Source: Opitutus sp. GAS368 (GTDB lineage Bacteria; Verrucomicrobiota; Verrucomicrobiia; Opitutales; Opitutaceae). From it: DNA of 64,000 nucleotides. The notes beneath the pieces were generated by a model, which was not told the origin of the DNA, searched no databases, and was given only the letters and a program-made list of their open reading frames with translations. Positions 1 through 64,000 of the stretch are shown here, piece after piece; the stretch's first letter is position 1; every line of letters begins with the position of its first letter. The stretch is from NCBI RefSeq assembly GCF_900104925.1, contig NZ_LT629735.1:2959001-3023000 (forward strand), in the 5' to 3' direction. The translations under genes and the position numbers were made by a program.

Positions 1-1449
1 GTGTGGATGACCACCGAGTCCACCCTCGGCCAGTCGTTCTCCGTCGTGATCCCCGAAGTCGACGAGGCCCGCGCCAAGCAAAGCATCAGCGAGGCGCTCG
101 CGCCGGAAATCCAGTCGGGCGACCTGCGGATCGAGCCGGTGCTCTCGCCGGTGACGCTCGTCACGCTGGTCGGCGAGAACATGGGCGCCCAGCCGAACGT
201 GGCGGGCAAGTTCCTCAATTCGATCGGCGCGGCGGGCATCCCGGTGCGCGCCGTGGCACAGGGTGCGTCGGCCCGCAGCATCTCGTGCGTGGTGGACGCC
301 GACCAGACGGCGACCGCAGTGCGCACGGTGCACGGCGCCTTCAACCTCGCGCACACCCAGCTCAGCGTGCTCCTGCTCGGCAAGGGCGTGGTGGGTGGCA
401 GCCTCCTCAAGCAGATCGACCGGCAGAACCAGGCGCTCGGCCGCGAGCACGACGTGCAGGTGCGGCTGGTCGGCATCGGCTCGAGCAAGGGGGCGCTTTA
501 CGACGCCGAGGGCCTGCCGCCGCTCGAGGCCATCGCCGCGCTCGAGAAGGCGCTCGCCACGGGGAAGGCCGTCAAGGACGCCAGCTCCCTGCTCAAGAAA
601 CTCTCGCAACTGCCCAATCCCGTGCTCGTGGACTGCTCGGCCGCGGCCGGCATGGAAAAGATCTACCGGGCGGCCTTCGAGCACGGCATCAACGTCGTGT
701 CGGCCAACAAGCAGCCGCTCGCGCTGCCGCAGCCGGAGCGCGTGGCGCTGCTGGCCGCGGCGCGGAAGAATTTCCGCGCCTACCACTACGAGACAACCGT
801 CGGGGCGGCGCTGCCGGTCATCGAGACGTTGAAGAACCTCGTCCGCACCGGCGACCACGTCATCACCATCGAGGGCGCGTTCTCCGGCACGCTGGGCTTC
901 CTGTGCGAACGGCTGGTGCAGGGCGACGCCCTGTCGGCCGCGGTGCGCCAGGCCAAGGAGCTCGGCTACACCGAGCCGCACCCGCGCGACGACCTCTCGG
1001 GCCTCGATGTGGCGCGCAAGGCCGTCATCCTCGCCCGTGAGCTTGGCCTGCTGGTCGAGCTGGGCGACGTGGCCCTCGAGCCGTTCGTGCCGGCGGAGAA
1101 CCTGCGCGAAGACGACCCGGAGAAATTCCTGCAGTCGCTGGCGAAGCTTGATGCCAAGGTCGCGGCGCGCGTCGCGGCGAGCATGAAGCAGGGCAAGCAG
1201 CCGCGCTACCTGGCGCGCATCACGCCCGGCGCCGAGGGGCCGAAGGTGACCGTCGGCCCGATTGACGTCGATGCCTCCCATCCGGCGGCGTCGTTGCGCG
1301 GGTCGGAGGCCTTCGTGGCGTTTCATACCGAGCGCTACCGCCAATATCCGATGGTTGTGCGCGGGGCAGGCGCGGGAGGGGAAGTGACCGCGGCCGGCGT
1401 GCTGGCGGATATCCTCCGTCTCGCCCAGAACATGCGCGGCCGGCGGTGA
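1..1449 (+). CDS. thrA: Homoserine dehydrogenase half of a bifunctional aspartokinase/homoserine dehydrogenase (5' end outside window)
   Basis: The frame is open at base 1 and ends at TGA 1447-1449, giving 482 visible residues. The first ~115 residues look like an ACT-type regulatory region (segment VTLVGENMGAQPNVAGKFL). A Rossmann motif follows (LLLGKGVVGGSLL), then the homoserine dehydrogenase catalytic part with ANKQPLA and a conserved lysine in GLDVARKAVILARELG. An ACT region directly before the dehydrogenase is the ThrA/MetL fusion layout; the aspartokinase domain would lie upstream. The enzyme reduces aspartate semialdehyde to homoserine, feeding threonine and hence isoleucine, which fits the ilv/leu genes downstream. 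A monofunctional Hom with its ACT domain at the N-terminus cannot be excluded but would be unusual. Confidence 0.88.
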   Translation: MWMTTESTLGQSFSVVIPEVDEARAKQSISEALAPEIQSGDLRIEPVLSPVTLVTLVGENMGAQPNVAGKFLNSIGAAGIPVRAVAQGASARSISCVVDADQTATAVRTVHGAFNLAHTQLSVLLLGKGVVGGSLLKQIDRQNQALGREHDVQVRLVGIGSSKGALYDAEGLPPLEAIAALEKALATGKAVKDASSLLKKLSQLPNPVLVDCSAAAGMEKIYRAAFEHGINVVSANKQPLALPQPERVALLAAARKNFRAYHYETTVGAALPVIETLKNLVRTGDHVITIEGAFSGTLGFLCERLVQGDALSAAVRQAKELGYTEPHPRDDLSGLDVARKAVILARELGLLVELGDVALEPFVPAENLREDDPEKFLQSLAKLDAKVAARVAASMKQGKQPRYLARITPGAEGPKVTVGPIDVDASHPAASLRGSEAFVAFHTERYRQYPMVVRGAGAGGEVTAAGVLADILRLAQNMRGRR

Positions 1450-1459
1450 GATTTCCTTC

Positions 1460-1535
1460 AGGTGGAGCGCGGCCTCCGGACGCGCTTCAGGAGCCGAGCA
1501 TACAAACCAACCCGTCCGGAGGCCGGGTTCCACCT
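1460..1535. repeat. Dispersed palindrome, family A (GGCCTCCGGACG type)
   Basis: The left arm (1460-1486) contains GCGGCCTCCGGACGCGC and the right arm (1507-1535) contains CCCGTCCGGAGGCCGGG, so the two form a long imperfect hairpin. Near-identical arms recur at 24369-24432 and 43480-43551. It lies just after the thrA stop and could act as a 3' hairpin, but it has no U-tract. Confidence 0.8.
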
Positions 1536-1624
1536 CTGAAGACCCCTTTCATGTATCAATCTTGATTCGTTTGGCCCCTTGCGCCTCTTTGTCCCGGATA
1601 ATTTGAGGAATTGTGAAACGAGGG

Positions 1625-1653
1625 TTGACAGCGCTGGGGCCGGTTAACAACTT
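1625..1653 (+). promoter_or_regulatory. Weak candidate promoter for the ilv leader
   Basis: TTGACA at 1625-1630 matches the -35 consensus exactly, but 17 bases downstream there is only a poor -10 (CAACTT 1648-1653). If used, transcription would start only a few bases before the leader ATG at 1667. An alternative is a start further upstream near GATAAT 1597-1602, which lacks a well-spaced -35. Confidence 0.3.
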
Positions 1654-1666
1654 CTGGCCCGTTCCC

Positions 1667-1765
1667 ATGTTCAACGTCGCCCTTATTGTGCTTATTACCG
1701 TCGTCCTGGCTCTGGCCACGGACCCGAATACACATGGGCGGCTCGCAACAGCCAAAAGCTCCTAA
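1667..1765 (+). CDS. Branched-chain amino acid leader peptide of the ilv operon (32 aa)
   Basis: A 32-codon ORF runs from ATG 1667 to TAA 1763-1765. Residues 4-16 are VALIVLITVVLAL: eleven of the thirteen are Val, Leu or Ile. The tail is hydrophilic (TDPNTHGRLATAKSS). Enterobacterial IlvL has the same length and layout: a run of regulatory Val/Leu/Ile codons followed by a short polar tail. The ORF precedes a rho-independent terminator and then ilvD at 1910. I see no convincing Shine-Dalgarno, so translation may depend on a start close to the 5' end. The role as a sensor of charged branched-chain tRNAs is inferred from composition and context; the peptide itself probably has no function. Confidence 0.8.
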   Translation: MFNVALIVLITVVLALATDPNTHGRLATAKSS

Positions 1766-1815
1766 GAGACAAAAAACTCGAAACAGGAAGCCGCCCACCA
1801 AGGGGCGGCTTTTTT
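1736..1815 (+). promoter_or_regulatory. Attenuator: mutually exclusive antiterminator and terminator before ilvD
   Basis: GGGCGGCT at 1736-1743, inside the leader ORF, is identical to the 3' arm of the terminator (1803-1810). The terminator 5' arm AGCCGCCC (1789-1796) can therefore pair with either copy, forming an antiterminator with 1736-1743 or the terminator with 1803-1810. A ribosome stalled on the Val/Leu/Ile codons (1676-1714) would leave 1736-1743 free and favour read-through into ilvD. I found only weak helices sequestering 1736-1743 in the fed state (for example GGCT 1740-1743 with AGCC 1750-1753), so that part of the model is incomplete. Confidence 0.72.
1788..1815 (+). terminator. 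Rho-independent terminator of the ilv leader
   Basis: The 9-bp stem pairs AAGCCGCCC (1788-1796) with GGGCGGCTT (1803-1811), with a six-base loop and a T-run 1810-1815. It lies 95 bp upstream of ilvD and can be displaced by the antiterminator pairing described for 1736-1815. Confidence 0.88.
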
Positions 1816-1909
1816 ATTTTCCACCCATCTTCCGTTATGACGCAGACCTGCCCAACCCATTACTCGCCCTGCCGATCTCATTTCGGTAGCATGGCCTGAT
1901 CTTTACCCC

Positions 1910-3580
1910 ATGAATTCCGGCAAACGCCACAGCCACCTTGTCACCGACGGCCCGAGCCGGGCGCCCGCCCGCGCCATGATGAAGGCCATCGGGTTTACCG
2001 ATGCCGACCTGGCCAAGCCGTTGATCGGCATCGCCAACACCTGGACCGAGATCGGGCCCTGCAATTTCCACCTCCGCGCCCTCGCCGAGCACGTCAAGGC
2101 GGGCGTCCGCGCCGCCGGCGGCACCCCGCTGGAGTTCAACACCGTCTCCATCTCCGACGGCATCACGATGGGCACCGAGGGCATGAAGACCTCGCTCATC
2201 AGCCGCGAGCTCATCGCCGACTCCATCGAGCTCGTCGCCCGCGGCAACAGCCTCGACGGCCTCGTCTGCCTTTCCGCCTGCGACAAGACCAACCCCGGCG
2301 TCATGATGGCGCTGGCCCGCCTGGACATCCCGGGCCTCGCGCTCTACGGCGGCTCGATCGACCACGGCCACCACAACGGCAAGGCGCTCACTGTGCAGGA
2401 CGTCTTCGAGGCGGTCGGTGCGTTCACCGCCGGCAAGATCGACGCGAAGGAATTCCGTTGCGTCGAGAACGCCGCCTGCCCGACGGCCGGCGCGTGCGGC
2501 GGCCAGTTCACCGCCAACACCATGGCGACGATCATGGAGGCCATCGGCATCTCGCCCGCCGGCCTCAACGGCATCCCGGCCACGGCCGAGGAAAAGAACA
2601 AGGCCGCGTTCCGCTGTGGCGAGATCGTGATGGACCTCGTCCGCGCGGACCTGAAGCCCTCGCAGATCATGACGCGGAAGGCCTTCGAAAATGCCGTCGT
2701 CTCGGTCGCGGCCTCGGGCGGCTCGACCAACGCCGTGTTGCACCTGCTCGCGCTCGCGAAGGAAGCCAATGTTTCGCTCAAGATCGACGAGTTCGACACC
2801 ATCAGCGCGAAGACCCCGACCATCGCCACGCTCAAGCCCGGCGGCCTCTATACGGCCGTCGAGATGCACAAGGCCGGCGGCATCTCGCTGCTGCTCCGCC
2901 GTCTGCTCGAGGGCGGCTACCTGAACAAGGAGTGCGTGACCGTCACCGGCCGCACGATCGCCGAGGACGTGAAGGGCGCGTTCGAGGCGCCCGGCCAGCA
3001 GGTCATCCGGCCGACCGACAAGGCCTTCAAGCCCACCGGCGGGCTCGTCATCCTTCGCGGCAACCTGGCCGAGGAGGGCGGCGTGCTCAAGGTCGCCGGC
3101 AGCTCGCGCGAAAAACTCAAGGGTCCGGCGCGCGTCTTCAATTGCGAGGAGGATGCCATGGCCGCGGCCAACGCGCAGCAGATCAAGGCCGGCGATGTCG
3201 TCGTCATCCGCTACGAGGGCCCCAAGGGCGGCCCCGGCATGCGCGAAATGCTCGGCGTGACCGGCGCGCTGGCGGGGCAGGGGCTCGCCGACTCCGTGGC
3301 GCTGCTCACCGACGGCCGCTTCTCCGGCGCAACGCGCGGCTTCTCCATCGGCCACGTCGCCCCCGAGGCGTTCGTGGGCGGCCTGATCGCCTTCGTGCAG
3401 GAGGGCGACACCATCGAGATCGATGTCCCGGCGCGCAAACTGCACGTCGAGATCGCCCCCGCCGAGCTGGCCCGCCGCCAGGCCGGCTGGAAGGCACCCG
3501 CCCCGCGCTACGCGCGCGGCGTCATGGCCAAGTATGCCAACACCGTGTCGTCCGCTTCCGAGGGCGCCGTCACCACCTGA
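1910..3580 (+). CDS. ilvD: Dihydroxy-acid dehydratase
   Basis: 556 residues, typical for IlvD. It dehydrates 2,3-dihydroxyisovalerate and 2,3-dihydroxy-3-methylvalerate to the 2-keto acids of valine and isoleucine synthesis. The iron-sulfur cysteines expected in IlvD/Edd enzymes are visible: Cys51 in GPCNFH, Cys124 in SACDKTNPG and Cys196 in [10 protein letters not shown]. The [11 protein letters not shown] segment is also present. ATG 1910 is the first start after the attenuator terminator. The gene opens the ilvD-ilvB-ilvN-ilvC-leuA-cimA-leuB run, 37 bp ahead of ilvB, and should be under control of the leader. Confidence 0.96.
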
Positions 3581-3617
3581 TCTGAATTTTAAAACCAACC
3601 GCAACTCAAGGGACTCC

Positions 3618-5480
3618 ATGAAACTCACCGGCGCAGAAATCATTTGGGAATGCTTACAGCGCGAAGGCGTTGACGTCGTCTTCGGCTATCCGGGCGGCGC
3701 GATCCTGCCGACCTACGACGCGATGACGAAATATCCGAAGATCCACCATGTGCTCGTGCGCCACGAACAGGGCGCCACGCACATGGCGGACGGCTACGCC
3801 CGCGCCAGCGGCAAGGTCGGTGTCGCCATCGCGACCTCGGGCCCCGGCGCGACCAACATGGTCACCGGCATCGCCACCGCCATGATGGACTCCTCGCCCA
3901 TCGTGTGCATCACCGGCCAGGTCGGCTCCAAGGCGATCGGCACCGACGCGTTCCAGGAGACGGACGTGACCGGCGTCACGCTGCCGATCACCAAGCACAA
4001 TTACCTCGTCACGAAGCCCGGCGATGTCGCCCGCGCCATCCGCGAGGCGTTCTACATCGCCAAGAGCGGCCGCCCGGGCCCCGTGCTCGTGGACATCACC
4101 AAGGACGCGCAGCAGCTCACCGCCGAGTTCGACTGGGAGGCCGCCGCGCCGCGCCTGCCGGGCTACCGCCCGAGCTACCACGCCCCGGCGTCGGAGTTCG
4201 CGCGCGCCGCCGAGCTCATCAATGCCGCCAAGCGGCCGCTCATCTTCGCGGGGCAGGGCGTCCTCAAGTCCGGCACGACCGCCGAGGTGCTCAAGCTCGC
4301 CAAGACCGCGGGCATCCCGATCACCACGACGCTGCTCGGCATCGGCGCGATCCCCGCGTCGTCCGAGTTCAACCTCGGCATGATGGGCATGCACGGCGAG
4401 GCCTGGGTCAACCAGGCCATCCAGCAGGCCGACCTGCTGATCGCCCTCGGCATGCGCTTCGACGACCGTGTGACCGGCAACCTCAAGACCTACGCGCTCA
4501 ATGCGAAGAAGATCCACGTCGATATCGACCCGACCGAAATCAACAAGAACGTCCCGGTGGACGTCGCCCTCATCGGCGATCTCCGCGAGGTGCTGACCCT
4601 CATCCAGCCGCAGGTGCAGAAGGCCGACCACACCGAGTGGTGGGCCACGATCAACGCCTTCCGCGGCGATTCCGCCGTGCGCGACATCCAGAGCCTGCCC
4701 GACAGCGGCCACCTCTACGCCGCGCATGTCATCAACGACATCTGGCGCCTCACGCAGAAGCGCGACACCATCGTCGTCACCGACGTCGGCCAGCACCAGA
4801 TGTGGGAGGCCCAGTATTTCCGCCACGAGAAGCCCCGCTCGCTCATCACCTCCGGCGGCCTCGGCACGATGGGCTTCGCGCTCCCCGCGGCCATCGGCGC
4901 CAAGTTCGCCTGCCCCGACAAGGACGTGTGGGTGGTCGTCGGCGACGGCGGCTTCCAGATGACCTCCTGCGAACTGGCCACGGCCGAGCAGGAAGGGATC
5001 AAGGTCAACGTCGCGATCATCAACAACGCCTTCCTCGGCATGGTGCGCCAGTGGCAGGAGTTCTTCTACGACAAGCGCTACGCCGCCACGCCGATGACCG
5101 GCCCGAATTTTGTGAAGCTCGCCGAGGCCTACCGTCTCACCGGCTTCCTGTGCGACAAGCGCTCCGACGTTAAGACGACCGTGGAGAAGACCCTCGCGGC
5201 CAAGGGCACCGTCGTCATCGACTTCGTCGTCGAGAAGGAGGACACGGTGTTCCCGATGGTCCCCGCCGGCGCCGATCTCGACAAGATGATCCGCCGTCCG
5301 AAGCAGGACGTGATGCTCGAGTCCGGTTCCGACAAGGACTGGGAGATGCCGGCGTCCGCGCTGCCGAACGTCTTCGTCGAGGCGAAAGCCGAGGCCAAGG
5401 CCCTCAACGGCCGCGGCCAGACCGCCAAGAAGCCGGCGAAGGCGCCGGCCCGCAAGATCGCCAAAACATCCCGCCGCTAA
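3618..5480 (+). CDS. ilvB: Acetolactate synthase large subunit
   Basis: 620 residues from ATG 3618, with AAGGGA 5 bp upstream. The in-frame region upstream overlaps ilvD and does not match the family. This ThDP- and FAD-dependent enzyme condenses two pyruvates, or pyruvate with 2-oxobutyrate. The catalytic glutamate is Glu50 in VRHEQGATHM. A ThDP-binding GDG-to-NN motif spans about residues 440-470 (VVGDGGFQMTS to AIINN). The FAD-domain segment GMMGMHGEAW is present. The last ~30 residues form a Lys/Ala/Arg-rich tail (TAKKPAKAPARKIAKTSRR) that the catalytic fold does not need. The regulatory subunit gene follows after 12 bp. Confidence 0.96.
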   Translation: MKLTGAEIIWECLQREGVDVVFGYPGGAILPTYDAMTKYPKIHHVLVRHEQGATHMADGYARASGKVGVAIATSGPGATNMVTGIATAMMDSSPIVCITGQVGSKAIGTDAFQETDVTGVTLPITKHNYLVTKPGDVARAIREAFYIAKSGRPGPVLVDITKDAQQLTAEFDWEAAAPRLPGYRPSYHAPASEFARAAELINAAKRPLIFAGQGVLKSGTTAEVLKLAKTAGIPITTTLLGIGAIPASSEFNLGMMGMHGEAWVNQAIQQADLLIALGMRFDDRVTGNLKTYALNAKKIHVDIDPTEINKNVPVDVALIGDLREVLTLIQPQVQKADHTEWWATINAFRGDSAVRDIQSLPDSGHLYAAHVINDIWRLTQKRDTIVVTDVGQHQMWEAQYFRHEKPRSLITSGGLGTMGFALPAAIGAKFACPDKDVWVVVGDGGFQMTSCELATAEQEGIKVNVAIINNAFLGMVRQWQEFFYDKRYAATPMTGPNFVKLAEAYRLTGFLCDKRSDVKTTVEKTLAAKGTVVIDFVVEKEDTVFPMVPAGADLDKMIRRPKQDVMLESGSDKDWEMPASALPNVFVEAKAEAKALNGRGQTAKKPAKAPARKIAKTSRR

Positions 5481-5492
5481 CCCAACCCTCCC

Positions 5493-6056
5493 ATGGCCAA
5501 ACATACGCTCATCGCCTACGTGGAAGACGTGCCCGGCGTCCTGAACCGGGTCGCGTCGCTTTTCCGCCGCCGCAACTTCAACATCGACTCGCTCACGGTC
5601 GGCCGCACCGAGCAGCCGGGCGTGTCGCGCCTCACGGTCGTGGTCGACGCCACCGAGGCCGGCGCCCGCATCGTCGAGGCCAACCTCTACAAGCTGGTCA
5701 ACGTCCTCCGCGTCGACGACCTCACCCACAAGCCGTCGCTCTTTCGCGAGCTCGGCCTGGTCAAGGTCAAGGTCACCAACCAGACGCGGGCCGAGGTGCT
5801 GCAGCTGACCGATGTCTTCCGCGCCCGCGTCGTCGACGTGGACGAGGCGACGCTCGTCATCGAGGTCACCGGCACGCCGGAGAAGATCGGCAAGTTCGAG
5901 ATGGTCCTGCGTCCCTACGGCATCGTCGAGATCGTCCGCACCGGCGCCGTCGCGATGGCGCGCGGCCACGAGCTGCTCTCGGCCGCACCGCCGCTGGTCC
6001 GCACCACCGCGGATGACCACCATCCCGACGCCGCCAGCCTCTCCATGTCCGTTTAA
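5493..6056 (+). CDS. ilvN: Acetolactate synthase small (regulatory) subunit
   Basis: 187 residues, slightly longer than usual (~160-175) because of an acidic, His-containing C-terminal tail. The N-terminal ACT domain (about residues 4-75) has the typical IlvN opening HTLIAYVEDVPGVLNRVASL followed by FNIDSLTVG. The second domain covers about residues 80-165. The ACT domain normally binds valine for feedback inhibition of the large subunit encoded immediately upstream. The ATG is 12 bp after the ilvB stop, so the two are almost certainly co-translated. Confidence 0.95.
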   Translation: MAKHTLIAYVEDVPGVLNRVASLFRRRNFNIDSLTVGRTEQPGVSRLTVVVDATEAGARIVEANLYKLVNVLRVDDLTHKPSLFRELGLVKVKVTNQTRAEVLQLTDVFRARVVDVDEATLVIEVTGTPEKIGKFEMVLRPYGIVEIVRTGAVAMARGHELLSAAPPLVRTTADDHHPDAASLSMSV

Positions 6057-6074
6057 CCACCAATCCTCCGCTAC

Positions 6075-6159
6075 CTGTCATCCTGAACGCAGTGAAGGAT
6101 CCAGCGGCACGACCGCCTCGCACATGATATTGGATTCTTCGCTTCACTCAGAATGACGG
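6075..6159. repeat. Dispersed palindrome, family H (ATCCTGAACGCAGTGAAGGATC type)
   Basis: The left arm 6075-6102 (CATCCTGAACGCAGTGAAGG) pairs imperfectly with the right arm 6132-6159 (TTCTTCGCTTCACTCAGAAT). I recognise this pattern as a repeat common in several bacterial phyla, from memory only. It sits between ilvN and ilvC inside the operon. There is no T-run, so it is not an evident terminator. Confidence 0.75.
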
Positions 6160-6164
6160 AATAA

Positions 6165-7223
<1,059 letters not shown>

Positions 7224-7229
7224 CCACGG

Positions 7230-7260
7230 AGTGAAAGTGAAGGTGAAAGTGAGAGTGAAC
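7230..7260. repeat. GTGAAAGTGAAGG repeat arm, right side of ilvC
   Basis: AGTGAAAGTGAAGGTGAAAG is followed by TGAGAGTGAAC. It is an inverted relative of 6171-6204 and lies just after the ilvC stop and immediately before the leuA leader ATG (7266). Its purine-rich GTGA units might also provide weak ribosome contacts for the leader. Confidence 0.6.
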
Positions 7261-7265
7261 CAACC

Positions 7266-7433
7266 ATGACCAGCCGCACCCAGTCCCGCTTCCTCAACGC
7301 CTCCATCGAGGCGCTGAATCTGCGTGGCTTGGGCGCGACGGGCCTGCGACTGCGACTTAGTCGGGGGCTATCGGCTGCTTTCTCTGCCCTGCGCAAGGGA
7401 AGCACCGGCGAGCTCCTGTCCCTGTCGTCCTGA
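7266..7433 (+). CDS. Leucine-rich leader ORF before leuA (55 aa)
   Basis: ATG 7266 to TGA 7431-7433 encodes 55 residues with 12 leucines, including a GLRLRLSRGLSAAFSAL core. The stop lies 40 bp before the leuA ATG (7474). Composition and position suggest a leucine-responsive leader peptide, comparable in principle to LeuL. Unlike the ilv leader, I find no stem with a T-run after it. CGACTTAGTCG at about 7359 and CCCTGCGCAAGGG are the clearest small hairpins. Control could act through Rho or leuA translation, or the ORF could be a chance frame. The inference rests on leucine content and context. Confidence 0.55.
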   Translation: MTSRTQSRFLNASIEALNLRGLGATGLRLRLSRGLSAAFSALRKGSTGELLSLSS

Positions 7434-7473
7434 TCGTTTCAATCAACAGTCCGCAAAAACACTTTTACTTTCC

Positions 7474-9084
7474 ATGAAATCTTCCTCCGCCAATTACGTT
7501 CGTATCTTCGACACCAGCCTCCGCGACGGCGAGCAGGCCCCCGGTGCTTCCATGACCTCGGCTGAAAAGCTCGAGGTCGCCCGCGCGCTCACCCGCCTCG
7601 GCGTCGACGTCATCGAGGCCGGCTTCCCGGCCGCCTCGCCCGACGACCTCGCGGCGGTGCAGGCCATCGCCGCTGAGATCGGCCAGACATCCATCGAGGG
7701 CCGCCCGCAGGCCCAACCGCCGATCATCTGCGGCCTGGCCCGCTGCACGAAGAACGACATCGACGCGGCCTGGCAGGGCGTCAAGGGCGCCAAGCACCCG
7801 CGTATCCACACCTTCCTCGCGACCAGCGATCTCCACCTCAAGCACAAGCTCCGCATGTCGCGCGAGGAGATGACCGCCCGCGCCGTCGAGATGGTCGCCT
7901 ACGCCCGTTCGCTCTGCAAGGACGTCGAGTTCTCGCCGGAGGACGCCGGCCGCAGCGACCCGGAGTTCCTCCACAAGGTGCTCGCCGCCGTCATCAAGGC
8001 CGGCGCCACCACGCTCAATATCCCGGACACCGTCGGCTACACCATGCCCGACGAGTTCGGGGCGCTGATCGAGGGCATCATCAAGCACACGCCCGGCGCC
8101 AAGGACGTGATCATCTCCGTGCACTGCCACGACGATCTCGGCCTGGCGGTCGCCAATTCGCTCGCCGGCCTCCGCGCCGGCGCACGCCAGGCGGAGGTCA
8201 CGGTCAACGGCATCGGCGAGCGCGCGGGCAACGCGTCGCTCGAGGAGGTGGTCATGGCCATCCGCACCCGCGGCGCGAAGATCGGCCTCCAGACCGGCGT
8301 GGACGCCACCCAGCTCTGCCGCATCAGCAAGCTCGTCTCCCGCAGCACCAGCTATCCCGTGCCGCCCAACAAGGCCATCGTCGGCGCCAACGCCTTCGCG
8401 CACGAGTCCGGCATCCACCAGGACGGCATGATCAAGAACGCCGAGACCTATGAGATCATGAAGCCGCAGGATGTCGGCGCGACGCACACCATGCTCGTGC
8501 TCGGCAAGCATTCCGGCCGCGCGGCCTTTTCCAAGCGCCTCACCGAGCTCGGCTACCCGCTCGAGGGCGACGCGCTGCTCAAGGCCTTCAACGAGTTCAA
8601 GAAGCTCGCCGACCGCAAGAAGAGCGTCCTCGACGCCGACCTCATCGCGCTCGCCTCCGACGAGCGCACCACCGTGCCCGAGCTCTGGGCGCTGGATTCC
8701 CTCCAGGTCATGTGCGGCACCACCGGCATGCCCACCGCCAGCGTCCGCCTCCGCGATCCCGACGGCAAGATCCGCAGTGCGGCCGCCCTCGGCACCGGTC
8801 CGGTCGACGCCGCCTACAAGGCGATCAACGGCATCGTCCAGCTGCCGGTCGAACTGCTCGAGTTCGGCATCAGCGCCGTCACCGAAGGCGTCGACGCCCT
8901 CGCCGAGGCCACCGTCCGTGTCCGCCACGAGGAGCAGCGCTCCTCGCACGGCCACGGCGCGGACAGCGACATCGTCGTCGCCGCGGCCAAGGCTTACATC
9001 GCCTCGCTCAACCACGTGCTGTCGCGCCAGTCCAGCGGCCGCGTCCAGCACTCGCAGAGCGCGCCCACCGAAGTTCCCCGCTGA
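7474..9084 (+). CDS. leuA: 2-Isopropylmalate synthase
   Basis: 536 residues from ATG 7474; the in-frame region upstream overlaps the leader and is not conserved. It condenses acetyl-CoA with 2-oxoisovalerate, the first committed step of leucine synthesis. The HMGL-like TIM barrel begins with FDTSLRDGEQAPG (Arg17, Asp18). The metal-binding HCHDDLGLAVANS and the NGIGERAGNASLEE signature follow. After a subdomain containing AHESGIHQDGM, the C-terminal leucine-binding regulatory domain covers about residues 400-520. Seven bases separate its stop from the ATG of the homologous cimA, so the pair probably arose by an old duplication. Confidence 0.95.
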   Translation: MKSSSANYVRIFDTSLRDGEQAPGASMTSAEKLEVARALTRLGVDVIEAGFPAASPDDLAAVQAIAAEIGQTSIEGRPQAQPPIICGLARCTKNDIDAAWQGVKGAKHPRIHTFLATSDLHLKHKLRMSREEMTARAVEMVAYARSLCKDVEFSPEDAGRSDPEFLHKVLAAVIKAGATTLNIPDTVGYTMPDEFGALIEGIIKHTPGAKDVIISVHCHDDLGLAVANSLAGLRAGARQAEVTVNGIGERAGNASLEEVVMAIRTRGAKIGLQTGVDATQLCRISKLVSRSTSYPVPPNKAIVGANAFAHESGIHQDGMIKNAETYEIMKPQDVGATHTMLVLGKHSGRAAFSKRLTELGYPLEGDALLKAFNEFKKLADRKKSVLDADLIALASDERTTVPELWALDSLQVMCGTTGMPTASVRLRDPDGKIRSAAALGTGPVDAAYKAINGIVQLPVELLEFGISAVTEGVDALAEATVRVRHEEQRSSHGHGADSDIVVAAAKAYIASLNHVLSRQSSGRVQHSQSAPTEVPR

Positions 9085-9090
9085 TCCCTC

Positions 9091-10710
<1,620 letters not shown>

Positions 10711-10750
10711 GGGCAAGCGCCCCTACCTGCCGAGCCCTATCTCCTATTCC

Positions 10751-11821
10751 ATGAAAGCAAGCATCGCACTCACTCCCGGTGACGGCATTGGCCCCGAAGT
10801 CGTCAATGAAGCCCGGCTCGTGCTGGAGGCCGTCGCCAAGCGCGAGGGTCACCAATTCAATTTCACCGAGCACCTGCTCGGTGGCTGCGCCATCGACGCC
10901 AAGGGCACGGCCATGCCGGACGACACGCTCGCCGCCGCCCAGGCCGCCGATGCCGTTCTTTTGGGCGCCGTGGGCGGCCCGAAGTGGGACGACCCGCAGG
11001 CCAAGGTCCGCCCGGAACAGGGCCTCCTCGCCATCCGCAAGGCCCTCGGCCTCTACGCCAACGTCCGCCCGGTGCGCCCTTATCCGTCCCTGGCCAAGCT
11101 GTCGCCGCTCAAGCCCGAGCGCGTCGCCGGCGTGGACTTCGTTGTCATCCGCGAGCTGACGGGCGGCCTGTATTTTGGCACGCCGAAGGGCCGCACGCAG
11201 ACTCCGGAGGGCGAGGTTGCCGTTGATACCCTCGTCTACACGGAGAAGGAGATCCGCCGCATCGTGCTGCTCGCCTTCCAGATGGCGCAGAAGCGCCGCA
11301 AGCTGGTCACCTCGGTCGACAAGGCCAACGTCCTCGAGTCGTCCCGCCTCTGGCGCCAGGTCGCCATCGGGGTCGGCAAACAGTTTCCTGACGTCAAGCT
11401 CGAGCACCAGCTGGTCGATTCCTGCGCCATGCGCCTGATCACCCATGCCCCGCAGTTCGACGTCATCGTCACCGAGAACATGTTCGGTGACATCCTGACG
11501 GACGAGGCGGCGGTGCTGGCCGGCTCGCTCGGCGTGCTGCCCAGCGCCTCGCTCGGCGAGGGGAAGCTCGGCCTTTACGAGCCCATCCACGGCTCGGCCC
11601 CCGACATCGCGGGCAAAGGCATCGCCAATCCCGTCGGCACGATCCTGTCGGCCGCCATGCTACTCCGCTACTCCCTCGGTTTGGAGGCCGAGGCCCGAGC
11701 TATTGAGGCGGCCGTCAGCGCCGCCCTCGATGCCGGCTGTCACACCGCCGATCTCGGCGCCAGGCAGCCGCTGACCACCGCCCAGATGGGCAACGCCATC
11801 CGTGAACGGCTGGCGCAGTAA
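10751..11821 (+). CDS. leuB: 3-Isopropylmalate dehydrogenase
   Basis: 356 residues from ATG 10751, which places the family opening ALTPGDGIGPEVV at residues 6-18; the longer frame runs back into the repeat. It oxidatively decarboxylates 3-isopropylmalate with NAD, and related enzymes also act on the citramalate-derived intermediate. Visible motifs are LLGAVGGPKWDD, RELTGGLYFG, the lysine in TSVDKANVLESS, and the metal aspartates in ENMFGDILTDEAA. IHGSAPDIAGKGIANP marks the NAD site. leuC and leuD (isomerase) are not in the window, so the leucine pathway is completed elsewhere. Confidence 0.96.
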   Translation: MKASIALTPGDGIGPEVVNEARLVLEAVAKREGHQFNFTEHLLGGCAIDAKGTAMPDDTLAAAQAADAVLLGAVGGPKWDDPQAKVRPEQGLLAIRKALGLYANVRPVRPYPSLAKLSPLKPERVAGVDFVVIRELTGGLYFGTPKGRTQTPEGEVAVDTLVYTEKEIRRIVLLAFQMAQKRRKLVTSVDKANVLESSRLWRQVAIGVGKQFPDVKLEHQLVDSCAMRLITHAPQFDVIVTENMFGDILTDEAAVLAGSLGVLPSASLGEGKLGLYEPIHGSAPDIAGKGIANPVGTILSAAMLLRYSLGLEAEARAIEAAVSAALDAGCHTADLGARQPLTTAQMGNAIRERLAQ

Positions 11822-11851
11822 TATCCTCCAACCTTATTTCCGAACCTTTCC

Positions 11852-13057
<1,206 letters not shown>

Positions 13058-13106
13058 GCCGGAGCGGGGGGCGGTAATACCAATTACTGCAGCCAGAGTG
13101 TCTTGG

Positions 13107-13160
13107 GGTAGGGCGGAGCGGCCCGCTCCGCCGCGGCGCACCGGGCCGGTGCGCCCTACC
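13107..13160. repeat. Two-hairpin (cloverleaf-like) palindrome after the ilv/leu operon
   Basis: The outer arms GGTAGG (13107-13112) and CCTACC (13155-13160) enclose two perfect hairpins: GGCGGAGCG/GCTCCGCC (13112-13132) and GGCGCACCGG/CCGGTGCGCC (13135-13155). There is no T-run. It may function as a 3' stabiliser for the operon RNA. Confidence 0.7.
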
Positions 13161-13202
13161 GGCGTGGCGTGCCAGAGTCCCAGAGGAGTCCGTAACTGGC
13201 AT

Positions 13203-13232
13203 AAAAAAAGCCCGGGCGGTATACGCCCGGGC
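13203..13232 (-). terminator. Rho-independent terminator of the outer-membrane protein gene
   Basis: On the minus strand a 9-bp stem GCCCGGGCG/CGCCCGGGC (13210-13232) is followed by seven T (13203-13209). It lies 24 bp after the stop of the minus-strand gene at 13256. Confidence 0.9.
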
Positions 13233-13255
13233 CGGATGGGACCGTGGTAGGCCGG

Positions 13256-14107
13256 TCAGAACGTGATCGCGTAGCTGATGGAGATGACGCCGCGGCCGAC
13301 GGCGGCGGTGTTGGCCACCTTGCCGTCCGTGCCGGTCTTGAAGAAGTTGTCGGATCCCTTCGTATACGCCAGGCTGAGCGAGAGCTTCGAGTCCTTGGTG
13401 ACCTGGTAGGGGGCGGATACGCCGACCAGCCAGTAGTTGCCGTAGTTCTTCACATCAGCCGGCTGACCGAGGGAGTTGACCTGGTCCGGGGCGGCGGAGG
13501 TCCACTTGAACGTCCCGGCGGTCGCGATGAAGTCCAGCTCGGACTTCGCCTCGGTGAGCGGAACGGTGTAGGCGACGGTGAGCTCATAGGTGGGCCCCTT
13601 GAGCCGGAGGTCGTAATAGATCTTCGGGGTGAATTTCACCCCCGCGACGGTGTAGTTCAGGGCGAGGTTGGGCTCGTAGGTCGCTTTGTAGAAACCATCG
13701 GCCTGTTTCGCATTCGGATAGGTGTAGATGGTGTAGCCGGGCTGCCAGGACAGGGTGTCCTTGATCACCTCGATGGTGTAGGAACCATAGAAGTCGAACT
13801 CAGGGTCGGACTGGCCGACCACCTTGTCCTTCAACGGGGTGTTGTTCCACACGCCGACGGCGAGGTTGCCGGCATCATATTCCAAGGAGGGCTCAAACGC
13901 CGGGCCGCCAAGGCGCGTGCCGCGGAACATGTATTGGTTGGCGAACGCCGGGGTGAAGACCCACGACGAACTGGGCGCAGCGTCGGCCGCCGGTGCGGCG
14001 GGCGCAGCAGGGGCCGGAGCGGGAGTGGCGGGAGCGGGAGCAGCCGTCTGGGCCGGGAGGGAAGCGCCCGCAACGAGCGCCGCGAGGAGAAGTGCAGTCT
14101 TCTTCAT
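13256..14107 (-). CDS. TorF-like putative outer-membrane channel protein
   Basis: 283 residues from ATG 14107, the start that gives a clean signal peptide (MKKTALLLAALVAGASLPAQ). Next comes an Ala/Pro-rich linker (about residues 20-48), then alternating aromatic/hydrophobic strands typical of an outer-membrane barrel, ending in a terminal phenylalanine (SYAITF), the usual BAM recognition signature. FANQYMFRGTRLGGPAFEPS resembles the opening of the TorF family of putative porins. The gene has its own terminator on each side, so it is probably transcribed apart from the Ton locus upstream on the same strand. The substrate is unknown. Confidence 0.75.
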   Translation of the reverse strand: MKKTALLLAALVAGASLPAQTAAPAPATPAPAPAAPAAPAADAAPSSSWVFTPAFANQYMFRGTRLGGPAFEPSLEYDAGNLAVGVWNNTPLKDKVVGQSDPEFDFYGSYTIEVIKDTLSWQPGYTIYTYPNAKQADGFYKATYEPNLALNYTVAGVKFTPKIYYDLRLKGPTYELTVAYTVPLTEAKSELDFIATAGTFKWTSAAPDQVNSLGQPADVKNYGNYWLVGVSAPYQVTKDSKLSLSLAYTKGSDNFFKTGTDGKVANTAAVGRGVISISYAITF

Positions 14108-14269
14108 GATGTGGTTTAGGTAGTAGGTTGGTTGGAACGTCAGCATGGACGTAAAAGCAGCCCGCGGGCCAATCCGGGCGGTTTCAAAACAACGGCCGGG
14201 TTATATGACACACCGGCGGAGTCCGCCGCTGGGCGGGAAGGGGTTAGCCCATCTCGGGCGGCCGGGCAC

Positions 14270-14298
14270 AAAAAAGCCGCACCGGGAAGAGTGCGGCT
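14270..14298 (-). terminator. Rho-independent terminator of the ExbB/TonB operon
   Basis: On the minus strand AGCCGCAC (14298-14291) pairs with GTGCGGCT (14282-14275), followed by a T-run (14274-14270). It lies 20 bp after the stop of the last coiled-coil gene. Confidence 0.88.
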
Positions 14299-14318
14299 GC
14301 ATTACAGGGGGCCGGGGC

Positions 14319-14852
14319 TTACTTGGTGGTCGCCAGCGGCGGCGGCGGAGCGACGGCGATCGAGCTGTCGTTGAGCTTCTTCGCGACCATGTCGATCATG
14401 CGCTGGATCTCCAACTCGGAGTTGCGACGGTTGATCTTGGCCAGTTCCACCTGCTTGGCCAGCTCGAGGCTCTCGCGCGTGAGCCGCTCCTTGTCGCTGC
14501 GCGTCTGGAGAATGGAGGCGTCGAGGTCGGCGGCCTCCTTGGTCAGCTTGGCGGTCTGGTTGGCGTAGTCGTCCGCCTCGTCCTTGAGCTTGGTCATCGC
14601 GTCCTGGTAATCCTTTTCCTTCTTGTCCTCCTTGGCCTTGTCGGCCGCGGCGCGTTCCTCCTGCTTCTTCAGGGCCTCGGCGGTGGCTTTCTTCTCCACT
14701 TCCGCTTTGCGATCGGCCTCGGCCTTCTCGGTGGCGGCGATCTTGGCAAGGCGGCCTTCCTCCTTGATCTTCATGTCATTCAGGGCGCCGTTGTAAAAGA
14801 AGCCGAAGAGGGCCATCAGGATGACGGGGGCGATCACATAGGACTTGTTCAT
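14319..14852 (-). CDS. Membrane-anchored coiled-coil protein of the Ton locus (paralogue 2)
   Basis: 177 residues. A short N-terminal membrane segment (KSYVIAPVILMALFGFFYNG, residues 3-22) is followed by ~130 residues of Lys/Glu/Ala-rich heptad-like sequence, then a Pro-rich end (VAPPPPLATTK). It is similar in size and layout to the next gene upstream (14875-15414); both begin MNK, as TonB does here. It is the last gene of the exbB-to-TPR transcription unit, so it probably spans or scaffolds the periplasm for that machine. I know no named family for it. TolA-like spacer or stator functions are possible but unproven. Confidence 0.7.
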   Translation of the reverse strand: MNKSYVIAPVILMALFGFFYNGALNDMKIKEEGRLAKIAATEKAEADRKAEVEKKATAEALKKQEERAAADKAKEDKKEKDYQDAMTKLKDEADDYANQTAKLTKEAADLDASILQTRSDKERLTRESLELAKQVELAKINRRNSELEIQRMIDMVAKKLNDSSIAVAPPPPLATTK

Positions 14853-14874
14853 GAGAGTCGGGTAGGTGGGGCGG

Positions 14875-15414
14875 TTAGGCTTTCTTGGCGGCGGCGGCGG
14901 CAGCGGCGGCTTGGGCCGCCTTGGCCTTTTCGGCGGCGTCGATCTTCTCGAGCAGATCGTAGTAATATTTCACATTGGCCTCGGCCTGTTTGACGTAGGT
15001 CTTGAGGAAGGCTTGCTCGTCGATGTATTTTTTCTTCTCGTCATCCAGCTTGCCGAAGGTGCTCTTGACCTCGTCGAGATCCTTCTTGAGGCGGACGACC
15101 TGGTCGCGGGCGCGGTTGCGCTCGTCATAGGTCTTCTGGCGGCGATCCTCGGCCTCCTGGCGGGCGGTGGCCTTGAGCTCGGCGATGCGTTCGCGTTCCT
15201 TGCGCTCGGTCTCGCGTTTCTTCGAGGCCTCAACGGCGGCCTTGATGGCCTCCTCGCGGGCGGCCAGGTCCCTGGCGACCTTGGCCTTGAGCTCGTCGTC
15301 GGCCTTCCGTTTGATTTCCAGCTGCGTGGCCTCGTAGCCTTTCTCGAACTTGTAGTAGAACCCACCAAAGATCAGGGTGCAGATGAGCGGGAAGATGATA
15401 TAGACTTTATTCAT
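14875..15414 (-). CDS. Membrane-anchored coiled-coil protein of the Ton locus (paralogue 1)
   Basis: 179 residues. It has an N-terminal membrane anchor (VYIIFPLICTLIFGGFYYKF, residues 4-23), then a long charged coiled coil (about 25-165), then an Ala-rich end with a run of nine alanines and KKA. It shares start, length and topology with the product of 14319-14852, 22 bp downstream. It is preceded by the TPR gene with a 27-bp gap. I do not recognise a named domain. Position in an ExbB/ExbD/TonB operon suggests an envelope-spanning accessory component. Charged coiled coils are easily mis-assigned by similarity, so only topology is secure. Confidence 0.7.
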   Translation of the reverse strand: MNKVYIIFPLICTLIFGGFYYKFEKGYEATQLEIKRKADDELKAKVARDLAAREEAIKAAVEASKKRETERKERERIAELKATARQEAEDRRQKTYDERNRARDQVVRLKKDLDEVKSTFGKLDDEKKKYIDEQAFLKTYVKQAEANVKYYYDLLEKIDAAEKAKAAQAAAAAAAAKKA

Positions 15415-15441
15415 GGTCGAGTGCGTGTGCGTTAAAGGGGG

Positions 15442-16803
15442 TTACATCTTGGCTTTCTTGGCCTCGCGTTCCTTGATGATGTCCTTGATGCCCTTGAGCA
15501 GGCCCTGGGCCTGCCGGTCCTTGGCGCCTTCCGGATCGGCGACGGCCTTCTCGGCGGCATCGAGGGCGATGTCGAATTTCTTCATCTCATAGGCCACGTA
15601 GGCGAGATAGCTGTAAACCTGGTGAGGCTTGGTCAGGTTGCCCTTGGCGATGGCCGCCTGCAGGTGGGGGAGGGCCTCGTCGGATTTTTCCAGGCCATTG
15701 TAGGCCTGGGCGATCATGAACTCGATCTGGCCGGACTTGGGGAAGACCTTGGCGGCCTGCTTGAGGACCTCGATGCTCTTCAGGGGGCGCTCCAGCTGCT
15801 GGTAGCAGAGGGCATAGAGCTCCCAGTTCTTCTGCTCGTTGTCGATGGTGCCGGCCTTCAGCCCGGCCTCGAGCAGGTCGGCGGCCTTTTCAAACTGGCC
15901 CATGTTGAAGTAGATGCCGACCAGATTGAAGTTGTATTGCGGGGTCGCCATGTGCCCTTGCGCCTGGGCCCGCTCGATGGTGAGGGCGGCCCGCAGTTCC
16001 TGGCCGGTGCCGAGATAGGTGGCGGCGAGCTGCTGGTAGTAAGTGGAGCTTTCGGGCTTCTGCTTGATCAGCAGCTCGAACATCTCCGCCGTCTCCGCGG
16101 TGCGACCCAGCTGCTGGAGGGCGGCGAGCTTGATCAGGTAGAAGGTGTCCTTCGGGTGGATGGCCAGATGGAGGCCGATCTCGGCCTGGTCGAGGGCACG
16201 CTGGATGAGCTTGAGGTCGGGCTTCTCGGGGTTCTGCACGGCCCAGGAATAAAGCAGCTGGGCGTAGAGCAACTGGGCATCCGCCGTGGAGTTGGGCGCG
16301 AGCTTGAGCCACTTCTGCATGCTGCCATCGGCCTTCTCGAACAGCTTGCTGGCCACCGCCGGGTTCTTCGATCCGACCGCTTCCTGCACATAAAGCTGGG
16401 TCAGGTAGTTCTGCAGATCGCGGGTGATGCGTTCCTCAAAATAAGTCGGCGTATGGGCGTCGGAGACGGCCAGGGCGTGCTCCATCGGCTCGATGGCCCG
16501 GGCGAAATCGCCCTTCTGGAACAGGGTCTGGACCTTGATCTGCTCGAGCGTGGCCGCGTCGTAGCTGTCGGCCGGCACCTTGGCGATCTGGGCGTCCAGG
16601 ATGGCGAGCGCGGCGTCGTAGTTCTTCGCGTCCGCAGCCAGCTTGAACTTCGGGAGGACCTCGCCCGTGGCGTCGGTCAGGGAGTAATCCCGGACGGGCT
16701 GTTGCGCCGCCAGGGTCACGGCCAGCGCGGCGGCCCCGAGCAGGGTGAGAAGGGGACGGAGAGAGGGGGAGGGAAAGTGCGACATGACGGCCGGCGGGAT
16801 CAT
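15442..16803 (-). CDS. Exported TPR-repeat protein of the Ton locus
   Basis: 453 residues from ATG 16803, whose ATGA overlaps the TonB stop and which has GAGGA a few bases upstream. An internal ATG at 16785 is possible and keeps the same signal sequence (LRPLLTLLGAAALAVTLAAQ). The mature part is built of helical TPR-like repeats, clearest at YNFNLVGIYFNMGQFEKAAD and IEFMIAQAYNGLEKSDEALP. The end is Lys-rich. A periplasmic TPR protein next to TonB probably organises protein contacts with the energy-transducing complex; no enzymatic motif is visible. Confidence 0.8.
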   Translation of the reverse strand: MIPPAVMSHFPSPSLRPLLTLLGAAALAVTLAAQQPVRDYSLTDATGEVLPKFKLAADAKNYDAALAILDAQIAKVPADSYDAATLEQIKVQTLFQKGDFARAIEPMEHALAVSDAHTPTYFEERITRDLQNYLTQLYVQEAVGSKNPAVASKLFEKADGSMQKWLKLAPNSTADAQLLYAQLLYSWAVQNPEKPDLKLIQRALDQAEIGLHLAIHPKDTFYLIKLAALQQLGRTAETAEMFELLIKQKPESSTYYQQLAATYLGTGQELRAALTIERAQAQGHMATPQYNFNLVGIYFNMGQFEKAADLLEAGLKAGTIDNEQKNWELYALCYQQLERPLKSIEVLKQAAKVFPKSGQIEFMIAQAYNGLEKSDEALPHLQAAIAKGNLTKPHQVYSYLAYVAYEMKKFDIALDAAEKAVADPEGAKDRQAQGLLKGIKDIIKEREAKKAKM

Positions 16804-17459
16804 TTGTTGTCCTCGAGATTGAACTCGATGAGCTGGGAGGCCCGGGTGGCGACGGCCTTGCCGCCTTTGCGGCCCGGCTTGAACTTCCACTTTTGCACGG
16901 CCTGCATGGCCGGCACCTCGAACTCCCGGTGCGAGGAGCGCATGACGCGGGTGTCCACGACGTCACCGCTGGAATTGATGATGAACTCGACCGCGACCTC
17001 GCCGCTGATGCCGGCGCGGCTCATCTCATAAGGATACTGCGGCGGGTTCTGGACACGGGCGACGGGCTTCTGGTCCAGGTTGTTGATGTCGAAGAGATCC
17101 TTGATGCCCTTGCCGAAGTTGGCGCCGGGCGGATTGACCGGGATGTTGATGGCTCCCTTGGCGGTCGTCATGCCCGGGGGCGGGGGCGGCTGGAGGGGCT
17201 GGGTGAAGGCGTTCACCGGCACGACGGTCGGCAGATCGATGAGGCTGGGCGGAGCCATGACATTCTCCATGGGCTCGTCCTGCAGTTCCTCGACCTTCTT
17301 TTCCTCGTCCTGATCGAGCGGCGGCATTTCCATCTGGACGACATCCTCCTTGACCTCGGCGACGTGCTTGGGGGGGGCGTTCTTGCCGGAGAAGGGATTG
17401 ATCGCGATCAGGTGCACCGCGACCGAGACCAAGAGGCCGACTATGAGATCTTTGTTCAT
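16800..17459 (-). CDS. TonB-family energy transducer
   Basis: 219 residues. One N-terminal transmembrane helix (LIVGLLVSVAVHLIAI, about 5-20) carries the His typical of TonB. An acidic then Pro-rich periplasmic stretch includes QPPPPPGM. The C-terminal TonB domain (about 135-215) has the pattern PYEMSRAGISGEVAVEFIIN, then VPAMQAVQKWKFKPG. It transmits proton-motive force from ExbB/ExbD to outer-membrane transporters. Its stop overlaps the start of the TPR gene by ATGA, and it begins 5 bp after the second exbD. No TonB-dependent receptor gene is in the window. Confidence 0.92.
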   Translation of the reverse strand: MNKDLIVGLLVSVAVHLIAINPFSGKNAPPKHVAEVKEDVVQMEMPPLDQDEEKKVEELQDEPMENVMAPPSLIDLPTVVPVNAFTQPLQPPPPPGMTTAKGAINIPVNPPGANFGKGIKDLFDINNLDQKPVARVQNPPQYPYEMSRAGISGEVAVEFIINSSGDVVDTRVMRSSHREFEVPAMQAVQKWKFKPGRKGGKAVATRASQLIEFNLEDNK

Positions 17460-17464
17460 GGCGC

Positions 17465-17893
17465 TTATTTGCCGGTCGGGCGGGTGCGGGTTTCGACCGA
17501 GAACTTCAGGATGCCGGCCTTGCGGACCTCGTCGAGCACCTGGACGGTGGCGCCGAAACGGGCCTTCTCGTCACCGGCGATCAGGATCTTGGGATCCTCG
17601 GTCTGGGACTTGTAGGCGGTAATGCGGCTGGGCAGGTCGCTCATCTCCATGGGCTCGCGGTTCCAGAAGAGGGAATTGTCCGCCGAGACCTGGATGGTGA
17701 CGCTGTCCTTGTTGTCCTGGGGGTCGGAGTTCGGCTTGGCCACGGGCAGGTCCACCGGCACGGACTGGATGCGGTTCAGGGAGAGGGTGAACAGGACGAA
17801 GGTGGCCAGCAGGAAGAAGATGACGTCGATCAGGGGGATGATCTCAACGCGCGCCTTCTTACGGGCCGGGATTTTGATTTTGGTGCCTTCCAT
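17465..17893 (-). CDS. exbD: ExbD/TolR-family biopolymer transport protein (second copy)
   Basis: 142 residues. A short Lys/Arg-rich cytoplasmic N-terminus is followed by one transmembrane helix with the proton-path aspartate, IIPLIDVIFFLLATFVLFTL (about 19-38), then a periplasmic domain of ~100 residues ending in VLDEVRKAGILKFSVET. It is nearly identical to the upstream ExbD in the membrane segment but diverged in the periplasmic domain, so the two may form a heteromer or serve different partners. It lies 60 bp from the first exbD and 5 bp from tonB. Confidence 0.93.
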   Translation of the reverse strand: MEGTKIKIPARKKARVEIIPLIDVIFFLLATFVLFTLSLNRIQSVPVDLPVAKPNSDPQDNKDSVTIQVSADNSLFWNREPMEMSDLPSRITAYKSQTEDPKILIAGDEKARFGATVQVLDEVRKAGILKFSVETRTRPTGK

Positions 17894-17953
17894 GTGGTGT
17901 GGGCTGGGGGCGGAGAGTATGACGGGCGACGGGCCGGTTTCTTAGGGCCGCGG

Positions 17954-18373
17954 TCAGTGGGCGTGGGTTTCGATGAACACGCGGGTGAAGCCGGCCTTGC
18001 GGGCCTCGTCGAAGACGTAGATGGCCTGGGCGAAGAAGGCGCGCTCATCGCCGTTGATGAGGATGCGGACGTCGGGATTCACGCGCTTTTCGTTGAGCAG
18101 GCGCTGGGTGAACTCGTCGAGGGTGATGATGTCCTTGTTCCAGGCGACCGCGCCCTCGTCGGTCACGCTGATGGTGACGGTGCCGTTCGGATCGCGCGGG
18201 ACGCTGCTCTCGGCCGTCGGCAGATGGACCGAGACGCCGTTGGACTTGTTCAGCGAGAGCGTGAACAGAACGAATGTCGCGAGCAGGAAGAAGATGACGT
18301 CAATGAGAGGGATGATCTCAATGCGCGCCCTTTTTTTGCCGCCTGGGCCTGTGCCGCCTCCGCCACCGTGCAT
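17954..18373 (-). CDS. exbD: ExbD/TolR-family biopolymer transport protein (first copy)
   Basis: 139 residues. A Gly-rich cytoplasmic start (MHGGGGGTGPGG) precedes the helix IIPLIDVIFFLLATFVLFTL with its conserved Asp, followed by a periplasmic domain ending in FDEARKAGFTRVFIETHAH. It works with ExbB as the proton-driven motor. It lies 45 bp after exbB. Two ExbD copies in one operon are common in Bacteroidota and Verrucomicrobiota. Confidence 0.93.
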   Translation of the reverse strand: MHGGGGGTGPGGKKRARIEIIPLIDVIFFLLATFVLFTLSLNKSNGVSVHLPTAESSVPRDPNGTVTISVTDEGAVAWNKDIITLDEFTQRLLNEKRVNPDVRILINGDERAFFAQAIYVFDEARKAGFTRVFIETHAH

Positions 18374-18418
18374 GACAGTAAGGGATTAAAGATTGAAAGT
18401 CGCGAGGGCCGGAGCCGC

Positions 18419-19105
18419 TCAGCGGCTCTTGGCGCTCTCGGCCTTGTTGATAATGATCTCGAGCGAGTTGGAGGCGTCCTCGATGTCGTGACGGGCCTCT
18501 TCGGAACGGGCGTTGAGATAATTGAAGGGCAGGAGGCCCATGATGGCGATGGCCAGACCGCACATGGTGGCGATGAGCGCCTCGGCGACGCCGCCGGTGA
18601 TCTTGGCGGACGCGGAGGCGATGTCGCCCGTGCCGCTGTTCAGGGAGGCGAAGGTGCCCATCATGCCGGTCACCGTGCCGAGGAGGCCGAGGAGCGGGGC
18701 GGCGGTGATGCAGGTGTCAAGGGTCGGGAGGCCCTGGCCGAAGCGCTGCATCTCCTGGCTGGCGGCGCGGGTGAAGGCGTTGCCGAGGGAGTGTTCCTTG
18801 TGGGTGAGGGCGTAAACCATGATGCGGGCCACGTAGTCCTGGCTCTTCTTGCCCAGCTCGACGGCGCCGTCGATGTCGTTGGCCTCGACCTTCTCGAGCA
18901 TCTTGTCGACCAGCTCGGGCTCGCGGCGGCGGTTTTCCCGGACGATGAACAGCACGCGCTCGACGGCGACCGTGATCAGGAGGAAGGAGACGATCAGGAT
19001 GGGCCACATGACGAACTTGCCGGCATGGAACAGTTCCATGGCGGTCATGGGGCTGCCGTCCGGATTGGTAAGGAGAAGAGCCAAGGGCAGGGATGCGGTG
19101 ATCAT
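18419..19105 (-). CDS. exbB: ExbB/TolQ/MotA-family proton channel protein
   Basis: 228 residues, with three transmembrane helices: about residues 31-51 (KFVMWPILIVSFLLITVAVE), 130-152 (CITAAPLLGLLGTVTGMMGT) and 170-195 (EALIATMCGLAIAIMGLLPF). The APLLGLLGTVTGMM stretch is the ExbB/TolQ signature. ExbB pentamers house ExbD dimers and conduct protons. It is the first gene of a minus-strand unit running exbB-exbD-exbD-tonB-TPR-coiled coil-coiled coil. The 253 bp upstream to tRNA-Gln hold no gene that I can see and presumably contain the promoter. Confidence 0.94.
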   Translation of the reverse strand: MITASLPLALLLTNPDGSPMTAMELFHAGKFVMWPILIVSFLLITVAVERVLFIVRENRRREPELVDKMLEKVEANDIDGAVELGKKSQDYVARIMVYALTHKEHSLGNAFTRAASQEMQRFGQGLPTLDTCITAAPLLGLLGTVTGMMGTFASLNSGTGDIASASAKITGGVAEALIATMCGLAIAIMGLLPFNYLNARSEEARHDIEDASNSLEIIINKAESAKSR

Positions 19106-19358
19106 AGTGCGGGTGGGATGAGGGATTTAACCGTGGGTAATATTCCTTAAGTGGAAAGTCGGAAGGCGTGAAGCAAGCGGCGCGCCAGAAGAACACACAT
19201 TAGCAGCGGCGCCGGAAGCTCGGCGGGGGGAAAGGGAGTGGGAAAGCGGGAGTAATGTGACCAAAATGCTGTCGGGAAACCGAATGTTGCCGAGATTAAC
19301 TTTGGACTGTCAATGCGCTTTGTTGTGTCCGCCAAAAAAAATAATGGCGGTTCAGGAT

Positions 19359-19432
19359 TGGCTGCCCGACTAGGAGTCGAACCTAGACAGAACGAGTCAG
19401 AGTCGTTCGTGCTACCATTACACCATCGGGCA
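19359..19432 (-). tRNA. tRNA-Gln (CTG)
   Basis: A 74-nt cloverleaf on the minus strand. The acceptor stem TGCCCGA/TCGGGCA, D-arm GTGTAATGGTAGCAC, anticodon stem GAACGA/TCGTTC with loop CTCTGAC (anticodon CTG), and T-arm CTAGG-TTCGACT-CCTAG are all visible. The discriminator G and CCA are encoded. It is the last of three tRNAs in the same orientation. Confidence 0.95.
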
Positions 19433-19491
19433 GTGATCAATCTTTTGCGTGCGCTTCAGCGGGTCTCGTTCGCGCATCACCGACGGGAAAA

Positions 19492-19566
19492 TGGAGCCGG
19501 CGATGGGATTCGAACCCGCAACCGCCTGTTTACAAAACAGGTGCTCTACCGTTGAGCTACGCCGGC
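19492..19566 (-). tRNA. tRNA-Thr (TGT)
   Basis: A 75-nt cloverleaf. The acceptor GCCGGCG/CGCCGGC, anticodon stem CCTGT/ACAGG with loop TTTGTAA (anticodon TGT) and T-loop GGGTTCGAATCCC are visible. The discriminator T and CCA are encoded. It lies between tRNA-Lys and tRNA-Gln. Confidence 0.95.
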
Positions 19567-19615
19567 GAGGCGTTGCTGCGCAACTGAACCAAAGTGACTG
19601 GCAAAAAACAGAAAG

Positions 19616-19690
<75 letters not shown>

Positions 19691-19707
19691 AAAAAACGAA
19701 GGGGCAA

Positions 19708-19734
19708 AAGTTATTATCGCGGGGGCCATGTCAA
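19708..19734 (-). promoter_or_regulatory. Candidate promoter of the tRNA Lys-Thr-Gln cluster
   Basis: On the minus strand TTGACA (19734-19729) is followed, after 15 bases, by TAACTT (19713-19708). The predicted start near 19701 would be about 10 bp upstream of mature tRNA-Lys. The spacing is short and the -10 imperfect, but the position fits. Confidence 0.45.
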
Positions 19735-19931
19735 CGACATTTCCCGCTTTTGCCCCCCGCGCGATTTTCCCTCGGAAAAAGACGCGCCGCGGATGCCGGC
19801 GGGTCCTTCGTCCCGCCCCTGTAGGGGCCTGCGGGGGGCGGAGTTAGGCGGGTGCTTCCGGTGCCCCGCACTTTGTTGGACAAAACTCTTGCCAAGCCCC
19901 CGCGCGTGCTCTGTTTTCGCCCGCTCCTCCC

Positions 19932-20129
19932 ATGCAAAAGACCAAAAAGTCCGTTGCCAAGCGCTTCAAGATTTCCGCCACCGGAAAGCTGATCCGCCGC
20001 ACGCCTGGCTTCCGTCACCTGCTGGCCGCGAAGAGCACGAAGTCCAAGCGACGTGCCTCCCGCGACAAGCTCGTGGCGCCCGGCCATGCCGCGCCGCTGC
20101 TCCGCTGCCTGCCCACCGGTCTCCGGTAA
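19932..20129 (+). CDS. rpmI: 50S ribosomal protein L35
   Basis: 65 residues, highly basic. The L35 pattern is clear: KTKKSVAKRFKISATGKLIR near the N-terminus and RHLLAAKSTKSKRRASR in the middle. It is followed 84 bp later by rplT, the universal rpmI-rplT pair. infC, usually just upstream, is absent here; tRNA genes on the other strand occupy that place. The usual feedback by L20 on the leader cannot be judged from the sequence. Confidence 0.95.
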   Translation: MQKTKKSVAKRFKISATGKLIRRTPGFRHLLAAKSTKSKRRASRDKLVAPGHAAPLLRCLPTGLR

Positions 20130-20213
20130 GCAAGCCGAAGCGCAAAACCACAACTTGCCAGGCGGGTGAATCCTAACGAGACGACCCGCCGGCACTAAAA
20201 CCACCACTATAAC

Positions 20214-20588
20214 ATGGCTCGTGTCACCAACTCCCCCGCGTCGCGCAAGCGCCGCAAGAAAGTGCTGAAATACGCCAAGGGCTATTTCGGCAACAAATCC
20301 AAGCTCTACCGCTACGCCAAGGAAGCGGTGCAGCATGCCTGGCAATACGCCTACATCGACCGCAAGAAGAAGAAGGCCAACATGCGTGGCCTCTGGATCG
20401 TGCGCTTGAACGCGGCGTGCCGCGAGGCCGGCATCACCTACAGCCGCTTCATCGAGGGCCTCAAGGCCGCCAACATCCAGCTCGACCGTCGCCAGCTCTC
20501 CGAGATCGCGATCGCCGACGCCACGGCGTTTGCCGGCCTCATCAAGCAGGCCCAGGCCGCGCTGAAGTCCAAGGCCGCCAAGGCCTGA
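20214..20588 (+). CDS. rplT: 50S ribosomal protein L20
   Basis: 124 residues. It has the L20 hallmarks MARVTNSPASRKRRKKVLKY, AKGYFGNKSKLYRYAKEAV and LWIVRLNAACREAG. The protein binds 23S rRNA early in 50S assembly and commonly represses its own operon. The C-terminus is a short Ala/Lys extension (AALKSKAAKA). A strong terminator follows at 20642. Confidence 0.97.
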   Translation: MARVTNSPASRKRRKKVLKYAKGYFGNKSKLYRYAKEAVQHAWQYAYIDRKKKKANMRGLWIVRLNAACREAGITYSRFIEGLKAANIQLDRRQLSEIAIADATAFAGLIKQAQAALKSKAAKA

Positions 20589-20641
20589 CACCCGGCGGGC
20601 CTTTGGAGGCTCGCCTTCCGGTCAAAAAGACCATTTCAGTG

Positions 20642-20673
20642 AAGGACGGGCTCCCCGCGGGCCCGTCCTTTTT
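20642..20673 (+). terminator. Rho-independent terminator after rplT
   Basis: The 10-bp stem AAGGACGGGC (20642-20651)/GCCCGTCCTT (20661-20670) is followed by a T-run. It ends the rpmI-rplT unit 54 bp after the stop. Confidence 0.92.
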
Positions 20674-20696
20674 ATTTACCAATATAATATCCTTCT

Positions 20697-20766
20697 CGTT
20701 CTCGTAATCTTCCTCGTTCTCCCGGACCGAGGGAACGATTAGGAGAACGAGGACCGAGAACGATTC
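20697..20766. repeat. Dispersed palindrome, family N (CTCGTTCTC type), before pheS
   Basis: TCGTTCTCG ... TCCTCGTTCTCC is mirrored by GGAGAACGAGGA ... CGAGAACGA, with a ~19-bp centre. It ends within a few bases of the pheS ATG, so it could fold over the ribosome-binding region. I saw no T-box features here. Confidence 0.7.
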
Positions 20767-20770
20767 ATCG

Positions 20771-21814
20771 ATGCAAGCCACCCTGACCGCCCTCCTCGCC
20801 AAGGCCACGGCCGAGCTCCCGTCGCTGCGGACGCGCGCCGATTTCGAGGCCGCCAAGGCCCGCTACGTCGGCCCCCACGGCGAGTTCACCGCGCTGATGA
20901 AGCAGATGGGTGCCGTGCCGAAGGAGGAACGCCCCGCCATGGGCAAGCTCGTCAACGAGGCCAAGGCGCAGCTGCAGGTCCAGCTCGACGCCACCCTCCA
21001 ACGCCTCGCCGACGCCGAGATCACCGCCCAGCTCGGGCCGGCCATCGATCCCACGCTGCCATCACCCGACGCCGGCCCGGGCACCTCGCACCCGCTCACC
21101 CTCGTGCGCGAGGAGATGTGCCGCATCCTGCGCAAGGCCGGCTTCACCGTCGTCGAGGGCCCCGAGGTCGAGACCGAATATTACTGCTTCGATGCCCTCA
21201 ACACGCCCCCCGACCACCCGGCGCGCGATGCCCAGGACACGTTCTATTTCCCGGAGAAGGCGCGCTTTGGCAACATCACCAAGAAGACGCCCGAGGAGAA
21301 ATACCTGCTGCGCACCCACACCTCGTCGGTGCAGATCCGCACCATGCTCAAGGGCGAGCCGCCCATCCGCGTCGTGTCCCCGGGCCGCGTCTACCGCCGC
21401 GACACCTCCGACGCCACGCACAGCGCCAACTTCCACCAGATCGAGTGCCTCTACGTGGACAAGAACGTCACCGTCCGCGACCTGAAGGCGCTGCTCGACT
21501 ACATCTTCGCCACGCTCCTCGGCAAGGACACGAAGACGCGCTTCCGCCCGCACTACTTCGGCTACACCGAGCCAAGCTTCGAGGTCGACCTCTCCGCCCA
21601 GCATCTGCCCAAGGTCAACAAGCCCTGGATCGAGATCGGCGGCTGCGGCATGGTGGACCCGATTGTCTTCGAGGGCGTGGGCTACGATCCCAAGGTCTGG
21701 AGCGGCTACGCCTTCGGCATGGGCCTCGAGCGCCTGGCGATGCTCATGTATGGCATCGATGACATCCGCTACTTCTACCAGAACGACCTGAGGTTCCTCA
21801 GGCAGTTTTCTTGA
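20771..21814 (+). CDS. pheS: Phenylalanyl-tRNA synthetase alpha subunit
   Basis: 347 residues, normal for bacterial PheS. An N-terminal coiled coil (about 1-85) that contacts tRNA is followed by the class II catalytic core. Motif 2 is in THSANFHQIECLYVD, the substrate-pocket segment is GYTEPSFEVD, and motif 3 is GYAFGMGLERLAML. It charges tRNA-Phe as an alpha2-beta2 enzyme with PheT, encoded 86 bp downstream beyond an intergenic repeat. Confidence 0.97.
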   Translation: MQATLTALLAKATAELPSLRTRADFEAAKARYVGPHGEFTALMKQMGAVPKEERPAMGKLVNEAKAQLQVQLDATLQRLADAEITAQLGPAIDPTLPSPDAGPGTSHPLTLVREEMCRILRKAGFTVVEGPEVETEYYCFDALNTPPDHPARDAQDTFYFPEKARFGNITKKTPEEKYLLRTHTSSVQIRTMLKGEPPIRVVSPGRVYRRDTSDATHSANFHQIECLYVDKNVTVRDLKALLDYIFATLLGKDTKTRFRPHYFGYTEPSFEVDLSAQHLPKVNKPWIEIGGCGMVDPIVFEGVGYDPKVWSGYAFGMGLERLAMLMYGIDDIRYFYQNDLRFLRQFS

Positions 21815-21895
21815 AACCACTAATCCGCACTAATGGCCACTAATCCCACCGGATCCCGCATTAGTGATAATCAGTGAACATTAGTGGTTAAAATC
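21814..21895. repeat. Dispersed palindrome, family J (CCACTAAT type), between pheS and pheT
   Basis: The left arm AAACCACTAATCCGCACTAA (from 21814) is mirrored by the right arm GAACATTAGTGGTTAAAA (ending ~21893), with an inner pair GCCACTAATCCC/GCATTAGTGATAA. It ends 5 bp before the pheT start codon. Confidence 0.75.
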
Positions 21896-21900
21896 CTTCC

Positions 21901-24363
21901 GTGAAAATCTCCCGCAATTGGCTCAGACAGTATGTCCGGCTTTATGCCACGACCGACGAACTCCAGCGCGCCATCACCTTCCTCGGCTTCGAGGTCGAGG
22001 GCGTGCACGCCACCGGCCTGCCGCCGCTCGAGCAGGTCGTGGTCGGCGAGATCAAGACCCGCGCCAAGCACCCGAACGCCGACAAGCTCTCGGTGTGCAC
22101 GGTCGACGTCGGCCCCGCTCACGGCGGTGTCCGCACGATCGTCTGCGGCGCCCCCAACTGCGACGTGGGCAACCGCGTGCCCGTGGCCCTGCCGGGCGCC
22201 GTGCTGCCGGGTGACTTCAAGATCAAGTCGTCCAAGATCCGCGGCCAGCAGTCCGACGGCATGATGTGCGCCGCCGACGAGCTCGGCCTGGGCGGCGACC
22301 ATGCCGGCCTGCTCATCCTCCCGGCGACGGCCCCGATCGGCCAGCGGATCAACGAGACAATGCCCGACGGCGACACGGTGTTCGACATCGAGGTCACGCC
22401 GAACCGCCCCGATGCGCTCTGCCACATCGGCATGGCCCGCGAGCTCGCGGCCTGGCTGCGGAACGAGCTGCAATTTCCGGCCATCAAGTTCGATGGCCAG
22501 CCCGCCGGCGCTCCGCGCCCGGACATCCTGAAGCACATCCGCGTGGATGCGCCCGAAGACTGCCCGCTCTACGTGGGCATCGCCGTCACCGGCGTGAAGG
22601 TCGGCCCGAGCCCGGCGTGGATGCAGGAGCGGCTCGCCGCCGTCGGCCTGCGCCCGATCAACAACCTGGTCGACGTGGGCAACTACGTGATGCTCGAACT
22701 CGGCCAACCCCTGCATGTCTTCGATGCGAAGAAGATCGCCGGTCGCTCGATCGTCGTTCGCCGCGCCACCGACGGCGAGAAGCTCGTCACCCTCGACGGG
22801 AAGGAACGCACGCTGAACAGTCGCATGCTGGTCATCGCCGACGAGGCCAAGCCGCTCGTCGTGGCCGGCATCATGGGCGGGCACGACGCGGGCGTCGACG
22901 CCACCACGACCGACATCATCCTCGAGGCCGCGTATTTCCGTCCGCAGTCCATCCGCTGGACCTCCAAGCGCCTGGGCCTCGCCTCCGATTCGTCCTACCG
23001 CTTCGAGCGCGGCGTGGATCCGCATGGCACGGTCGAGGCCGCCCGCCGCGCCATTGACCTCATCCTCGAGACCGCCGGCGGCACCGTCGTCGGCCCGTCC
23101 TTCCAGGTTGGTGGCGACCGGCCGTGGTCGCGTGAGATCAAGGTCACGCCCGATTACATCCGCGCCAAGGTGGGTTTTGACATCACGGACGACGAGATGC
23201 GCGACGCCTTCCACGGCCTGCACCTGCCGATCAAGCACGAGGAAGACACCAAGACCGGCCTCGAGTGGACCGTGGGCATCCCGAGTTACCGTGGTGACCT
23301 CGACCGGCCCATCGACCTCGTCGAGGAAGTGCTGCGCATTTACGGCACCGACCGCATCCCGCCGCAGGTGAGCGCGGGCCCGGCGCTCGTGGACGGCGAC
23401 GACGACCCGATCGCCGTCTTCAACCGCAAGGCGACCGACTACCTGGTCGGCCAGCATTTCCACGAGGTGGTCAATTACACGCTGCGCTCGAAGCAGGAGC
23501 TGGCCACGTGGGCCTCGGCCGCCGCGGTGGAGGAACTCGGCCTGGCGAATCCCTTTGTCGACGACCAGTCGCACCTGCGGCCGACGCTCATCCTCGGTAT
23601 CATGGAGTCGCTCAGGCTCAATCAGTCGCGTGGCGTCGCCGCGGCGCGCCTGTTTGAGACGGGCCGCGTCTTCATGGAACTCAACGGCACCGTGCAGGAA
23701 TGCGTGGCCGTCGGTTTCGTCCTCGGCCACAACCCGAAGGACCGTGCGTGGCTCGCCCGGCCCGAGCCGGATTTCTACGCCGTGAAGCGGCACCTGGAAA
23801 TCCTCGCCCAATCGGCGGGCCTCGACCTCGCCGCCCAGGAGCTGGTGCCGGTGCGCGGCGCCTTCTGGGGCTGGCAGGAGGGCCAGTCGGCCGCCGCCGG
23901 CGAGATGAAGGACGGTTGGACCGCGCGCTTCGGTCTGCTGAATCTGGCCATGGTCCGCGCTGCCGGCATCGAGGGCAAGGTGTGGGCGGGCATGCTCGCC
24001 TTCCTCCCGACCAAGCTCACGACGATCGCCGGCCACCGCCGTTACCAGCCGTTCAGTCTTTTCCCGGCGGCCTTGCGCGATCTCGCACTCGTGGTCGACG
24101 CCGCGCGCCACGCCGACGAGGTGCGGGTGATACTGCTGAAGGCTGCGTGCGCCGCGACGGCCGGGGCGGCCTTCACCATCGAGTCCGTGGTGGTGTTTGA
24201 TGTCTATCAGGGTAAGGGCCTGCCGGAGGGGAAGAAGAGCCTGGCCTTCGCGCTCTCTTTCCGTTCGGCGGAACGCACGCTGACGGACGACGAGGTCAAT
24301 GCGGTCTTCGCGAAGATCCAGCAGGCGGTCGCGGCCGCCGGATCGGTGACCGTGCGGGCCTGA
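21901..24363 (+). CDS. pheT: Phenylalanyl-tRNA synthetase beta subunit
   Basis: 820 residues from GTG 21901, whose product begins KISRNWLRQYV, the usual PheT opening. Domains in order: the EMAP/tRNA-binding fold (about 40-150, with GEIKTRAKHPNADKLSVC), B3/B4 editing domain (about 210-395), B5 (about 400-475), catalytic-like core (about 485-690) and the C-terminal anticodon-binding FDX-ACB domain (about 725-820). The start codon follows directly on a repeat arm, so the native ribosome-binding site may have been replaced. It pairs with PheS. Confidence 0.96.
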   Translation: MKISRNWLRQYVRLYATTDELQRAITFLGFEVEGVHATGLPPLEQVVVGEIKTRAKHPNADKLSVCTVDVGPAHGGVRTIVCGAPNCDVGNRVPVALPGAVLPGDFKIKSSKIRGQQSDGMMCAADELGLGGDHAGLLILPATAPIGQRINETMPDGDTVFDIEVTPNRPDALCHIGMARELAAWLRNELQFPAIKFDGQPAGAPRPDILKHIRVDAPEDCPLYVGIAVTGVKVGPSPAWMQERLAAVGLRPINNLVDVGNYVMLELGQPLHVFDAKKIAGRSIVVRRATDGEKLVTLDGKERTLNSRMLVIADEAKPLVVAGIMGGHDAGVDATTTDIILEAAYFRPQSIRWTSKRLGLASDSSYRFERGVDPHGTVEAARRAIDLILETAGGTVVGPSFQVGGDRPWSREIKVTPDYIRAKVGFDITDDEMRDAFHGLHLPIKHEEDTKTGLEWTVGIPSYRGDLDRPIDLVEEVLRIYGTDRIPPQVSAGPALVDGDDDPIAVFNRKATDYLVGQHFHEVVNYTLRSKQELATWASAAAVEELGLANPFVDDQSHLRPTLILGIMESLRLNQSRGVAAARLFETGRVFMELNGTVQECVAVGFVLGHNPKDRAWLARPEPDFYAVKRHLEILAQSAGLDLAAQELVPVRGAFWGWQEGQSAAAGEMKDGWTARFGLLNLAMVRAAGIEGKVWAGMLAFLPTKLTTIAGHRRYQPFSLFPAALRDLALVVDAARHADEVRVILLKAACAATAGAAFTIESVVVFDVYQGKGLPEGKKSLAFALSFRSAERTLTDDEVNAVFAKIQQAVAAAGSVTVRA

Positions 24364-24368
24364 GCGGG

Positions 24369-24432
24369 TGTGGAACCCGGCCTCCGGACGGGTTTGTTGG
24401 CGAAAGAAGCGCGTCCGGAGGCCGCGCTCCGC
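24369..24432. repeat. Dispersed palindrome, family A, between pheT and a PilZ gene
   Basis: GGAACCCGGCCTCCGGACGG (24372-24391) is mirrored by GCGTCCGGAGGCCGCGCTCC (ending ~24430). It is the same family as 1460-1535 and 43480-43551. It lies between convergent genes and could act as a shared 3' hairpin. Confidence 0.8.
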
Positions 24433-24434
24433 CC

Positions 24435-25196
24435 TCAGCCCACCAAGGTCGCGAGGAATTTCCGCACGTCGGCCTGCACGGCCTTCGCGAGGTTGGGCAC
24501 GGCGAGGCAGAACAGCCAGCTGACCTCCTCGTGCTCGGCCCGGGTCAGTTCGCCGCCGCCTTTGCGGCCGCTGGCGTAGGTCTCCAGCTCGCTGAGACCG
24601 GCGGCCCAGCGCACGCCATAGTCATTCATCCGGAAATCAAAGCGCTGGATGTCGCCGTCCTGCCCTTCGCGCCAGACTGACAGCTGGACGCCGTCCTTGC
24701 CGCGGTAGACCTCCCGGTCGAGGTCGGTCGCGTCGGGTTTGATCTCGCCGGCCTTCACCGGGGCCAGCGAGGCGCCGATGGCCACGGCCTCGAGGAACTG
24801 GAGGTAGGCCTTGCGCAGCTCGAAGAAATCAAACTCGAAGGCCACGCCGCAGGTCGCGTGCGTCAGGTAGGTGCGGAAATAGGCGACCTTGCCGGCGATA
24901 TCGAGATGGTAGTCGTCGAGGTTCAGCTTGAACCGGCAGTCCTCGCCGTGGTGGGCAAAGGCGTCCGGCGGCAGCTGCACGCTCGCGCCCAGCGTCGAGA
25001 GGTTGAGCGCCTTGCCGGCGAAATCGGGCCCTTGCCGGCCGCGGGGATCTGGTTTCCCGCCGTCATCGTGGCGGAGCAGGGTCACGGCGACCTTGAACTG
25101 CACCGCCGGGCCGACGGGATAGCGCTCGGCGCCGCGCTGCTCGCTGTCGGCGACGCTGCTCTTGGTGAAATTGAGGATGCGCTTGAAAAGCAGCAT
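24435..25196 (-). CDS. PilZ-domain-like protein (paralogue A)
   Basis: 253 residues. It begins MLLFKRILNFTKS, then RGAERYPVG and LNLSTLGASVQLP, which fit the PilZ c-di-GMP motifs (an Arg-rich box and (D/N)xSxxG) at about residues 20-75. The first box is weaker than the canonical RxxxR, so binding is uncertain. The second half (about 130-253) is shared with the neighbouring paralogue and matches no domain I recognise; it ends VPNLAKAVQADVRKFLATLV. It has the same strand and almost the same start as 25202-25966, 5 bp away: a tandem duplication with strong divergence. Confidence 0.7.
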   Translation of the reverse strand: MLLFKRILNFTKSSVADSEQRGAERYPVGPAVQFKVAVTLLRHDDGGKPDPRGRQGPDFAGKALNLSTLGASVQLPPDAFAHHGEDCRFKLNLDDYHLDIAGKVAYFRTYLTHATCGVAFEFDFFELRKAYLQFLEAVAIGASLAPVKAGEIKPDATDLDREVYRGKDGVQLSVWREGQDGDIQRFDFRMNDYGVRWAAGLSELETYASGRKGGGELTRAEHEEVSWLFCLAVPNLAKAVQADVRKFLATLVG

Positions 25197-25201
25197 GGAC
25201 C

Positions 25202-25966
25202 TCAGGCGGCGAATCGTTCAAGGAAAGCGCGCACGTCGGCCGGAACGGCCTTGGGGATGTTGGGCACGATCAGCTGGAAAAGCTGACGCACCTCGTTCTG
25301 TTGGGTGGGCGTGAGTTTGCCCCCGGCCTTGGCGCCTTCCTGGCAGCCGATCTGCAATCCCGGAGAGGCGGCGCTGCCGCGGATGATGTAGTCGTGGGTT
25401 AGCAGCTCGAAATGCTCGATGACCTTGCCGGTGCTGTCGCGCCACACCGTGAGGAGGATTTCCTCGCCGCCGGAATACTGTTCCTTGAGGAGGCCGGGAG
25501 CGTCCTGCTCGACCGACTTCGCGTCGACGGGAGTAAGCACGGAGCCGAGCGCGACGGGCTCCACCAGCTGGCGGAAGGCCTTCTGCGTGTGACTGTCGGG
25601 GAACTTGAGCGCCACGCCGCAGGTGGCGTATTGCGGCCCGGACCAGAAGTGGGCGACGGTGGCGTCGATCTCGAAGAGCTTGTGGTCCAGTTCGAGCTTC
25701 AGCCGGCAGTTCTCGCCGCGATCGCCCATGGCCGCCGGATGCAGCCGCATGCTGACGCCGCCGGAGGACATGTTCACCAGCTGCCCGCCCCAGTCCATGG
25801 CGCGGTTGTCGTCAGCCTTGAGGATGTGACCCTCGCCGTCGCGCCCGACGAGCGTGACCTTGGCCTTGAGGGGGTATTTCGCCCCGACGGGGTAGCGGGT
25901 GGCGCCGCGCTTGTCTCCGAGGCCGCCCGCCGCCTTGAAGTTGAGGATCTTTTTGAAAAGAAGCAC
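25202..25966 (-). CDS. PilZ-domain-like protein (paralogue B)
   Basis: 254 residues from GTG 25966, chosen because it aligns with the start of the paralogue (LLFKKILNFK versus LLFKRILNFT). An ATG at 26011 would add 15 residues. PilZ-like motifs are RGATRYPVG and LVNMSSGGVSMRL (NxSxxG) near residues 22-80. The C-terminal half ends VPNIPKAVPADVRAFLERFA, like the neighbour. It is likely cytoplasmic. The upstream region is shared with the divergent gatC gene. c-di-GMP binding is inferred from motifs only. Confidence 0.7.
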   Translation of the reverse strand: MLLFKKILNFKAAGGLGDKRGATRYPVGAKYPLKAKVTLVGRDGEGHILKADDNRAMDWGGQLVNMSSGGVSMRLHPAAMGDRGENCRLKLELDHKLFEIDATVAHFWSGPQYATCGVALKFPDSHTQKAFRQLVEPVALGSVLTPVDAKSVEQDAPGLLKEQYSGGEEILLTVWRDSTGKVIEHFELLTHDYIIRGSAASPGLQIGCQEGAKAGGKLTPTQQNEVRQLFQLIVPNIPKAVPADVRAFLERFAA

Positions 25967-26087
25967 GGGGGACCGATAGGGGAGATGTCGCGCTGGTTCA
26001 AGCTCGGTCATAGGAGCGGCGGACGCCTTTTGCCGGTTGCCAACCGGCGTTTCCACGGCCTGCTTGGAGGGAATCCCGGCGATCCGC

Positions 26088-26378
26088 ATGAGCACCAACC
26101 GCGACCTCAACCTCGACTACGTGGCAAACCTCGCCCGCCTCGCCCTGACCGAGGCGGAAAAGGCGCAGTTTTCGCAACAACTGGGCGATATCCTGCACTA
26201 CGTCGAGAAACTGAAGCAGGTAGACGTGAGCGGCGTCGAGCCCATGGCCCACGCCTCCCCGGTTTACAATGTCTGGCAGCCCGATGTCGCGCAGCCGGGG
26301 CTGCCGGTCGAGGCGGCCTTGCGCAACGCGCCGGCCCGGCGGCAGGACATGATCGTGGTGCCCAAAGTCGTGGAGTAG
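26088..26378 (+). CDS. gatC: Aspartyl/glutamyl-tRNA amidotransferase subunit C
   Basis: 96 residues from ATG 26088, which gives the normal GatC length and opening (LDYVANLARLALTEAEKAQF). The PMAHASPVYNVW region is the conserved belt that wraps around GatA. GatC stabilises the GatA-GatB complex, which converts Glu-tRNA-Gln or Asp-tRNA-Asn to the amidated forms. It lies 3 bp before gatA. Confidence 0.93.
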   Translation: MSTNRDLNLDYVANLARLALTEAEKAQFSQQLGDILHYVEKLKQVDVSGVEPMAHASPVYNVWQPDVAQPGLPVEAALRNAPARRQDMIVVPKVVE

Positions 26379-26381
26379 GCG

Positions 26382-27851
26382 ATGGCGGACGAACTCATTT
26401 ACCAATCCGCCGCCCAGCTGGCGGCGCAACTCGCGGCGGGGAGGATCTCCGCGGTGGAGCTCGTGTCGGCCTGCCTCGCCCGCACCAGGGCGGTCGACGG
26501 CCGCGTGAAGGCCTTCAACTCCTTCGACGAGGCCGGCGCCCTGGCGGCGGCAAAGGCTTCCGATGCGCGCCGCGCCGCCGGGCAGGCGCGGGGACCGCTC
26601 GACGGCATCCCGGTCGGTTTCAAGGATGTCATCGCCGTCGAGGGCCAGCCGCTGACCTGCTCGAGCAAGATGCTCGCGAATTTCGTGTCGCCCTACGACG
26701 CCACGGTGACGCTCAAGCTCAAGGCCGCGGGCGCGATTCCCTTCGGCCGGCTGAACATGGACGAGTTTGCCATGGGCTCTTCCACCGAGAATTCCGCCTT
26801 CGGCCCGACGGCCAACCCGTGGGACCTGACCCGTGTGCCCGGCGGCAGTTCGGGCGGTTCGGCCGCCGCGGTGGCGGCGGGCGAGGTGCCGCTGACCCTC
26901 GGTTCCGACACGGGCGGCTCCATCCGGCAGCCGGCCGCGCTGTGCGGCATCGTCGGCCTCAAGCCGACCTACGGACTCGTCTCGCGCTACGGGCTCGCGG
27001 CGTTCGCCTCGTCCCTCGACCAGATCGGCACGATGGCCCACACGGTCGGGGACGCGGCGCTGCTGCTCGGCGCCATCGCCGGGCACGACCCGCGCGACTC
27101 GACGTCGGTCAAGGCCGAGGTGCCTGATTACCGTGCGGAGCTGGTCCGTCGCAAGGGTCCGTGGCGGCTCGGTGTGCCGAAGGAATTCTTCGGCGCCGGC
27201 CTCGATCCCGAGATTGGCGCGGCCGTGAAGCAGGCCATCGCTTTCTATCGGCGGCAGGGCTGCGAAATCAAAGAGGTATCGCTGCCGCTCGCGGCGGAAT
27301 ACGCCATCGCGGTGTATTACCTTATCGCGACGGCCGAGGCGTCGTCGAATCTGGCGCGCTATGATGGCATCCGCTACGGCCACCGGTCCAAGGCGGCCCA
27401 GGATGTGGCCGGCGTCTATTTCCAGTCGCGCGCCGAGGGCTTCGGCCCCGAGGTGAAGCGCCGCATCATCCTCGGCACGCACGTGCTGAGCAGCGGCTAC
27501 TACGACGCCTATTACCTGCGCGCCCAGAAGGTCCGCACCCTCATCCGCAACGAGTTCACCGCCGTCCTGCGCGACTGCGATGCGCTGTTGTCGCCGACCT
27601 CGCCCGTGCCGGCGTTCAAGCTGGGCGAAAAGTCCGCCGACCCGCTGGCGATGTATCTCACCGATATCTACACCATCAGCGTCAACCTTGCCGGCCTGCC
27701 GGGCATCTCGATCCCGTGCGGCTTCACCGGCGGCGGGCTGCCCATCGGCCTGCAGCTCATCGGCCGGCCGTTCGACGAGGCCGGCCTGCTCGCCGTCGCG
27801 CAGGCCTACGAGTCGGCCCATGATTGGTCCACGCAACACCCGAAGCTTTGA
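26382..27851 (+). CDS. gatA: Aspartyl/glutamyl-tRNA amidotransferase subunit A
   Basis: 489 residues. The amidase-signature triad is visible: Lys81 in GIPVGFKDV, cis-Ser156 in PGGSSGGSAAA and the nucleophile Ser180 in GSDTGGSIRQPAA. It releases ammonia from glutamine for transfer through GatB. It is complete, with TGA at 27849-27851. gatB would normally follow directly, but here a GxxExxY gene with flanking repeat arms lies between them. Confidence 0.97.
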   Translation: MADELIYQSAAQLAAQLAAGRISAVELVSACLARTRAVDGRVKAFNSFDEAGALAAAKASDARRAAGQARGPLDGIPVGFKDVIAVEGQPLTCSSKMLANFVSPYDATVTLKLKAAGAIPFGRLNMDEFAMGSSTENSAFGPTANPWDLTRVPGGSSGGSAAAVAAGEVPLTLGSDTGGSIRQPAALCGIVGLKPTYGLVSRYGLAAFASSLDQIGTMAHTVGDAALLLGAIAGHDPRDSTSVKAEVPDYRAELVRRKGPWRLGVPKEFFGAGLDPEIGAAVKQAIAFYRRQGCEIKEVSLPLAAEYAIAVYYLIATAEASSNLARYDGIRYGHRSKAAQDVAGVYFQSRAEGFGPEVKRRIILGTHVLSSGYYDAYYLRAQKVRTLIRNEFTAVLRDCDALLSPTSPVPAFKLGEKSADPLAMYLTDIYTISVNLAGLPGISIPCGFTGGGLPIGLQLIGRPFDEAGLLAVAQAYESAHDWSTQHPKL

Positions 27852-27889
27852 GGCACAGAGCGCACTGAGATGACACAGAGGGCACAGAG
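27851..27889. repeat. CACAGAG repeat arm, 5' side of the GxxExxY gene
   Basis: AGGCACAGAG (27851-27860) and GACACAGAGGGCACAGAG (27872-27889) run up to the ATG of the GxxExxY gene. The second segment is the inverted counterpart of CTCTGTGACCTCTGTGC at 28260-28276 (15 of 16 core bases). A solo version of the family lies at 32444-32530. Confidence 0.8.
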
Positions 27890-28267
27890 ATGAATCCAGA
27901 AACCAACGTTTTGACCGAGCTTGTGATTGGTGCGGCCATTGAAGTGCACCGGGAACTCGGACCGGGTTTATTGGAGTCGGCTTACCAACGGGCGCTTGCC
28001 CATGAATTCACCCTGAGAAAGATATCCTTTGAGCAGCAGAAGCCCTGTCCGGTTCAATATAAGGACTTGGTCATCGACGACGCGTATCGGCTGGATTTCC
28101 TCGTCAATGGTCTTGTGGTGGTTGAACTCAAGGCCGTTGATGCGCTGCTCGAGGTGCATGACGCCCAGGTCCTCACCTATCTTAGGTTTACCAACTGCCA
28201 TATTGGCCTGCTCATGAATTTTCGCTCAACCATCCTGACGAAGGGGCTGCGCCGCCTGGCTCTGTGA
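27890..28267 (+). CDS. GxxExxY family protein (PD-(D/E)XK nuclease-like)
   Basis: 125 residues. The family motif is GLLESAY (Gly26, Glu29, Tyr32) after AAIEVHRELGPG. The pattern YRLDFLVNG (Asp69), VVVELKAVD (Glu79-x-Lys81) and QVLTYLR resembles a PD-(D/E)XK nuclease core. The biological role of this family is not established to my knowledge. The gene is wedged between gatA and gatB and is flanked by inverted CACAGAG repeat arms, the 3' arm overlapping its last codons. That makes it look like cargo or driver of a small palindrome-bounded insertion. Nuclease activity is inferred only from motif spacing. Confidence 0.85.
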   Translation: MNPETNVLTELVIGAAIEVHRELGPGLLESAYQRALAHEFTLRKISFEQQKPCPVQYKDLVIDDAYRLDFLVNGLVVVELKAVDALLEVHDAQVLTYLRFTNCHIGLLMNFRSTILTKGLRRLAL

Positions 28268-28299
28268 CCTCTGTGCAGCCTCCCTCTTCCTCCGTGTCC
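28260..28299. repeat. CACAGAG repeat arm (inverted), 3' side of the GxxExxY gene
   Basis: CTCTGTGACCTCTGTGC (28260-28276) is followed by a further degenerate unit, CTTCCTCCGTGTCCC (to ~28300). It is inverted relative to 27872-27889. It contains the GxxExxY stop codon and the candidate GTG starts of gatB. Confidence 0.75.
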
Positions 28300-29754
28300 C
28301 AATCACCATCCAACTACGAGGCAGTCATCGGCCTGGAGGTCCATGTGCAGCTCAGGACGGCGTCGAAGATGTTCACGCGCGTCGCGGCCGGCTACGGCCA
28401 GCCCGAGAACACGCTGACGGATCCCGTCGTGCTCGCGCTGCCGGGCGCGCTGCCGGTGATGAACAAGGAGGCGCTCGACAAGACCATCAAGGCCGGGCTC
28501 ATCCTCGATTGCACCATCGCGCCGGTCTGCAAGTGGGACCGCAAAAACTACTTTTACCCCGACTCGCCGAAGAACTACCAGATCTCACAATACGACCAGC
28601 CGATCTGTGTCGGTGGCTCGGTCGAGATCGAGCTGCCCGGCCCGTCGCGCAACGTGATGGGCGAGCACAAGAAGATCCCGCTGACCCGCATCCACCTCGA
28701 GGAGGATGTCGGCAAGCTCAACCACGGTGCCAGCGACTCGCTCGTCGACTACAACCGCGCCGGCACGCCGCTGATGGAGATCGTCTCCGAGCCGGCGATA
28801 CACAGCGCCGACGAGGCGTTCGCGTTCCTGACCGCGCTGCGCACGGCGATGGTGCAGGGCGGCATCTCCGACTGCGACATGGAGAAGGGCCAGCTGCGCT
28901 GTGACGCCAACATTTCCATCCGGCCCGCGGGCGAGACCAAACTTGGCACGAAGGTCGAACTGAAGAACCTCAATTCCATCTCGTTCGTCCGCGACGGCAT
29001 CGCCCACGAGATCCGCCGGCAGATCGCCGTGGTCACGAGCGGCGGCGCCATCGTGCAGGAGACGCGCGACTACGACGGGCAGACCGGCGCGTCGCAGTCG
29101 CTGCGGTCGAAGGAGATGGCCCACGACTACCGGTATTTTCCCGACCCCGACCTGATGCCGGTGAAGGTCGACGAGGCCTGGCAGGCCGCGATCCGCGCCA
29201 CACTGCCCGAGCCGATGTTCGACCGGCAGCGGCGGTATATGGACCAGTTTCAGCTGCCCTACACACTGACTTCGGTCCTCGTGCCGCAGCTGGCGCTCGG
29301 CGCGTTCTTCGAGGAGGCGGCCCAGCTCAGCGGCAAACCGCAGGCGGCGGCCAACTGGATCGCCAACGACCTGCTGCGTGAACTGGCCGCGGCGGGCGTC
29401 GACCTGGCCGGCAGCAAGGTCCGGCCGACGCACATCGCCGGTCTCGTGAAGCTCGTCGAGTCGGGGATTATTTCCAGCAATAGCGCCAAGGAGGTCTTCG
29501 TCGAGATGTTTGCCACGGGCGACCAGGCCGACGCCATTGTCGGGCGCAAGGGCCTGCAGCAATCCACCGACACCGGCGAGCTGGAGAGGTGGGTGGCCGA
29601 CGCCATCGCCGCTGATCCGAAGGCCGCCGCCGGCTTCCGGGGCGGCAACGAAAAGGCGCTCAACGCCATCAAGGGCGCCGTGATGAAGGCGTCGAAGGGC
29701 AAGGCCAACCCGCAACTGGTGGACGCGATCGCGCGGAAGCAGCTCGAGGCCTGA
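28264..29754 (+). CDS. gatB: Aspartyl/glutamyl-tRNA amidotransferase subunit B
   Basis: 496 residues if started at GTG 28264. The conserved protein begins at YEAVIGLEVHVQL (residue 18), so GTG 28273 or 28294 are equally possible starts; all three lie in the repeat arm. The catalytic part contains KWDRKNYFYPDSPKNYQISQ and the zinc/kinase-like core region with EEDVGKLNH. Helical and tail YqeY-like domains occupy about residues 300-496. GatB activates the tRNA-bound Glu or Asp and receives ammonia from GatA. Its N-terminus and translation signal appear to have been rebuilt by the upstream insertion. Confidence 0.95.
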   Translation: MTSVQPPSSSVSQSPSNYEAVIGLEVHVQLRTASKMFTRVAAGYGQPENTLTDPVVLALPGALPVMNKEALDKTIKAGLILDCTIAPVCKWDRKNYFYPDSPKNYQISQYDQPICVGGSVEIELPGPSRNVMGEHKKIPLTRIHLEEDVGKLNHGASDSLVDYNRAGTPLMEIVSEPAIHSADEAFAFLTALRTAMVQGGISDCDMEKGQLRCDANISIRPAGETKLGTKVELKNLNSISFVRDGIAHEIRRQIAVVTSGGAIVQETRDYDGQTGASQSLRSKEMAHDYRYFPDPDLMPVKVDEAWQAAIRATLPEPMFDRQRRYMDQFQLPYTLTSVLVPQLALGAFFEEAAQLSGKPQAAANWIANDLLRELAAAGVDLAGSKVRPTHIAGLVKLVESGIISSNSAKEVFVEMFATGDQADAIVGRKGLQQSTDTGELERWVADAIAADPKAAAGFRGGNEKALNAIKGAVMKASKGKANPQLVDAIARKQLEA

Positions 29755-29763
29755 GCCGGCCTT

Positions 29764-29842
29764 GTGGTGGAGCGCACTGACGCCAGTGCGCTGGCTTGGG
29801 AGCCATCAGAGCCAAGCGCGCTGAAGTCAGCGCGTTCCGCCT
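29764..29842. repeat. Dispersed palindrome, family B (GGTGGAGCGC type)
   Basis: GGTGGAGCGCACTGACGCCA is mirrored by GAAGTCAGCGCGTTCCGCC, with an inner pair GGCTTGG/CCAAGC. It is the same family as 36793-36869 and 50946-51014. It lies between the convergent gatB and DUF2071 genes. Confidence 0.8.
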
Positions 29843-30517
29843 TCAGGGCATCCGCAGGGGCCGGCCCATCCACACCTTGGCCAGGCCGGGGGAGAAATTG
29901 GCCCCGACCAGCCGGGCGCCGGCAAACCACGGCCAGTTTTCGCGCAGCAGCGAGTCCTCGCGCACCTTCACCACCGCAGGGGTCGCGAGCCAAGGCGGAT
30001 GCCAGACCCGGAACAGGCAGCGGTGCCCGAGTCGCACGGTGAAAGCGGTGTAGCGTTCCATCAGCCAGGCGGTGAGCGAACCGGCAGCGGCCGGCCGGTA
30101 GGCCGCGGGATCGGCATCGACCAGCGCGCGATAGCTGAAAACGGCGCCGGAAGCGGGATCGGTCACGCGGCCGCTGACCTCGCCGCTCCGCCAGTCGTGC
30201 GCGTAGTTCAGCCGGGCCAGCCGGTAGGGCAGGCCAAACAGCGGCGGACCCAGCCGCAGGCTCAGGCGGTTGTTGAGGTGCTCGGCAAGGAAGTAGATGC
30301 CGGTTTCATTCCCGACCTTCACGTAGGTCCGGACGTTGAGAAAGCCGTGCGTCGCGATGGGGCGGAAGAGCCATTCGGCGAGCCAACCGCCCCGCCGCGG
30401 TTTCATGCCACGCATCGTGAAGGCCAGCAACGTCACGTAGGCCCGGCCCTCGTGCAGGTCGAGGGGGAAGGGGACCAGCGGCCGCAGCAGCGCTGGGTCC
30501 ACCTCATAGTGGATCAT
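29843..30517 (-). CDS. DUF2071 (YqjF-like) family protein, 5' end uncertain
   Basis: 224 residues from ATG 30517. Family features are IHYEVDPALLRPLVPFPLDL, VTLLAFTMRGMKP, THGFLNVRTYV and GNETGIYFLAEHLN. The conserved family N-terminus appears upstream in the same frame (PGEPLLIADWDRAL), but no ATG or GTG is available there. An ATG with a perfect AAAAGGAG site at ~30600 lies in another frame and stops after 19 codons. This suggests a single-base frameshift, or a sequencing error, near 30545. The function of DUF2071 proteins is unknown. It is divergent from the GbsR-like regulator. Confidence 0.7.
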   Translation of the reverse strand: MIHYEVDPALLRPLVPFPLDLHEGRAYVTLLAFTMRGMKPRRGGWLAEWLFRPIATHGFLNVRTYVKVGNETGIYFLAEHLNNRLSLRLGPPLFGLPYRLARLNYAHDWRSGEVSGRVTDPASGAVFSYRALVDADPAAYRPAAAGSLTAWLMERYTAFTVRLGHRCLFRVWHPPWLATPAVVKVREDSLLRENWPWFAGARLVGANFSPGLAKVWMGRPLRMP

Positions 30518-30619
30518 CAGCGCCCGGTCCCAGTCCGCGATCAGCAGCGGCTCGCCCGGGCGGTGAGGGGAGGGACGGGGCAGAGGGCGGTGGTGTTCAT
30601 GGCGGGCTCCTTTTGCAGC

Positions 30620-30660
30620 TTGACACCTATCGTGACAGATATTTCAGTAAAGACAGAAAT
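30620..30660 (+). promoter_or_regulatory. Candidate promoter and operator of the GbsR-like regulator
   Basis: TTGACA (30620-30625) is followed, after 17 bases, by a weak -10 (TTCAGT 30643-30648). Overlapping it is a perfect inverted repeat, ATTTC-N10-GAAAT (30641-30660), a plausible dimer site for autoregulation. The divergent DUF2071 promoter must share this region. Confidence 0.35.
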
Positions 30661-30676
30661 CAGAGAAACACTCGCT

Positions 30677-31198
30677 ATGAAACTCACTGATACGACCCGT
30701 AAGTTCATCCTCCACTGGGGCGAGATGGGCACCCGCTGGGGCATCAACCGCTCCGTCGCCCAGATCCACGCCCTGCTCTACGTCTCGCCGGTGCCGCTGC
30801 ACGCCGACGAGATCGCCACGACGCTCGATATCGCGCGCTCCAACGTCAGCGGCAGCCTGCGCGAGCTGCAAGGCTGGGGCCTGGCGCGGGTGACGCACCT
30901 CCTGGGCGACCGGCGCGACCATTTCGAGACGACCAAGGACGTCTGGGCGATGGTCGGCATCATCCTCGACGGCCGGAAGCGCCGCGAACTCGACCCCTCG
31001 GTGAAGCTGCTGCGCGAGTGCGTGCAGGAGCTCGACGAGCAGAAGGCCGACGAGGCCTACACCGAGGACCGGCTCAACGAACTGCTCGGGCTGGTCGAAC
31101 TGGCCTCCGCTTGGGCGGAGCGTGCGCAGAAACTCTCGCCCGAGTCCCTCCGCCGGCTGCTGAAGCTCGGCGACAAGATCTTCAAGCTGGTGGAATAA
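30677..31198 (+). CDS. GbsR/MarR-family transcriptional regulator
   Basis: 173 residues from ATG 30677. A winged helix-turn-helix covers about residues 25-95: HWGEMGTRWGINRSVAQIHA, then HADEIATTLDIARSNVSGSL as the recognition region and LGDRRDHFETTKDVW as the wing. The C-terminal ~70 residues are helical and would mediate dimerisation. It is followed 29 bp later by a small membrane-protein gene, probably in the same operon and its target. The effector is unknown; GbsR relatives respond to choline, but many members do not. Confidence 0.85.
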   Translation: MKLTDTTRKFILHWGEMGTRWGINRSVAQIHALLYVSPVPLHADEIATTLDIARSNVSGSLRELQGWGLARVTHLLGDRRDHFETTKDVWAMVGIILDGRKRRELDPSVKLLRECVQELDEQKADEAYTEDRLNELLGLVELASAWAERAQKLSPESLRRLLKLGDKIFKLVE

Positions 31199-31227
31199 CC
31201 CGCCCGCTGCCGAAAAAGGAAACCACC

Positions 31228-31608
31228 ATGAACATCACCGAAAAATGCTACATCATCTACCTGCTCCTCGGCGTGCCGCTGACGGTCTGGGTGGGCCAGA
31301 CGCTGCATCGCAACGGCCGGATCTTCCTGGTCGAGGCCTTTCACGGGAAGGAAGACATGGCGGACTCGGTCAACCATCTGCTGCTGGTCGGGTTCTACCT
31401 GATCAATGTCGGCTACGTGTTGCTGGGTCTGCCGCTCGGCACCAAGCCCGAGACGGTGCAGGCGGCCTTCGAGTTCCTGGCCACGAAGCTGGGGTTGGTC
31501 CTGCTCGTGCTGGGGGCGATGCACTTCTTCAACATGTTCAACTTCGACAAAATGAGGAAGAAGGCCCGCCACTCCGAGACCGCCGCCGTGCCGCCGCTGG
31601 TGCGCTGA
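31228..31608 (+). CDS. Small integral membrane protein
   Basis: 126 residues from ATG 31228, with AAAAAGGA upstream. Three hydrophobic segments are visible: about residues 7-24 ([18 protein letters not shown]), 49-72 ([20 protein letters not shown]) and 83-105 ([20 protein letters not shown]). The C-terminus is basic and soluble. I do not recognise a family. Co-transcription with the GbsR-like regulator suggests an envelope or transport role under its control. A terminator follows. Confidence 0.75.
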
Positions 31609-31627
31609 GCGTGAGGATGGGGTCGAG

Positions 31628-31657
31628 GCCCGGGCGCCGCCCGGGCCTTTTGTTTTT
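31628..31657 (+). terminator. Rho-independent terminator after the GbsR operon
   Basis: GGCCCGGGC (31628-31636) pairs with GCCCGGGCC (31639-31647) and is followed by TTTTGTTTTT. It lies 20 bp after the membrane-protein stop. Confidence 0.85.
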
Positions 31658-31690
31658 GGCGCCGGCCTTGCATCACGGGGAGATGCGGAC

Positions 31691-32443
31691 ATGTTTCACG
31701 TCATGAATGCCCCTGAGAACCCGCAGATCTCGCGCCGTGACGCGCTGAAAATCATCGGAGCCGGCGTGGCGGTCGCCAGCCTCGGCCTGACCAAGGCCAT
31801 TGCCGCCGAAGCCGCCACCACCGCTCCCGCCCTCGACTGGGAATTGCCCAAGCTGTCCTACGCCTACGGCGCCCTCGAGCCGCACATCGATGCGCGAACG
31901 ATGGAAATCCATCACACGAAGCATCACCAGGCCTATATCATCAACGCGAAGAACCTGCTCAAGGACCACCCCGACCTGCTGGCGCGCGGACCCGAGGCCC
32001 TGGTGCGTGACCTGGCGAGCGTGCCGGAGGCGATCCGCACCGGCATCCGCAACAACGCCGGCGGCCACGTGAACCACAGTTTCTTCTGGAAGATCATTGC
32101 GCCCGATACCGGGGCGTCCACCCAGCAACTGCCCGTCGCCATTGCGGCCGCGTTTGGTTCGATGGATGAGTTCAAGAAACAGTTCACCGATGCCGCCATG
32201 AAACGCTTTGGCAGCGGCTGGGCCTGGCTGAGCCTGAAGGATGGCAAGCTCGTGGTGCAGTCCACGGCGAATCAGGACTCGCCGCTCAGCGACGGCGCCA
32301 AGCCCATCATCGGCCTCGATGTCTGGGAGCATGCCTACTACCTGCATTACCAGAATGTCCGCGCCGACTACGTGAAGGCCTTCTGGAACGTGCTCAACTG
32401 GACCCAGGCCGAGACCAACTACGGCGCGGCGCTGAAGGCTTGA
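31691..32443 (+). CDS. Superoxide dismutase [Mn/Fe] with Tat signal peptide
   Basis: 250 residues, ~45 longer than cytoplasmic SODs because of an N-terminal Tat-type signal: [20 protein letters not shown] with Arg15-Arg16. Metal ligands by family alignment are His74 (MEIHHTKHH), His129 ([10 protein letters not shown]), Asp210 and His214 (DVWEHAYY). GGHxNHxxFW and NQDSP favour a manganese-type or cambialistic enzyme. It dismutates superoxide, here presumably in the periplasm. The start may be ATG 31691 or 31703; both keep the signal. It lies next to a [2Fe-2S] protein and a Fur regulator. Confidence 0.94.
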
Positions 32444-32530
32444 TGAATTCGACACAGAGAGCAGAGAGGCCGGAGTGAGGGCAAGGAGGTCTTGCTCGGT
32501 GTCCTCGGTGGTTCTCGGTGAACTCTGTGA
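32444..32530. repeat. Solo CACAGAG-family palindrome between sod and ferredoxin
   Basis: GACACAGAGAGCAGAGAGG (32450-32468) faces GGTGTCCTCGGTGG and CTCGGTGAACTCTGTGAC (ending 32531) across a short centre. It is the same family as the arms around the GxxExxY gene. Its right arm supplies GTG start codons (32518, 32527) for the next gene. Confidence 0.75.
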
Positions 32531-32865
32531 CTAAGAATCCCAAATCCTTCGATGAGATCGGCCTGCCTGCGGCCCGGCGTCACCTGTTCCTGTGTGTCGG
32601 TCCGGACTGCTGCACGCCGGAGCAGGGGCTGGCGACTTGGGAGCATCTGAAGGGCGCGCTCAAGGAGCACAAGATCCCCACGTTGCGCACCAAGGCCGCG
32701 TGCCTGCAAATGTGCCAGGACGGCCCGTGGCTGGTCGTCTATCCCGACGGCGTCTGGTATGCGTCGGTCACGCCCGAGCGCTTCGACCGGATCCGGCGCG
32801 AACACCTCGAGGGTGGCGTGCCGGTGCAGGAGTGGGTGCGGGCAGTCCATCCGCTTGTCCCATAA
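32518..32865 (+). CDS. Thioredoxin-like [2Fe-2S] ferredoxin
   Basis: 115 residues from GTG 32518; GTG 32527 is the alternative and both lie in a repeat arm. The cysteine pattern of thioredoxin-like ferredoxins is present: HLFLCVGPDCC (Cys26, Cys31, Cys32), then AACLQMCQDGPW (Cys62, Cys66), followed by VVYPDGVWYASVTPERFDRI. The ligands are probably four of these five cysteines. It is a soluble electron carrier of unknown partner. Neighbouring sod and fur genes suggest an iron or oxidative-stress setting. Confidence 0.88.
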   Translation: MNSVTKNPKSFDEIGLPAARRHLFLCVGPDCCTPEQGLATWEHLKGALKEHKIPTLRTKAACLQMCQDGPWLVVYPDGVWYASVTPERFDRIRREHLEGGVPVQEWVRAVHPLVP

Positions 32866-32891
32866 AAAAGGCGCGGCAAGAGGGCCGCGCC
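32864..32891 (-). terminator. Rho-independent terminator of fur
   Basis: On the minus strand GGCGCGGC (32891-32884) pairs with GCCGCGCC (32877-32870), followed by six T (32869-32864). The stem sits between the convergent ferredoxin and fur genes. Confidence 0.88.
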
Positions 32892-32913
32892 GGAAGGGGA
32901 GAATAAGCGAATC

Positions 32914-33441
32914 TCAGACGCGATCGCCGGGAATGGCCGGCGCAACGTTGCGGGTCGAGACCGCCGATTGGCAGGCCGGACAGACGCCGAAGAACTCGAC
33001 GACGTGGCTGACGTCCGCATAGCCGCGCTCATGCAGCAGGCGCTCGATGCCCTCCACGGGAAAGTAGTCCACGCGATCGGTCGAGCCGCAGGCCTTGCAA
33101 ATGATATGATAGTGGCGCGTTGTGCGCAGGGTGAGCTCGTAGAGGCAGGTGCCATTGTGCAGGTAGCTGCGGCGGACCATGCCGAGCTGCTCGAAGGCGG
33201 CCAGGCAGCGGTAGACGGTGACGAGGTCGCACACCGCGGTGCCCATTTCGTGGTGAATGCGCTCGATGCTGACCGGTCCCTCATGACGTTGCATCGACTC
33301 GATGATCGCGAGGCGGGGTTTGGTGATGCGCATCCGGGCCTGGCGGATGCGGGTGCGAGCATCATCCAAGGCCGAATCTGCGGGAGCGGGGCTGGCGGCG
33401 ACAGCGGCCAGGGGGTGGTTCGACTGGGTCGCGGAAATCAT
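32914..33441 (-). CDS. Fur-family transcriptional regulator
   Basis: 175 residues with an extended Ala-rich N-terminus (~28 residues). A winged helix covers about 35-105 (RITKPRLAIIESMQRHEGPV, then CDLVTVYRCLAAFEQLGMVR). The dimerisation domain has HYHIICKACGSTDRVDYF and two structural zinc CxxC pairs (Cys115/Cys118, Cys154/Cys157), typical of Fur/PerR/Zur. Which metal it senses cannot be told from the motifs. Proximity to sod and a [2Fe-2S] protein favours iron or peroxide sensing. The AT-richer stretch at 33445-33470 upstream is the likely promoter/operator. Confidence 0.93.
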   Translation of the reverse strand: MISATQSNHPLAAVAASPAPADSALDDARTRIRQARMRITKPRLAIIESMQRHEGPVSIERIHHEMGTAVCDLVTVYRCLAAFEQLGMVRRSYLHNGTCLYELTLRTTRHYHIICKACGSTDRVDYFPVEGIERLLHERGYADVSHVVEFFGVCPACQSAVSTRNVAPAIPGDRV

Positions 33442-33629
33442 GTGGGGTATAGGGTAATCTATATGCCTTATGCCGGGAGAAATGCGAGGTGAAGTTTTTC
33501 CAAACGCTACTTTACTGCGATGAAATGCATGTAGGATGACGCCCTACACGCGTGCGCCGGTGCGGGTGGAGGATTGGCTGCGGGGTTGCGGCCTGTGGCC
33601 GGCTGTGCTAGCTATTGCCCCTGAAATTC

Positions 33630-34058
33630 ATGCAAGACTTGGAATTTTCCGAAATCGTCGGGTTGATTTGTAAAGAAGACTCCCGCTTTGACCGCAAGGC
33701 CTACAACTTTGTCCGGCAGGCACTTGACCACACCGTCAAGGAGACGAAGCGCAAAAACCCGGAGCGCACCGGCAAGTCGCAGCATGTGACCGGGGCCGAA
33801 CTCCTCGAAGGCATCCGCGCCTATGCTTTGGAGCAATACGGCCCGCTGACCAAGACCGTCCTCACCACCTGGGGCATCCGCCGCTGCTCCGACTTCGGCG
33901 ACATTGTCTTCAATCTGATCGAATACAATGTCTTCAGCAAAACCGAGACCGACCGCCGCGAGGATTTTGCGGACATCTACGATTTCGACGAGGCGTTCGT
34001 GAAGCCCTTCCAGCCCGCTGCGTCTCGTCGCACGCGCGGTCATTCCGGCGCCGCCTGA
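33630..34058 (+). CDS. Minf_1886 family protein
   Basis: 142 residues from ATG 33630, the start that yields the family opening MQDLEFSEIVGLICKEDSRF. Other conserved stretches are KAYNFVRQALDHTVKETKR, HVTGAELLEGIRAYALEQYG and TTWGIRRCSDFGDIVFNLIE. This family, named after a Methylacidiphilum gene, is typical of Verrucomicrobiota and Planctomycetota; no function is established. It is soluble with no signal peptide and appears to be a single-gene unit. Confidence 0.9.
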   Translation: MQDLEFSEIVGLICKEDSRFDRKAYNFVRQALDHTVKETKRKNPERTGKSQHVTGAELLEGIRAYALEQYGPLTKTVLTTWGIRRCSDFGDIVFNLIEYNVFSKTETDRREDFADIYDFDEAFVKPFQPAASRRTRGHSGAA

Positions 34059-34065
34059 GCGGAAT

Positions 34066-34125
34066 ACCACGACGAGGTCCCGGGTCTTCAGGAACAGTGG
34101 AGTGCGGGCGACCCCGCCCGCTCGA
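34066..34125. repeat. Dispersed repeat, family C (degenerate copy)
   Basis: ACCACGACGAGGTCC (34067-34081), then GTGGAGTGCGGGCGACCCCG (34097-34116). The order and sequence match 56268-56320 and the other family C copies, with several mismatches. Confidence 0.55.
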
Positions 34126-34211
34126 GCCAAGATCCGTCTCCAGCCCGGTCGATAGTTTTACTGTGGATTTGCAGTCCTTCACTTCTTTCCTTCTCTCTCT
34201 CATCCCTCCTG

Positions 34212-36776
34212 ATGCCCGCCCAAAAAATGTCCGCCCGTCCCCGCGACCTCGCCTTGTTGGAAAGCCTTTGGCGCGAGCCGGTCGAACGTTACACGCTGCT
34301 TAACGGCCTTACCGTCCTGCTGCGGCATGACACCGCCGCGCCGGTCAGTTCGGTGCAGGTGTGGGTGAAGACCGGCAGCACGCACGAGGGCGCGCACCTC
34401 GGCGCGGGCCTCTCGCACTACCTTGAGCACATGCTCTTCAAGGGCACGGAGCGCCGCGCCGGCCGCGAGATCTCCGCGACGGTCCAGGCCCACGGCGGCT
34501 ACATCAATGCCTACACGACCTTTGACCGCACGGTCTACTACATCGACGTGCCGTCCATCCACACGGCCGTGGCCATCGATCTCCTGGCCGACGCCACGCT
34601 GCACTCGCTCCTGCCGGCTGAGGAGGTGACCAAGGAGAAGGACGTCATCCTGCGGGAGATCGACATGTGCCTCGACGATCCCGACCAGCGGCTGTCGCAG
34701 GCGCTGTTCGAGACGGCCTTCCGCACCCATCCTTACCGCCAGCCCATCATCGGGCACCGCGATGTCTTTGCCGCCAATACCCGCGAGGACCTGCTGGCCT
34801 ACTACCGCGCCCGCTACGTGCCGAACAACCTCGTGGTGGTCATCGCGGGTGCTTTCGACCCCGTGGCGACGCGCGCGGCCATCGCCGAGCATTTTGGCAA
34901 GGCGCCGCGCGTGCGCCTTGCCCCGGTGCTCGTGCCCGACGAACCCGTCCAGCTCTCCCGCCGCGACCAGCATCTGTCCGAGGATGTCCAGGTGTCGCGC
35001 GCCGGCCTCGGCTGGCAGATCCCGGGCCTGACCCATCCCGACGCCCCGGCGCTCGACATGCTTGCCATGGTGCTGGGCCATGGCGACAGCTCGCTGCTCT
35101 GGCAGGCCATCCGCGAAAAGGCCCGGCTGGTGCACTCGATCGACGCCATGGCCTGGAGCCCGGGCACCAGCGGCCTCTTCTACATTTCCTTCCTCGCCGA
35201 TCCCGACAAGCGCGTGGCCGCCGAGTCGGCCATCCTCGCCGAGCTGGCGCGCATCGGGCAAAAGGGTATCAGCCCGAAGGCCCTCGCCAAGGCCGTGCGG
35301 CAGGCCGTCACCTCCGAGATCAACATGCGCAAGACCATGTCCGGCCAGGCTTCGCGCCTTGGCGCCGGCGAGGTCGTGGTCGGGGACATCAACTACGCGC
35401 GAACTTACTTTGAGCGGCTGTTCGCCCTCACGCCGGCCGGCCTGAAAAAGGTGATGCACACCTACCTCGTGCCGGAGAAGCTCACTGTTGTTTCGAGCAA
35501 CCCGGCGGGTGCGGCCGCCGCACCCGTCCTCCGAGGCCTTGGCGAAGGAGGGTCGTCGCTGGATTTTGAGGAGCTGACGCTGCCCAACGGTGCGCGGCTC
35601 CTGTTGCAGCCGAACAAGCACCTGCCCAACCTGCACCTGCGCCTCGCCCTGGCCGGCGGGCCGATGTTCGAGCCGGCGGACCGCCGCGGCCTGACCAACC
35701 TCCTGTCCACGCTCCTGGCCAAGGACACGACGAAGCGCTCCGCCGAGGAAGTGGCCCGCGCCATCGAGGCAGTGGGCGGAGCGTTCGAGGATTTCTCCGG
35801 CAACAACAGCTATGGGCTCATGGCCGAGGTGCTGCCCGGCGACGCGGATCTGGCACTGGAACTGATCAGCGACGCCGTGCTGCGGCCGGCCTTCAAGCCG
35901 GCGCGACTCGAAGTCGAGCGCGAGTCGGCCCTGGCGGCGCTCAAGGAAGGACTCGACGACGTGGTCACCGTCGGCCGGAAGGCGATGCGGGCCAAATTCT
36001 TCGGTGCGCACCCCTTTGCCATCGAGAGCGGCGGGGACGAGGCCGGGCTGAAGGCCATCACGGTCGCCGACCTGCGCGCTCTGCACCGGCGGCAGCTCGT
36101 AAGCGGCAACGCCGTGCTGGCGGTGGCGGGCGATTTCGACGCGAAGAAACTCGTGCCCAAGCTGAAGGCGTTCCTTGCCCAGCTGCCCAAGGGCGCCGCG
36201 GCGAAGGCGACGGCTGCGCTGAAGGTCAAGGCGGGCGACTTCACCGAGACCCAGCCGCGCCAGCAGGCGATCGTCTTCCAGGCGTTCCCCGGACCGGGCC
36301 TGCACGCGCCGGACTACACCGTGAGCGAGGTGATGGACGAGCTGTTCAGCGGCATGTCGTCGCACCTGTTCGAGCGCGTGCGCGAGGAGAAGAGCCTGGC
36401 GTATTTCGTCCGCTCCAGCCGCATCGTGGGCCTGGAGACCGGCATGTTCTACTTCTATGCCGGCACGAGTCCGCAGCGCTACGGCGAGGTCGTCGAGGAA
36501 CTGAACCTCGAGATCACCCGCGTGCAGGGCGGCGGCGTGACCCCGGAGGAACTTGCGCGCTGCCAGACCCGGCTCAAGGCCGGCAAGCGCATGGGCCTGC
36601 AGACCAATTCGTCGCGCGCCATGCAGTCCGCGCTGAATGCGGTTTACGGCCTCCCCGTCAACGACTGGCGGACCTACGATACCCGGATCGATGCCGTCAC
36701 ACTGGCCGACGTGCAGGCGTTTGCCCGGCGGTATTTCAAGTCCGGCAGCCGCGTGCAGCTGGTGGTGAAGCCCTGA
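34212..36776 (+). CDS. M16 family metallopeptidase, two-domain
   Basis: 854 residues with two tandem M16 halves. The first (about 25-425) has the inverse zinc motif HYLEH (His69, Glu72, His73) and a downstream glutamate region KEKDVILREIDM. The second (about 450-854) has GLTNLLSTLL where HxxEH would be, so it is the inactive half that closes the chamber. A glycine/alanine-rich linker (residues ~430-450) is encoded by a palindromic repeat. No signal peptide is evident. It probably degrades short peptides; the specific substrate is unknown. Confidence 0.92.
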   Translation: MPAQKMSARPRDLALLESLWREPVERYTLLNGLTVLLRHDTAAPVSSVQVWVKTGSTHEGAHLGAGLSHYLEHMLFKGTERRAGREISATVQAHGGYINAYTTFDRTVYYIDVPSIHTAVAIDLLADATLHSLLPAEEVTKEKDVILREIDMCLDDPDQRLSQALFETAFRTHPYRQPIIGHRDVFAANTREDLLAYYRARYVPNNLVVVIAGAFDPVATRAAIAEHFGKAPRVRLAPVLVPDEPVQLSRRDQHLSEDVQVSRAGLGWQIPGLTHPDAPALDMLAMVLGHGDSSLLWQAIREKARLVHSIDAMAWSPGTSGLFYISFLADPDKRVAAESAILAELARIGQKGISPKALAKAVRQAVTSEINMRKTMSGQASRLGAGEVVVGDINYARTYFERLFALTPAGLKKVMHTYLVPEKLTVVSSNPAGAAAAPVLRGLGEGGSSLDFEELTLPNGARLLLQPNKHLPNLHLRLALAGGPMFEPADRRGLTNLLSTLLAKDTTKRSAEEVARAIEAVGGAFEDFSGNNSYGLMAEVLPGDADLALELISDAVLRPAFKPARLEVERESALAALKEGLDDVVTVGRKAMRAKFFGAHPFAIESGGDEAGLKAITVADLRALHRRQLVSGNAVLAVAGDFDAKKLVPKLKAFLAQLPKGAAAKATAALKVKAGDFTETQPRQQAIVFQAFPGPGLHAPDYTVSEVMDELFSGMSSHLFERVREEKSLAYFVRSSRIVGLETGMFYFYAGTSPQRYGEVVEELNLEITRVQGGGVTPEELARCQTRLKAGKRMGLQTNSSRAMQSALNAVYGLPVNDWRTYDTRIDAVTLADVQAFARRYFKSGSRVQLVVKP
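35507..35551. repeat. Palindromic repeat inside the M16 interdomain linker
   Basis: A perfect 19-bp inverted repeat, GGGTGCGGC-C-GCCGCACCC (35507-35525), is followed by CCTCC GAGGCCTTGGCGAA GGAGG (35528-35551). The second part resembles a repeat I recall from many unrelated genomes. It stays in frame and encodes AGAAAAPVLRGLGEGG. Confidence 0.6.
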
Positions 36777-36792
36777 GGCGGGATCAGGCATT

Positions 36793-36869
36793 GAGGTGGA
36801 GCGCTCTGACCCCAGCGCGCTTGCGCCCGCCGCCGCCAATCAGCGCACGGGGGTCAGTGCACTCCACCT
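36793..36869. repeat. Dispersed palindrome, family B
   Basis: GAGGTGGAGCGCTCTGACCC (from 36793) is mirrored by GGGGTCAGTGCACTCCACCT (ending ~36870). It lies between the M16 and EF-hand genes. Confidence 0.8.
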
Positions 36870-36964
36870 AGGAGTGCAGGCTTAGTCAGAGAAATTTAGG
36901 CGCCTGTTTTTAGGCGCAGGCGAATCTTTGTCGCCCTGACCACGGGTGGTAGGCTGGCGCTCCC

Positions 36965-37342
36965 ATGAAAGCATTACGCTCAATTCTACGGATCGCGCCG
37001 GGTCTGCTGGCGCTTTTGTTTGCAGTGAACCGCGCCACGGCCGCGGATGATGGTGCGGCCCCCAAGGAGAGGAAACCCTCCAAGGAAACGCTGGCGAAAT
37101 ACGACGCCAACCAGGATGGCGTGCTCGACAAGGCGGAGACCGCCGCCTGGAAGGCCGACATCGCCGCCAAGTCCAAGGCGACCAAGGAAGCCAACCTCGC
37201 CAAATACGACCTCAACAAGGACGGCAAGCTGGACGAGGCCGAGAAGGCCGCGATGAAGGCCGACGAGGAAACCGCCAAGGCGGTCAAGAAGGCGGAAAAG
37301 GACGCCAAGAAGGCCGAGAAAGATGCCAACAGCACCAAGTAA
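36965..37342 (+). CDS. Secreted EF-hand protein
   Basis: 125 residues. A signal peptide (about 1-26, LRSILRIAPGLLALLFAVNR) is followed by two EF-hand loops: DANQDGVLDKAE (about 47-58) and DLNKDGKLDEAE (about 82-93). Both have acidic residues at the calcium positions 1, 3, 5 and 12. The rest is Lys/Ala/Glu-rich helix. It is a small calcium-binding periplasmic or extracellular protein, as is common in Planctomycetota and Verrucomicrobiota. Its role is unknown. It is followed by a terminator. Confidence 0.85.
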   Translation: MKALRSILRIAPGLLALLFAVNRATAADDGAAPKERKPSKETLAKYDANQDGVLDKAETAAWKADIAAKSKATKEANLAKYDLNKDGKLDEAEKAAMKADEETAKAVKKAEKDAKKAEKDANSTK

Positions 37343-37367
37343 ACGGCATCTTATCTCCGTGTCCCAA

Positions 37368-37395
37368 CCCCGGCCGCAACGCCGGGGTTTTGTTT
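37368..37395 (+). terminator. Rho-independent terminator after the EF-hand gene
   Basis: CCCCGGC (37368-37374) pairs with GCCGGGG (37381-37387) around a CGCAAC loop, followed by TTTTGTTTT. Confidence 0.85.
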
Positions 37396-37417
37396 TGCAA
37401 ATGGAACGCGGTCGCAA

Positions 37418-37477
37418 CTGTAGCGGCGGTCTATGACCGCCGGATGATCGGACGGCGCTCATGGAGCGCCGCTACAG
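37418..37477. repeat. Dispersed palindrome, family E (TGTAGCGGCGG type)
   Basis: CTGTAGCGGCGGTCTATGAC (37418-37437) and CATGGAGCGCCGCTACAG (37460-37477) share inverted ends CTGTAGCGGCG/CGCCGCTACAG. Each half also folds on itself (GGCGGTC/GACCGCC and GGCGCTC/GAGCGCC). Confidence 0.75.
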
Positions 37478-37488
37478 GTTCTGCTGGT

Positions 37489-38331
37489 TTATTTTTTCTC
37501 CAGCAAGCCGCCGCTCCACTTGAGTTTGGCGCGCATGACCTCGTAGTGCGAATAATCGCGCCGCTGGGCGAGGGCGAGGGTGCGGCTGTCCATGGCGATT
37601 TCCACCGGCGTGCCTTCGGTCACGACCATGTTGCGCTGGCCGTCCATGGCGACGAGCAGGCGCGAGCCCTCGGTGCGGTTGACCACGCGGAGCTTCACGT
37701 CGTTGCGAAAGATGATCGTGCGGTTGCTCAGCGTGTGCGGGCAGATCGGGGTCATCGCGATCACCTCGGCCTGCGGATGAATGATCGGGCCGCCGGCCGC
37801 GAGGTTGTAGGCCGTGGAGCCGGTGGGCGTGGAGAAGATGAGGCCGTCGCAGGTGTATTCGGTGACGAGCTTGTCGTTGGCGAAGACCTCGAGGCGGACG
37901 ATGCGCGAGGGCTTGGCGTCCTTGACCAGCACGTCGTTCAGGGCGACGTCGGTGCGCCGCGGACCGGTCTTGCAGTCGAGCAGCGCGCGGCGGGCGATCC
38001 GGTAGTCGCCCTCGAGCAGGGCGGCGAATTGCGCGCGGGCCTCGTCGGCCGAGAAAGTGGTGAGGAAACCGAGGCTGCCCTGGTTGACACCGATGATGGG
38101 AATGTCCGCCTCGGCCGCCCCGCGCACGGCACCGAGCAGGGTGCCGTCGCCGCCGATGACACAGCAGGCGTCGCAGTCCTTGAAATAGCCGCGGGGCAGC
38201 TTGCGGTCGCCGGACAGCTTCACCTTTTTCGCGCCGCCCGCCTGGGCGATTCCCATCAGCTCCTGCGCCAGCTCGGCGGCACCGGGCTTTTCCGAGTTGT
38301 AGATGAAGGCCAGTTTGCGGAAGGGAGGCAT
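37489..38331 (-). CDS. nadK: NAD kinase
   Basis: 280 residues. The NAD kinase signature GGDGT is at residues 60-64 (CCVIGGDGTLLGAVRG), followed by GVNQGSLGFLTTF. LNDVLV replaces the more usual NE(A/V)xI, and GLIFSTPTGSTAYNLAAGG marks the nucleotide pocket. It phosphorylates NAD to NADP with ATP or polyphosphate. The length is normal. It stands as a single minus-strand gene flanked by repeats. Confidence 0.95.
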   Translation of the reverse strand: MPPFRKLAFIYNSEKPGAAELAQELMGIAQAGGAKKVKLSGDRKLPRGYFKDCDACCVIGGDGTLLGAVRGAAEADIPIIGVNQGSLGFLTTFSADEARAQFAALLEGDYRIARRALLDCKTGPRRTDVALNDVLVKDAKPSRIVRLEVFANDKLVTEYTCDGLIFSTPTGSTAYNLAAGGPIIHPQAEVIAMTPICPHTLSNRTIIFRNDVKLRVVNRTEGSRLLVAMDGQRNMVVTEGTPVEIAMDSRTLALAQRRDYSHYEVMRAKLKWSGGLLEKK

Positions 38332-38336
38332 GTGAT

Positions 38337-38373
38337 TTCCCGCTGATTACGCGGATAAACGCAGATATTGGAA
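38337..38373. repeat. Solo GATTACGCGGATAAACGC repeat arm
   Basis: CGCTGATTACGCGGATAAAC (38341-38360), then GCAGAT. It belongs to the same general type as the CACGGATTACACGGAT arm at 44065-44096. No second arm is present here, so it may be a decayed copy. Confidence 0.5.
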
Positions 38374-38385
38374 TACCAATTTACT

Positions 38386-38461
38386 GTGGGGCGGGGTCAC
38401 CGAACCCAGCCGCGAACATGATATCATTCCCGAACGAAGGCGGGATACGGTGTCCCGCTTT
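38386..38461. repeat. Dispersed palindrome, family D, overlapping the TlyA-like stop codon
   Basis: TGTGGGGCGGGGTCACCGAA (from 38386) is mirrored by GGCGGGATACGGTGTCCCGC (from 38439). It is related to 48762-48843. The right arm reaches the stop codon of the minus-strand gene at 38460. Confidence 0.7.
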
Positions 38462-39227
38462 ACAGCTTGTCCAGCCCGAGCAGGAATTCGCGGTTGCCGT
38501 CGGCCCCGTGCACGGGGCTTTCCATTTCACCGAGCACTTGCGCCCCGGCCAGCTCGCGCAGGGCGAAATCGCGCACCTCCGCCAGCACGCGGGCGCGCAC
38601 GGCGTCGTCGCGGATGATGCCCTGGCCCTTGTCGACCTCGGTCTTGCCGGCCTCGAACTGGGGCTTCACCAAGGCGATGAGCATGCCGCCGGGGCGCAGG
38701 AACGGCCATACGGCGGGCAGGACGCTCTTCAGCGAGATGAAGGAGAGATCCATGACGAGGGCGTCATACGCGGCGCGGGGCAGGGCGCCGGGCGCGAGGT
38801 GCCGGGCGTTGGTCTTCTCGAGGTTGGTCACGCGCGGGTCGCGGCGGATCCGGTCGTGCAGCTGGCCGTGGCCGACGTCCACGCAGGTGACGGAGGCGGC
38901 GCCGGCCTGCAGGGCGCAATCGGTGAAGCCGCCGGTCGAGGCGCCGACGTCGAGCACGTGCGCGCCGGTCAGCTCGACCGGGAATTTTTCCAGGAAGGCG
39001 GCGAGTTTCTCGCCGCCGCGGCTGACAAAGCGTGGCGGCTGGTCGACGCTGAGCTCGAAGTCGGCCGGGTATTCCTTGCCGGGCTTGTCGAGTCGCTCGG
39101 TGCCGTGGCGGACGCGGCCGGTCATGATGAGGGCCTTGGCCTGGGCGCGGGACGGAGCGAGGCCGCGGGCCACGAGCAGTTCGTCGAGTCGTTGTTTGGC
39201 CGAAGGCACGTGATGAGCAAAGCCCAC
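38460..39227 (-). CDS. tlyA: TlyA-family rRNA 2'-O-methyltransferase / haemolysin-like protein
   Basis: 255 residues from GTG 39227; an internal GTG six codons later is possible. An S4 RNA-binding domain covers about 10-70 ([20 protein letters not shown]). A Rossmann methyltransferase domain follows: [20 protein letters not shown] is the SAM site. The catalytic K-D-K-E set typical of RrmJ/TlyA enzymes is suggested by [22 protein letters not shown] and the glutamate in [10 protein letters not shown]. It methylates ribose in rRNA; relatives are often annotated as haemolysins. The C-terminus ends at a repeat arm. Confidence 0.9.
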
Positions 39228-39263
39228 TTCCAGGCTTCGTCCACGCCATAAATGATTCCCCTT

Positions 39264-39328
39264 TTGGAGCGCGGGCGACCTCGCCCGCGACGACGTGGAA
39301 AACCACGGCGAGGTCGCCGTGGCTCCAA
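39264..39328. repeat. Dispersed palindrome, family C
   Basis: TTGGAGCGCGGGCGACCTCG (from 39264) is mirrored by CGGCGAGGTCGCCGTGGCTC (ending ~39325). Inner halves also self-pair (CGGGCGAcctCGCCCG). Other copies: 34066, 40179, 56268. Confidence 0.8.
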
Positions 39329-39332
39329 GCGA

Positions 39333-40154
39333 TCAGAGCTTCTGCCGCGCCGGCGACCAGCACGTTGTGCGTCCGCCGACCTCCGCGCGGACCAGCGGTT
39401 TTTTCGTGCGCGGACACCGGCCGCCGTCCTCCCAGCGATGCCAGAAGAGCCAGGATTTCGGGATGTGGGCGTTGAGGTGCGGCGGCAGGTAGCGGCCGGT
39501 GCCGGCGATGGTGTCGAGCGCGAGCCGGCAGACCTTTTGACATTCGCGGTGCAGGGCGCGCACCTCGGCGGGCTTGAGCGATCCGGCCGGGCGCTGGGGA
39601 TGGATGGCGGCGCGCCAAAGCACCTCGTCGGCCATCCAGTTGCCGATGCCCGGAAAACGTTCCTGCATGAGCAGGACGGCCTTGATCGGTGCGCGGCCGC
39701 GGCGTTCAAGAAAATGAGCCGCGACCTCGACGGTGAACTCCTTGGACAAAATCGCCGGGGCGATGCGCGTCCACCAGGCGGGCGGCTTGGGCCCGGTGGC
39801 GAAAAGCACGCCGCCGAACATGCGCGGGTCATTGAAGACCAGCTGGCGGTCCTTCTGCACCAGGATGAAGTGGTCGTGCCTGGCCGGCAGGTAGTCGGGC
39901 GCCTCGACGCGGAGCTCGCCGCTCATGCCCAGATGGAGGCCGAGCCAGCCGCCGCCGCTGAAACGGAAGAGCATCTGCTTGGCCGCCGTCTCGGAGCCGA
40001 GGAGGGTGGCGCCGGTGAGTTTCCTTTTGATCAGCGCAGGGCTGCTGCCGCGGAAGACCTTCTTCCCCTCGTGCAAGCGCACGGCGAGCACCTTGGCGCC
40101 GTGCCCGGCGCTCCAGCGCTTGCGGAAAAACTCAACTTCGGCCAGCTCGGGCAT
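39333..40154 (-). CDS. Formamidopyrimidine-DNA glycosylase / Nei family protein
   Basis: 273 residues. The N-terminal catalytic end is PELAEVEFFRKRW (Pro2, Glu3), slightly unlike the usual PELPEVE. The H2TH region is visible at APIKAVLLMQERFPGIGNWM. The C-terminal zinc-finger area reads GGRCPRTKKPLVRAEVGGRT followed by TCWSPARQ. It keeps the GR-T turn but has only two cysteines where four are expected, so metal binding is probably lost. Bacterial enzymes of this fold excise oxidised purines or pyrimidines. It is probably an active zincless Fpg/Nei variant. Confidence 0.85.
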   Translation of the reverse strand: MPELAEVEFFRKRWSAGHGAKVLAVRLHEGKKVFRGSSPALIKRKLTGATLLGSETAAKQMLFRFSGGGWLGLHLGMSGELRVEAPDYLPARHDHFILVQKDRQLVFNDPRMFGGVLFATGPKPPAWWTRIAPAILSKEFTVEVAAHFLERRGRAPIKAVLLMQERFPGIGNWMADEVLWRAAIHPQRPAGSLKPAEVRALHRECQKVCRLALDTIAGTGRYLPPHLNAHIPKSWLFWHRWEDGGRCPRTKKPLVRAEVGGRTTCWSPARQKL

Positions 40155-40178
40155 GGATTATCTCGGGTAAATTGGAAA

Positions 40179-40230
40179 TGGAGCGCGGGCGACCTCGCCC
40201 GCGAACTGCCGCGAGGTCGCTGCAGCTCCA
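40179..40230. repeat. Dispersed palindrome, family C (short copy)
   Basis: TGGAGCGCGGGCGACCTCGC (from 40179) is mirrored by GCGAGGTCGCTGCAGCTCCA (40211-40230). It lies between the convergently arranged 3' end of the amidohydrolase and the 5' end of the Fpg-like gene. Confidence 0.75.
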
Positions 40231-40248
40231 GAAGCTCAGGTGGGCACG

Positions 40249-41667
40249 TTATTGGATGCCGACGAGCCCCTTCACAGCGTCGAAGAGCTTTTTCGAATCG
40301 TAGCCCGTGCCGTCCTTGAAGACGATCTCGGTCTTGCGGATGTCGGAGATGGTTTTCGACGGGTCGCCGTTGACGACGATGAGGTCGGCGGCCTTGCCGG
40401 CCTCGATGCTGCCGGTCGAGGCGTCGATGCCGAGGAGTCTGGCGCCGTTGAACGTGGCGACCTGGATGGCCTCGACCGGAGTCAGGCCGGCCTCGACCAG
40501 CAGTTCGATGGCGCGCCAGTTGCCGTAGCCCGCCATGCAGCCACCGTAACCGGTCGGGTCGGTGCCGGCGACGAGCAGCCCGCCGGCCCGGAAGAATTTG
40601 GCCTCCAGCTTCATGTCCTTCGCGAACGCGGCCTTGGAGGTCGGATTGTTCTGGATGTTGATGGCCGACCAGCGGGTGAGATAGCTCTCGCGGAGCGGCG
40701 GGGCGAGGGTATCGAGCTCGGCCTGGCTGCAGACACGGCGGCCGGGCGTGAAGGTCTCGAAGATGGCGAGCGTGGAGGTGACGGCGACATGCTTGCTTAA
40801 CAGCAGCTGGATGAGGTCCGTGACGGCCGGCGCGTCGGCGTCGAGGTTCTCCAGGCTGCGGTAATTGTAGACGGCGTTGGAGGGATCGCCTTCCTTGCGG
40901 TTGGGCACGAAGTCGGACATCGCCATGAAGCCGTGCTCGAGGTTGTCGATGCCGAGTCCGGCGGCCTCGCGGTAGCCGACCTTGCCAATGTGGCCGGTGA
41001 CCTGCATTCCCCGCTTGTGCGCGGCGTCGATGGTCGCGGCCATGATGTCGTGTGGCAGGTTGATGTAGACCTTGACGGACGTGAAGCCCTCGTCGGCCCA
41101 GTAGTTCACCATGCGCACCGCGCTGGCGGCATCCTTGACGCCGTGCAGCTGCGCGATGCCCGTTTCCGGGCCGTCGAAGTAAGGTGCGGTCAAATGCAGC
41201 TTCGGGCCGGGCGTGGTGCCGGCGTCGATGTTGTCTTTCACCTGCAGATCGGTGTAGGGCTCGATGCTGCCGGTGGTGCGCGCCGAGGTAACGCCCGCGG
41301 CGAGGTAAAGCCGCGGGAAGGAGAATTCCATTTCGTTGATGTGCAGGGGCCCCCGGACAATGGAGGAATAGTAGAGATGCTCGTGCACCATCACGAGGCC
41401 GGGCAGCACCGTCTTGCCCGTGAGATCGAGCACGGTGGCGCCCGTGGGGATCTGTGCCGCGGCGTCGGGGGTGAGCGCGGCGATCCTGCCGTCGCGGAGG
41501 ATCAGCGTCTGGTTTTCAATCGGGGCATGGCCGCGGCCGTCGATCACGCGGGCATGCGTCAGCGCGACGACCGGCGCGCGGACAGCGATCATGGGATCGG
41601 GTTGCTGGGCGGCGAGGTGGGCGGTGCCGAGCAGGCCGGCGGTGATCAACAGGGGAGGGAGTTTCAT
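40249..41667 (-). CDS. Exported amidohydrolase-family metal-dependent hydrolase
   Basis: 472 residues from ATG 41667, the start giving a signal peptide (KLPPLLITAGLLGTAHLAAQ). Ligands of the amidohydrolase TIM barrel are visible: MVHEHLYY (the first strand, normally HxH), the candidate carboxylated lysine in TSVKVYINL, His in VTGHIGKV, His in NLEHGF, and Asp in VAGTDPTGYGG. The composite fold closes with GSIEAGKAADLIVVNGDP. It resembles imidazolonepropionase- or prolidase-type enzymes in the periplasm. It is 4 bp downstream of an M24 peptidase, so a role in peptide or amide breakdown is plausible. Confidence 0.88.
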   Translation of the reverse strand: MKLPPLLITAGLLGTAHLAAQQPDPMIAVRAPVVALTHARVIDGRGHAPIENQTLILRDGRIAALTPDAAAQIPTGATVLDLTGKTVLPGLVMVHEHLYYSSIVRGPLHINEMEFSFPRLYLAAGVTSARTTGSIEPYTDLQVKDNIDAGTTPGPKLHLTAPYFDGPETGIAQLHGVKDAASAVRMVNYWADEGFTSVKVYINLPHDIMAATIDAAHKRGMQVTGHIGKVGYREAAGLGIDNLEHGFMAMSDFVPNRKEGDPSNAVYNYRSLENLDADAPAVTDLIQLLLSKHVAVTSTLAIFETFTPGRRVCSQAELDTLAPPLRESYLTRWSAINIQNNPTSKAAFAKDMKLEAKFFRAGGLLVAGTDPTGYGGCMAGYGNWRAIELLVEAGLTPVEAIQVATFNGARLLGIDASTGSIEAGKAADLIVVNGDPSKTISDIRKTEIVFKDGTGYDSKKLFDAVKGLVGIQ

Positions 41668-41671
41668 GGGG

Positions 41672-42808
41672 TTAGCGGATTTCCCAGACGTGGGGGTGTT
41701 TGGAGAGAGGCTGGGAACCGGTCGCGGTGACCCACACGACGTCCTCCCAACGACAGCCACCGAGGCCGGGGTAGTAAAGACCGGGCTCAACGGTCATCAC
41801 CGAGCCTTTTTTCAGCGGATAGGCCACGGTGGGCGACATGCGGCCCGGGTCGTGCACGGCGAGGCCGAGGCCGTGGCCGGTGCCGTGGATGAAGCCGACC
41901 GCGCCATGCTTCGTGCGCTTGGTCTCGTAGCCGGCCGCGGCGAAGCACTCAGTGCACGCGGCATGCACGGCCCGGCCGTCCACGCCGGCCTTGATGGCCT
42001 TGGTCGCGCGCTGCTGCGCCTCGCGCACGGTGGCGACGAGGCGGCGCTGCACCTCGCGCGGCCGGCCCTTGAGGTAGGTGCGGGTCATGTCGCCGTGGTA
42101 GCCGGTTTTCAGGACGCGGGGGAAGATATCGATGATGATCAGTTCGTGCGGGCGGAGCGGGCCGGAGCCGCGCTCGTGCGGGTCGCAGGCCTGGTCGCCG
42201 CCGGCGACGATTGTGTCGCGCGGGTCGCCGCCCTGCTCGCGGATGGCGGTTTCCAGCTCGAAGCGCAGCACCTCCGAGGTGAGCACCTTGCCGCGGTGGA
42301 CGAGGGTGCGGCCCTTGATCCGGGCGGTGTGCAGGATTTTCTCGGCGGCCGCGAAACCGAGCGAGCACAGCCTGTTGCCCTCGCGGATGCAGTCCGCCTC
42401 CCACTTGGATTTGATTTCGCGCTCCGGGAACAGCAGGCCGTCGGGGAAGACGAACTTCAGGCCCAGTTTGGTCAGCCGGAGATAAAGGGCCGCCGGAAAG
42501 TTGGCCGGCACCCGGAAGGTGCGGAGGCCGTAATGCCGGGCGACGCTGGCGATAACCTCGGGCACGGCGGCCTTCGGGCCGAAGCGTTGCCGGGCGCGGG
42601 CCTGCCACTCCTCGAGCGGCAGGACGACATCGAAACCGCCGGTCTTTTTGACCCGGCCGAACTCAAGGGCGCTCTGCAGGGTGATCTTTTTGCGACCGGC
42701 ACCGAAGGCGATGAACGGGTCGTGCACCTCGACGCGGCCGAAATAGAGCAGATCGGCGCTGCTGGCGGTGTCGGCGTAGAGGAGCGGGGGCGGGGAGGAA
42801 CGGGACAT
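41672..42808 (-). CDS. M24-family aminopeptidase (Xaa-Pro type)
   Basis: 378 residues. The N-terminal creatinase-like domain covers about 1-150. The C-terminal pita-bread domain has the five dinuclear-metal ligands: Asp in IIIDIFPRV, Asp in HGDMTRTYL, His in IHGTGHGLGL, Glu in TVEPGLYYPG and Glu in CRWEDVVW. It removes N-terminal residues before proline, or is a related dipeptidase. It is cytoplasmic, having no signal. Its stop is 4 bp from the start of the amidohydrolase, giving a two-gene operon. Confidence 0.9.
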   Translation of the reverse strand: MSRSSPPPLLYADTASSADLLYFGRVEVHDPFIAFGAGRKKITLQSALEFGRVKKTGGFDVVLPLEEWQARARQRFGPKAAVPEVIASVARHYGLRTFRVPANFPAALYLRLTKLGLKFVFPDGLLFPEREIKSKWEADCIREGNRLCSLGFAAAEKILHTARIKGRTLVHRGKVLTSEVLRFELETAIREQGGDPRDTIVAGGDQACDPHERGSGPLRPHELIIIDIFPRVLKTGYHGDMTRTYLKGRPREVQRRLVATVREAQQRATKAIKAGVDGRAVHAACTECFAAAGYETKRTKHGAVGFIHGTGHGLGLAVHDPGRMSPTVAYPLKKGSVMTVEPGLYYPGLGGCRWEDVVWVTATGSQPLSKHPHVWEIR

Positions 42809-42867
42809 GGGAGGGGAAGGTGAGGGGGAGGGGACCCGCCGTCGCCCGGTGGGCTATGGCGCGGCAA

Positions 42868-42890
42868 GGAGTGAAGGTGAAAGTGAGAGG
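42868..42890. repeat. GTGAAGGTGAAAGTGAGAG repeat arm (solo)
   Basis: GAGTGAAGGTGAAAGTGAGA (42869-42888) is nearly the same as the arm at 7230-7260. There is only one arm here, between the divergent M24 and DUF192 genes. Confidence 0.55.
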
Positions 42891-42941
42891 AGCGCAATTT
42901 AGGATTTACGCTGGGCGTTCCCTGACTGGGAATGGAGCCAC

Positions 42942-43454
42942 ATGTTTTCCCGCCGTTTCCTGCCCTTCCTCGCCGTGTTCGCCCTGCTCAGCGCCTGCGG
43001 CGGTTCCGATGCCGCCAAGAACGCGGTGCCGAAGACCGTCGACGACCGCTTCGCCATCAAGATCGGCGACCGCACCGTGCAGATGCAGATTGCGGCGCTG
43101 CCACCGGAACAGCAGAAGGGGCTCATGTTCCGGACGGCGATGGGCGAGGACGAGGGCATGCTGTTCGTGTTCGCCGGCCCGCAGCAGCAGGGTTTCTGGA
43201 TGCGGAACACCATCCTGCCGCTCGATATCGGCTACATCGATCCGACCGGCGAGCTGAAGGAAATCTACCCGATGTATCCGCACGACGAGCGGCCGGTGGG
43301 CTCGCGCAGTCGCAACATCCAGTTTTGCCTCGAGATGAACCAGGGCTGGTTTGCCCGCAGCGGCGTGAAGCCCGGCGCGATGCTCGACCTGAAGGCGGTG
43401 GCCGAGGCGTTGAAGGCCCGCGGGCTCAAGCCCGAGGCGGCGGGGCTGCGCTAG
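42942..43454 (+). CDS. DUF192 lipoprotein
   Basis: 170 residues. A lipoprotein signal peptide with lipobox LLSAC (Cys19) is followed by a DUF192 domain (about 35-145): QKGLMFRTAMGEDEGMLFVF, GFWMRNTILPLDIGYID and GWFARSGVKPGAML. DUF192 proteins are small, often exported and of unknown function. The gene is monocistronic, with a family A repeat downstream. Confidence 0.88.
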   Translation: MFSRRFLPFLAVFALLSACGGSDAAKNAVPKTVDDRFAIKIGDRTVQMQIAALPPEQQKGLMFRTAMGEDEGMLFVFAGPQQQGFWMRNTILPLDIGYIDPTGELKEIYPMYPHDERPVGSRSRNIQFCLEMNQGWFARSGVKPGAMLDLKAVAEALKARGLKPEAAGLR

Positions 43455-43479
43455 GATTTCGGATTGGTCGCGAGCCAAA

Positions 43480-43551
43480 GGTGGAACCCGGCCTCCGGAC
43501 GGGTTTTCAGGATGCGCGCCAAACAAACCCGTCCGGAGGCCGGGTTCCACC
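43480..43551. repeat. Dispersed palindrome, family A (near-perfect copy)
   Basis: GGTGGAACCCGGCCTCCGGA (43480-43499, continuing CGGGTTT) is mirrored almost perfectly by 43525-43551 (AAACCCGTCCGGAGGCCGGG then TTCCACC). The 27-bp arms are separated by 18 bp. It lies between convergent genes. Confidence 0.88.
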
Positions 43552-43567
43552 GCAAGCAAGAGACTCC

Positions 43568-44047
43568 TTAGGCGTCCTTTCGGCGGCGGTCGACCTTCTC
43601 CATCTTGAACTCGTCCTTCGGGAGGACGTTGTCAGTGACGACGACGGCGACGGGCAGCTTGGTCTTCACCCAGAGCTCGGACTCGCGGAAGTATTTCGCG
43701 CTGGCGCTCTCGAGCGCCTCGCCGACGGACTTCACCGGCAGCAGGCGGCCTTTCTTGGAGGCGTTAAAATCGTAGGCGCCTTTGAAGACGCGGTCGGTGG
43801 TCGAGTAGGGGCTGGCGTCCTCGGCGATCTGCACGACCCAGCCCGTGAGGTCCTTCTTCGGCAGCTTGCCCTCCATGTCGGAGAGCAGGATGACGAACTG
43901 CTTCTTGGGCGCGGGCGGCTTGATGTCCTCGTCCGCGGCGGGCGAGGTGATCTCGTTCATCTCCTCCACGATCTCGCGGAGGATGGAGGGGTCGAGCTTG
44001 TGCTTTTTGAGGATCTCGGCGACCTGACTGACTTCGATTTTGGCCAT
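43568..44047 (-). CDS. Conserved hypothetical protein
   Basis: 159 residues, soluble, no signal peptide. The first ~45 residues are helical and acidic (VSQVAEILKKHKLDPSILRE). A middle beta-rich part follows, with KKQFVILLSDMEGKLPKKDL and GWVVQIAEDASPYSTTDRVF. The end is basic (KVDRRRKDA). I do not recognise a family. It is a single-gene unit on the minus strand; its coding character is supported by normal codon usage and by the start sitting just downstream of a purine-rich stretch. Confidence 0.7.
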   Translation of the reverse strand: MAKIEVSQVAEILKKHKLDPSILREIVEEMNEITSPAADEDIKPPAPKKQFVILLSDMEGKLPKKDLTGWVVQIAEDASPYSTTDRVFKGAYDFNASKKGRLLPVKSVGEALESASAKYFRESELWVKTKLPVAVVVTDNVLPKDEFKMEKVDRRRKDA

Positions 44048-44064
44048 GGGAAAAGAGGAGAGAG

Positions 44065-44096
44065 ACCACGGATTACACGGATGAGCACGGATGAGA
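44065..44096. repeat. CACGGATTACACGGAT repeat arm (solo)
   Basis: ACCACGGATTACACGGATGA (44066-44085), then GCACGGATGAG. I recognise this arm as a repeat common in several phyla, from memory. No complementary arm is visible nearby. Confidence 0.6.
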
Positions 44097-44118
44097 AGGA
44101 GAAAGAACGGATTTTATG

Positions 44119-44203
44119 TGGAACTCAGGAAATCAGGAACAAGCAGGCGAAAATGGTGGGCATTTCCAGCTTTCCTGATTTCCACATTTTCAACAGGAAT
44201 TCC
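44119..44203. repeat. Dispersed palindrome, family L (AAATCAGGAA type)
   Basis: TGGAACTCAGGAAATCAGGA (44119-44138) is mirrored by TTTCCTGATTTCCACA (44171-44186), with a further TTCAACAGGAATTCC. It ends directly before the NUDIX start codon (44205). Confidence 0.7.
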
Positions 44204-44204
44204 C

Positions 44205-44738
44205 ATGGCGCAGAATCTCGACGAACTCTTCGACGTGGTGGACGAGCAGGACCGGGTGACCGGCCAGCTGGCCCGCCGCGAGGTGCACCGGCGCAAGCTC
44301 CGGCACCGGGCCGTGCACCTGCTGGTCGCCAACCGCGCCGGCCAGGTGTTCCTGCACAAGCGCTCGATGCAGAAGGATCTTTTCCCCGGCGTGTGGGATT
44401 CGTCGGCCGCCGGACACGTCGGTGCCGGCGAGGACTACGACGCGACGGCCGTGCGCGAGCTGGAAGAGGAGATCGGCTGCCGGCCGGCGAAACCGCCGCA
44501 ACGCCTGTTCAAGATCGAGGCGCGCGAGGAGACCGGCCAGGAATTCGTCTGGGTCTACCGCGTGGAGGCCGAAGGACCGTTCGTCCTGCAGGCCGATGAG
44601 ATCGAGCGCGGCGACTGGTTCACCGTGGTGCAGATCGACCGCTGGCTGGTGGATCGGCCACAGGAACTGGCGCCGGCCTTTGCGTTCATCTGGGCGCGGG
44701 CGCGGGAGCATTTCGTGCCCAAGCCCAAGGCAGTTTAG
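44205..44738 (+). CDS. NUDIX hydrolase (YfcD/IPP isomerase-like)
   Basis: 177 residues from ATG 44205. The Nudix box lies at about 70-92: GHVGAGEDYDATAVRELEEE then IG, fitting Gx5Ex7REUxEExGU. The opening DELFDVVDEQDRVTGQLARR and HRAVHLLVANRAGQVFLHKR are typical of the YfcD subgroup, related to isopentenyl-diphosphate isomerase but lacking its catalytic Cys region. It probably hydrolyses a nucleoside-diphosphate derivative; the substrate is unknown. The start codon adjoins a repeat, and its stop (44736-44738) lies at the edge of the next one. Confidence 0.9.
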   Translation: MAQNLDELFDVVDEQDRVTGQLARREVHRRKLRHRAVHLLVANRAGQVFLHKRSMQKDLFPGVWDSSAAGHVGAGEDYDATAVRELEEEIGCRPAKPPQRLFKIEAREETGQEFVWVYRVEAEGPFVLQADEIERGDWFTVVQIDRWLVDRPQELAPAFAFIWARAREHFVPKPKAV

Positions 44739-44876
44739 CCACAAGAAGGCACAAAGAAGTCCGGCGGCAAAGATGCTCACAAGGCGCCTATAGGCGCGCG
44801 CAATTGCCGCAGGCAGGTGGAATTATCTTTGCGCCTTTTTGCGGCCAAAATCGGGGCGTAAAGCCCCTCCTACAGT
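44735..44876. repeat. Dispersed palindrome, family M, plus an adjoining half-repeat
   Basis: TTAGCCACAAGAAGGCACAA (from 44735) faces CTTTGCGCCTTTTTGCGGCC (44827-44846). The centre holds nested small palindromes (GGCGCCTATAGGCGCGCG). It is followed by GGGGCGTAAAGCCCCTCCTA (44853-44872), which looks like half of another family. Confidence 0.6.
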
Positions 44877-44887
44877 CCAGGCAGCGC

Positions 44888-45130
44888 CTACGTCGGCCGC
44901 TGGCCCTTGAGCAGGTTGAATTCCTTCGTACTCATGAGGCGGCGAGGCAGGCGGCGCTCGGCCTCGCTAACCAGCCGGTCCCACTGTTCGTCGGTGGGAG
45001 CAAAGTCTTCCCACGAGGAATTGTGGCCGGTCTTGCGGCTGAACACGACGTGGCCGCCGTGAAAACGGGCATTGATCTGCCATTTCACGCCGTCCTCGTC
45101 CTTGTCCCACCAGCCGAATTCCATGCCCAT
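44888..45130 (-). CDS. Small conserved hypothetical protein
   Basis: 80 residues from ATG 45130 (ATG 45124 is also possible). The product begins MGMEFGWWDKDEDGVKWQIN and continues with ARFHGGHVVFSRKTGHNSSW and EDFAPTDEQWDRLVSEAERR. It is Trp-rich, small and soluble. I associate it loosely with short hypothetical proteins seen in several phyla, without a named family. No operon partner is visible; the upstream region carries a GTGACAAGTGGCAAG-like repetitive stretch (45145-45175). Confidence 0.65.
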   Translation of the reverse strand: MGMEFGWWDKDEDGVKWQINARFHGGHVVFSRKTGHNSSWEDFAPTDEQWDRLVSEAERRLPRRLMSTKEFNLLKGQRPT

Positions 45131-45348
45131 GGCGGGAGGGGAAAGTGACAAGGGGCAAGTGGCAAGTGACAAGTGCCAGGCCTGTCGGCGACGACCGGAA
45201 GGCTAAGGCGTAATGGCACAGTGCCGGTCCGGGGCCGGCCGCCCAAAGACGACCGGGTCATGCTCAGTCCCGGCAGACGGCAAAGGCCTCAGTCCGGGAT
45301 CCTGCCCGATTGTTGCAACCGGCGCGGCCCTTCCGGTGTGATCCGGGG

Positions 45349-47796
45349 GTGCCCTCCTTGTTTTCCCTGACCGATTTCCGCCAGACCCTGCGCCGCCTCG
45401 GCCGTGAGCGCGGCTTCACCGCGACCGTCCTCCTGACCCTCGGCCTCTGTATCGGAGCCAACGTGGCGATCTTCGCCGTGGTCGATGCCATTCTCGTGCG
45501 TTCGCTGCCGTTTCCGCACGCCGAGCAGCTGGTCACCGCCATCAACAGCTATCCCGGCGCCGGCGTGGAGCGCGCCGGCGCATCCTTGCCCAACTACTAC
45601 GACCGGAAGGAGGTGGTCAAGGCCTTCGCCTCCATCGCCATCATCCAGGGCGGCAGCGCCATCGTGGGGGAGGCCGGCGCCCCCAACCGCATCGCACGCG
45701 ACCGGGTTTCGCCCGAATTTTTTTCCACCCTCGGCGTGCCGCTCGCGATGGGCCGGACGTTCAACGATGAGGAGATGTTCTACAAGAGCAGCAGTGTCGC
45801 CATCCTGACCGACGCCTTCTGGCGCAGCAATTTCAACGCGGATCCCCAGGTGCTCGGCCGCAAGTTCCAGGTCGATTCCCAGCCGGTGACCGTGATCGGC
45901 GTGCTCCCGCCCGGTTTCCGCTATCTCTCCAGCAAGGCCCGGTTTTTCATCCCCGCCGCGTCGAACCCGGAGGACCGTGCGCCGGACCGCCGCCACTCGA
46001 ACAATTTCCAGCTCATCGCCCGGCTCGCCCCTGGCGCCACCCTCACGGTCGCCCAGGCGCAGATCGATGCCCTCAACGCCCGGCAGATCAAGGACGATCC
46101 TTATGCGAAACTGCTGACCGGCGCGGGGTTTCATACGCTGGTCAGCTCCCTGCACGAGGACCATGTGCGCGACGTCCGACCGATCCTCCTGCTGCTGCAG
46201 GGCGGCGTGCTGTTTCTGCTCCTCATCGGCGGCGTCAACCTCGTCAACCTGCTCCTGATCCGCGCCAGCGGCCGCGCCAAGGAGCTGGCCGTCCGCCAGG
46301 CCCTCGGGGCCAGCCGCCGGCACATCACCCGTGAGGTCATGCTCGAGACGGTCATGCTGGCGGTCGCGGGCGGAGTGCTCGGGCTCGGCGGCGGTGCCAT
46401 CGGCATCCGGCTGCTTTCCGTGCTCGGCACCGAGCAGCTCCCGCTCGGGACCACCATCGTCTTCGACGGCCGGGTCGCCGCGGTGGCCTTTGCCGTCTCC
46501 GTCCTCGTCGGCATCGCGCTCGCGCTGCCCGTCATCTGGTTCAACCTGCATGCCCGGCTGGCTCCCGTGCTCCAGGCCGAGACCCGGGGCGGCACCGGCA
46601 GCCGCGCCGCCCAGCGGGTGCGCCACGGATTCATCGTCACCCAGATCGCCCTCGCGTTTGTGCTGCTGAGCGGCGCCGGCCTCCTCGGCCTCAGCCTCCG
46701 CCGCGTTCTCGCCACGGCCCCGGGCTTCCAACCCCAGCACGTGCTGACCGGCCAGATCGCCCTGCCGTGGAAAAACTACCCCACGCCCGAGGCGCGCCTC
46801 GCCCTCATCGAGCGGCTCCTGCCCGAACTGCGGGCCCTGCCGGGCGTCACCTCCGTCGGCCTCACCTCCGGGCTGCCCTTCACCGGCAGCGTCGACAACA
46901 ACGCCACCGCCATCGAGGGCGTCGTGCTCGCCCCGGGCGATTCCATCCGCGCCCACTACACCATGGCGGCGGTGGGTGACTACTGGCAGTCGCTGGGGAT
47001 TCCGCTGATCGCCGGCCGCCTCCTGGAGGACGCCGACAACCACCGCAAACCGCACGCCTGCGTGGTCGACCAGGATTTCGCGCAACGCTACTGGCCCAAC
47101 CAGAGCGCGCTCGGCCACCGCATCGTCAACGGCCCCAAGTTCACCGAGGACGACGCCCACACCATCGTGGGGGTCGTGGGTAACGTGAAGCAGACCGACC
47201 TCTCGGAAAAAGGCGCCCAAGGGGCCGTCTATTACCCCTACGTCACTTATTCCTCCACCTCCTTTTCGGTCATCGTGCGCACCCCGCTCGACCCCGCGGC
47301 CCTTGCGTCCATGTTGAAGAAGGTCGTGCTCAAACTGGATCCTGAGCTGCCGGTCGACGACCTGAAACCGATGCAGGACCGCGTCGACGAGAGCCTCGTG
47401 GCGCGTCGCTCGCCGGCCGTGCTGGCCGGTATTTTCGCCGGCGTGGCGCTCCTGCTCGCCGCGGTCGGCACCTATGGCGTGCTCGCCTATGCCGTGGGCC
47501 AGCGCCGCCGGGAAATCGGCGTGCGCATGGCGCTCGGTGCGTTGCCGGAACAGGTGCTGGCACAGTTCCTCGGCCTCGGGACCGGACTGCTGCTGGCGGG
47601 ACTCGTCCTCGGCGTGCTCGGCGCCTGGGCCGCCGGCCGGGCGATGCAGAGCGTGCTCTTTGGCGTCGGAGCGGTCCATGCCGGCGTGCTCCTCGCGACC
47701 GCCGCCGTGATGGCCGTCGTCGTGCTGCTGGCGGTGTTCCTCCCGTCCTTCCGCGCGTCCCGCGTCTCGCCGATCGACGCCCTGCGCGACGAGTAG
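45349..47796 (+). CDS. ADOP-type (MacB-like/FtsX) orphan ABC permease
   Basis: 815 residues from GTG 45349; a TTG at 45310 would lengthen it slightly. The layout matches duplicated orphan permeases: an N-terminal helix (FTATVLLTLGLCIGANVAIF), a MacB periplasmic domain, three helices (about 270-395) with FtsX features (RAKELAVRQALGASRRHITR), a second helix and periplasmic domain (about 420-670), then three more helices with RRREIGVRMALGALPEQV. No ATPase gene is adjacent. Relatives occur mainly in Acidobacteriota and Verrucomicrobiota; substrates are unknown. Confidence 0.88.
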   Translation: MPSLFSLTDFRQTLRRLGRERGFTATVLLTLGLCIGANVAIFAVVDAILVRSLPFPHAEQLVTAINSYPGAGVERAGASLPNYYDRKEVVKAFASIAIIQGGSAIVGEAGAPNRIARDRVSPEFFSTLGVPLAMGRTFNDEEMFYKSSSVAILTDAFWRSNFNADPQVLGRKFQVDSQPVTVIGVLPPGFRYLSSKARFFIPAASNPEDRAPDRRHSNNFQLIARLAPGATLTVAQAQIDALNARQIKDDPYAKLLTGAGFHTLVSSLHEDHVRDVRPILLLLQGGVLFLLLIGGVNLVNLLLIRASGRAKELAVRQALGASRRHITREVMLETVMLAVAGGVLGLGGGAIGIRLLSVLGTEQLPLGTTIVFDGRVAAVAFAVSVLVGIALALPVIWFNLHARLAPVLQAETRGGTGSRAAQRVRHGFIVTQIALAFVLLSGAGLLGLSLRRVLATAPGFQPQHVLTGQIALPWKNYPTPEARLALIERLLPELRALPGVTSVGLTSGLPFTGSVDNNATAIEGVVLAPGDSIRAHYTMAAVGDYWQSLGIPLIAGRLLEDADNHRKPHACVVDQDFAQRYWPNQSALGHRIVNGPKFTEDDAHTIVGVVGNVKQTDLSEKGAQGAVYYPYVTYSSTSFSVIVRTPLDPAALASMLKKVVLKLDPELPVDDLKPMQDRVDESLVARRSPAVLAGIFAGVALLLAAVGTYGVLAYAVGQRRREIGVRMALGALPEQVLAQFLGLGTGLLLAGLVLGVLGAWAAGRAMQSVLFGVGAVHAGVLLATAAVMAVVVLLAVFLPSFRASRVSPIDALRDE

Positions 47797-47896
47797 ACAG
47801 CCGCGCCGGCGGGGATGGGCGGATGTTTCATCCGTGGCTTTGTCCAGCTCGCCGCAGCCATGGATTGGCTTAACTTATGGGTTTTGAATACACGCC

Positions 47897-48706
47897 TTAG
47901 TCCCGCGACAGCTCGCCCGCCCGGCGGGCGCCGGCGAGGATGGTTTCCTTGATTGTCTCGCGGAACTGGCGAGAAGCCATGACCTGCAGGCCGGCGTAGG
48001 TCGTGCCGTTGGGCGAGGTGACCTTGTCGCGCAGCGCCTCGGGCGTCTCCGTGCTGCGGGCGAGGAGCCGGGCGGAGCCAAGGACCGACTCGAGCGCGAG
48101 CTTCTGGGCGGTGTCGGCCGGCAGCCCGGCGGCCACCCCGCCGTCGCGCAACGCGGCGACGAACTCAAAGAGAAAGGCCGGTGTGCTGCCCACGAGCGCG
48201 GTGACGGTGTCCATGTGCTCCTCGCCGAGCTCGAGGAACTGGCCGAGGGCGCCGAGGAGTTTTTCCACGGTGGCGCGGTCGGTCGCGGCGAGCGGGGTGA
48301 GCGCGCAGAAAGGCGTCATGCCGGCGCCAATGGCCGCGGGCGTGTTGGGCATGGTGCGGACGATATTGCGGGCCTTGGGAAAAGCCTGGGCGAGGCGCGC
48401 CAGTTTTTTCCCGGCCAGCACGGAGAGCACGAGCTTGCCGGTGGTCAGTTCGGCGAGGCGCGGGTCGGCCCCGGCCAGCGACTGGGGCTTGAAGGCGATG
48501 ATGACGGTGTCGGCGCCGGCGAGGAGCCTGGGCAGGTCGGGCTCGAAGGTGATGCCGGTGTCGGCCGCGAGCTTCTGCGCCGTGCCGCCCGTCTTGCTGG
48601 TGCAGGCGAGGTCGGCGGGCGCGCAGGCCTTCTTTGCGAGCAGGCCGCGGACGATGGCGGAGGCGAGGTTGCCCGCGCCAATGAGCGCTATGCGGGAGGA
48701 GGGCAT
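47897..48706 (-). CDS. proC: Pyrroline-5-carboxylate reductase
   Basis: 269 residues from ATG 48706, which places the Rossmann motif RIALIGAGNLASAIVRGLL at the N-terminus; the longer frame upstream runs into a repeat. Other ProC features are AFKPQSLA, ARNIVRTMPNTPAAIGAGM and the C-terminal dimer segment VTSPNGTTYAGLQVM. It reduces pyrroline-5-carboxylate to proline with NAD(P)H. It is a single gene on the minus strand. Confidence 0.95.
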   Translation of the reverse strand: MPSSRIALIGAGNLASAIVRGLLAKKACAPADLACTSKTGGTAQKLAADTGITFEPDLPRLLAGADTVIIAFKPQSLAGADPRLAELTTGKLVLSVLAGKKLARLAQAFPKARNIVRTMPNTPAAIGAGMTPFCALTPLAATDRATVEKLLGALGQFLELGEEHMDTVTALVGSTPAFLFEFVAALRDGGVAAGLPADTAQKLALESVLGSARLLARSTETPEALRDKVTSPNGTTYAGLQVMASRQFRETIKETILAGARRAGELSRD

Positions 48707-48761
48707 CGAAGCTGGCAGATGGATTGCCGCGTCGCTGGGCGGCTCGCAATGAGAATCCGGG

Positions 48762-48843
48762 TGTAGGGCGGGATCACCGTATCCCGCCTCGAACGTGACA
48801 GCCTGTTCAAACAAAGGCGGGATACGGTGATCCCGCCCTGCAA
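48762..48843. repeat. Dispersed palindrome, family D (near-perfect copy)
   Basis: TGTAGGGCGGGATCACCGTA (from 48762) is mirrored by TACGGTGATCCCGCCCTGCA (48824-48843). The arms are about 27 bp with a ~28-bp centre. It lies between the 3' end of the REC-kinase gene and the 5' end of proC. Confidence 0.85.
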
Positions 48844-48846
48844 GCC

Positions 48847-49971
48847 TCAGGTCCTGTCTTTGTTTTTCCGCTCGAGCGGGTGGCGGATGGTGCAGATGGC
48901 ACCGCCGCCGGGCCGGTCGGCCAGCGTGACCTCGCCGCCGAGATTGCGCATCGAGTGGCGCGCGACGGTCAGGCCCATGCCGACGCCGACGGTGTGCTTG
49001 GTGCTCGTGAAGGGCTCGAAGGCGTGGTCCTTGATCTCGGGGTCGAGGCCGCGGCCGCGGTCCTCGATGTGCACGAGGGCGAAGCGGCCCTCCTCCGGGC
49101 GCTCGACGACCTCCGTGCGGATGTGGATCGGACGCTTGTCGTCGGGCTCGTCGTGGTAGCTTTCCCAGGCGTTGATGAGCAGCTTGGAAAGCGTCTCCTC
49201 GAAGACTTCGACATTGGTGTCGATCAGCACCTCGGCCGTGGCGGGCTCGATGGTGATGGGCTGGTCGATCTTGTATTCGATCTGGTAGCGGCGGACGCCG
49301 CTGTCGATCATGCGGGCGAGGCTGGCGCGGATGAGCGGCGGGCGGTTCTTCACCACGAGGCCGGTGAGCTGCTTGATGATGCCGACGATGCGGTTGACGG
49401 CGTCCTCGAGATGCTGGGCGTTCTTCTTCACCAGCTCGGGCTTCTCGTGGTAGGCCTTGATGAGGTCGACGTAGCCGATGACGACGCCCAGGAGATTGTT
49501 CAGGTTGTGGGCGATGCCCTGGGTGACGGCGCCGATGGTGGCCGAGCGGCGGGACTCGCCGAGGCGGGTCTGCAGGTCGATGAGTTCGCGATTGATCGCC
49601 ACGAAGCGTAGCTGCGTCTGCACGCGCGCGAGGGTCTCGTCGAGGTCGATGGGCTTGGTGATGTAGTCCACGGCGCCGACGCCGAGGCCCTCGATCTTGC
49701 CCTCCTTGGAGGTGCGGGCGGTGATGAAGATGACGGGGATGGCCTTCGTTTCCTTGTCGGCCTGCAGGCGCTGGCAGACCTCGATGCCGTCCATCTCGGG
49801 CATCATGACATCGAGCAGGATCAGGTCGGGCCTGTCGGCCTTGACCAGGTCCAGCGCCTCCCGGCCCGAGTAGGAGGTGGCCACGATCATGCCCTCGCGC
49901 TCCAGCTTGCGCTTCAGCAGCTGGACGTTGATCGGCTGGTCATCGACGACAAGAATCTTGGGTGTGGCCAT
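48847..49971 (-). CDS. Response-regulator receiver fused to a histidine kinase
   Basis: 374 residues. An N-terminal receiver domain (1-120) has Asp10/Asp11, phospho-acceptor Asp54 (LILLDVMMPEMDG) and Lys106 (ITKPID). A HisKA-like helix follows with GIAHNLNNLLGVVIGY (His155). The HATPase domain has the N-box LLINAWESY (Asn267), G1 EDRGRGLD and G2 VGVGMGLTVA. The residue after His155 is Asn rather than the acidic residue normally needed for phosphotransfer. It is cytoplasmic, with no sensor other than the receiver, so it should be driven by an upstream kinase. No partner gene is adjacent. Confidence 0.9.
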   Translation of the reverse strand: MATPKILVVDDQPINVQLLKRKLEREGMIVATSYSGREALDLVKADRPDLILLDVMMPEMDGIEVCQRLQADKETKAIPVIFITARTSKEGKIEGLGVGAVDYITKPIDLDETLARVQTQLRFVAINRELIDLQTRLGESRRSATIGAVTQGIAHNLNNLLGVVIGYVDLIKAYHEKPELVKKNAQHLEDAVNRIVGIIKQLTGLVVKNRPPLIRASLARMIDSGVRRYQIEYKIDQPITIEPATAEVLIDTNVEVFEETLSKLLINAWESYHDEPDDKRPIHIRTEVVERPEEGRFALVHIEDRGRGLDPEIKDHAFEPFTSTKHTVGVGMGLTVARHSMRNLGGEVTLADRPGGGAICTIRHPLERKNKDRT

Positions 49972-50043
49972 GCTTGGTTAAAGGGGGAGGCAAAGGGGTT
50001 TGCCGCCGAGTGGCAAGGTTCAGTTAAGGGGAAAAGCCCTATT

Positions 50044-50928
50044 TTAAGGTTGGGAGTCCTGGGCGTGCTGCCGCCGGGCCTTCACCGTGTTTTGCATGAG
50101 CATGGCGACAGTCATCGGGCCGACCCCGCCCGGCACCGGGGTGATCTTGCTGCACAACGGCGACACCGTGGGGAAGTGGACGTCGCCGGTGAGCCGGTAG
50201 CCCGACTTCTTGGTCGCATCCGCGACCCGGTTGACGCCGACATCAATGACCACGGCGCCAGGCTTGACCATGTCGGCGGTGACGAACTCGGGTCTGCCGA
50301 TGGCGGCGATGAGGACGTCGGCCTGGCGGGTGAGGGCGGGGAGATTGGCGGTCTGCGAATGGCAGACGGTGACGGTGGCATTGGCCCAGGGCTTGCGCTG
50401 CAGGGCGAGCAGCGCCGCGGGCTTGCCGACGATCAGGCTGCGGCCGAGGACCACCACATGCTTGCCAGACAGCGGAACGCCCGAGCGTTGCAGCAGCTCC
50501 ATGATGCCGGCGGGCGTGCAGGCGACGAAGCCGCTGTCGTCCTCCTGCGCGAGCTTGCCGAGGTTCATCGTGTGGAAGCCGTCGACATCCTTGTCCGCGG
50601 CGATGCGGCGGAATACGGCCACCTCGTTGATGTGCTTCGGCAGCGGCGACTGGACCAGGATGCCGTCCACGGCCGGGTCCGCGTTGAGGCCGTCGATGAG
50701 GGCGAAGAGCTCGTCCTGCGCAATGGTGACGGGCGGGAAGATGAGCCGGCTGGTGATGCCGATGGTGGCGGAGGCGGTCTCCTTCTTCTTCACGTAGGAA
50801 ACAGACGCCGGGTCCTCGCCGACGCGCACGAGCGCGAGGCAGGGCGGCCGGCCGGGCAGGGCGGCGACCTGGGTCTTGAGTTCGGCGATGATGTCCGCCG
50901 CGATCTTGTTGCCGTCAATCAGTTCCAT
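50044..50928 (-). CDS. folD: Methylenetetrahydrofolate dehydrogenase / cyclohydrolase
   Basis: 294 residues from ATG 50928, matching the normal start ([14 protein letters not shown]). The catalytic Tyr45-x3-Lys49 lies in [51 protein letters not shown] and the C-terminal [19 protein letters not shown] are family signatures. It interconverts 5,10-methylene- and 10-formyl-tetrahydrofolate. It lies 73 bp upstream of the REC-kinase gene on the same strand. Confidence 0.96.
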
Positions 50929-50945
50929 GGTGCGGGAAGAGGGTA

Positions 50946-51014
50946 AGGTGGAGCGCGTTGACCCCAACGCGCTGGTCGAAGACGCAAAACGCGCTGGAGT
51001 CAGCGCGTTCCGCC
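50946..51014. repeat. Dispersed palindrome, family B
   Basis: GGTGGAGCGCGTTGACCCCA (from 50947) is mirrored by TGGAGTCAGCGCGTTCCGCC (50995-51014), with inner AACGCGCTGG. It lies between the SH3-protein 3' end and the folD start. Confidence 0.8.
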
Positions 51015-51021
51015 CAAAGGT

Positions 51022-51801
51022 TTATTTTTTCAGCGCCATGGACTCGGCGGCGATCACGAGGTCCTTGCCATCAACCGTGTTGCGTACCGTGCCGGTGACG
51101 GTGATCTCGCGGTCGAGGAAGTTCTCGATCTTGTCCGTGAGGAGCAGTCGCCGGGTGTCGACGTAGGCGAAGCGGCGGCCGCCGCTGTCGGTCACCTGGT
51201 AGTCGTAGGGCGGATTGGGATTCAGGATGGGGCGGCGGGCCAGGACGAGCGTGCCGGCGAAGAGGCGCGGCGTGTCGGCATTGTTCGACGCGACCGGCAC
51301 GGGACGACCGAGGGTGGTCACGGGGCCGGTCGGCGCCGGGGCGGGGGTGAAGACGGGCGCCGGCTTGGTGTCGGCGGCAATGTTGGCGGCTTCGCCGACG
51401 GCGATGAAGCCCTGCAGCTTCTTCTCGAGGCGGACCTGGCACCAGTCGCCGGAGGTCGACTTGGCCAGGCCGATGACCTCGGACTTGTCGCCCGCGGCGG
51501 CCACGGCGAGGAGCTGGGAGTCCTTGCGGGGCTCGGCATAGATGCTGCCGCCCTCGCGGACCTCAAGGCCCTTGGTGATGTCGCGGCTTTGCGCGTAGGC
51601 CTCGAAGGGGCCGCTGACCTCGACGCGGCGCCAGCCGGCCGGGGCCTCGCCGACGACGGTGATGGTGCTGCCGGCCTTGAGGCGGGTGAGCACGGGCGAC
51701 TTCGGGTCGGTCTGCACGAAGACGGCGGTATCGGTCTTGACCGTTTCGGCGGCGAGCGAGGCGGCGCAGGCGAGGGCGAGGAGGATGAGCTTAGTTTTCA
51801 T
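51022..51801 (-). CDS. Exported protein with SH3-like domains
   Basis: 259 residues. A signal peptide (KLILLALACAASLAAETVK, about 3-21) is followed by two bacterial SH3-like modules: about 22-78 (AGSTITVVGEAPAGWRRVEV) and 79-140 (GDKSEVIGLAKSTSGDWCQV). After a Pro/Ala linker comes a C-terminal beta-rich part with LDREITVTGTVRNTVDGKDL, which looks like an OB-type fold. It is probably periplasmic and may bind cell wall. Its ATG overlaps the stop of the pseudouridine synthase gene upstream by 11 bp, so the two are co-translated. Confidence 0.78.
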   Translation of the reverse strand: MKTKLILLALACAASLAAETVKTDTAVFVQTDPKSPVLTRLKAGSTITVVGEAPAGWRRVEVSGPFEAYAQSRDITKGLEVREGGSIYAEPRKDSQLLAVAAAGDKSEVIGLAKSTSGDWCQVRLEKKLQGFIAVGEAANIAADTKPAPVFTPAPAPTGPVTTLGRPVPVASNNADTPRLFAGTLVLARRPILNPNPPYDYQVTDSGGRRFAYVDTRRLLLTDKIENFLDREITVTGTVRNTVDGKDLVIAAESMALKK

Positions 51802-52567
51802 CGGAGGTGGAGGGGGTCATTTCGCGGTAATGCGCGGGAGGGACGACGAAGAGGGATGAGATTTCCTTGGTAGAAAGTTGTTTCACCCCGCGCAAAGGAA
51901 TTCCTTTCAGGCGGAGAGCGCCGATCTGGTAGCGGCGCAGGCGGCGGACCTCGAAACCGAGGGCGGTGAACAGCTGGCGGATCTCGCGCTTCTTGCCGTG
52001 GTGCATGTGGACGTCGAGCTCGGGCGAACTGCGGTCGGCCTTGGGGTTGACCAGGCTGGCCTTCTCGACCTTGAGGTGCTCGCCCTCGATGACCACGCCG
52101 CGCAGCAGCTGGCGGAGGCGGCCGGCGGGGAAGGGTTCCTCGAGCGACACATAGTAGCGTTTCACGACCAGGTTCGACGGGTGCATGAGCTTGTGCGCGA
52201 GGTCGCCGTCGGACGTGAGGATGACGAGGCCCTCGCTGTCCTTGTCGAGGCGGCCGGCGCAGAAGAGCCGGAGCTTGGCCCATTCGCGCGGCAGCAGGTC
52301 GAAGATGGTGTGGTCGGCGTGCGGGTCGCTGTTGCTGCACACCACCCCACGCGGCTTGTGCATGACGAGGGCCAGCTTGGGCTGGGCGTGGGACTTCAGG
52401 GACTTGCCGCGCACGGTGACCTTGTCGGTGCCCGGCTCCACCTTCTGCCCGAGCACGGCCTTTTCGCCGTTCACATAGACCTCGCCCGCGACGATCAGCG
52501 CCTCGGCCGCGCGGCGCGAGCAGATGCCGGCCTCGGCGATGAGTTTTTGGATGCGGACGGGTTCCAT
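51791..52567 (-). CDS. rRNA pseudouridine synthase (RsuA/RluB/E/F family)
   Basis: 258 residues from ATG 52567; the long open frame upstream overlaps the divergent flavoprotein gene and is not real. An S4 domain covers about 5-60 (RIQKLIAEAGICSRRAAEAL). The catalytic domain has the active-site aspartate Asp108 in CAGRLDKDSEGLVILTSDG, plus MHKPRGVVCSN and HHGKKREIRQLFTALGFEV. It isomerises a uridine in 16S or 23S rRNA; the target cannot be fixed here. It overlaps the next gene by 11 bp. Confidence 0.93.
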   Translation of the reverse strand: MEPVRIQKLIAEAGICSRRAAEALIVAGEVYVNGEKAVLGQKVEPGTDKVTVRGKSLKSHAQPKLALVMHKPRGVVCSNSDPHADHTIFDLLPREWAKLRLFCAGRLDKDSEGLVILTSDGDLAHKLMHPSNLVVKRYYVSLEEPFPAGRLRQLLRGVVIEGEHLKVEKASLVNPKADRSSPELDVHMHHGKKREIRQLFTALGFEVRRLRRYQIGALRLKGIPLRGVKQLSTKEISSLFVVPPAHYREMTPSTSDEN

Positions 52568-52672
52568 GTGAAACGGATGAATGGCCGGCGCCCGAGGGCG
52601 GCGCAACGAGATTCCCATGACGCAAACGGAGCTTGCCAAGCTGCGGGCCGGGCGGCCTAAAACAGCCCCTCC

Positions 52673-53842
52673 ATGAGCGATGCCGTGCCCGCCAGCACCT
52701 ACCACAAAGACCACCCGTTTCCCGCGCGATTGGTCGAGAACCGGCTGCTGAACAAGCCCGGTTCCCACAAGGAGACGCGGCACATGGCCGTGGACATCGC
52801 CGGCAGCGGGCTGACCTACAAGGTGGGCGATTCGCTGGGCGTCTTCCCCGCGAACCGGCCGGACGAAGTAGACGAGATCTTGGCGCGGCTCAGCGCCACC
52901 GGCAACGAGCCGGTGTCGCCCGTCATGCTGAAGCTGGCGGCACCGATCCCGTTGCGTGAGGCCTTGACCGGCCGGCTGGCGCTGGCCAAGCCGACGCGGA
53001 AGATCGTCGAGACTCTCGCGGCCAAGGCGACCGCCGAGGCCGACAAGACCCGGCTCGCGGCGTTGCTGGTCCCCGAGGCCAAGGACCAGCTCGCGGGCTG
53101 GCTCGAGGAGCGGGAGTTCGTCGATTTGCTGGCCGAGTTCCCCAGCGCGAAGCTGACCCCGCAGGAACTGGTGGATCATATGCGCAAGCTGATGCCACGG
53201 CTCTACTCGATTGCGTCGTCGCCGAAACTTTTCCCAACGGAGGTGCACCTGACCGTCGCGGTGGTGCGCTACGAGACCAACCACCGCTCGCGCGTGGGCG
53301 TGGCGACGACGTTCCTCGCCGACCGGGCGGAATTGAAGGCGGCGCCCGTGCCGGTGTTCGTTTCCGATTCGCATTTCGGCGTGCCGGCCGACGGCGCGAA
53401 GGACATCATCATGGTGGGGCCGGGCACGGGCATCGCGCCGTTCCGGGCCTTCCTCCAGGAGCGCGTCGCGACCAAGGCCACCGGCCGGAACTGGCTCTTC
53501 TTCGGCGACCAGCATCGCGCGACGGACTATCTCTACGAGGAGGAATGGAAGGCCTGGCACGCGTCGGGCGCGCTGGCCCGCGTGGACCTCGCGTTTTCGC
53601 GCGATCAGATTCTCAAGGTCTACGTGCAGGACCGCATGCGTGAGAACGCGGCGGAACTGTGGGCGTGGCTCAAGGCCGGCGCGCATTTCTACGTGTGCGG
53701 CGACGCCAAGCGCATGGCGAAGGACGTCGACGTGGCCCTGCACGACGTGATCGCCCAGCAGGGCGGCCTCGATGCCGCGGCGGCCGCGGACTACGTGAAG
53801 CAGATGAAGAAGGACAAGCGCTACCAGCGCGACGTGTATTGA
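52673..53842 (+). CDS. CysJ-like flavoprotein reductase without a flavodoxin domain
   Basis: 389 residues. It matches the FAD/NADPH half of sulfite reductase alpha subunit and other diflavin reductases: FAD-binding RLYSIASS and RVGVATTFL, NADPH-binding MVGPGTGIAPFRAFLQERV, NWLFFGDQHRATDYLYEEEW, YVCGDAKRMAKDV, and a C-terminal aromatic (RYQRDVY). The FMN flavodoxin domain normally at the N-terminus is missing. Electrons would therefore pass from NADPH through FAD to a separate carrier or to a hemoprotein. No CysI is present in the window. It starts 105 bp from the divergent pseudouridine synthase gene. Confidence 0.88.
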   Translation: MSDAVPASTYHKDHPFPARLVENRLLNKPGSHKETRHMAVDIAGSGLTYKVGDSLGVFPANRPDEVDEILARLSATGNEPVSPVMLKLAAPIPLREALTGRLALAKPTRKIVETLAAKATAEADKTRLAALLVPEAKDQLAGWLEEREFVDLLAEFPSAKLTPQELVDHMRKLMPRLYSIASSPKLFPTEVHLTVAVVRYETNHRSRVGVATTFLADRAELKAAPVPVFVSDSHFGVPADGAKDIIMVGPGTGIAPFRAFLQERVATKATGRNWLFFGDQHRATDYLYEEEWKAWHASGALARVDLAFSRDQILKVYVQDRMRENAAELWAWLKAGAHFYVCGDAKRMAKDVDVALHDVIAQQGGLDAAAAADYVKQMKKDKRYQRDVY

Positions 53843-53880
53843 CAAACACCCGGGGTGTGGCGACCTATGGCGCTCACCCT

Positions 53881-54627
53881 ATGAGTCTGACCTTCAACAA
53901 TCGTGTGGCCCTTGTCACCGGCGCCGGCCGGGGCATCGGCAAAGCCATCGCGGAACTGCTGGCCAAGGGCGGCGTCACCGTGATCTGCGTGAGCAAGTCC
54001 GCCGACAGTTGCGGCGCGACCGCCGCGGCCATCATCGCCGGCGGCGGCAAGGCCAAGGCCCTGGCCGTGGATGTGGCGGATGGCGCCGCGGTCGCCAAGG
54101 CCAGCGCCGACCTGCTCGCCGAGTTCGGCCAGATCGACATCCTCGTCAACAACGCCGGCATCACCAAGGACGGCCTGCTGTTCCGCATGTCCGAAGAGGA
54201 CTGGAATTCCGTCATCACCACCAATCTAACCAGCTGCTATCACTGGACCAAGCATATCGGCCGCTCGATGACGCAGAAGCGCTGGGGCCGCATCGTGAAC
54301 ATCACCTCGGTGGTGGGCCTCATGGGCAACGCCGGCCAGGCCAACTATTGTGCCGCCAAGGCCGGCCTGATCGGCTTTACCAAGGCCATCGCCAAGGAGT
54401 TCGCCGCGCGCGGTGTGACCTCCAACGCCGTCGCCCCCGGCTTCATCAAGACGGACATGACCGCCGCGCTGCCGCCCGAGGCCGCCGAGAAGATCACCTC
54501 AGTCATCCCGCTCAAACGCCTCGGCGAGGCGGCGGACATTGCCCACATGACCGCGTTTCTCTGTTCGGAGGAAGCGGGTTACATCACCGGTCAAGTTTTT
54601 ACCGTTGACGGCGGCATGGTCATGTGA
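53881..54627 (+). CDS. fabG: 3-Oxoacyl-[ACP] reductase
   Basis: 248 residues from ATG 53881. This is an SDR fold with GxxxGxG in [11 protein letters not shown] (14-20), NNAG at 90-93 and the catalytic Ser143, Tyr156 and Lys160 ([15 protein letters not shown]). The C-terminus [10 protein letters not shown] is typical of FabG. It reduces 3-oxoacyl-ACP with NADPH. acpP follows 37 bp later and fabF after that, the standard fatty-acid gene order. Confidence 0.95.
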
Positions 54628-54664
54628 CCTCTTTCACCAACGTTTTAGACCCATTTCCAAACTC

Positions 54665-54928
54665 ATGGCTGACCAGAAAACCATCGACCAGCGCGTCAAA
54701 GAAATCATCGTTAACCAACTGAATGTTAATGAGGAGCAAATCACACCGCAGGCGTCGTTTCTCGACGACCTTGGCGCCGACTCGCTCGACACCGTCGAGC
54801 TGATCATGGCTTTCGAGGAGGAGTTCAAGGACGAGATCAAGGGCGAGATCCCTGAGTCCGATGCCGAGAAGCTTCAGACGGTTGGCGATGTCACCGCCTA
54901 CATCCAAAACAAGGCCGGTAAGAAATAA
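54665..54928 (+). CDS. acpP: Acyl carrier protein
   Basis: 87 residues, acidic. The phosphopantetheine attachment site is Ser40 in [15 protein letters not shown]. It has a slightly extended C-terminus ([10 protein letters not shown]). It carries the growing acyl chain for FabG and FabF encoded on either side. A hairpin with a T-run separates it from fabF. Confidence 0.97.
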
Positions 54929-54946
54929 TTTTGGCCATTTGACCGA

Positions 54947-54994
54947 AGCGTTCTACCGTCTGGCCCTGTGCTGGTCTGGTAGGGCGCTTTTTTA
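54947..54994 (+). terminator. Rho-independent terminator between acpP and fabF
   Basis: An 11-bp stem, AGCGTTCTACC (54947-54957) with GGTAGGGCGCT (54978-54988, two G-T pairs), is followed by a T-run to 54994. It probably lets acpP be expressed above fabF; fabF would need read-through or its own start. Confidence 0.8.
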
Positions 54995-55015
54995 TTTCCC
55001 CCCTCGATTTTAACG

Positions 55016-56266
55016 ATGGAAAATTCCGCATCTCACAAACGCGTCGTCGTCACCGGCATGGGCGTGATCGCCTCCCTGGGCCACAACGTGAACGATTTCT
55101 GGGCCAACATTGTCGCCGGCAAATGCGGCATCGACAAGGTGACGCTCTTTGATGCCAAGGACTACAGCTGCCAGATCGGCGCCGAGGTGCGGGGCTGGGA
55201 TCCGGCGCAGCACATGGACCCCAAGGAGGTCCGCCGCAACGACCGCTACACACATTTCGGCTTCTGCGCGGCGAAGCAGGCCATCGCCGACGCCAAGCTC
55301 GACATGACCAAGGAGGACGCCGACCGCGTCGGGGTCATCATCGGCTCCGGCATCGGCGGCATGTGGACCATTGAGAACCAGCACAAGGTGCTCATGGAAC
55401 GCGGCCCCCGGAAGGTGTCGCCCTTCATGATTCCCGCCCTCATCAGCAACATGTGCGGCGGGCTTGTCGCCATCGAGCTCGGGGCGCGTGGTCCGAATTT
55501 CGGCGTGGTCAGCGCCTGCTCGACCGCCACCCACGCCATCGGCGAGTCGCTCCGCATGATCCGCCGCGGCGACGCCGACGTGATGGTCTGCGGCGGCGCC
55601 GAGGCCGCGATCACCCCGCTGGCCTACGCCGGCTTCTGCTCGATGAAGGCGATGAGCACCAACAACGACAACCCGCAGAAATCCAGCCGGCCCTTCGACC
55701 TGAACCGCGACGGCTTCATCATGGGCGAGGGTTCGGCCATCATCGTGATCGAGAGCCTCGAGCACGCCCTGGCCCGCGGCGCCCACATTTACTGCGAGCT
55801 GGCCGGCTATGCCGCCACCTGCGATGCTTACCACATCACCTCGCCGGATCCGGACGGCAAGGGCCTGTCGCAGTCGATGATCAAATCGTTGCACGACGCC
55901 AACATCGAGCCGCACCAGGTTGACTACATCAACGCGCACGGCACCTCGACGCCCTACAACGACAAGTTCGAGACCATCGCCATCAAGAAGGTTTTTGGCG
56001 ACCACGCGCGGAAGGTGAACATCAGTTCCACCAAGTCCATGACCGGCCACCTCCTCGGCGCGGCGGGCAGCATCGAGGCGGTCATCAGCATCAAGGCCAT
56101 CGAGACGGGCATCGTGCCGCCGACGATCAATTACGAGACCCCGGACCCGGACTGCGACCTCGACTACACGCCGAACGTGAAGCGCGCGGCGAAGATCGAC
56201 ACGGTGCTGACGGACAACCTCGGCTTCGGCGGCCACAACGCCGCGCTGGTCTTCCGCCGGCATTAA
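55016..56266 (+). CDS. fabF: 3-Oxoacyl-[ACP] synthase II
   Basis: 416 residues. The Cys-His-His catalytic set of condensing enzymes is visible: Cys168 in VVSACSTATHA, His308 in NAHGTSTPYND and His345 in KSMTGHLLGAAG. The N-terminus RVVVTGMGVIASLG and C-terminus NLGFGGHNAALVF are standard. It elongates acyl-ACP with malonyl-ACP. The gene starts ~20 bp after a terminator, so it may have a separate transcription input. Confidence 0.97.
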   Translation: MENSASHKRVVVTGMGVIASLGHNVNDFWANIVAGKCGIDKVTLFDAKDYSCQIGAEVRGWDPAQHMDPKEVRRNDRYTHFGFCAAKQAIADAKLDMTKEDADRVGVIIGSGIGGMWTIENQHKVLMERGPRKVSPFMIPALISNMCGGLVAIELGARGPNFGVVSACSTATHAIGESLRMIRRGDADVMVCGGAEAAITPLAYAGFCSMKAMSTNNDNPQKSSRPFDLNRDGFIMGEGSAIIVIESLEHALARGAHIYCELAGYAATCDAYHITSPDPDGKGLSQSMIKSLHDANIEPHQVDYINAHGTSTPYNDKFETIAIKKVFGDHARKVNISSTKSMTGHLLGAAGSIEAVISIKAIETGIVPPTINYETPDPDCDLDYTPNVKRAAKIDTVLTDNLGFGGHNAALVFRRH

Positions 56267-56267
56267 G

Positions 56268-56320
56268 ACCACGGCGAGGTCGCCGTGGCTCCAGGTGGAG
56301 CGCGGGCGACCCCGCCCGCG
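56268..56320. repeat. Dispersed repeat, family C (halves in opposite order)
   Basis: ACCACGGCGAGGTCGCCGTG (56269-56288), GCTCCAGGTGGAGC (56288-56301), then GCGGGCGACCCCGCCCGCG. The two self-complementary halves occur in reverse order compared with 39264-39328. Confidence 0.7.
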
Positions 56321-56331
56321 AATCATCGCCC

Positions 56332-56844
56332 ATGTTGCGGCCAACCGTAATACTCGTCACGGGCTGCCTGCTGTTGGTTGCGTGCAGCCGAAAGGAAACG
56401 GCCGCGCCCGATCCGGCCACGCGCGCGGCCGTGTGGGCGGCCATCCAGCCACTGGCGGAACGTTACCGGATGGATCCGGCGTTCATCTACGCCTTGGTGG
56501 CGGCGGAATCCAATTTTGACCCCGCGGCCCGCAATGGCGAGGCGCGGGGGCTCATGCAAATCAAGCCGGGGACCTGGCGCACCGTCAGCCGCGAGTCCTA
56601 TGAGCCCGGCGTCTGGTCCTGGCGGCAGAATCTCGCCACGGGCGTGGATTATCTCGCCTGGTGTCGGAGCGACCTGCACCGGCGGCAGAAATTTTCCTAC
56701 CCGCTGCTGCTGGCGTCGTTTCACTACGGGATCGATTACGTGGAAGCGCGGGACTTCAGCCTGGGGCGCCTCGATCCGCCCGACAACGCGATCTATCGGG
56801 AATTATGGCGCGGCAACCTCACGCCGGTGCCGCCGCCGAAATAG
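56332..56844 (+). CDS. Lytic transglycosylase lipoprotein (SLT family)
   Basis: 170 residues. A lipobox (LLLVAC, Cys18) is followed by an SLT-type domain: the catalytic glutamate is Glu59 in YALVAAESNFDPAARN, then GEARGLMQIKPGTW and SWRQNLATGVDYLAWC. It cleaves peptidoglycan glycan strands to anhydromuropeptides at the outer membrane. It is compact compared with Slt70 and comparable to MltC-like cores. The next gene starts ~38 bp later and is probably unrelated in function. Confidence 0.9.
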   Translation: MLRPTVILVTGCLLLVACSRKETAAPDPATRAAVWAAIQPLAERYRMDPAFIYALVAAESNFDPAARNGEARGLMQIKPGTWRTVSRESYEPGVWSWRQNLATGVDYLAWCRSDLHRRQKFSYPLLLASFHYGIDYVEARDFSLGRLDPPDNAIYRELWRGNLTPVPPPK

Positions 56845-56881
56845 CATTGCGACGACCCGGTGGTCGCGACTGCATCGCCGC

Positions 56882-58099
56882 GTGAACCAGTGGCCTGCCA
56901 GTGTCTGGTTGCTCTTTGCAACGCGCGTGGTGCGGATGTTCGCCTACGGCATCCTCGGTGTGATCCTGGTGCTTTACCTCGCCGCCGCCGGGCTGGGGGA
57001 AGCACGCATCGGCCTGCTGCTGGCGATGACCTTCCTCGGCGATGCGGCGATTTCCCTGTGGCTGAGCACGCATGCCGACCGTTGGGGTCGCCGGCGGGTG
57101 CTGGTCGCCGGCGCAGTCCTGATGGCCTTGGGCGGAGCGGGCATGGCGCTCACGGGCGACTTCGCGCTGCTCGTGCTGGGTGCAACGATTGGCGTCATCA
57201 GCCCGACGGGCGGCGAAGTCGGTCCGTTCCTTGCGGTGGAACAGGCCTGCCTGGCGCAGCTGACCGACGCGCGCGACCGGACGAAGGTCTTTGCCTGGTA
57301 TAACGTCGTGGGTTACGGCGCGACGGCCCTCGGCGCACTGGGCTGCGGGTTCGCGGCCGAGGCGATGCAGCGCACCGGCTGGACGCCGCTCGCGAGCTAT
57401 CGGGTGTTGCTCGCGGCCTACGGGGCACTCGGTCTGGTCATCGGCGGCCTGAGCTGGCGGCTGGGGCCGGGCGTGGAAGCGGCCGCGGCGCCGGCGGGAA
57501 CAAAACGATTCCTGGGATTGGGCGAATCGCGCGGCACGGTGTTCCGGCTCAGCGCGCTCTTCGCCCTCGATTCGTTTGGCGGCGGTTTCATCGTGCAAAA
57601 CTTTCTCGCCTACTGGTTCCATCGGCGTTTCGGCGTGTCCGAGGCGGTGCTGGGCGGGATCTTTTTTGGCGCGAACATAATGTCCGGCCTTTCCGCCCTG
57701 GCGGCCGTGCCGCTGGCCCGCCGCATCGGTCTGGTGAACACCATGGTGTGGACGCACCTGCCTTCCAATGTGCTGCTGATGGCCGTGCCGCTGATGCCCT
57801 CCTTCGGCTGGGCGGTGGGGGTGCTGCTCGCCCGGCACATGATCTCGCAGATGGATGTGCCGACCCGGCAGTCCTACGTGAATGCAGTGGTGCCCGCGGC
57901 GGAGCGGTCCGCCGCCAACGGCGTGACCGGCACGGCGCGGCAACTCGGGACCGCCCTGGCCCCGCTTTGCGCCGGCCCGCTCATGGCCACGGCGGCGCTC
58001 ACCAGCGTGCCCTTCTTCGTCGCCGACGGACTCAAGATCATCTACGACCTCGCCCTTTGGCGGAACTTCCGGGCCGTCAAACCCCCGGAAGAAGGTTGA
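56882..58099 (+). CDS. Major facilitator superfamily transporter
   Basis: 405 residues from GTG 56882; the product begins NQWPASVWLLFATRVVRMF. About 12 hydrophobic helices are visible, with the MFS loop motif STHADRWGRRRVLVAGAVLM between helices 2 and 3 and a weaker counterpart near PLARRIGLVNTM. Pro/Gly-rich helices (NVVGYGATALGALGCGFAAE) fit a drug/sugar-type MFS exporter. The substrate is unknown. Confidence 0.87.
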   Translation: MNQWPASVWLLFATRVVRMFAYGILGVILVLYLAAAGLGEARIGLLLAMTFLGDAAISLWLSTHADRWGRRRVLVAGAVLMALGGAGMALTGDFALLVLGATIGVISPTGGEVGPFLAVEQACLAQLTDARDRTKVFAWYNVVGYGATALGALGCGFAAEAMQRTGWTPLASYRVLLAAYGALGLVIGGLSWRLGPGVEAAAAPAGTKRFLGLGESRGTVFRLSALFALDSFGGGFIVQNFLAYWFHRRFGVSEAVLGGIFFGANIMSGLSALAAVPLARRIGLVNTMVWTHLPSNVLLMAVPLMPSFGWAVGVLLARHMISQMDVPTRQSYVNAVVPAAERSAANGVTGTARQLGTALAPLCAGPLMATAALTSVPFFVADGLKIIYDLALWRNFRAVKPPEEG

Positions 58100-58144
58100 T
58101 TCTGGCCTGGTTGGGGCGGGCCGGGAAATTTGCCAAATTCCCCG

Positions 58145-58173
58145 TTGACGCGTCCTTCCGGCGCCCTTTTAAC
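58145..58173 (+). promoter_or_regulatory. Probable original tRNA-Phe promoter, now driving only a tRNA fragment
   Basis: TTGACG (58145-58150), a 17-bp spacer and TTTAAC (58168-58173). The predicted start near 58180 is ~12 bp before the orphan tRNA 5' half at 58192. This suits the native promoter of the tRNA gene before integration. Confidence 0.5.
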
Positions 58174-58191
58174 TCGGCCCCTTTCGGTAAT

Positions 58192-58229
<38 letters not shown>

Positions 58230-58356
58230 AACGAAAAGGCGTTTTCCGCTGATTTTGGCCTGAATCCGCCAGCATGTTAATTCACTCTTGCAGAGGGAGA
58301 ATACAAAAAATCGCGGTCATCGCGTGCTATCTGCAAAAGTCGGATTTTCGATAATC

Positions 58357-58460
58357 GGGTGACAACTAAGGGTGACAACTAATTTAGGTGGAGAACTCGA
58401 ACCCAACATTGTTGCTCTACCTGTTTGTTAAAAGCAAAGTGTTGTCAGCTGTTGTCACCC
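58357..58460. repeat. GGGTGACAACTAA repeats, possible recombinase arm sites
   Basis: Two abutting perfect 13-bp copies of GGGTGACAACTAA (58357-58369, 58370-58382). Inverted relatives are GTTGTCA (58441-58447) and GTTGTCACCC (58451-58460). A fourth copy, GGTGACAACTGA, lies at 58912-58923, close to the other end of the element. Confidence 0.6.
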
Positions 58461-58531
58461 AAGAACAAAATTTCGGCAAAAGAAAACGCTTTCGTAAGCA
58501 ATCGTATGGTTCAACGCTTCGCGTGTTTGAA

Positions 58532-58903
58532 TCAGGAGGTTTTATGGGCGATTGGGACTGATATGCCAGCCGACTTCGTCCCGCCTCCGGTGTGGGTGAG
58601 AGAATTGCTGATGCGCTTCCTGTTCAACGGGGAGAAATTTAAGGCAGCACAGGATAGAGGAGCAGGAGAGCCATCCTCGCTAATCGTTAGGTTTCCAACT
58701 TGGGCGCGATACTCGTCCAAACGCCTCTCGGCCAGCTTCCGATCCTTCGTTTTGAGGGAACGACGAAATTGCTTGTCACCACGTTTTACCAACGCGTAAT
58801 ACCCGCCAGTATTCTCCAATCGATAGAGGTTCTCAGCCACCCGATGAAACACCACTTTACGAGCACTCTTGGCACCCTGACCGGTGGCATTTTCCATGCT
58901 CAA
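58532..58903 (-). pseudogene. Tyrosine recombinase, N-terminal fragment
   Basis: 123 residues. FHRVAENLYRLENTGGYYAL, VKRGDKQFRRSLKTKDRKLA and ERRLDEYRAQVGNL resemble the arm-binding N-terminal domain of phage-type integrases. After ~residue 72 the sequence no longer looks like an integrase and the frame stops. None of the catalytic R..HxxR..Y motifs is present, and only ~300 bp remain before the left repeat. The start lies near the intact tRNA, as expected for an integrase beside its att site. It would be inactive. Confidence 0.75.
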
Positions 58904-58925
58904 AATGCTATGGTGACAACTGACG

Positions 58926-58954
58926 GTTACAAATCAAATATCGAAGAGAATAAT
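58926..58954 (+). promoter_or_regulatory. Element-derived candidate promoter of the intact tRNA-Phe
   Basis: GTTACA (58926-58931), a 17-bp spacer and AATAAT (58949-58954), one mismatch from TATAAT. The predicted start is near 58961, ~26 bp before the mature tRNA. It lies inside the element, so tRNA-Phe expression would now depend on it. Confidence 0.45.
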
Positions 58955-58986
58955 GAGCTTCGTAACTCGTTGCTCGCTAGTCTAAT

Positions 58987-59062
<76 letters not shown>

Positions 59063-59066
59063 CTTT

Positions 59067-59106
59067 AAGACCCCACTTCTCAGTGAGATGTGGGGTCTTT
59101 GCTTTT
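59067..59106 (+). terminator. Rho-independent terminator of tRNA-Phe
   Basis: A 10-bp stem, AAGACCCCAC (59067-59076)/GTGGGGTCTT (59090-59099), then TTGCTTTT. It starts 5 bp after the tRNA. Confidence 0.9.
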
Positions 59107-59170
59107 GTGCATGTTTGGCCGTCCGAACCCGGTTTTGACTCGTCGCGGGACGGTGGCGTAGGTTCAGGCC

Positions 59171-59968
59171 ATGATCGAGGCGACCGAACCCGTCGATTGG
59201 CGCGAGTTGCAGGAAGCGGTGGCGTGCATCTTGCGCGATGCAGGTTACGAGGCCACGGTGGATTGCCCCGTGCCGCTGGCCCGCGGGCGCAAGCGCATCG
59301 ATGTGTGCGGCTTCGACCGCGATTCCTCCCCTCGTTCGCAGCTGTTCGTGGAGTGCAAGCTATGGCGGCGGCGCGTTACGCAAACGGAAGTGCACGCCTT
59401 CCGCACCGTGGTGGCCGATGCCGGCGCCAACGAGGGCCTGATCGTGAGCGCCCAAGGCTTCCAGTCCGGCGCGCGGGAGGCCGCGGCCTACACCAACGTG
59501 CGGCTCGTCACTTGGCCCGAATTCCAACATCTCTACGCCGTGCGCTGGATGGATTACCTGGTGAGACCGGCCCTGTCGGGTGCCTTCGAGATGGTGCGGC
59601 GGTGGATCAACGTCTACTCCGCCGACGAAGACCGCCGCCTGGCCCGCCTTCCCGAGGCGGGGCTGCAAGCATTCTGGGACTGGACCCGCCGGGTCCGGCC
59701 GCTGGTGGAACTGGCCGGGGATTTCGCGATGCCCCCGGGACATTTTTTTCCCGGCGAGCCGCGGATCCGAGGCAAGATGCCGGTCCTGCCTTTGGCAGAT
59801 CACGGCCCGGCGCCCGAACTCGCGAGCCTGCCCGACTCATTGCTGCATATCGCTGCCGCGCGTCCTTTCTTCACCGCTTTGTTGGTGGAGAGGGATCGGG
59901 CCGAGGCCGACCTTGCGCAGATCCTCGGGGTCGATCCCGGTTCCGGCCCTGAGTTCGGCGACGACTAG
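59171..59968 (+). CDS. Mrr-like restriction endonuclease-fold protein
   Basis: 265 residues. The N-terminal ~130 residues have the PD-(D/E)XK arrangement of Mrr_cat nucleases: RKRIDVCGFD (Asp44), LFVECKLW (Glu61-x-Lys63), VTQTEVHAF (Gln71) and NEGLIVSAQGFQSGAREAA. The C-terminal ~130 residues are helical and match no domain I recognise. No methyltransferase or specificity gene is adjacent, so this could be a solitary modification-dependent or house-keeping nuclease. Its place right after an integration-prone tRNA gene is typical of accessory defence genes, but codon usage looks native. Confidence 0.78.
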   Translation: MIEATEPVDWRELQEAVACILRDAGYEATVDCPVPLARGRKRIDVCGFDRDSSPRSQLFVECKLWRRRVTQTEVHAFRTVVADAGANEGLIVSAQGFQSGAREAAAYTNVRLVTWPEFQHLYAVRWMDYLVRPALSGAFEMVRRWINVYSADEDRRLARLPEAGLQAFWDWTRRVRPLVELAGDFAMPPGHFFPGEPRIRGKMPVLPLADHGPAPELASLPDSLLHIAAARPFFTALLVERDRAEADLAQILGVDPGSGPEFGDD

Positions 59969-59991
59969 GCGTAGTAAATCTTCATTTTGGA

Positions 59992-61179
59992 CTACCGGAT
60001 GTCGGCCAGTGTGGCTGCGGTGCCTTTAAGCAAAGCCCGGCTGATGACGATGCGCTGGACCTCCGACGAGCCTTCGCCGATCTCGCTGAGGCGCGCGTCG
60101 CGCCAGTAGCGTTCGACCGGGATGTCGCGGGTGTAACCGTAGCCGCCGTGGATTTGCAGGGCGCGGCTGCAGATGCGCGAGGCGGCCTCGGACGCGTAGA
60201 GCTTGGCGACGGACGATTCGATGGTGTGCCGCTCGCCGCGCGAGGCGAGGGCGGTGGCCTGCAGCACGAGGGCCTCGGCGGCGCGCAACTCCACCTCGCA
60301 GTCGGCGAGCATGAACTGCAGCGCCTGGAAGTCGGCGAGCCGCTTGCCGAACTGGCGGCGGTTGAGGGCGTGCTTGAGGGCGGCATCCAGCGCGGCGCGG
60401 GCGAGCCCGAGCGAGACGGCGGCCACGCCGATGCGGCCCTTGTCGAGGCAGGCAAGGGCGGTGGCCTGGCCGGTGCCGCGCGGGCCGACCAGCTCGGCCT
60501 TGGCCTTGACCAGCTTGAACTCGGCGGTGTCGCTGGCGCGGAGCCCACAGGTTGGCACCTTGCGCACCGGGATGATTTCGGCGCGCTCCACCAGGAAGGC
60601 GCTGATTTCCTTGCGGCCCTCGGCGGTCTGCCCGCTGACGGCCATCACGATGACGATATCTGAAGAGCGGCCGAGCGTGATGTAGCGTTTGAAGCCGTTG
60701 AGCTCCCATTTGCCGGGGCTGACCTCGGTGGCCGTGGTCTGCACGCCGCCGCTGTCGCTGCCGGCTTCCGGTTCGGTGAGGGCCCAGGCGGCGAGCCAGG
60801 TGCCCTTGAGCAGTTTGGTCAGGACGCGTTTGTGTTGGGCCGGGTTGCCGGCGGCAAGCAGGTGGCCGGAGCCGAGCGCGTTGTGCGCGGCGAGATCGAT
60901 GGCGAATGCCGCCTGGTGCTTGGCGAGCTCGCGGATGGCGAGGGCATAGGCCGCATAGCCGAAGCCCTGGCCGCCGCGCGCACGCGGCGCGGTCATGCCC
61001 AGCAGGCCGAGCTTGCCCGCCTTCATGAAGACGGCGCGGGGCAGTTCTTCCGACTTCTCCCACGCGTCGGCGTGCGGCGCGATCTCGGTCGCGGCAAAGT
61101 GCGCGACCTTCTTGAGAAAGGCGATTTCAGCGGGCGAGAGTTGGGCGAGCCAGGGAGCGGCAATCGATGCAGGAGTCAT
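59992..61179 (-). CDS. Acyl-CoA dehydrogenase
   Basis: 395 residues from ATG 61179. The fold is clear: an N-terminal helical domain, the FAD/substrate segment WLAAWALTEPEAGSDSGGVQ, middle beta-domain LNGFKRYITLGRSSDIVIV, and C-terminal QIHGGYGYTRDIPVERYWRD. The candidate catalytic base is in SEIGEGSSEVQRIVISR. It oxidises an acyl-CoA to the 2-enoyl-CoA. It is divergent from the acyl-CoA carboxylase and AtuA genes, a grouping seen in leucine/isovalerate and acyclic-terpene catabolism, so the substrate may be a branched acyl-CoA. This is inference. Confidence 0.92.
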   Translation of the reverse strand: MTPASIAAPWLAQLSPAEIAFLKKVAHFAATEIAPHADAWEKSEELPRAVFMKAGKLGLLGMTAPRARGGQGFGYAAYALAIRELAKHQAAFAIDLAAHNALGSGHLLAAGNPAQHKRVLTKLLKGTWLAAWALTEPEAGSDSGGVQTTATEVSPGKWELNGFKRYITLGRSSDIVIVMAVSGQTAEGRKEISAFLVERAEIIPVRKVPTCGLRASDTAEFKLVKAKAELVGPRGTGQATALACLDKGRIGVAAVSLGLARAALDAALKHALNRRQFGKRLADFQALQFMLADCEVELRAAEALVLQATALASRGERHTIESSVAKLYASEAASRICSRALQIHGGYGYTRDIPVERYWRDARLSEIGEGSSEVQRIVISRALLKGTAATLADIR

Positions 61180-61344
61180 GGGGATGGGGGGCTGAGGTGC
61201 ACACAAAGCCGATTCGCCCGGTGGGACGAGGGTTTCCCGGCCGGCCGGCCTACAATCACCCTTATGGCGTAGCCATCGGGTCGATTGCAGTTTGCCCGCC
61301 ATCCGGTTTAGCGTGAGGGTGGTTACCACAACCCCGCCCGAACC

Positions 61345-62940
61345 GTGCCGTCCCCGAAAACCCTGCTCGACTATTACCACGAATTTGCCCGGCAGGAAGC
61401 CGGGCTGCGCGAAGGCGGCGGCGCGGACGGCCAGGCCCGCCAGCACAAGCTCGGGCGCCTGTTCGTGCGCGAGCGGCTCGCCGCACTGGCGGACGACAAG
61501 GGCGCGGCTTTCCTGGAGCTCGGACTCTGGGCCGCCCACGGCATGTATAAGGAGTGGGGCAACTTTCCCGGGGCCGGCGTGGTCACGGGCATCGCCGACA
61601 TCGGCGGCCGCTCCTGCATGGTCGTGGCCAACGATGCCACGGTCAAGGCGGGCGCCTTTGTCCCGATGACGTGCAAGAAGGTGCTGCGCGCGCAGCGCAT
61701 CGCCTTCGAGTGCAACCTGCCGCTCGTCTACCTCGTGGACTCGGCTGGTGTGTTCCTGCCGATGCAGGACGAGATTTTTCCCGACGAGGACGACTTCGGT
61801 CGGATTTTCCGCAACAACGCCGTCATTTCCGCCGCCGGCATCCCGCAATACGCGGCGATCATGGGCAACTGCGTCGCCGGCGGCGCCTACCTGCCGGTGC
61901 TGTGCGACAAGATCCTGATGACCGAGGGCAGCGGCCTCTACCTGGCCGGGCCGCAGCTGGTGAAGGCCGCGATCGGCCAGGAGACCGACCAGGAGACGCT
62001 GGGGGGCGCCGCCATGCACGCCGAGCTATCCGGCACGGTCGACTTCAAGGAGAAGAGCGACGAGGCCTGCCTGAAGCGCCTGCGCAGCCTGGTCGCGTTG
62101 CTGCCGGCTGAGACGCCCGCGGCGCTGCCACCGCCGGCCGAGCCCGAGTTTCCCGCGACCAAGATGCTCGATATTGTCTCCCTCGACGGCCGCCGGGAAT
62201 ACGATGTGCGCGATTTGCTGCGCTGTCTGGTCGATGCCGGCACGATGGACGAATACAAGGCCGACTACGGCAAGACGCTCGTCACCACCTTTGCGCGGCT
62301 GGGTGGGCGGCCGATCGGCATTGTGGCCAACCAGCGGATGCGCGTGCAGTCGAAGGCGAGCGGGCTGCAGATGCCCGGCGTCATCTACGCCGACTCCGCC
62401 GACAAGGCCGCGCGCTTCATCATGGACTGCAACCAGACGCGGCTGCCGCTGCTGTTCCTGCAGGATGTGTCGGGTTTCATGGTCGGCAAGGACGCCGAGC
62501 AGAGCGGCATCATCCGTTCCGGCGCCAAGATGGTCAGCGCCCTCAGCAATTCGACCGTGCCGAAGATCACCGTCATCACGGGCGGTTCCTACGGGGCCGG
62601 CAACTACGCGATGTGCGGCAAGGCCTTTGATCCGCGCTTCATCTTCGCCTGGCCGAACGCCAAGTATGCCGTGATGGGCGCCGCGCAGGCGAGCGACGTG
62701 GTCTACAACATCCTCGCCAAGGCGGCCAAGGACCGGCCCAAGGAGGAACTCGACCGCTTGCGCCAGCAGGTGAAGGAAAACTATGTCGAGCAGGCCGATA
62801 TCCGCTACGCCGCGGCGCGCGGCTGGGTCGATGCCGTCATCCAGCCGCACGAAACGCGGGCGACGCTGCTGCGGACGTTTGCGCTGGCGACGCGGCCGGC
62901 CGCCAAGGCGTCGTTCCACACCGGCGTGCTGCAGGTCTGA
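61345..62940 (+). CDS. Acyl-CoA carboxylase, carboxyltransferase (beta) subunit
   Basis: 531 residues from GTG 61345. Two crotonase-like carboxyltransferase domains are visible: VTGIADIGGRSCMVVANDAT and YLVDSAGVFLPMQDEIFPDE in the first, then LQDVSGFMVGKDAEQSGIIR and TVITGGSYGAGNYAMCGKAF in the second. FNRIFRNNA-like and AVMGAAQASDVV segments match methylcrotonyl-/geranyl-CoA carboxylase beta chains more than propionyl-CoA carboxylase. The biotin-carrying alpha subunit is not in the window and may follow. It is 3 bp upstream of the AtuA-like gene. Confidence 0.9.
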   Translation: MPSPKTLLDYYHEFARQEAGLREGGGADGQARQHKLGRLFVRERLAALADDKGAAFLELGLWAAHGMYKEWGNFPGAGVVTGIADIGGRSCMVVANDATVKAGAFVPMTCKKVLRAQRIAFECNLPLVYLVDSAGVFLPMQDEIFPDEDDFGRIFRNNAVISAAGIPQYAAIMGNCVAGGAYLPVLCDKILMTEGSGLYLAGPQLVKAAIGQETDQETLGGAAMHAELSGTVDFKEKSDEACLKRLRSLVALLPAETPAALPPPAEPEFPATKMLDIVSLDGRREYDVRDLLRCLVDAGTMDEYKADYGKTLVTTFARLGGRPIGIVANQRMRVQSKASGLQMPGVIYADSADKAARFIMDCNQTRLPLLFLQDVSGFMVGKDAEQSGIIRSGAKMVSALSNSTVPKITVITGGSYGAGNYAMCGKAFDPRFIFAWPNAKYAVMGAAQASDVVYNILAKAAKDRPKEELDRLRQQVKENYVEQADIRYAAARGWVDAVIQPHETRATLLRTFALATRPAAKASFHTGVLQV

Positions 62941-62943
62941 GCC

Positions 62944-64000
62944 ATGTCCCGCCCGCTCAAGATCGCCAATGCGTCCGGTTTCTGGGGCGACCAGCCCGAT
63001 GCCGCGGTGCGCCTTGTGGCGCAGCAGCCGGACCTCGATTTCATCACGCTCGATTATCTCGCGGAGGTATCGCTTTCCATCATGGCGATCACGCGCGCCA
63101 AGGATCCCGCGGCGAGTTATGCCCGGGACTTCATCGAGGTCGTGCAGTCACTGGTAAAATTCTGGCAGGGCGGCGGCCGGACCCGGATCGTCACCAATGC
63201 CGGTGGACTCGACCCGCGGGCTTGCGGCGCGGCCGTGCGCGCCGAGCTGGCCAAGGCGGGACTGGCGCAACTGAAGGTCGCCGTGGTTTCCGGCGACGAC
63301 GTGCTGGCCTTGGTCCGCGCCGGCGGGCCGGACTTTCGCAACCTCGAGACCGGCGCGGAACCGGCCACCGTGGCGGACCGATTGGTCACGGCCAACGCCT
63401 ACCTCGGCGCCGAGGGCATCACCGCGGCGTTGCTGGCCGGCGCGCATATCGTCATCACCGGCCGGGTGGCCGATCCCTCGCTGACCGTGGGACCGTGCTG
63501 TGCGCACTTTGGTTGGGCGGCGACCGATCATGACCGCCTCGCCGGCGCGACCGTGGCCGGTCATTTGCTGGAGTGCGGCGCGCAGGCCTGCGGGGGATTT
63601 TCCACCGACTGGCTCGATCTGCCCGGCTCGCACGACATCGGGTTTCCCGTGGCCGAAATTTCGGGCGACGGCTCATGCGTGCTGACCAAACCCGCGGGCA
63701 CAGGCGGTGCGGTGACGGTGCAGACCGTCAAGGAGCAGCTGCTCTATGAGATCGGCGATCCCGGCAATTATCTTTCACCCGACGTGATCGTTTCGTTCCT
63801 GACTTTACGCGTGGAGCAAGCCGGGCCGGACCGCGTGCGCATTTCGGGCGCGACCGGTCGTCCGCCTCCGGCCACTTACAAGGTCAGCACCACCTACCGG
63901 CATGGTTACAAGGCCCACGGGATGCTCACGGTGTTCGGTGACCAAGCTGTCGCCAAGGCGCGGCGGGCGGGCGAGGGGGTCCTGCGCCGATTGAAGGAGG
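62944..64000 (+). CDS. AtuA/DUF1446 family protein (3' end outside window)
   Basis: 352 residues are visible from ATG 62944; the frame is still open at the window end. Family features are KIANASGFWGDQPDAAVRLV, LDYLAEVSLSIMAITRAKDP, TNAGGLDPRACG, VITGRVADPSLTVGPCCAHF and GHLLECGAQACGGFSTDW. DUF1446/AtuA proteins accompany the acyclic-terpene (citronellol/geraniol) and leucine-type carboxylase clusters; their catalytic role is unclear. It lies 3 bp after the carboxylase gene, so the two are probably co-translated. Confidence 0.88.
   Translation, partial: MSRPLKIANASGFWGDQPDAAVRLVAQQPDLDFITLDYLAEVSLSIMAITRAKDPAASYARDFIEVVQSLVKFWQGGGRTRIVTNAGGLDPRACGAAVRAELAKAGLAQLKVAVVSGDDVLALVRAGGPDFRNLETGAEPATVADRLVTANAYLGAEGITAALLAGAHIVITGRVADPSLTVGPCCAHFGWAATDHDRLAGATVAGHLLECGAQACGGFSTDWLDLPGSHDIGFPVAEISGDGSCVLTKPAGTGGAVTVQTVKEQLLYEIGDPGNYLSPDVIVSFLTLRVEQAGPDRVRISGATGRPPPATYKVSTTYRHGYKAHGMLTVFGDQAVAKARRAGEGVLRRLKE

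Follow-up and report, generated by a model that had tools for sequence, protein, structure and literature searches.

A conserved leader with the layout of a ribosome-mediated attenuator before the ilvD-ilvB-ilvH-ilvC operon of Opitutus sp. GAS368 and its relatives

The genome of Opitutus sp. GAS368 is a single contig of 4.15 Mb, and the window analysed here is a stretch of 64,000 nucleotides within it. Close to the start of the window lies an operon for branched-chain amino acid (BCAA) synthesis in the order ilvD-ilvB-ilvH-ilvC, followed by an ORF that contains leuA (Table 1). The true leuA start should lie inside this ORF, since the match begins only at residue 55. A short leader ORF and a predicted terminator precede ilvD, and a homoserine dehydrogenase gene lies upstream of the leader. 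The closest IlvD relative, among the best 80 of 131, belongs to a Lacunisphaera sp. (94%).

Table 1. Features of the leader region and operon in window coordinates, with leaders found at other loci.
Feature	Position	Strand	Remark
Probable -35 box TTGACA	1625..1630	+	TTGAC conserved in position
Possible -10 box CAACTT, weak	1648..1653	+	by eye in group 1 rows
Leader peptide ORF, 32 codons, MFNVALIVLITVVLALATDPNTHGRLATAKSS	1667..1765	+	
Control region (codons 4-16) with ten codons for Val, Leu or Ile	1676..1714	+	
GTCGCCC, potential partner of B; candidate anti-antiterminator of the window	1676..1682	+	folds (one the centroid)
Leader hairpin, 5' arm and upper part (region 1), Thr11 through Val12-Leu14	1698..1723	+	
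B element GGGCGGCT (region 2); partner of either region 1 or C	1736..1743	+	invariant in 20/20 group 1 loci
UCCU, pairs with AGGA 1785-1788 as the inner helix of the antiterminator	1760..1763	+	paired in 91.3% of cells (alignment A4); fold
Small hairpin GAG/CTC right after the stop codon, antiterminator apex	1766..1779	+	fold; by eye in most aligned rows
Predicted intrinsic terminator, hairpin C:D with its T run	1788..1815	+	
C element AGCCGCCC (region 3); terminator 5' arm, antiterminator 3' arm	1789..1796	+	
D element GGGCGGCT (region 4)	1803..1810	+	
Second short ORF, 20 codons	1837..1899	+	ends 10 nt 5' of ilvD ATG
ilvD, dihydroxy-acid dehydratase, first structural gene	1910..3580	+	
ilvB, acetolactate synthase large subunit	3618..5480	+	
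ilvH, acetolactate synthase small subunit	5493..6056	+	
ilvC, ketol-acid reductoisomerase	6213..7223	+	
ORF containing leuA, 2-isopropylmalate synthase	7324..9084	+	
Phe/Tyr leader in the window's own genome (L171)	G000:C1:2153100-2156200, about 417-573		
Phe/Tyr-leader loci	L171, L156-L158, L163, L164, L166-L168, L170		
Anaerolineales ilvD leader loci	L023, L025-L028, L030, L033		

The first-pass annotation of this DNA correctly placed a 32-codon ORF at 1667, followed by a 9-bp terminator whose stem (1788-1796/1803-1811) and T run (1810-1815) are present. It was also right that GGGCGGCT at 1736-1743 repeats the terminator 3' arm at 1803-1810. Its count of eleven Val, Leu or Ile residues within codons 4-16 needs correction: there are ten, the eleventh being Leu26. 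The annotation further proposed that the terminator 5' arm could build an antiterminator instead, and this is supported by the 8-bp B:C pairing, invariant in 20/20 group 1 loci (alignment A4, defined below), and by folding of 1725-1799, which gave this antiterminator. The fold of 1725-1799 has -22.2 kcal/mol (z -4.28, 0/200 shuffles as stable). Antiterminator and terminator are mutually exclusive because both use C.

Conservation was followed in two sets of loci. An ilvD search in named genomes, of which the best 80 of 131 relatives were kept, contained 23 Verrucomicrobiota; with the window these make up the 24-locus set. For codons and geometry we used 31 loci, that is, these 24 and 7 of 30 covariance-model loci, the other 23 of which repeat the window or contigs already included (a further strong match, in G203, was left out). 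The 24 loci split into 16 like the window (...VALITVVLALLATDPNTHGRLA..., group 1) and 8 like Didemnitutus/Opitutus (...IIIVVVILLTPNTGRLSHT, group 2); alignments A4 and A5 hold 20 group 1 loci and 11 group 2 loci, respectively. The first-pass annotation had made its reading depend on conservation in relatives, and conservation extends to the leader as well as to the pairings. In 24/24 loci there is a leader ORF, 32-34 codons long, with a Val/Leu/Ile block, together with B near the leader end (GGGCGGC in 23, GGGCGAG in L009) and, by sequence, a predicted terminator (GCCGCC/GGGCGG) between leader and ilvD. Leader ORFs with codons for the end-product amino acids are likewise read from sequence in the 31-locus set, their translation being predicted. 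The anatomy and conservation of the element are thus established, and the conserved leader, B, C, D and pairings support the enterobacterial ilv logic that the first-pass annotation had recognized.

Of 252 genomes of the family, a covariance model finds the element (E <=2e-17) in 32. These belong to three genera, with 20 from the window's genus (where one further genome lacks a match), 11 from a second and 1 from a third. In a 387-genome sample of the phylum there was no match below 1e-7 outside the family except in G278; weaker matches there, at 1.7e-5 or worse, were left uncounted, and both model searches used strict filters by which weak matches are lost. The G278 match (L132), the best outside the family, was taken as chance because no ilv gene lies behind it and it falls at the end of a different gene that a terminator follows. 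Within the 4.15-Mb genome the pattern GGGCGG-N38-68-GCCGCC-N3-18-GGCGGYTTT occurs once (control 0). In the window alone the B:C complementarity reaches only a shuffle P of 0.008, so it is conservation that carries the case; there is no covariation in group 1 because B and C never vary there. In group 2 the terminator pairs are kept in 100% of cells (A5).

Codon use in the leaders is skewed. Across the 31 leaders Ile is ATT in 78/91 and Leu is CTT in 70/182 cases; the four operon genes have ATT at 2% and CTT at 3%, and 38 window ORFs, picked by length and composition, have 7% and 6%. In the window's leader, ATT and CTT make up 4/7 of the Ile/Leu codons vs 156/2358 (Fisher P 6e-4). Since ATT and ATC are read by one shared tRNA, the ATT bias could reflect either slow decoding or an open leader RNA. 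Strong codon bias is also described for attenuators, where passages of PMC1183508 tie it to sensitivity.

Transcription probably begins just before the leader. TTGAC is found 39-50 nt 5' of the leader ATG in 24/24 loci, and the promoter assignment depends on this conservation because a standard promoter scan of the window returned no sigma-70 site. Given this spacing, a start downstream of 1765 is unlikely, and the 5' UTR of the leader is probably very short (~4-15 nt), which would leave no space for a Shine-Dalgarno sequence; none was seen before the leader ORF. In the literature on the Corynebacterium ilvBNC attenuator, the title of a cited reference likewise reports a leader peptide formed without a ribosome binding site. 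By eye, a TGTCATAA motif recurs ~14-20 nt 5' of TTGACA in several loci and is absent in the window; it is possibly an activator site or a part of the promoter.

How a translating ribosome would act on these pairings was examined with an assumed footprint of 15 nt upstream and 13 nt downstream of the A site. In group 1 the stop codon starts 20 nt after the 7-nt B in 20/20 loci; therefore, under this footprint, a ribosome at the stop codon leaves B uncovered, 5 nt behind it. In group 2 the distance is 11 nt in 9/11 loci (5 in L009, 14 in L022), and the same footprint puts a ribosome on the stop codon over 1-10 nt of B in 11/11 loci (4 nt in nine). On Val/Leu/Ile codons more than 9 nt before B a ribosome would never cover B (31/31 loci); one Ile or Leu codon lying 9 nt before B in each of L011, L014, L019 and L121 was left out of the stall count. 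For the RNA downstream of a stall the mean P(B:C) is 0.96 and 0.97, with a lowest single value of 0.16 (L013). With the ribosome at the stop P(C:D) is 0.94-1.00, a value close to given because the downstream RNA alone was folded. At equilibrium without a ribosome the mean P(B:C) is 0.80 and 0.91 in the two groups and 0.10 in the window. That is, B:C forms without a ribosome in most loci, so shut-off in the absence of translation is not predicted generally, and only the order of folding would keep B:C off.

What hides B when the leader is fully translated was the piece missing from the first-pass annotation, which saw no clear helix over 1736-1743. Candidates now exist in two forms, neither proven. 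One is a leader hairpin (1698-1710/1715-1723 plus 1737-1741), predicted from 16 group 1 sequences and counted on the 20 of A4, where 96.8% of cells are paired and 28.8-47.5% when the structure is slid. Three of its pairs changed on both sides, a small number of compensatory changes in related sequences. None of 500 shuffles was as high in paired cells and 64/500 reached the same number of pair types, controls that are weakened by relatedness and by how the structure was obtained. The stability of the hairpin region does not exceed that of shuffles (mean z -1.0 for group 1 and -1.4 for group 2). For B behind a ribosome at the stop in group 1, the probability of being paired is 0.71-1.00. The other form is GUCGCCC (1676-1682), which pairs with B in folds of the window; the pairing holds in 89.3% of A4 cells, without covariation, and is broken in several loci, so it was rejected as a universal sequestering helix. 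Group 2 has GUCGUC as a possible partner of B (98.5% of cells, A5).

Taken as a whole, the leader very probably attenuates transcription of the ilvD-ilvB-ilvH-ilvC(-leuA) operon by way of a translating ribosome; we infer stalling, termination and induction from the sequence. Transcription would begin a few bases 5' of the leader ORF, and a ribosome would start on the leader. With ample charged Val, Leu and Ile tRNA the ribosome would reach the stop codon. In group 1, B would then lie ~5 nt behind it and could fold back into the leader hairpin; for the Didemnitutus-like loci, the ribosome would overlap the end of B. With B hidden either way, C would pair with D and transcription would end near 1815. 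If Val, Leu or Ile were scarce, the ribosome would stall in codons 4-16 and leave B free (stalls on Val12-Leu14 would additionally break the leader hairpin); free B would pair with C, and polymerase would continue into ilvD. The comparative series thus suggests two ways of closing the switch, by a hairpin behind the ribosome or by the ribosome over B. If true, the model also implies that these bacteria couple translation to transcription.

The same layout appears before other genes. Among weaker matches of the covariance model within the family Opitutaceae, ten loci, including L171 from the same genome as the window (Table 1), have a Phe/Tyr-rich leader with a matching B/terminator arrangement ahead of a gene that begins like DAHP synthase; the L171 gene carries the Pfam DAHP synthase domain and scores below the cut-offs of the NCBIfam DAHP synthase models. 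L160/L225 has a Val/Leu/Ile leader before ilvB. In L162 an Ile-rich leader stands before a PALP-family gene (Pfam), a probable ilvA, and its B:C pairing TCAGGGC:GCCCTGA keeps the layout in different letters. Scanning the DNA before ilvB at 80 loci (30 + 20 + 30, some genomes twice) added leaders with Val runs and terminators in L252, L254 and L239, with L212 and L223 as candidates, all from other Verrucomicrobiota; L217 and L203 were considered and not counted. The leader amino acids fit the gene downstream: Phe/Tyr with aroF, Ile with the probable ilvA, Val runs with ilvB. Among 14 leaders of all kinds, B:C complementarity exceeds shuffles in 7 (P<0.05, uncorrected) and does not in L225, L252, L254, L239, L212, L223 and L159 (P 0.056-0.80). 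As a separate observation, leaders of the type TTSK..VVVILF or TPW.AT.KAI with the same terminator design (L154, L155, L172, L159, L161, L165, L169) stand before a protein of ~105 aa, which matches DUF6538 just below the cut-off in one case and nothing in another.

Between terminator and ilvD lies a second short ORF. An ATG ORF of 15-30 codons ending at -13 to +8 of the ilvD ATG is present in 21/24 loci, compared with 1.44 expected from shuffles that ignore relatedness; among the exceptions L014 and L020 have a TTG start, and the ORF of L019 ends earlier. This ORF may couple its translation to that of ilvD, before which no Shine-Dalgarno sequence was seen by eye. In several groups of organisms leader genes peak 10-11 bp before genes, and reinitiation has been proposed (PMC4833913); the main text of that paper does not name Verrucomicrobia. 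In many group 1 loci the second ORF carries the motif MTQT..THxSPCR..FGSVA and ends 10-13 nt before, or overlaps, the ilvD ATG. Inside it, a CTGCCG/CGGTAG hairpin (1869-1889) seems, by eye, to be compensated in relatives (TGTTG/CAACA in L008).

Could the leader be something simpler? Its Val/Leu/Ile block resembles a single membrane helix and the hairpin follows the stop codon, as would be expected of a small hydrophobic membrane protein with an ordinary terminator, belonging either to this ORF or to the homoserine dehydrogenase gene upstream. Codons GGG CGG CTC of B, however, show no variation in 20/20 group 1 loci, synonymous third positions included, whereas adjacent codons vary; such freezing of synonymous positions, and the same layout before aroF and the probable ilvA with other amino acids, argue against a membrane protein. 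Nor does the terminator keep company with one upstream gene, which is thrA-like in L002, L003 and L007 and not seen in the flanks analysed for L009, L016, L018 and L022. We consider this explanation quite unlikely.

Still less probable is a leader that binds a ligand or tRNA, as a riboswitch or T-box does, and in which the reading frame is incidental. Overlapping terminators and antiterminators are indeed common in such leaders, but the frame, start, stop and amino-acid content are all kept among relatives, and no Rfam 15 family reached its gathering score, either in 1400-2000 of the window, where Phe_leader came closest among leaders (23.2 bits vs 55), or in seven related loci, a tRNA gene in L016 excepted. 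A leader acting mainly on ilvD translation through the second ORF, with the terminator of minor importance, would account for the conserved position of that ORF; yet in every one of the 24 loci the two ORFs are separated by a terminator hairpin and its T run, and we give this account as little credence as the riboswitch. Attenuation by a translating ribosome remains the preferred reading.

The mechanism itself would be a known one. Lopatovskaya 2010, which is said to treat attenuation across bacteria and is cited by both PMC10272879 and PMC4833913, may already list such leaders; our searches of open-access literature found no description of attenuation or leader peptides in Verrucomicrobia, Opitut- or Chloroflexi, and in broader open-access searches none of the best 15-20 matches listed treats such leaders there, as judged by title or start of abstract. 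As far as that literature goes, we therefore see a known mechanism in a new lineage, with the classic attenuator well supported, if unproven. If true, classic attenuation extends to Verrucomicrobiota and Chloroflexota. The likeness to the attenuators of enterobacterial ilvGMEDA, ilvBN and leu (mentioned in PMC1183508), compared here by description, lies in a leader rich in the operon's end-product amino acids, the 1:2, 2:3, 3:4 logic and biased control codons; the element here differs in that it probably lacks a Shine-Dalgarno sequence and probably has a very short 5' UTR, in ilvD as first gene and in the second short ORF. The Corynebacterium ilvBNC attenuator (ilvB-II motif) shares, as described in PMC10272879 and PMC11857589, a BCAA-rich uORF, antiantiterminator, antiterminator and terminator; it is likened by layout and belongs to another phylum with another gene order. 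The ilvB-OMG and Leptospira ilvB motifs are predicted BCAA-rich uORFs before ilv genes of other lineages; they are tied to ilvB, and ilvB-OMG is placed in ‘various bacterial phyla’ (PMC10272879). These motifs may overlap with the lineages here. By description, the uORFC-13-1 motif of Acholeplasma, from yet another phylum, resembles our Phe/Tyr leaders in its Phe-coding uORF and terminator before aroF (PMC8632094).

Leaders of this kind reach into Chloroflexota. Among 57 ilvD loci of other lineages (within the best 80 of 131), seven have a leader with at least 8 Val/Leu/Ile in 10 codons, and all are Anaerolineales/Anaerolineae, out of 11 Chloroflexota with sufficient upstream DNA; Chloroflexota outside the clade joined to the window's (L031, L032, L034) gave no such leader in the scan. 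The relatives are mostly metagenome assemblies. In an IlvD tree of 45 rows the window type (13 rows) forms one clade (100/100) that adjoins 8 Anaerolineales on a joint branch (100/99), and 8 IlvD from other Opitutaceae genera are placed far off. Since the tree joins both lineages, operon and attenuator may have moved between the phyla, so that a regulatory leader appears to cross phyla together with its operon. This fits a single origin of the attenuator with transfer of operon and leader, of which we infer the direction and the common leader origin. We would go further only tentatively, with slightly more doubt than conviction: the BCAA operon may have carried the attenuator along from one to the other of Chloroflexota and Opitutaceae, with a change of antiterminator register, and Opitutaceae may run a set of ribosome-sensing switches (ilvD, ilvB, ilvA, aroF, small protein) on nearly leaderless leader mRNAs, with the second short ORF coupling translation to ilvD.

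The Anaerolineales leaders stand before a homologous operon (gene order ilvD-ilvB-ilvH in all of the six loci examined out of these seven, 53-76% identity) and share a similar leader length and composition and a GCCGCCC terminator. In these leaders the partner of B is the end of C next to the loop, and B does not copy D as it does in the window. By eye, this B:C match runs over 7 bp in 7/7 loci, as GGTTAGG:CCTAACC in four and GGTTGGG:CCCAACC in three, with one compensated position.
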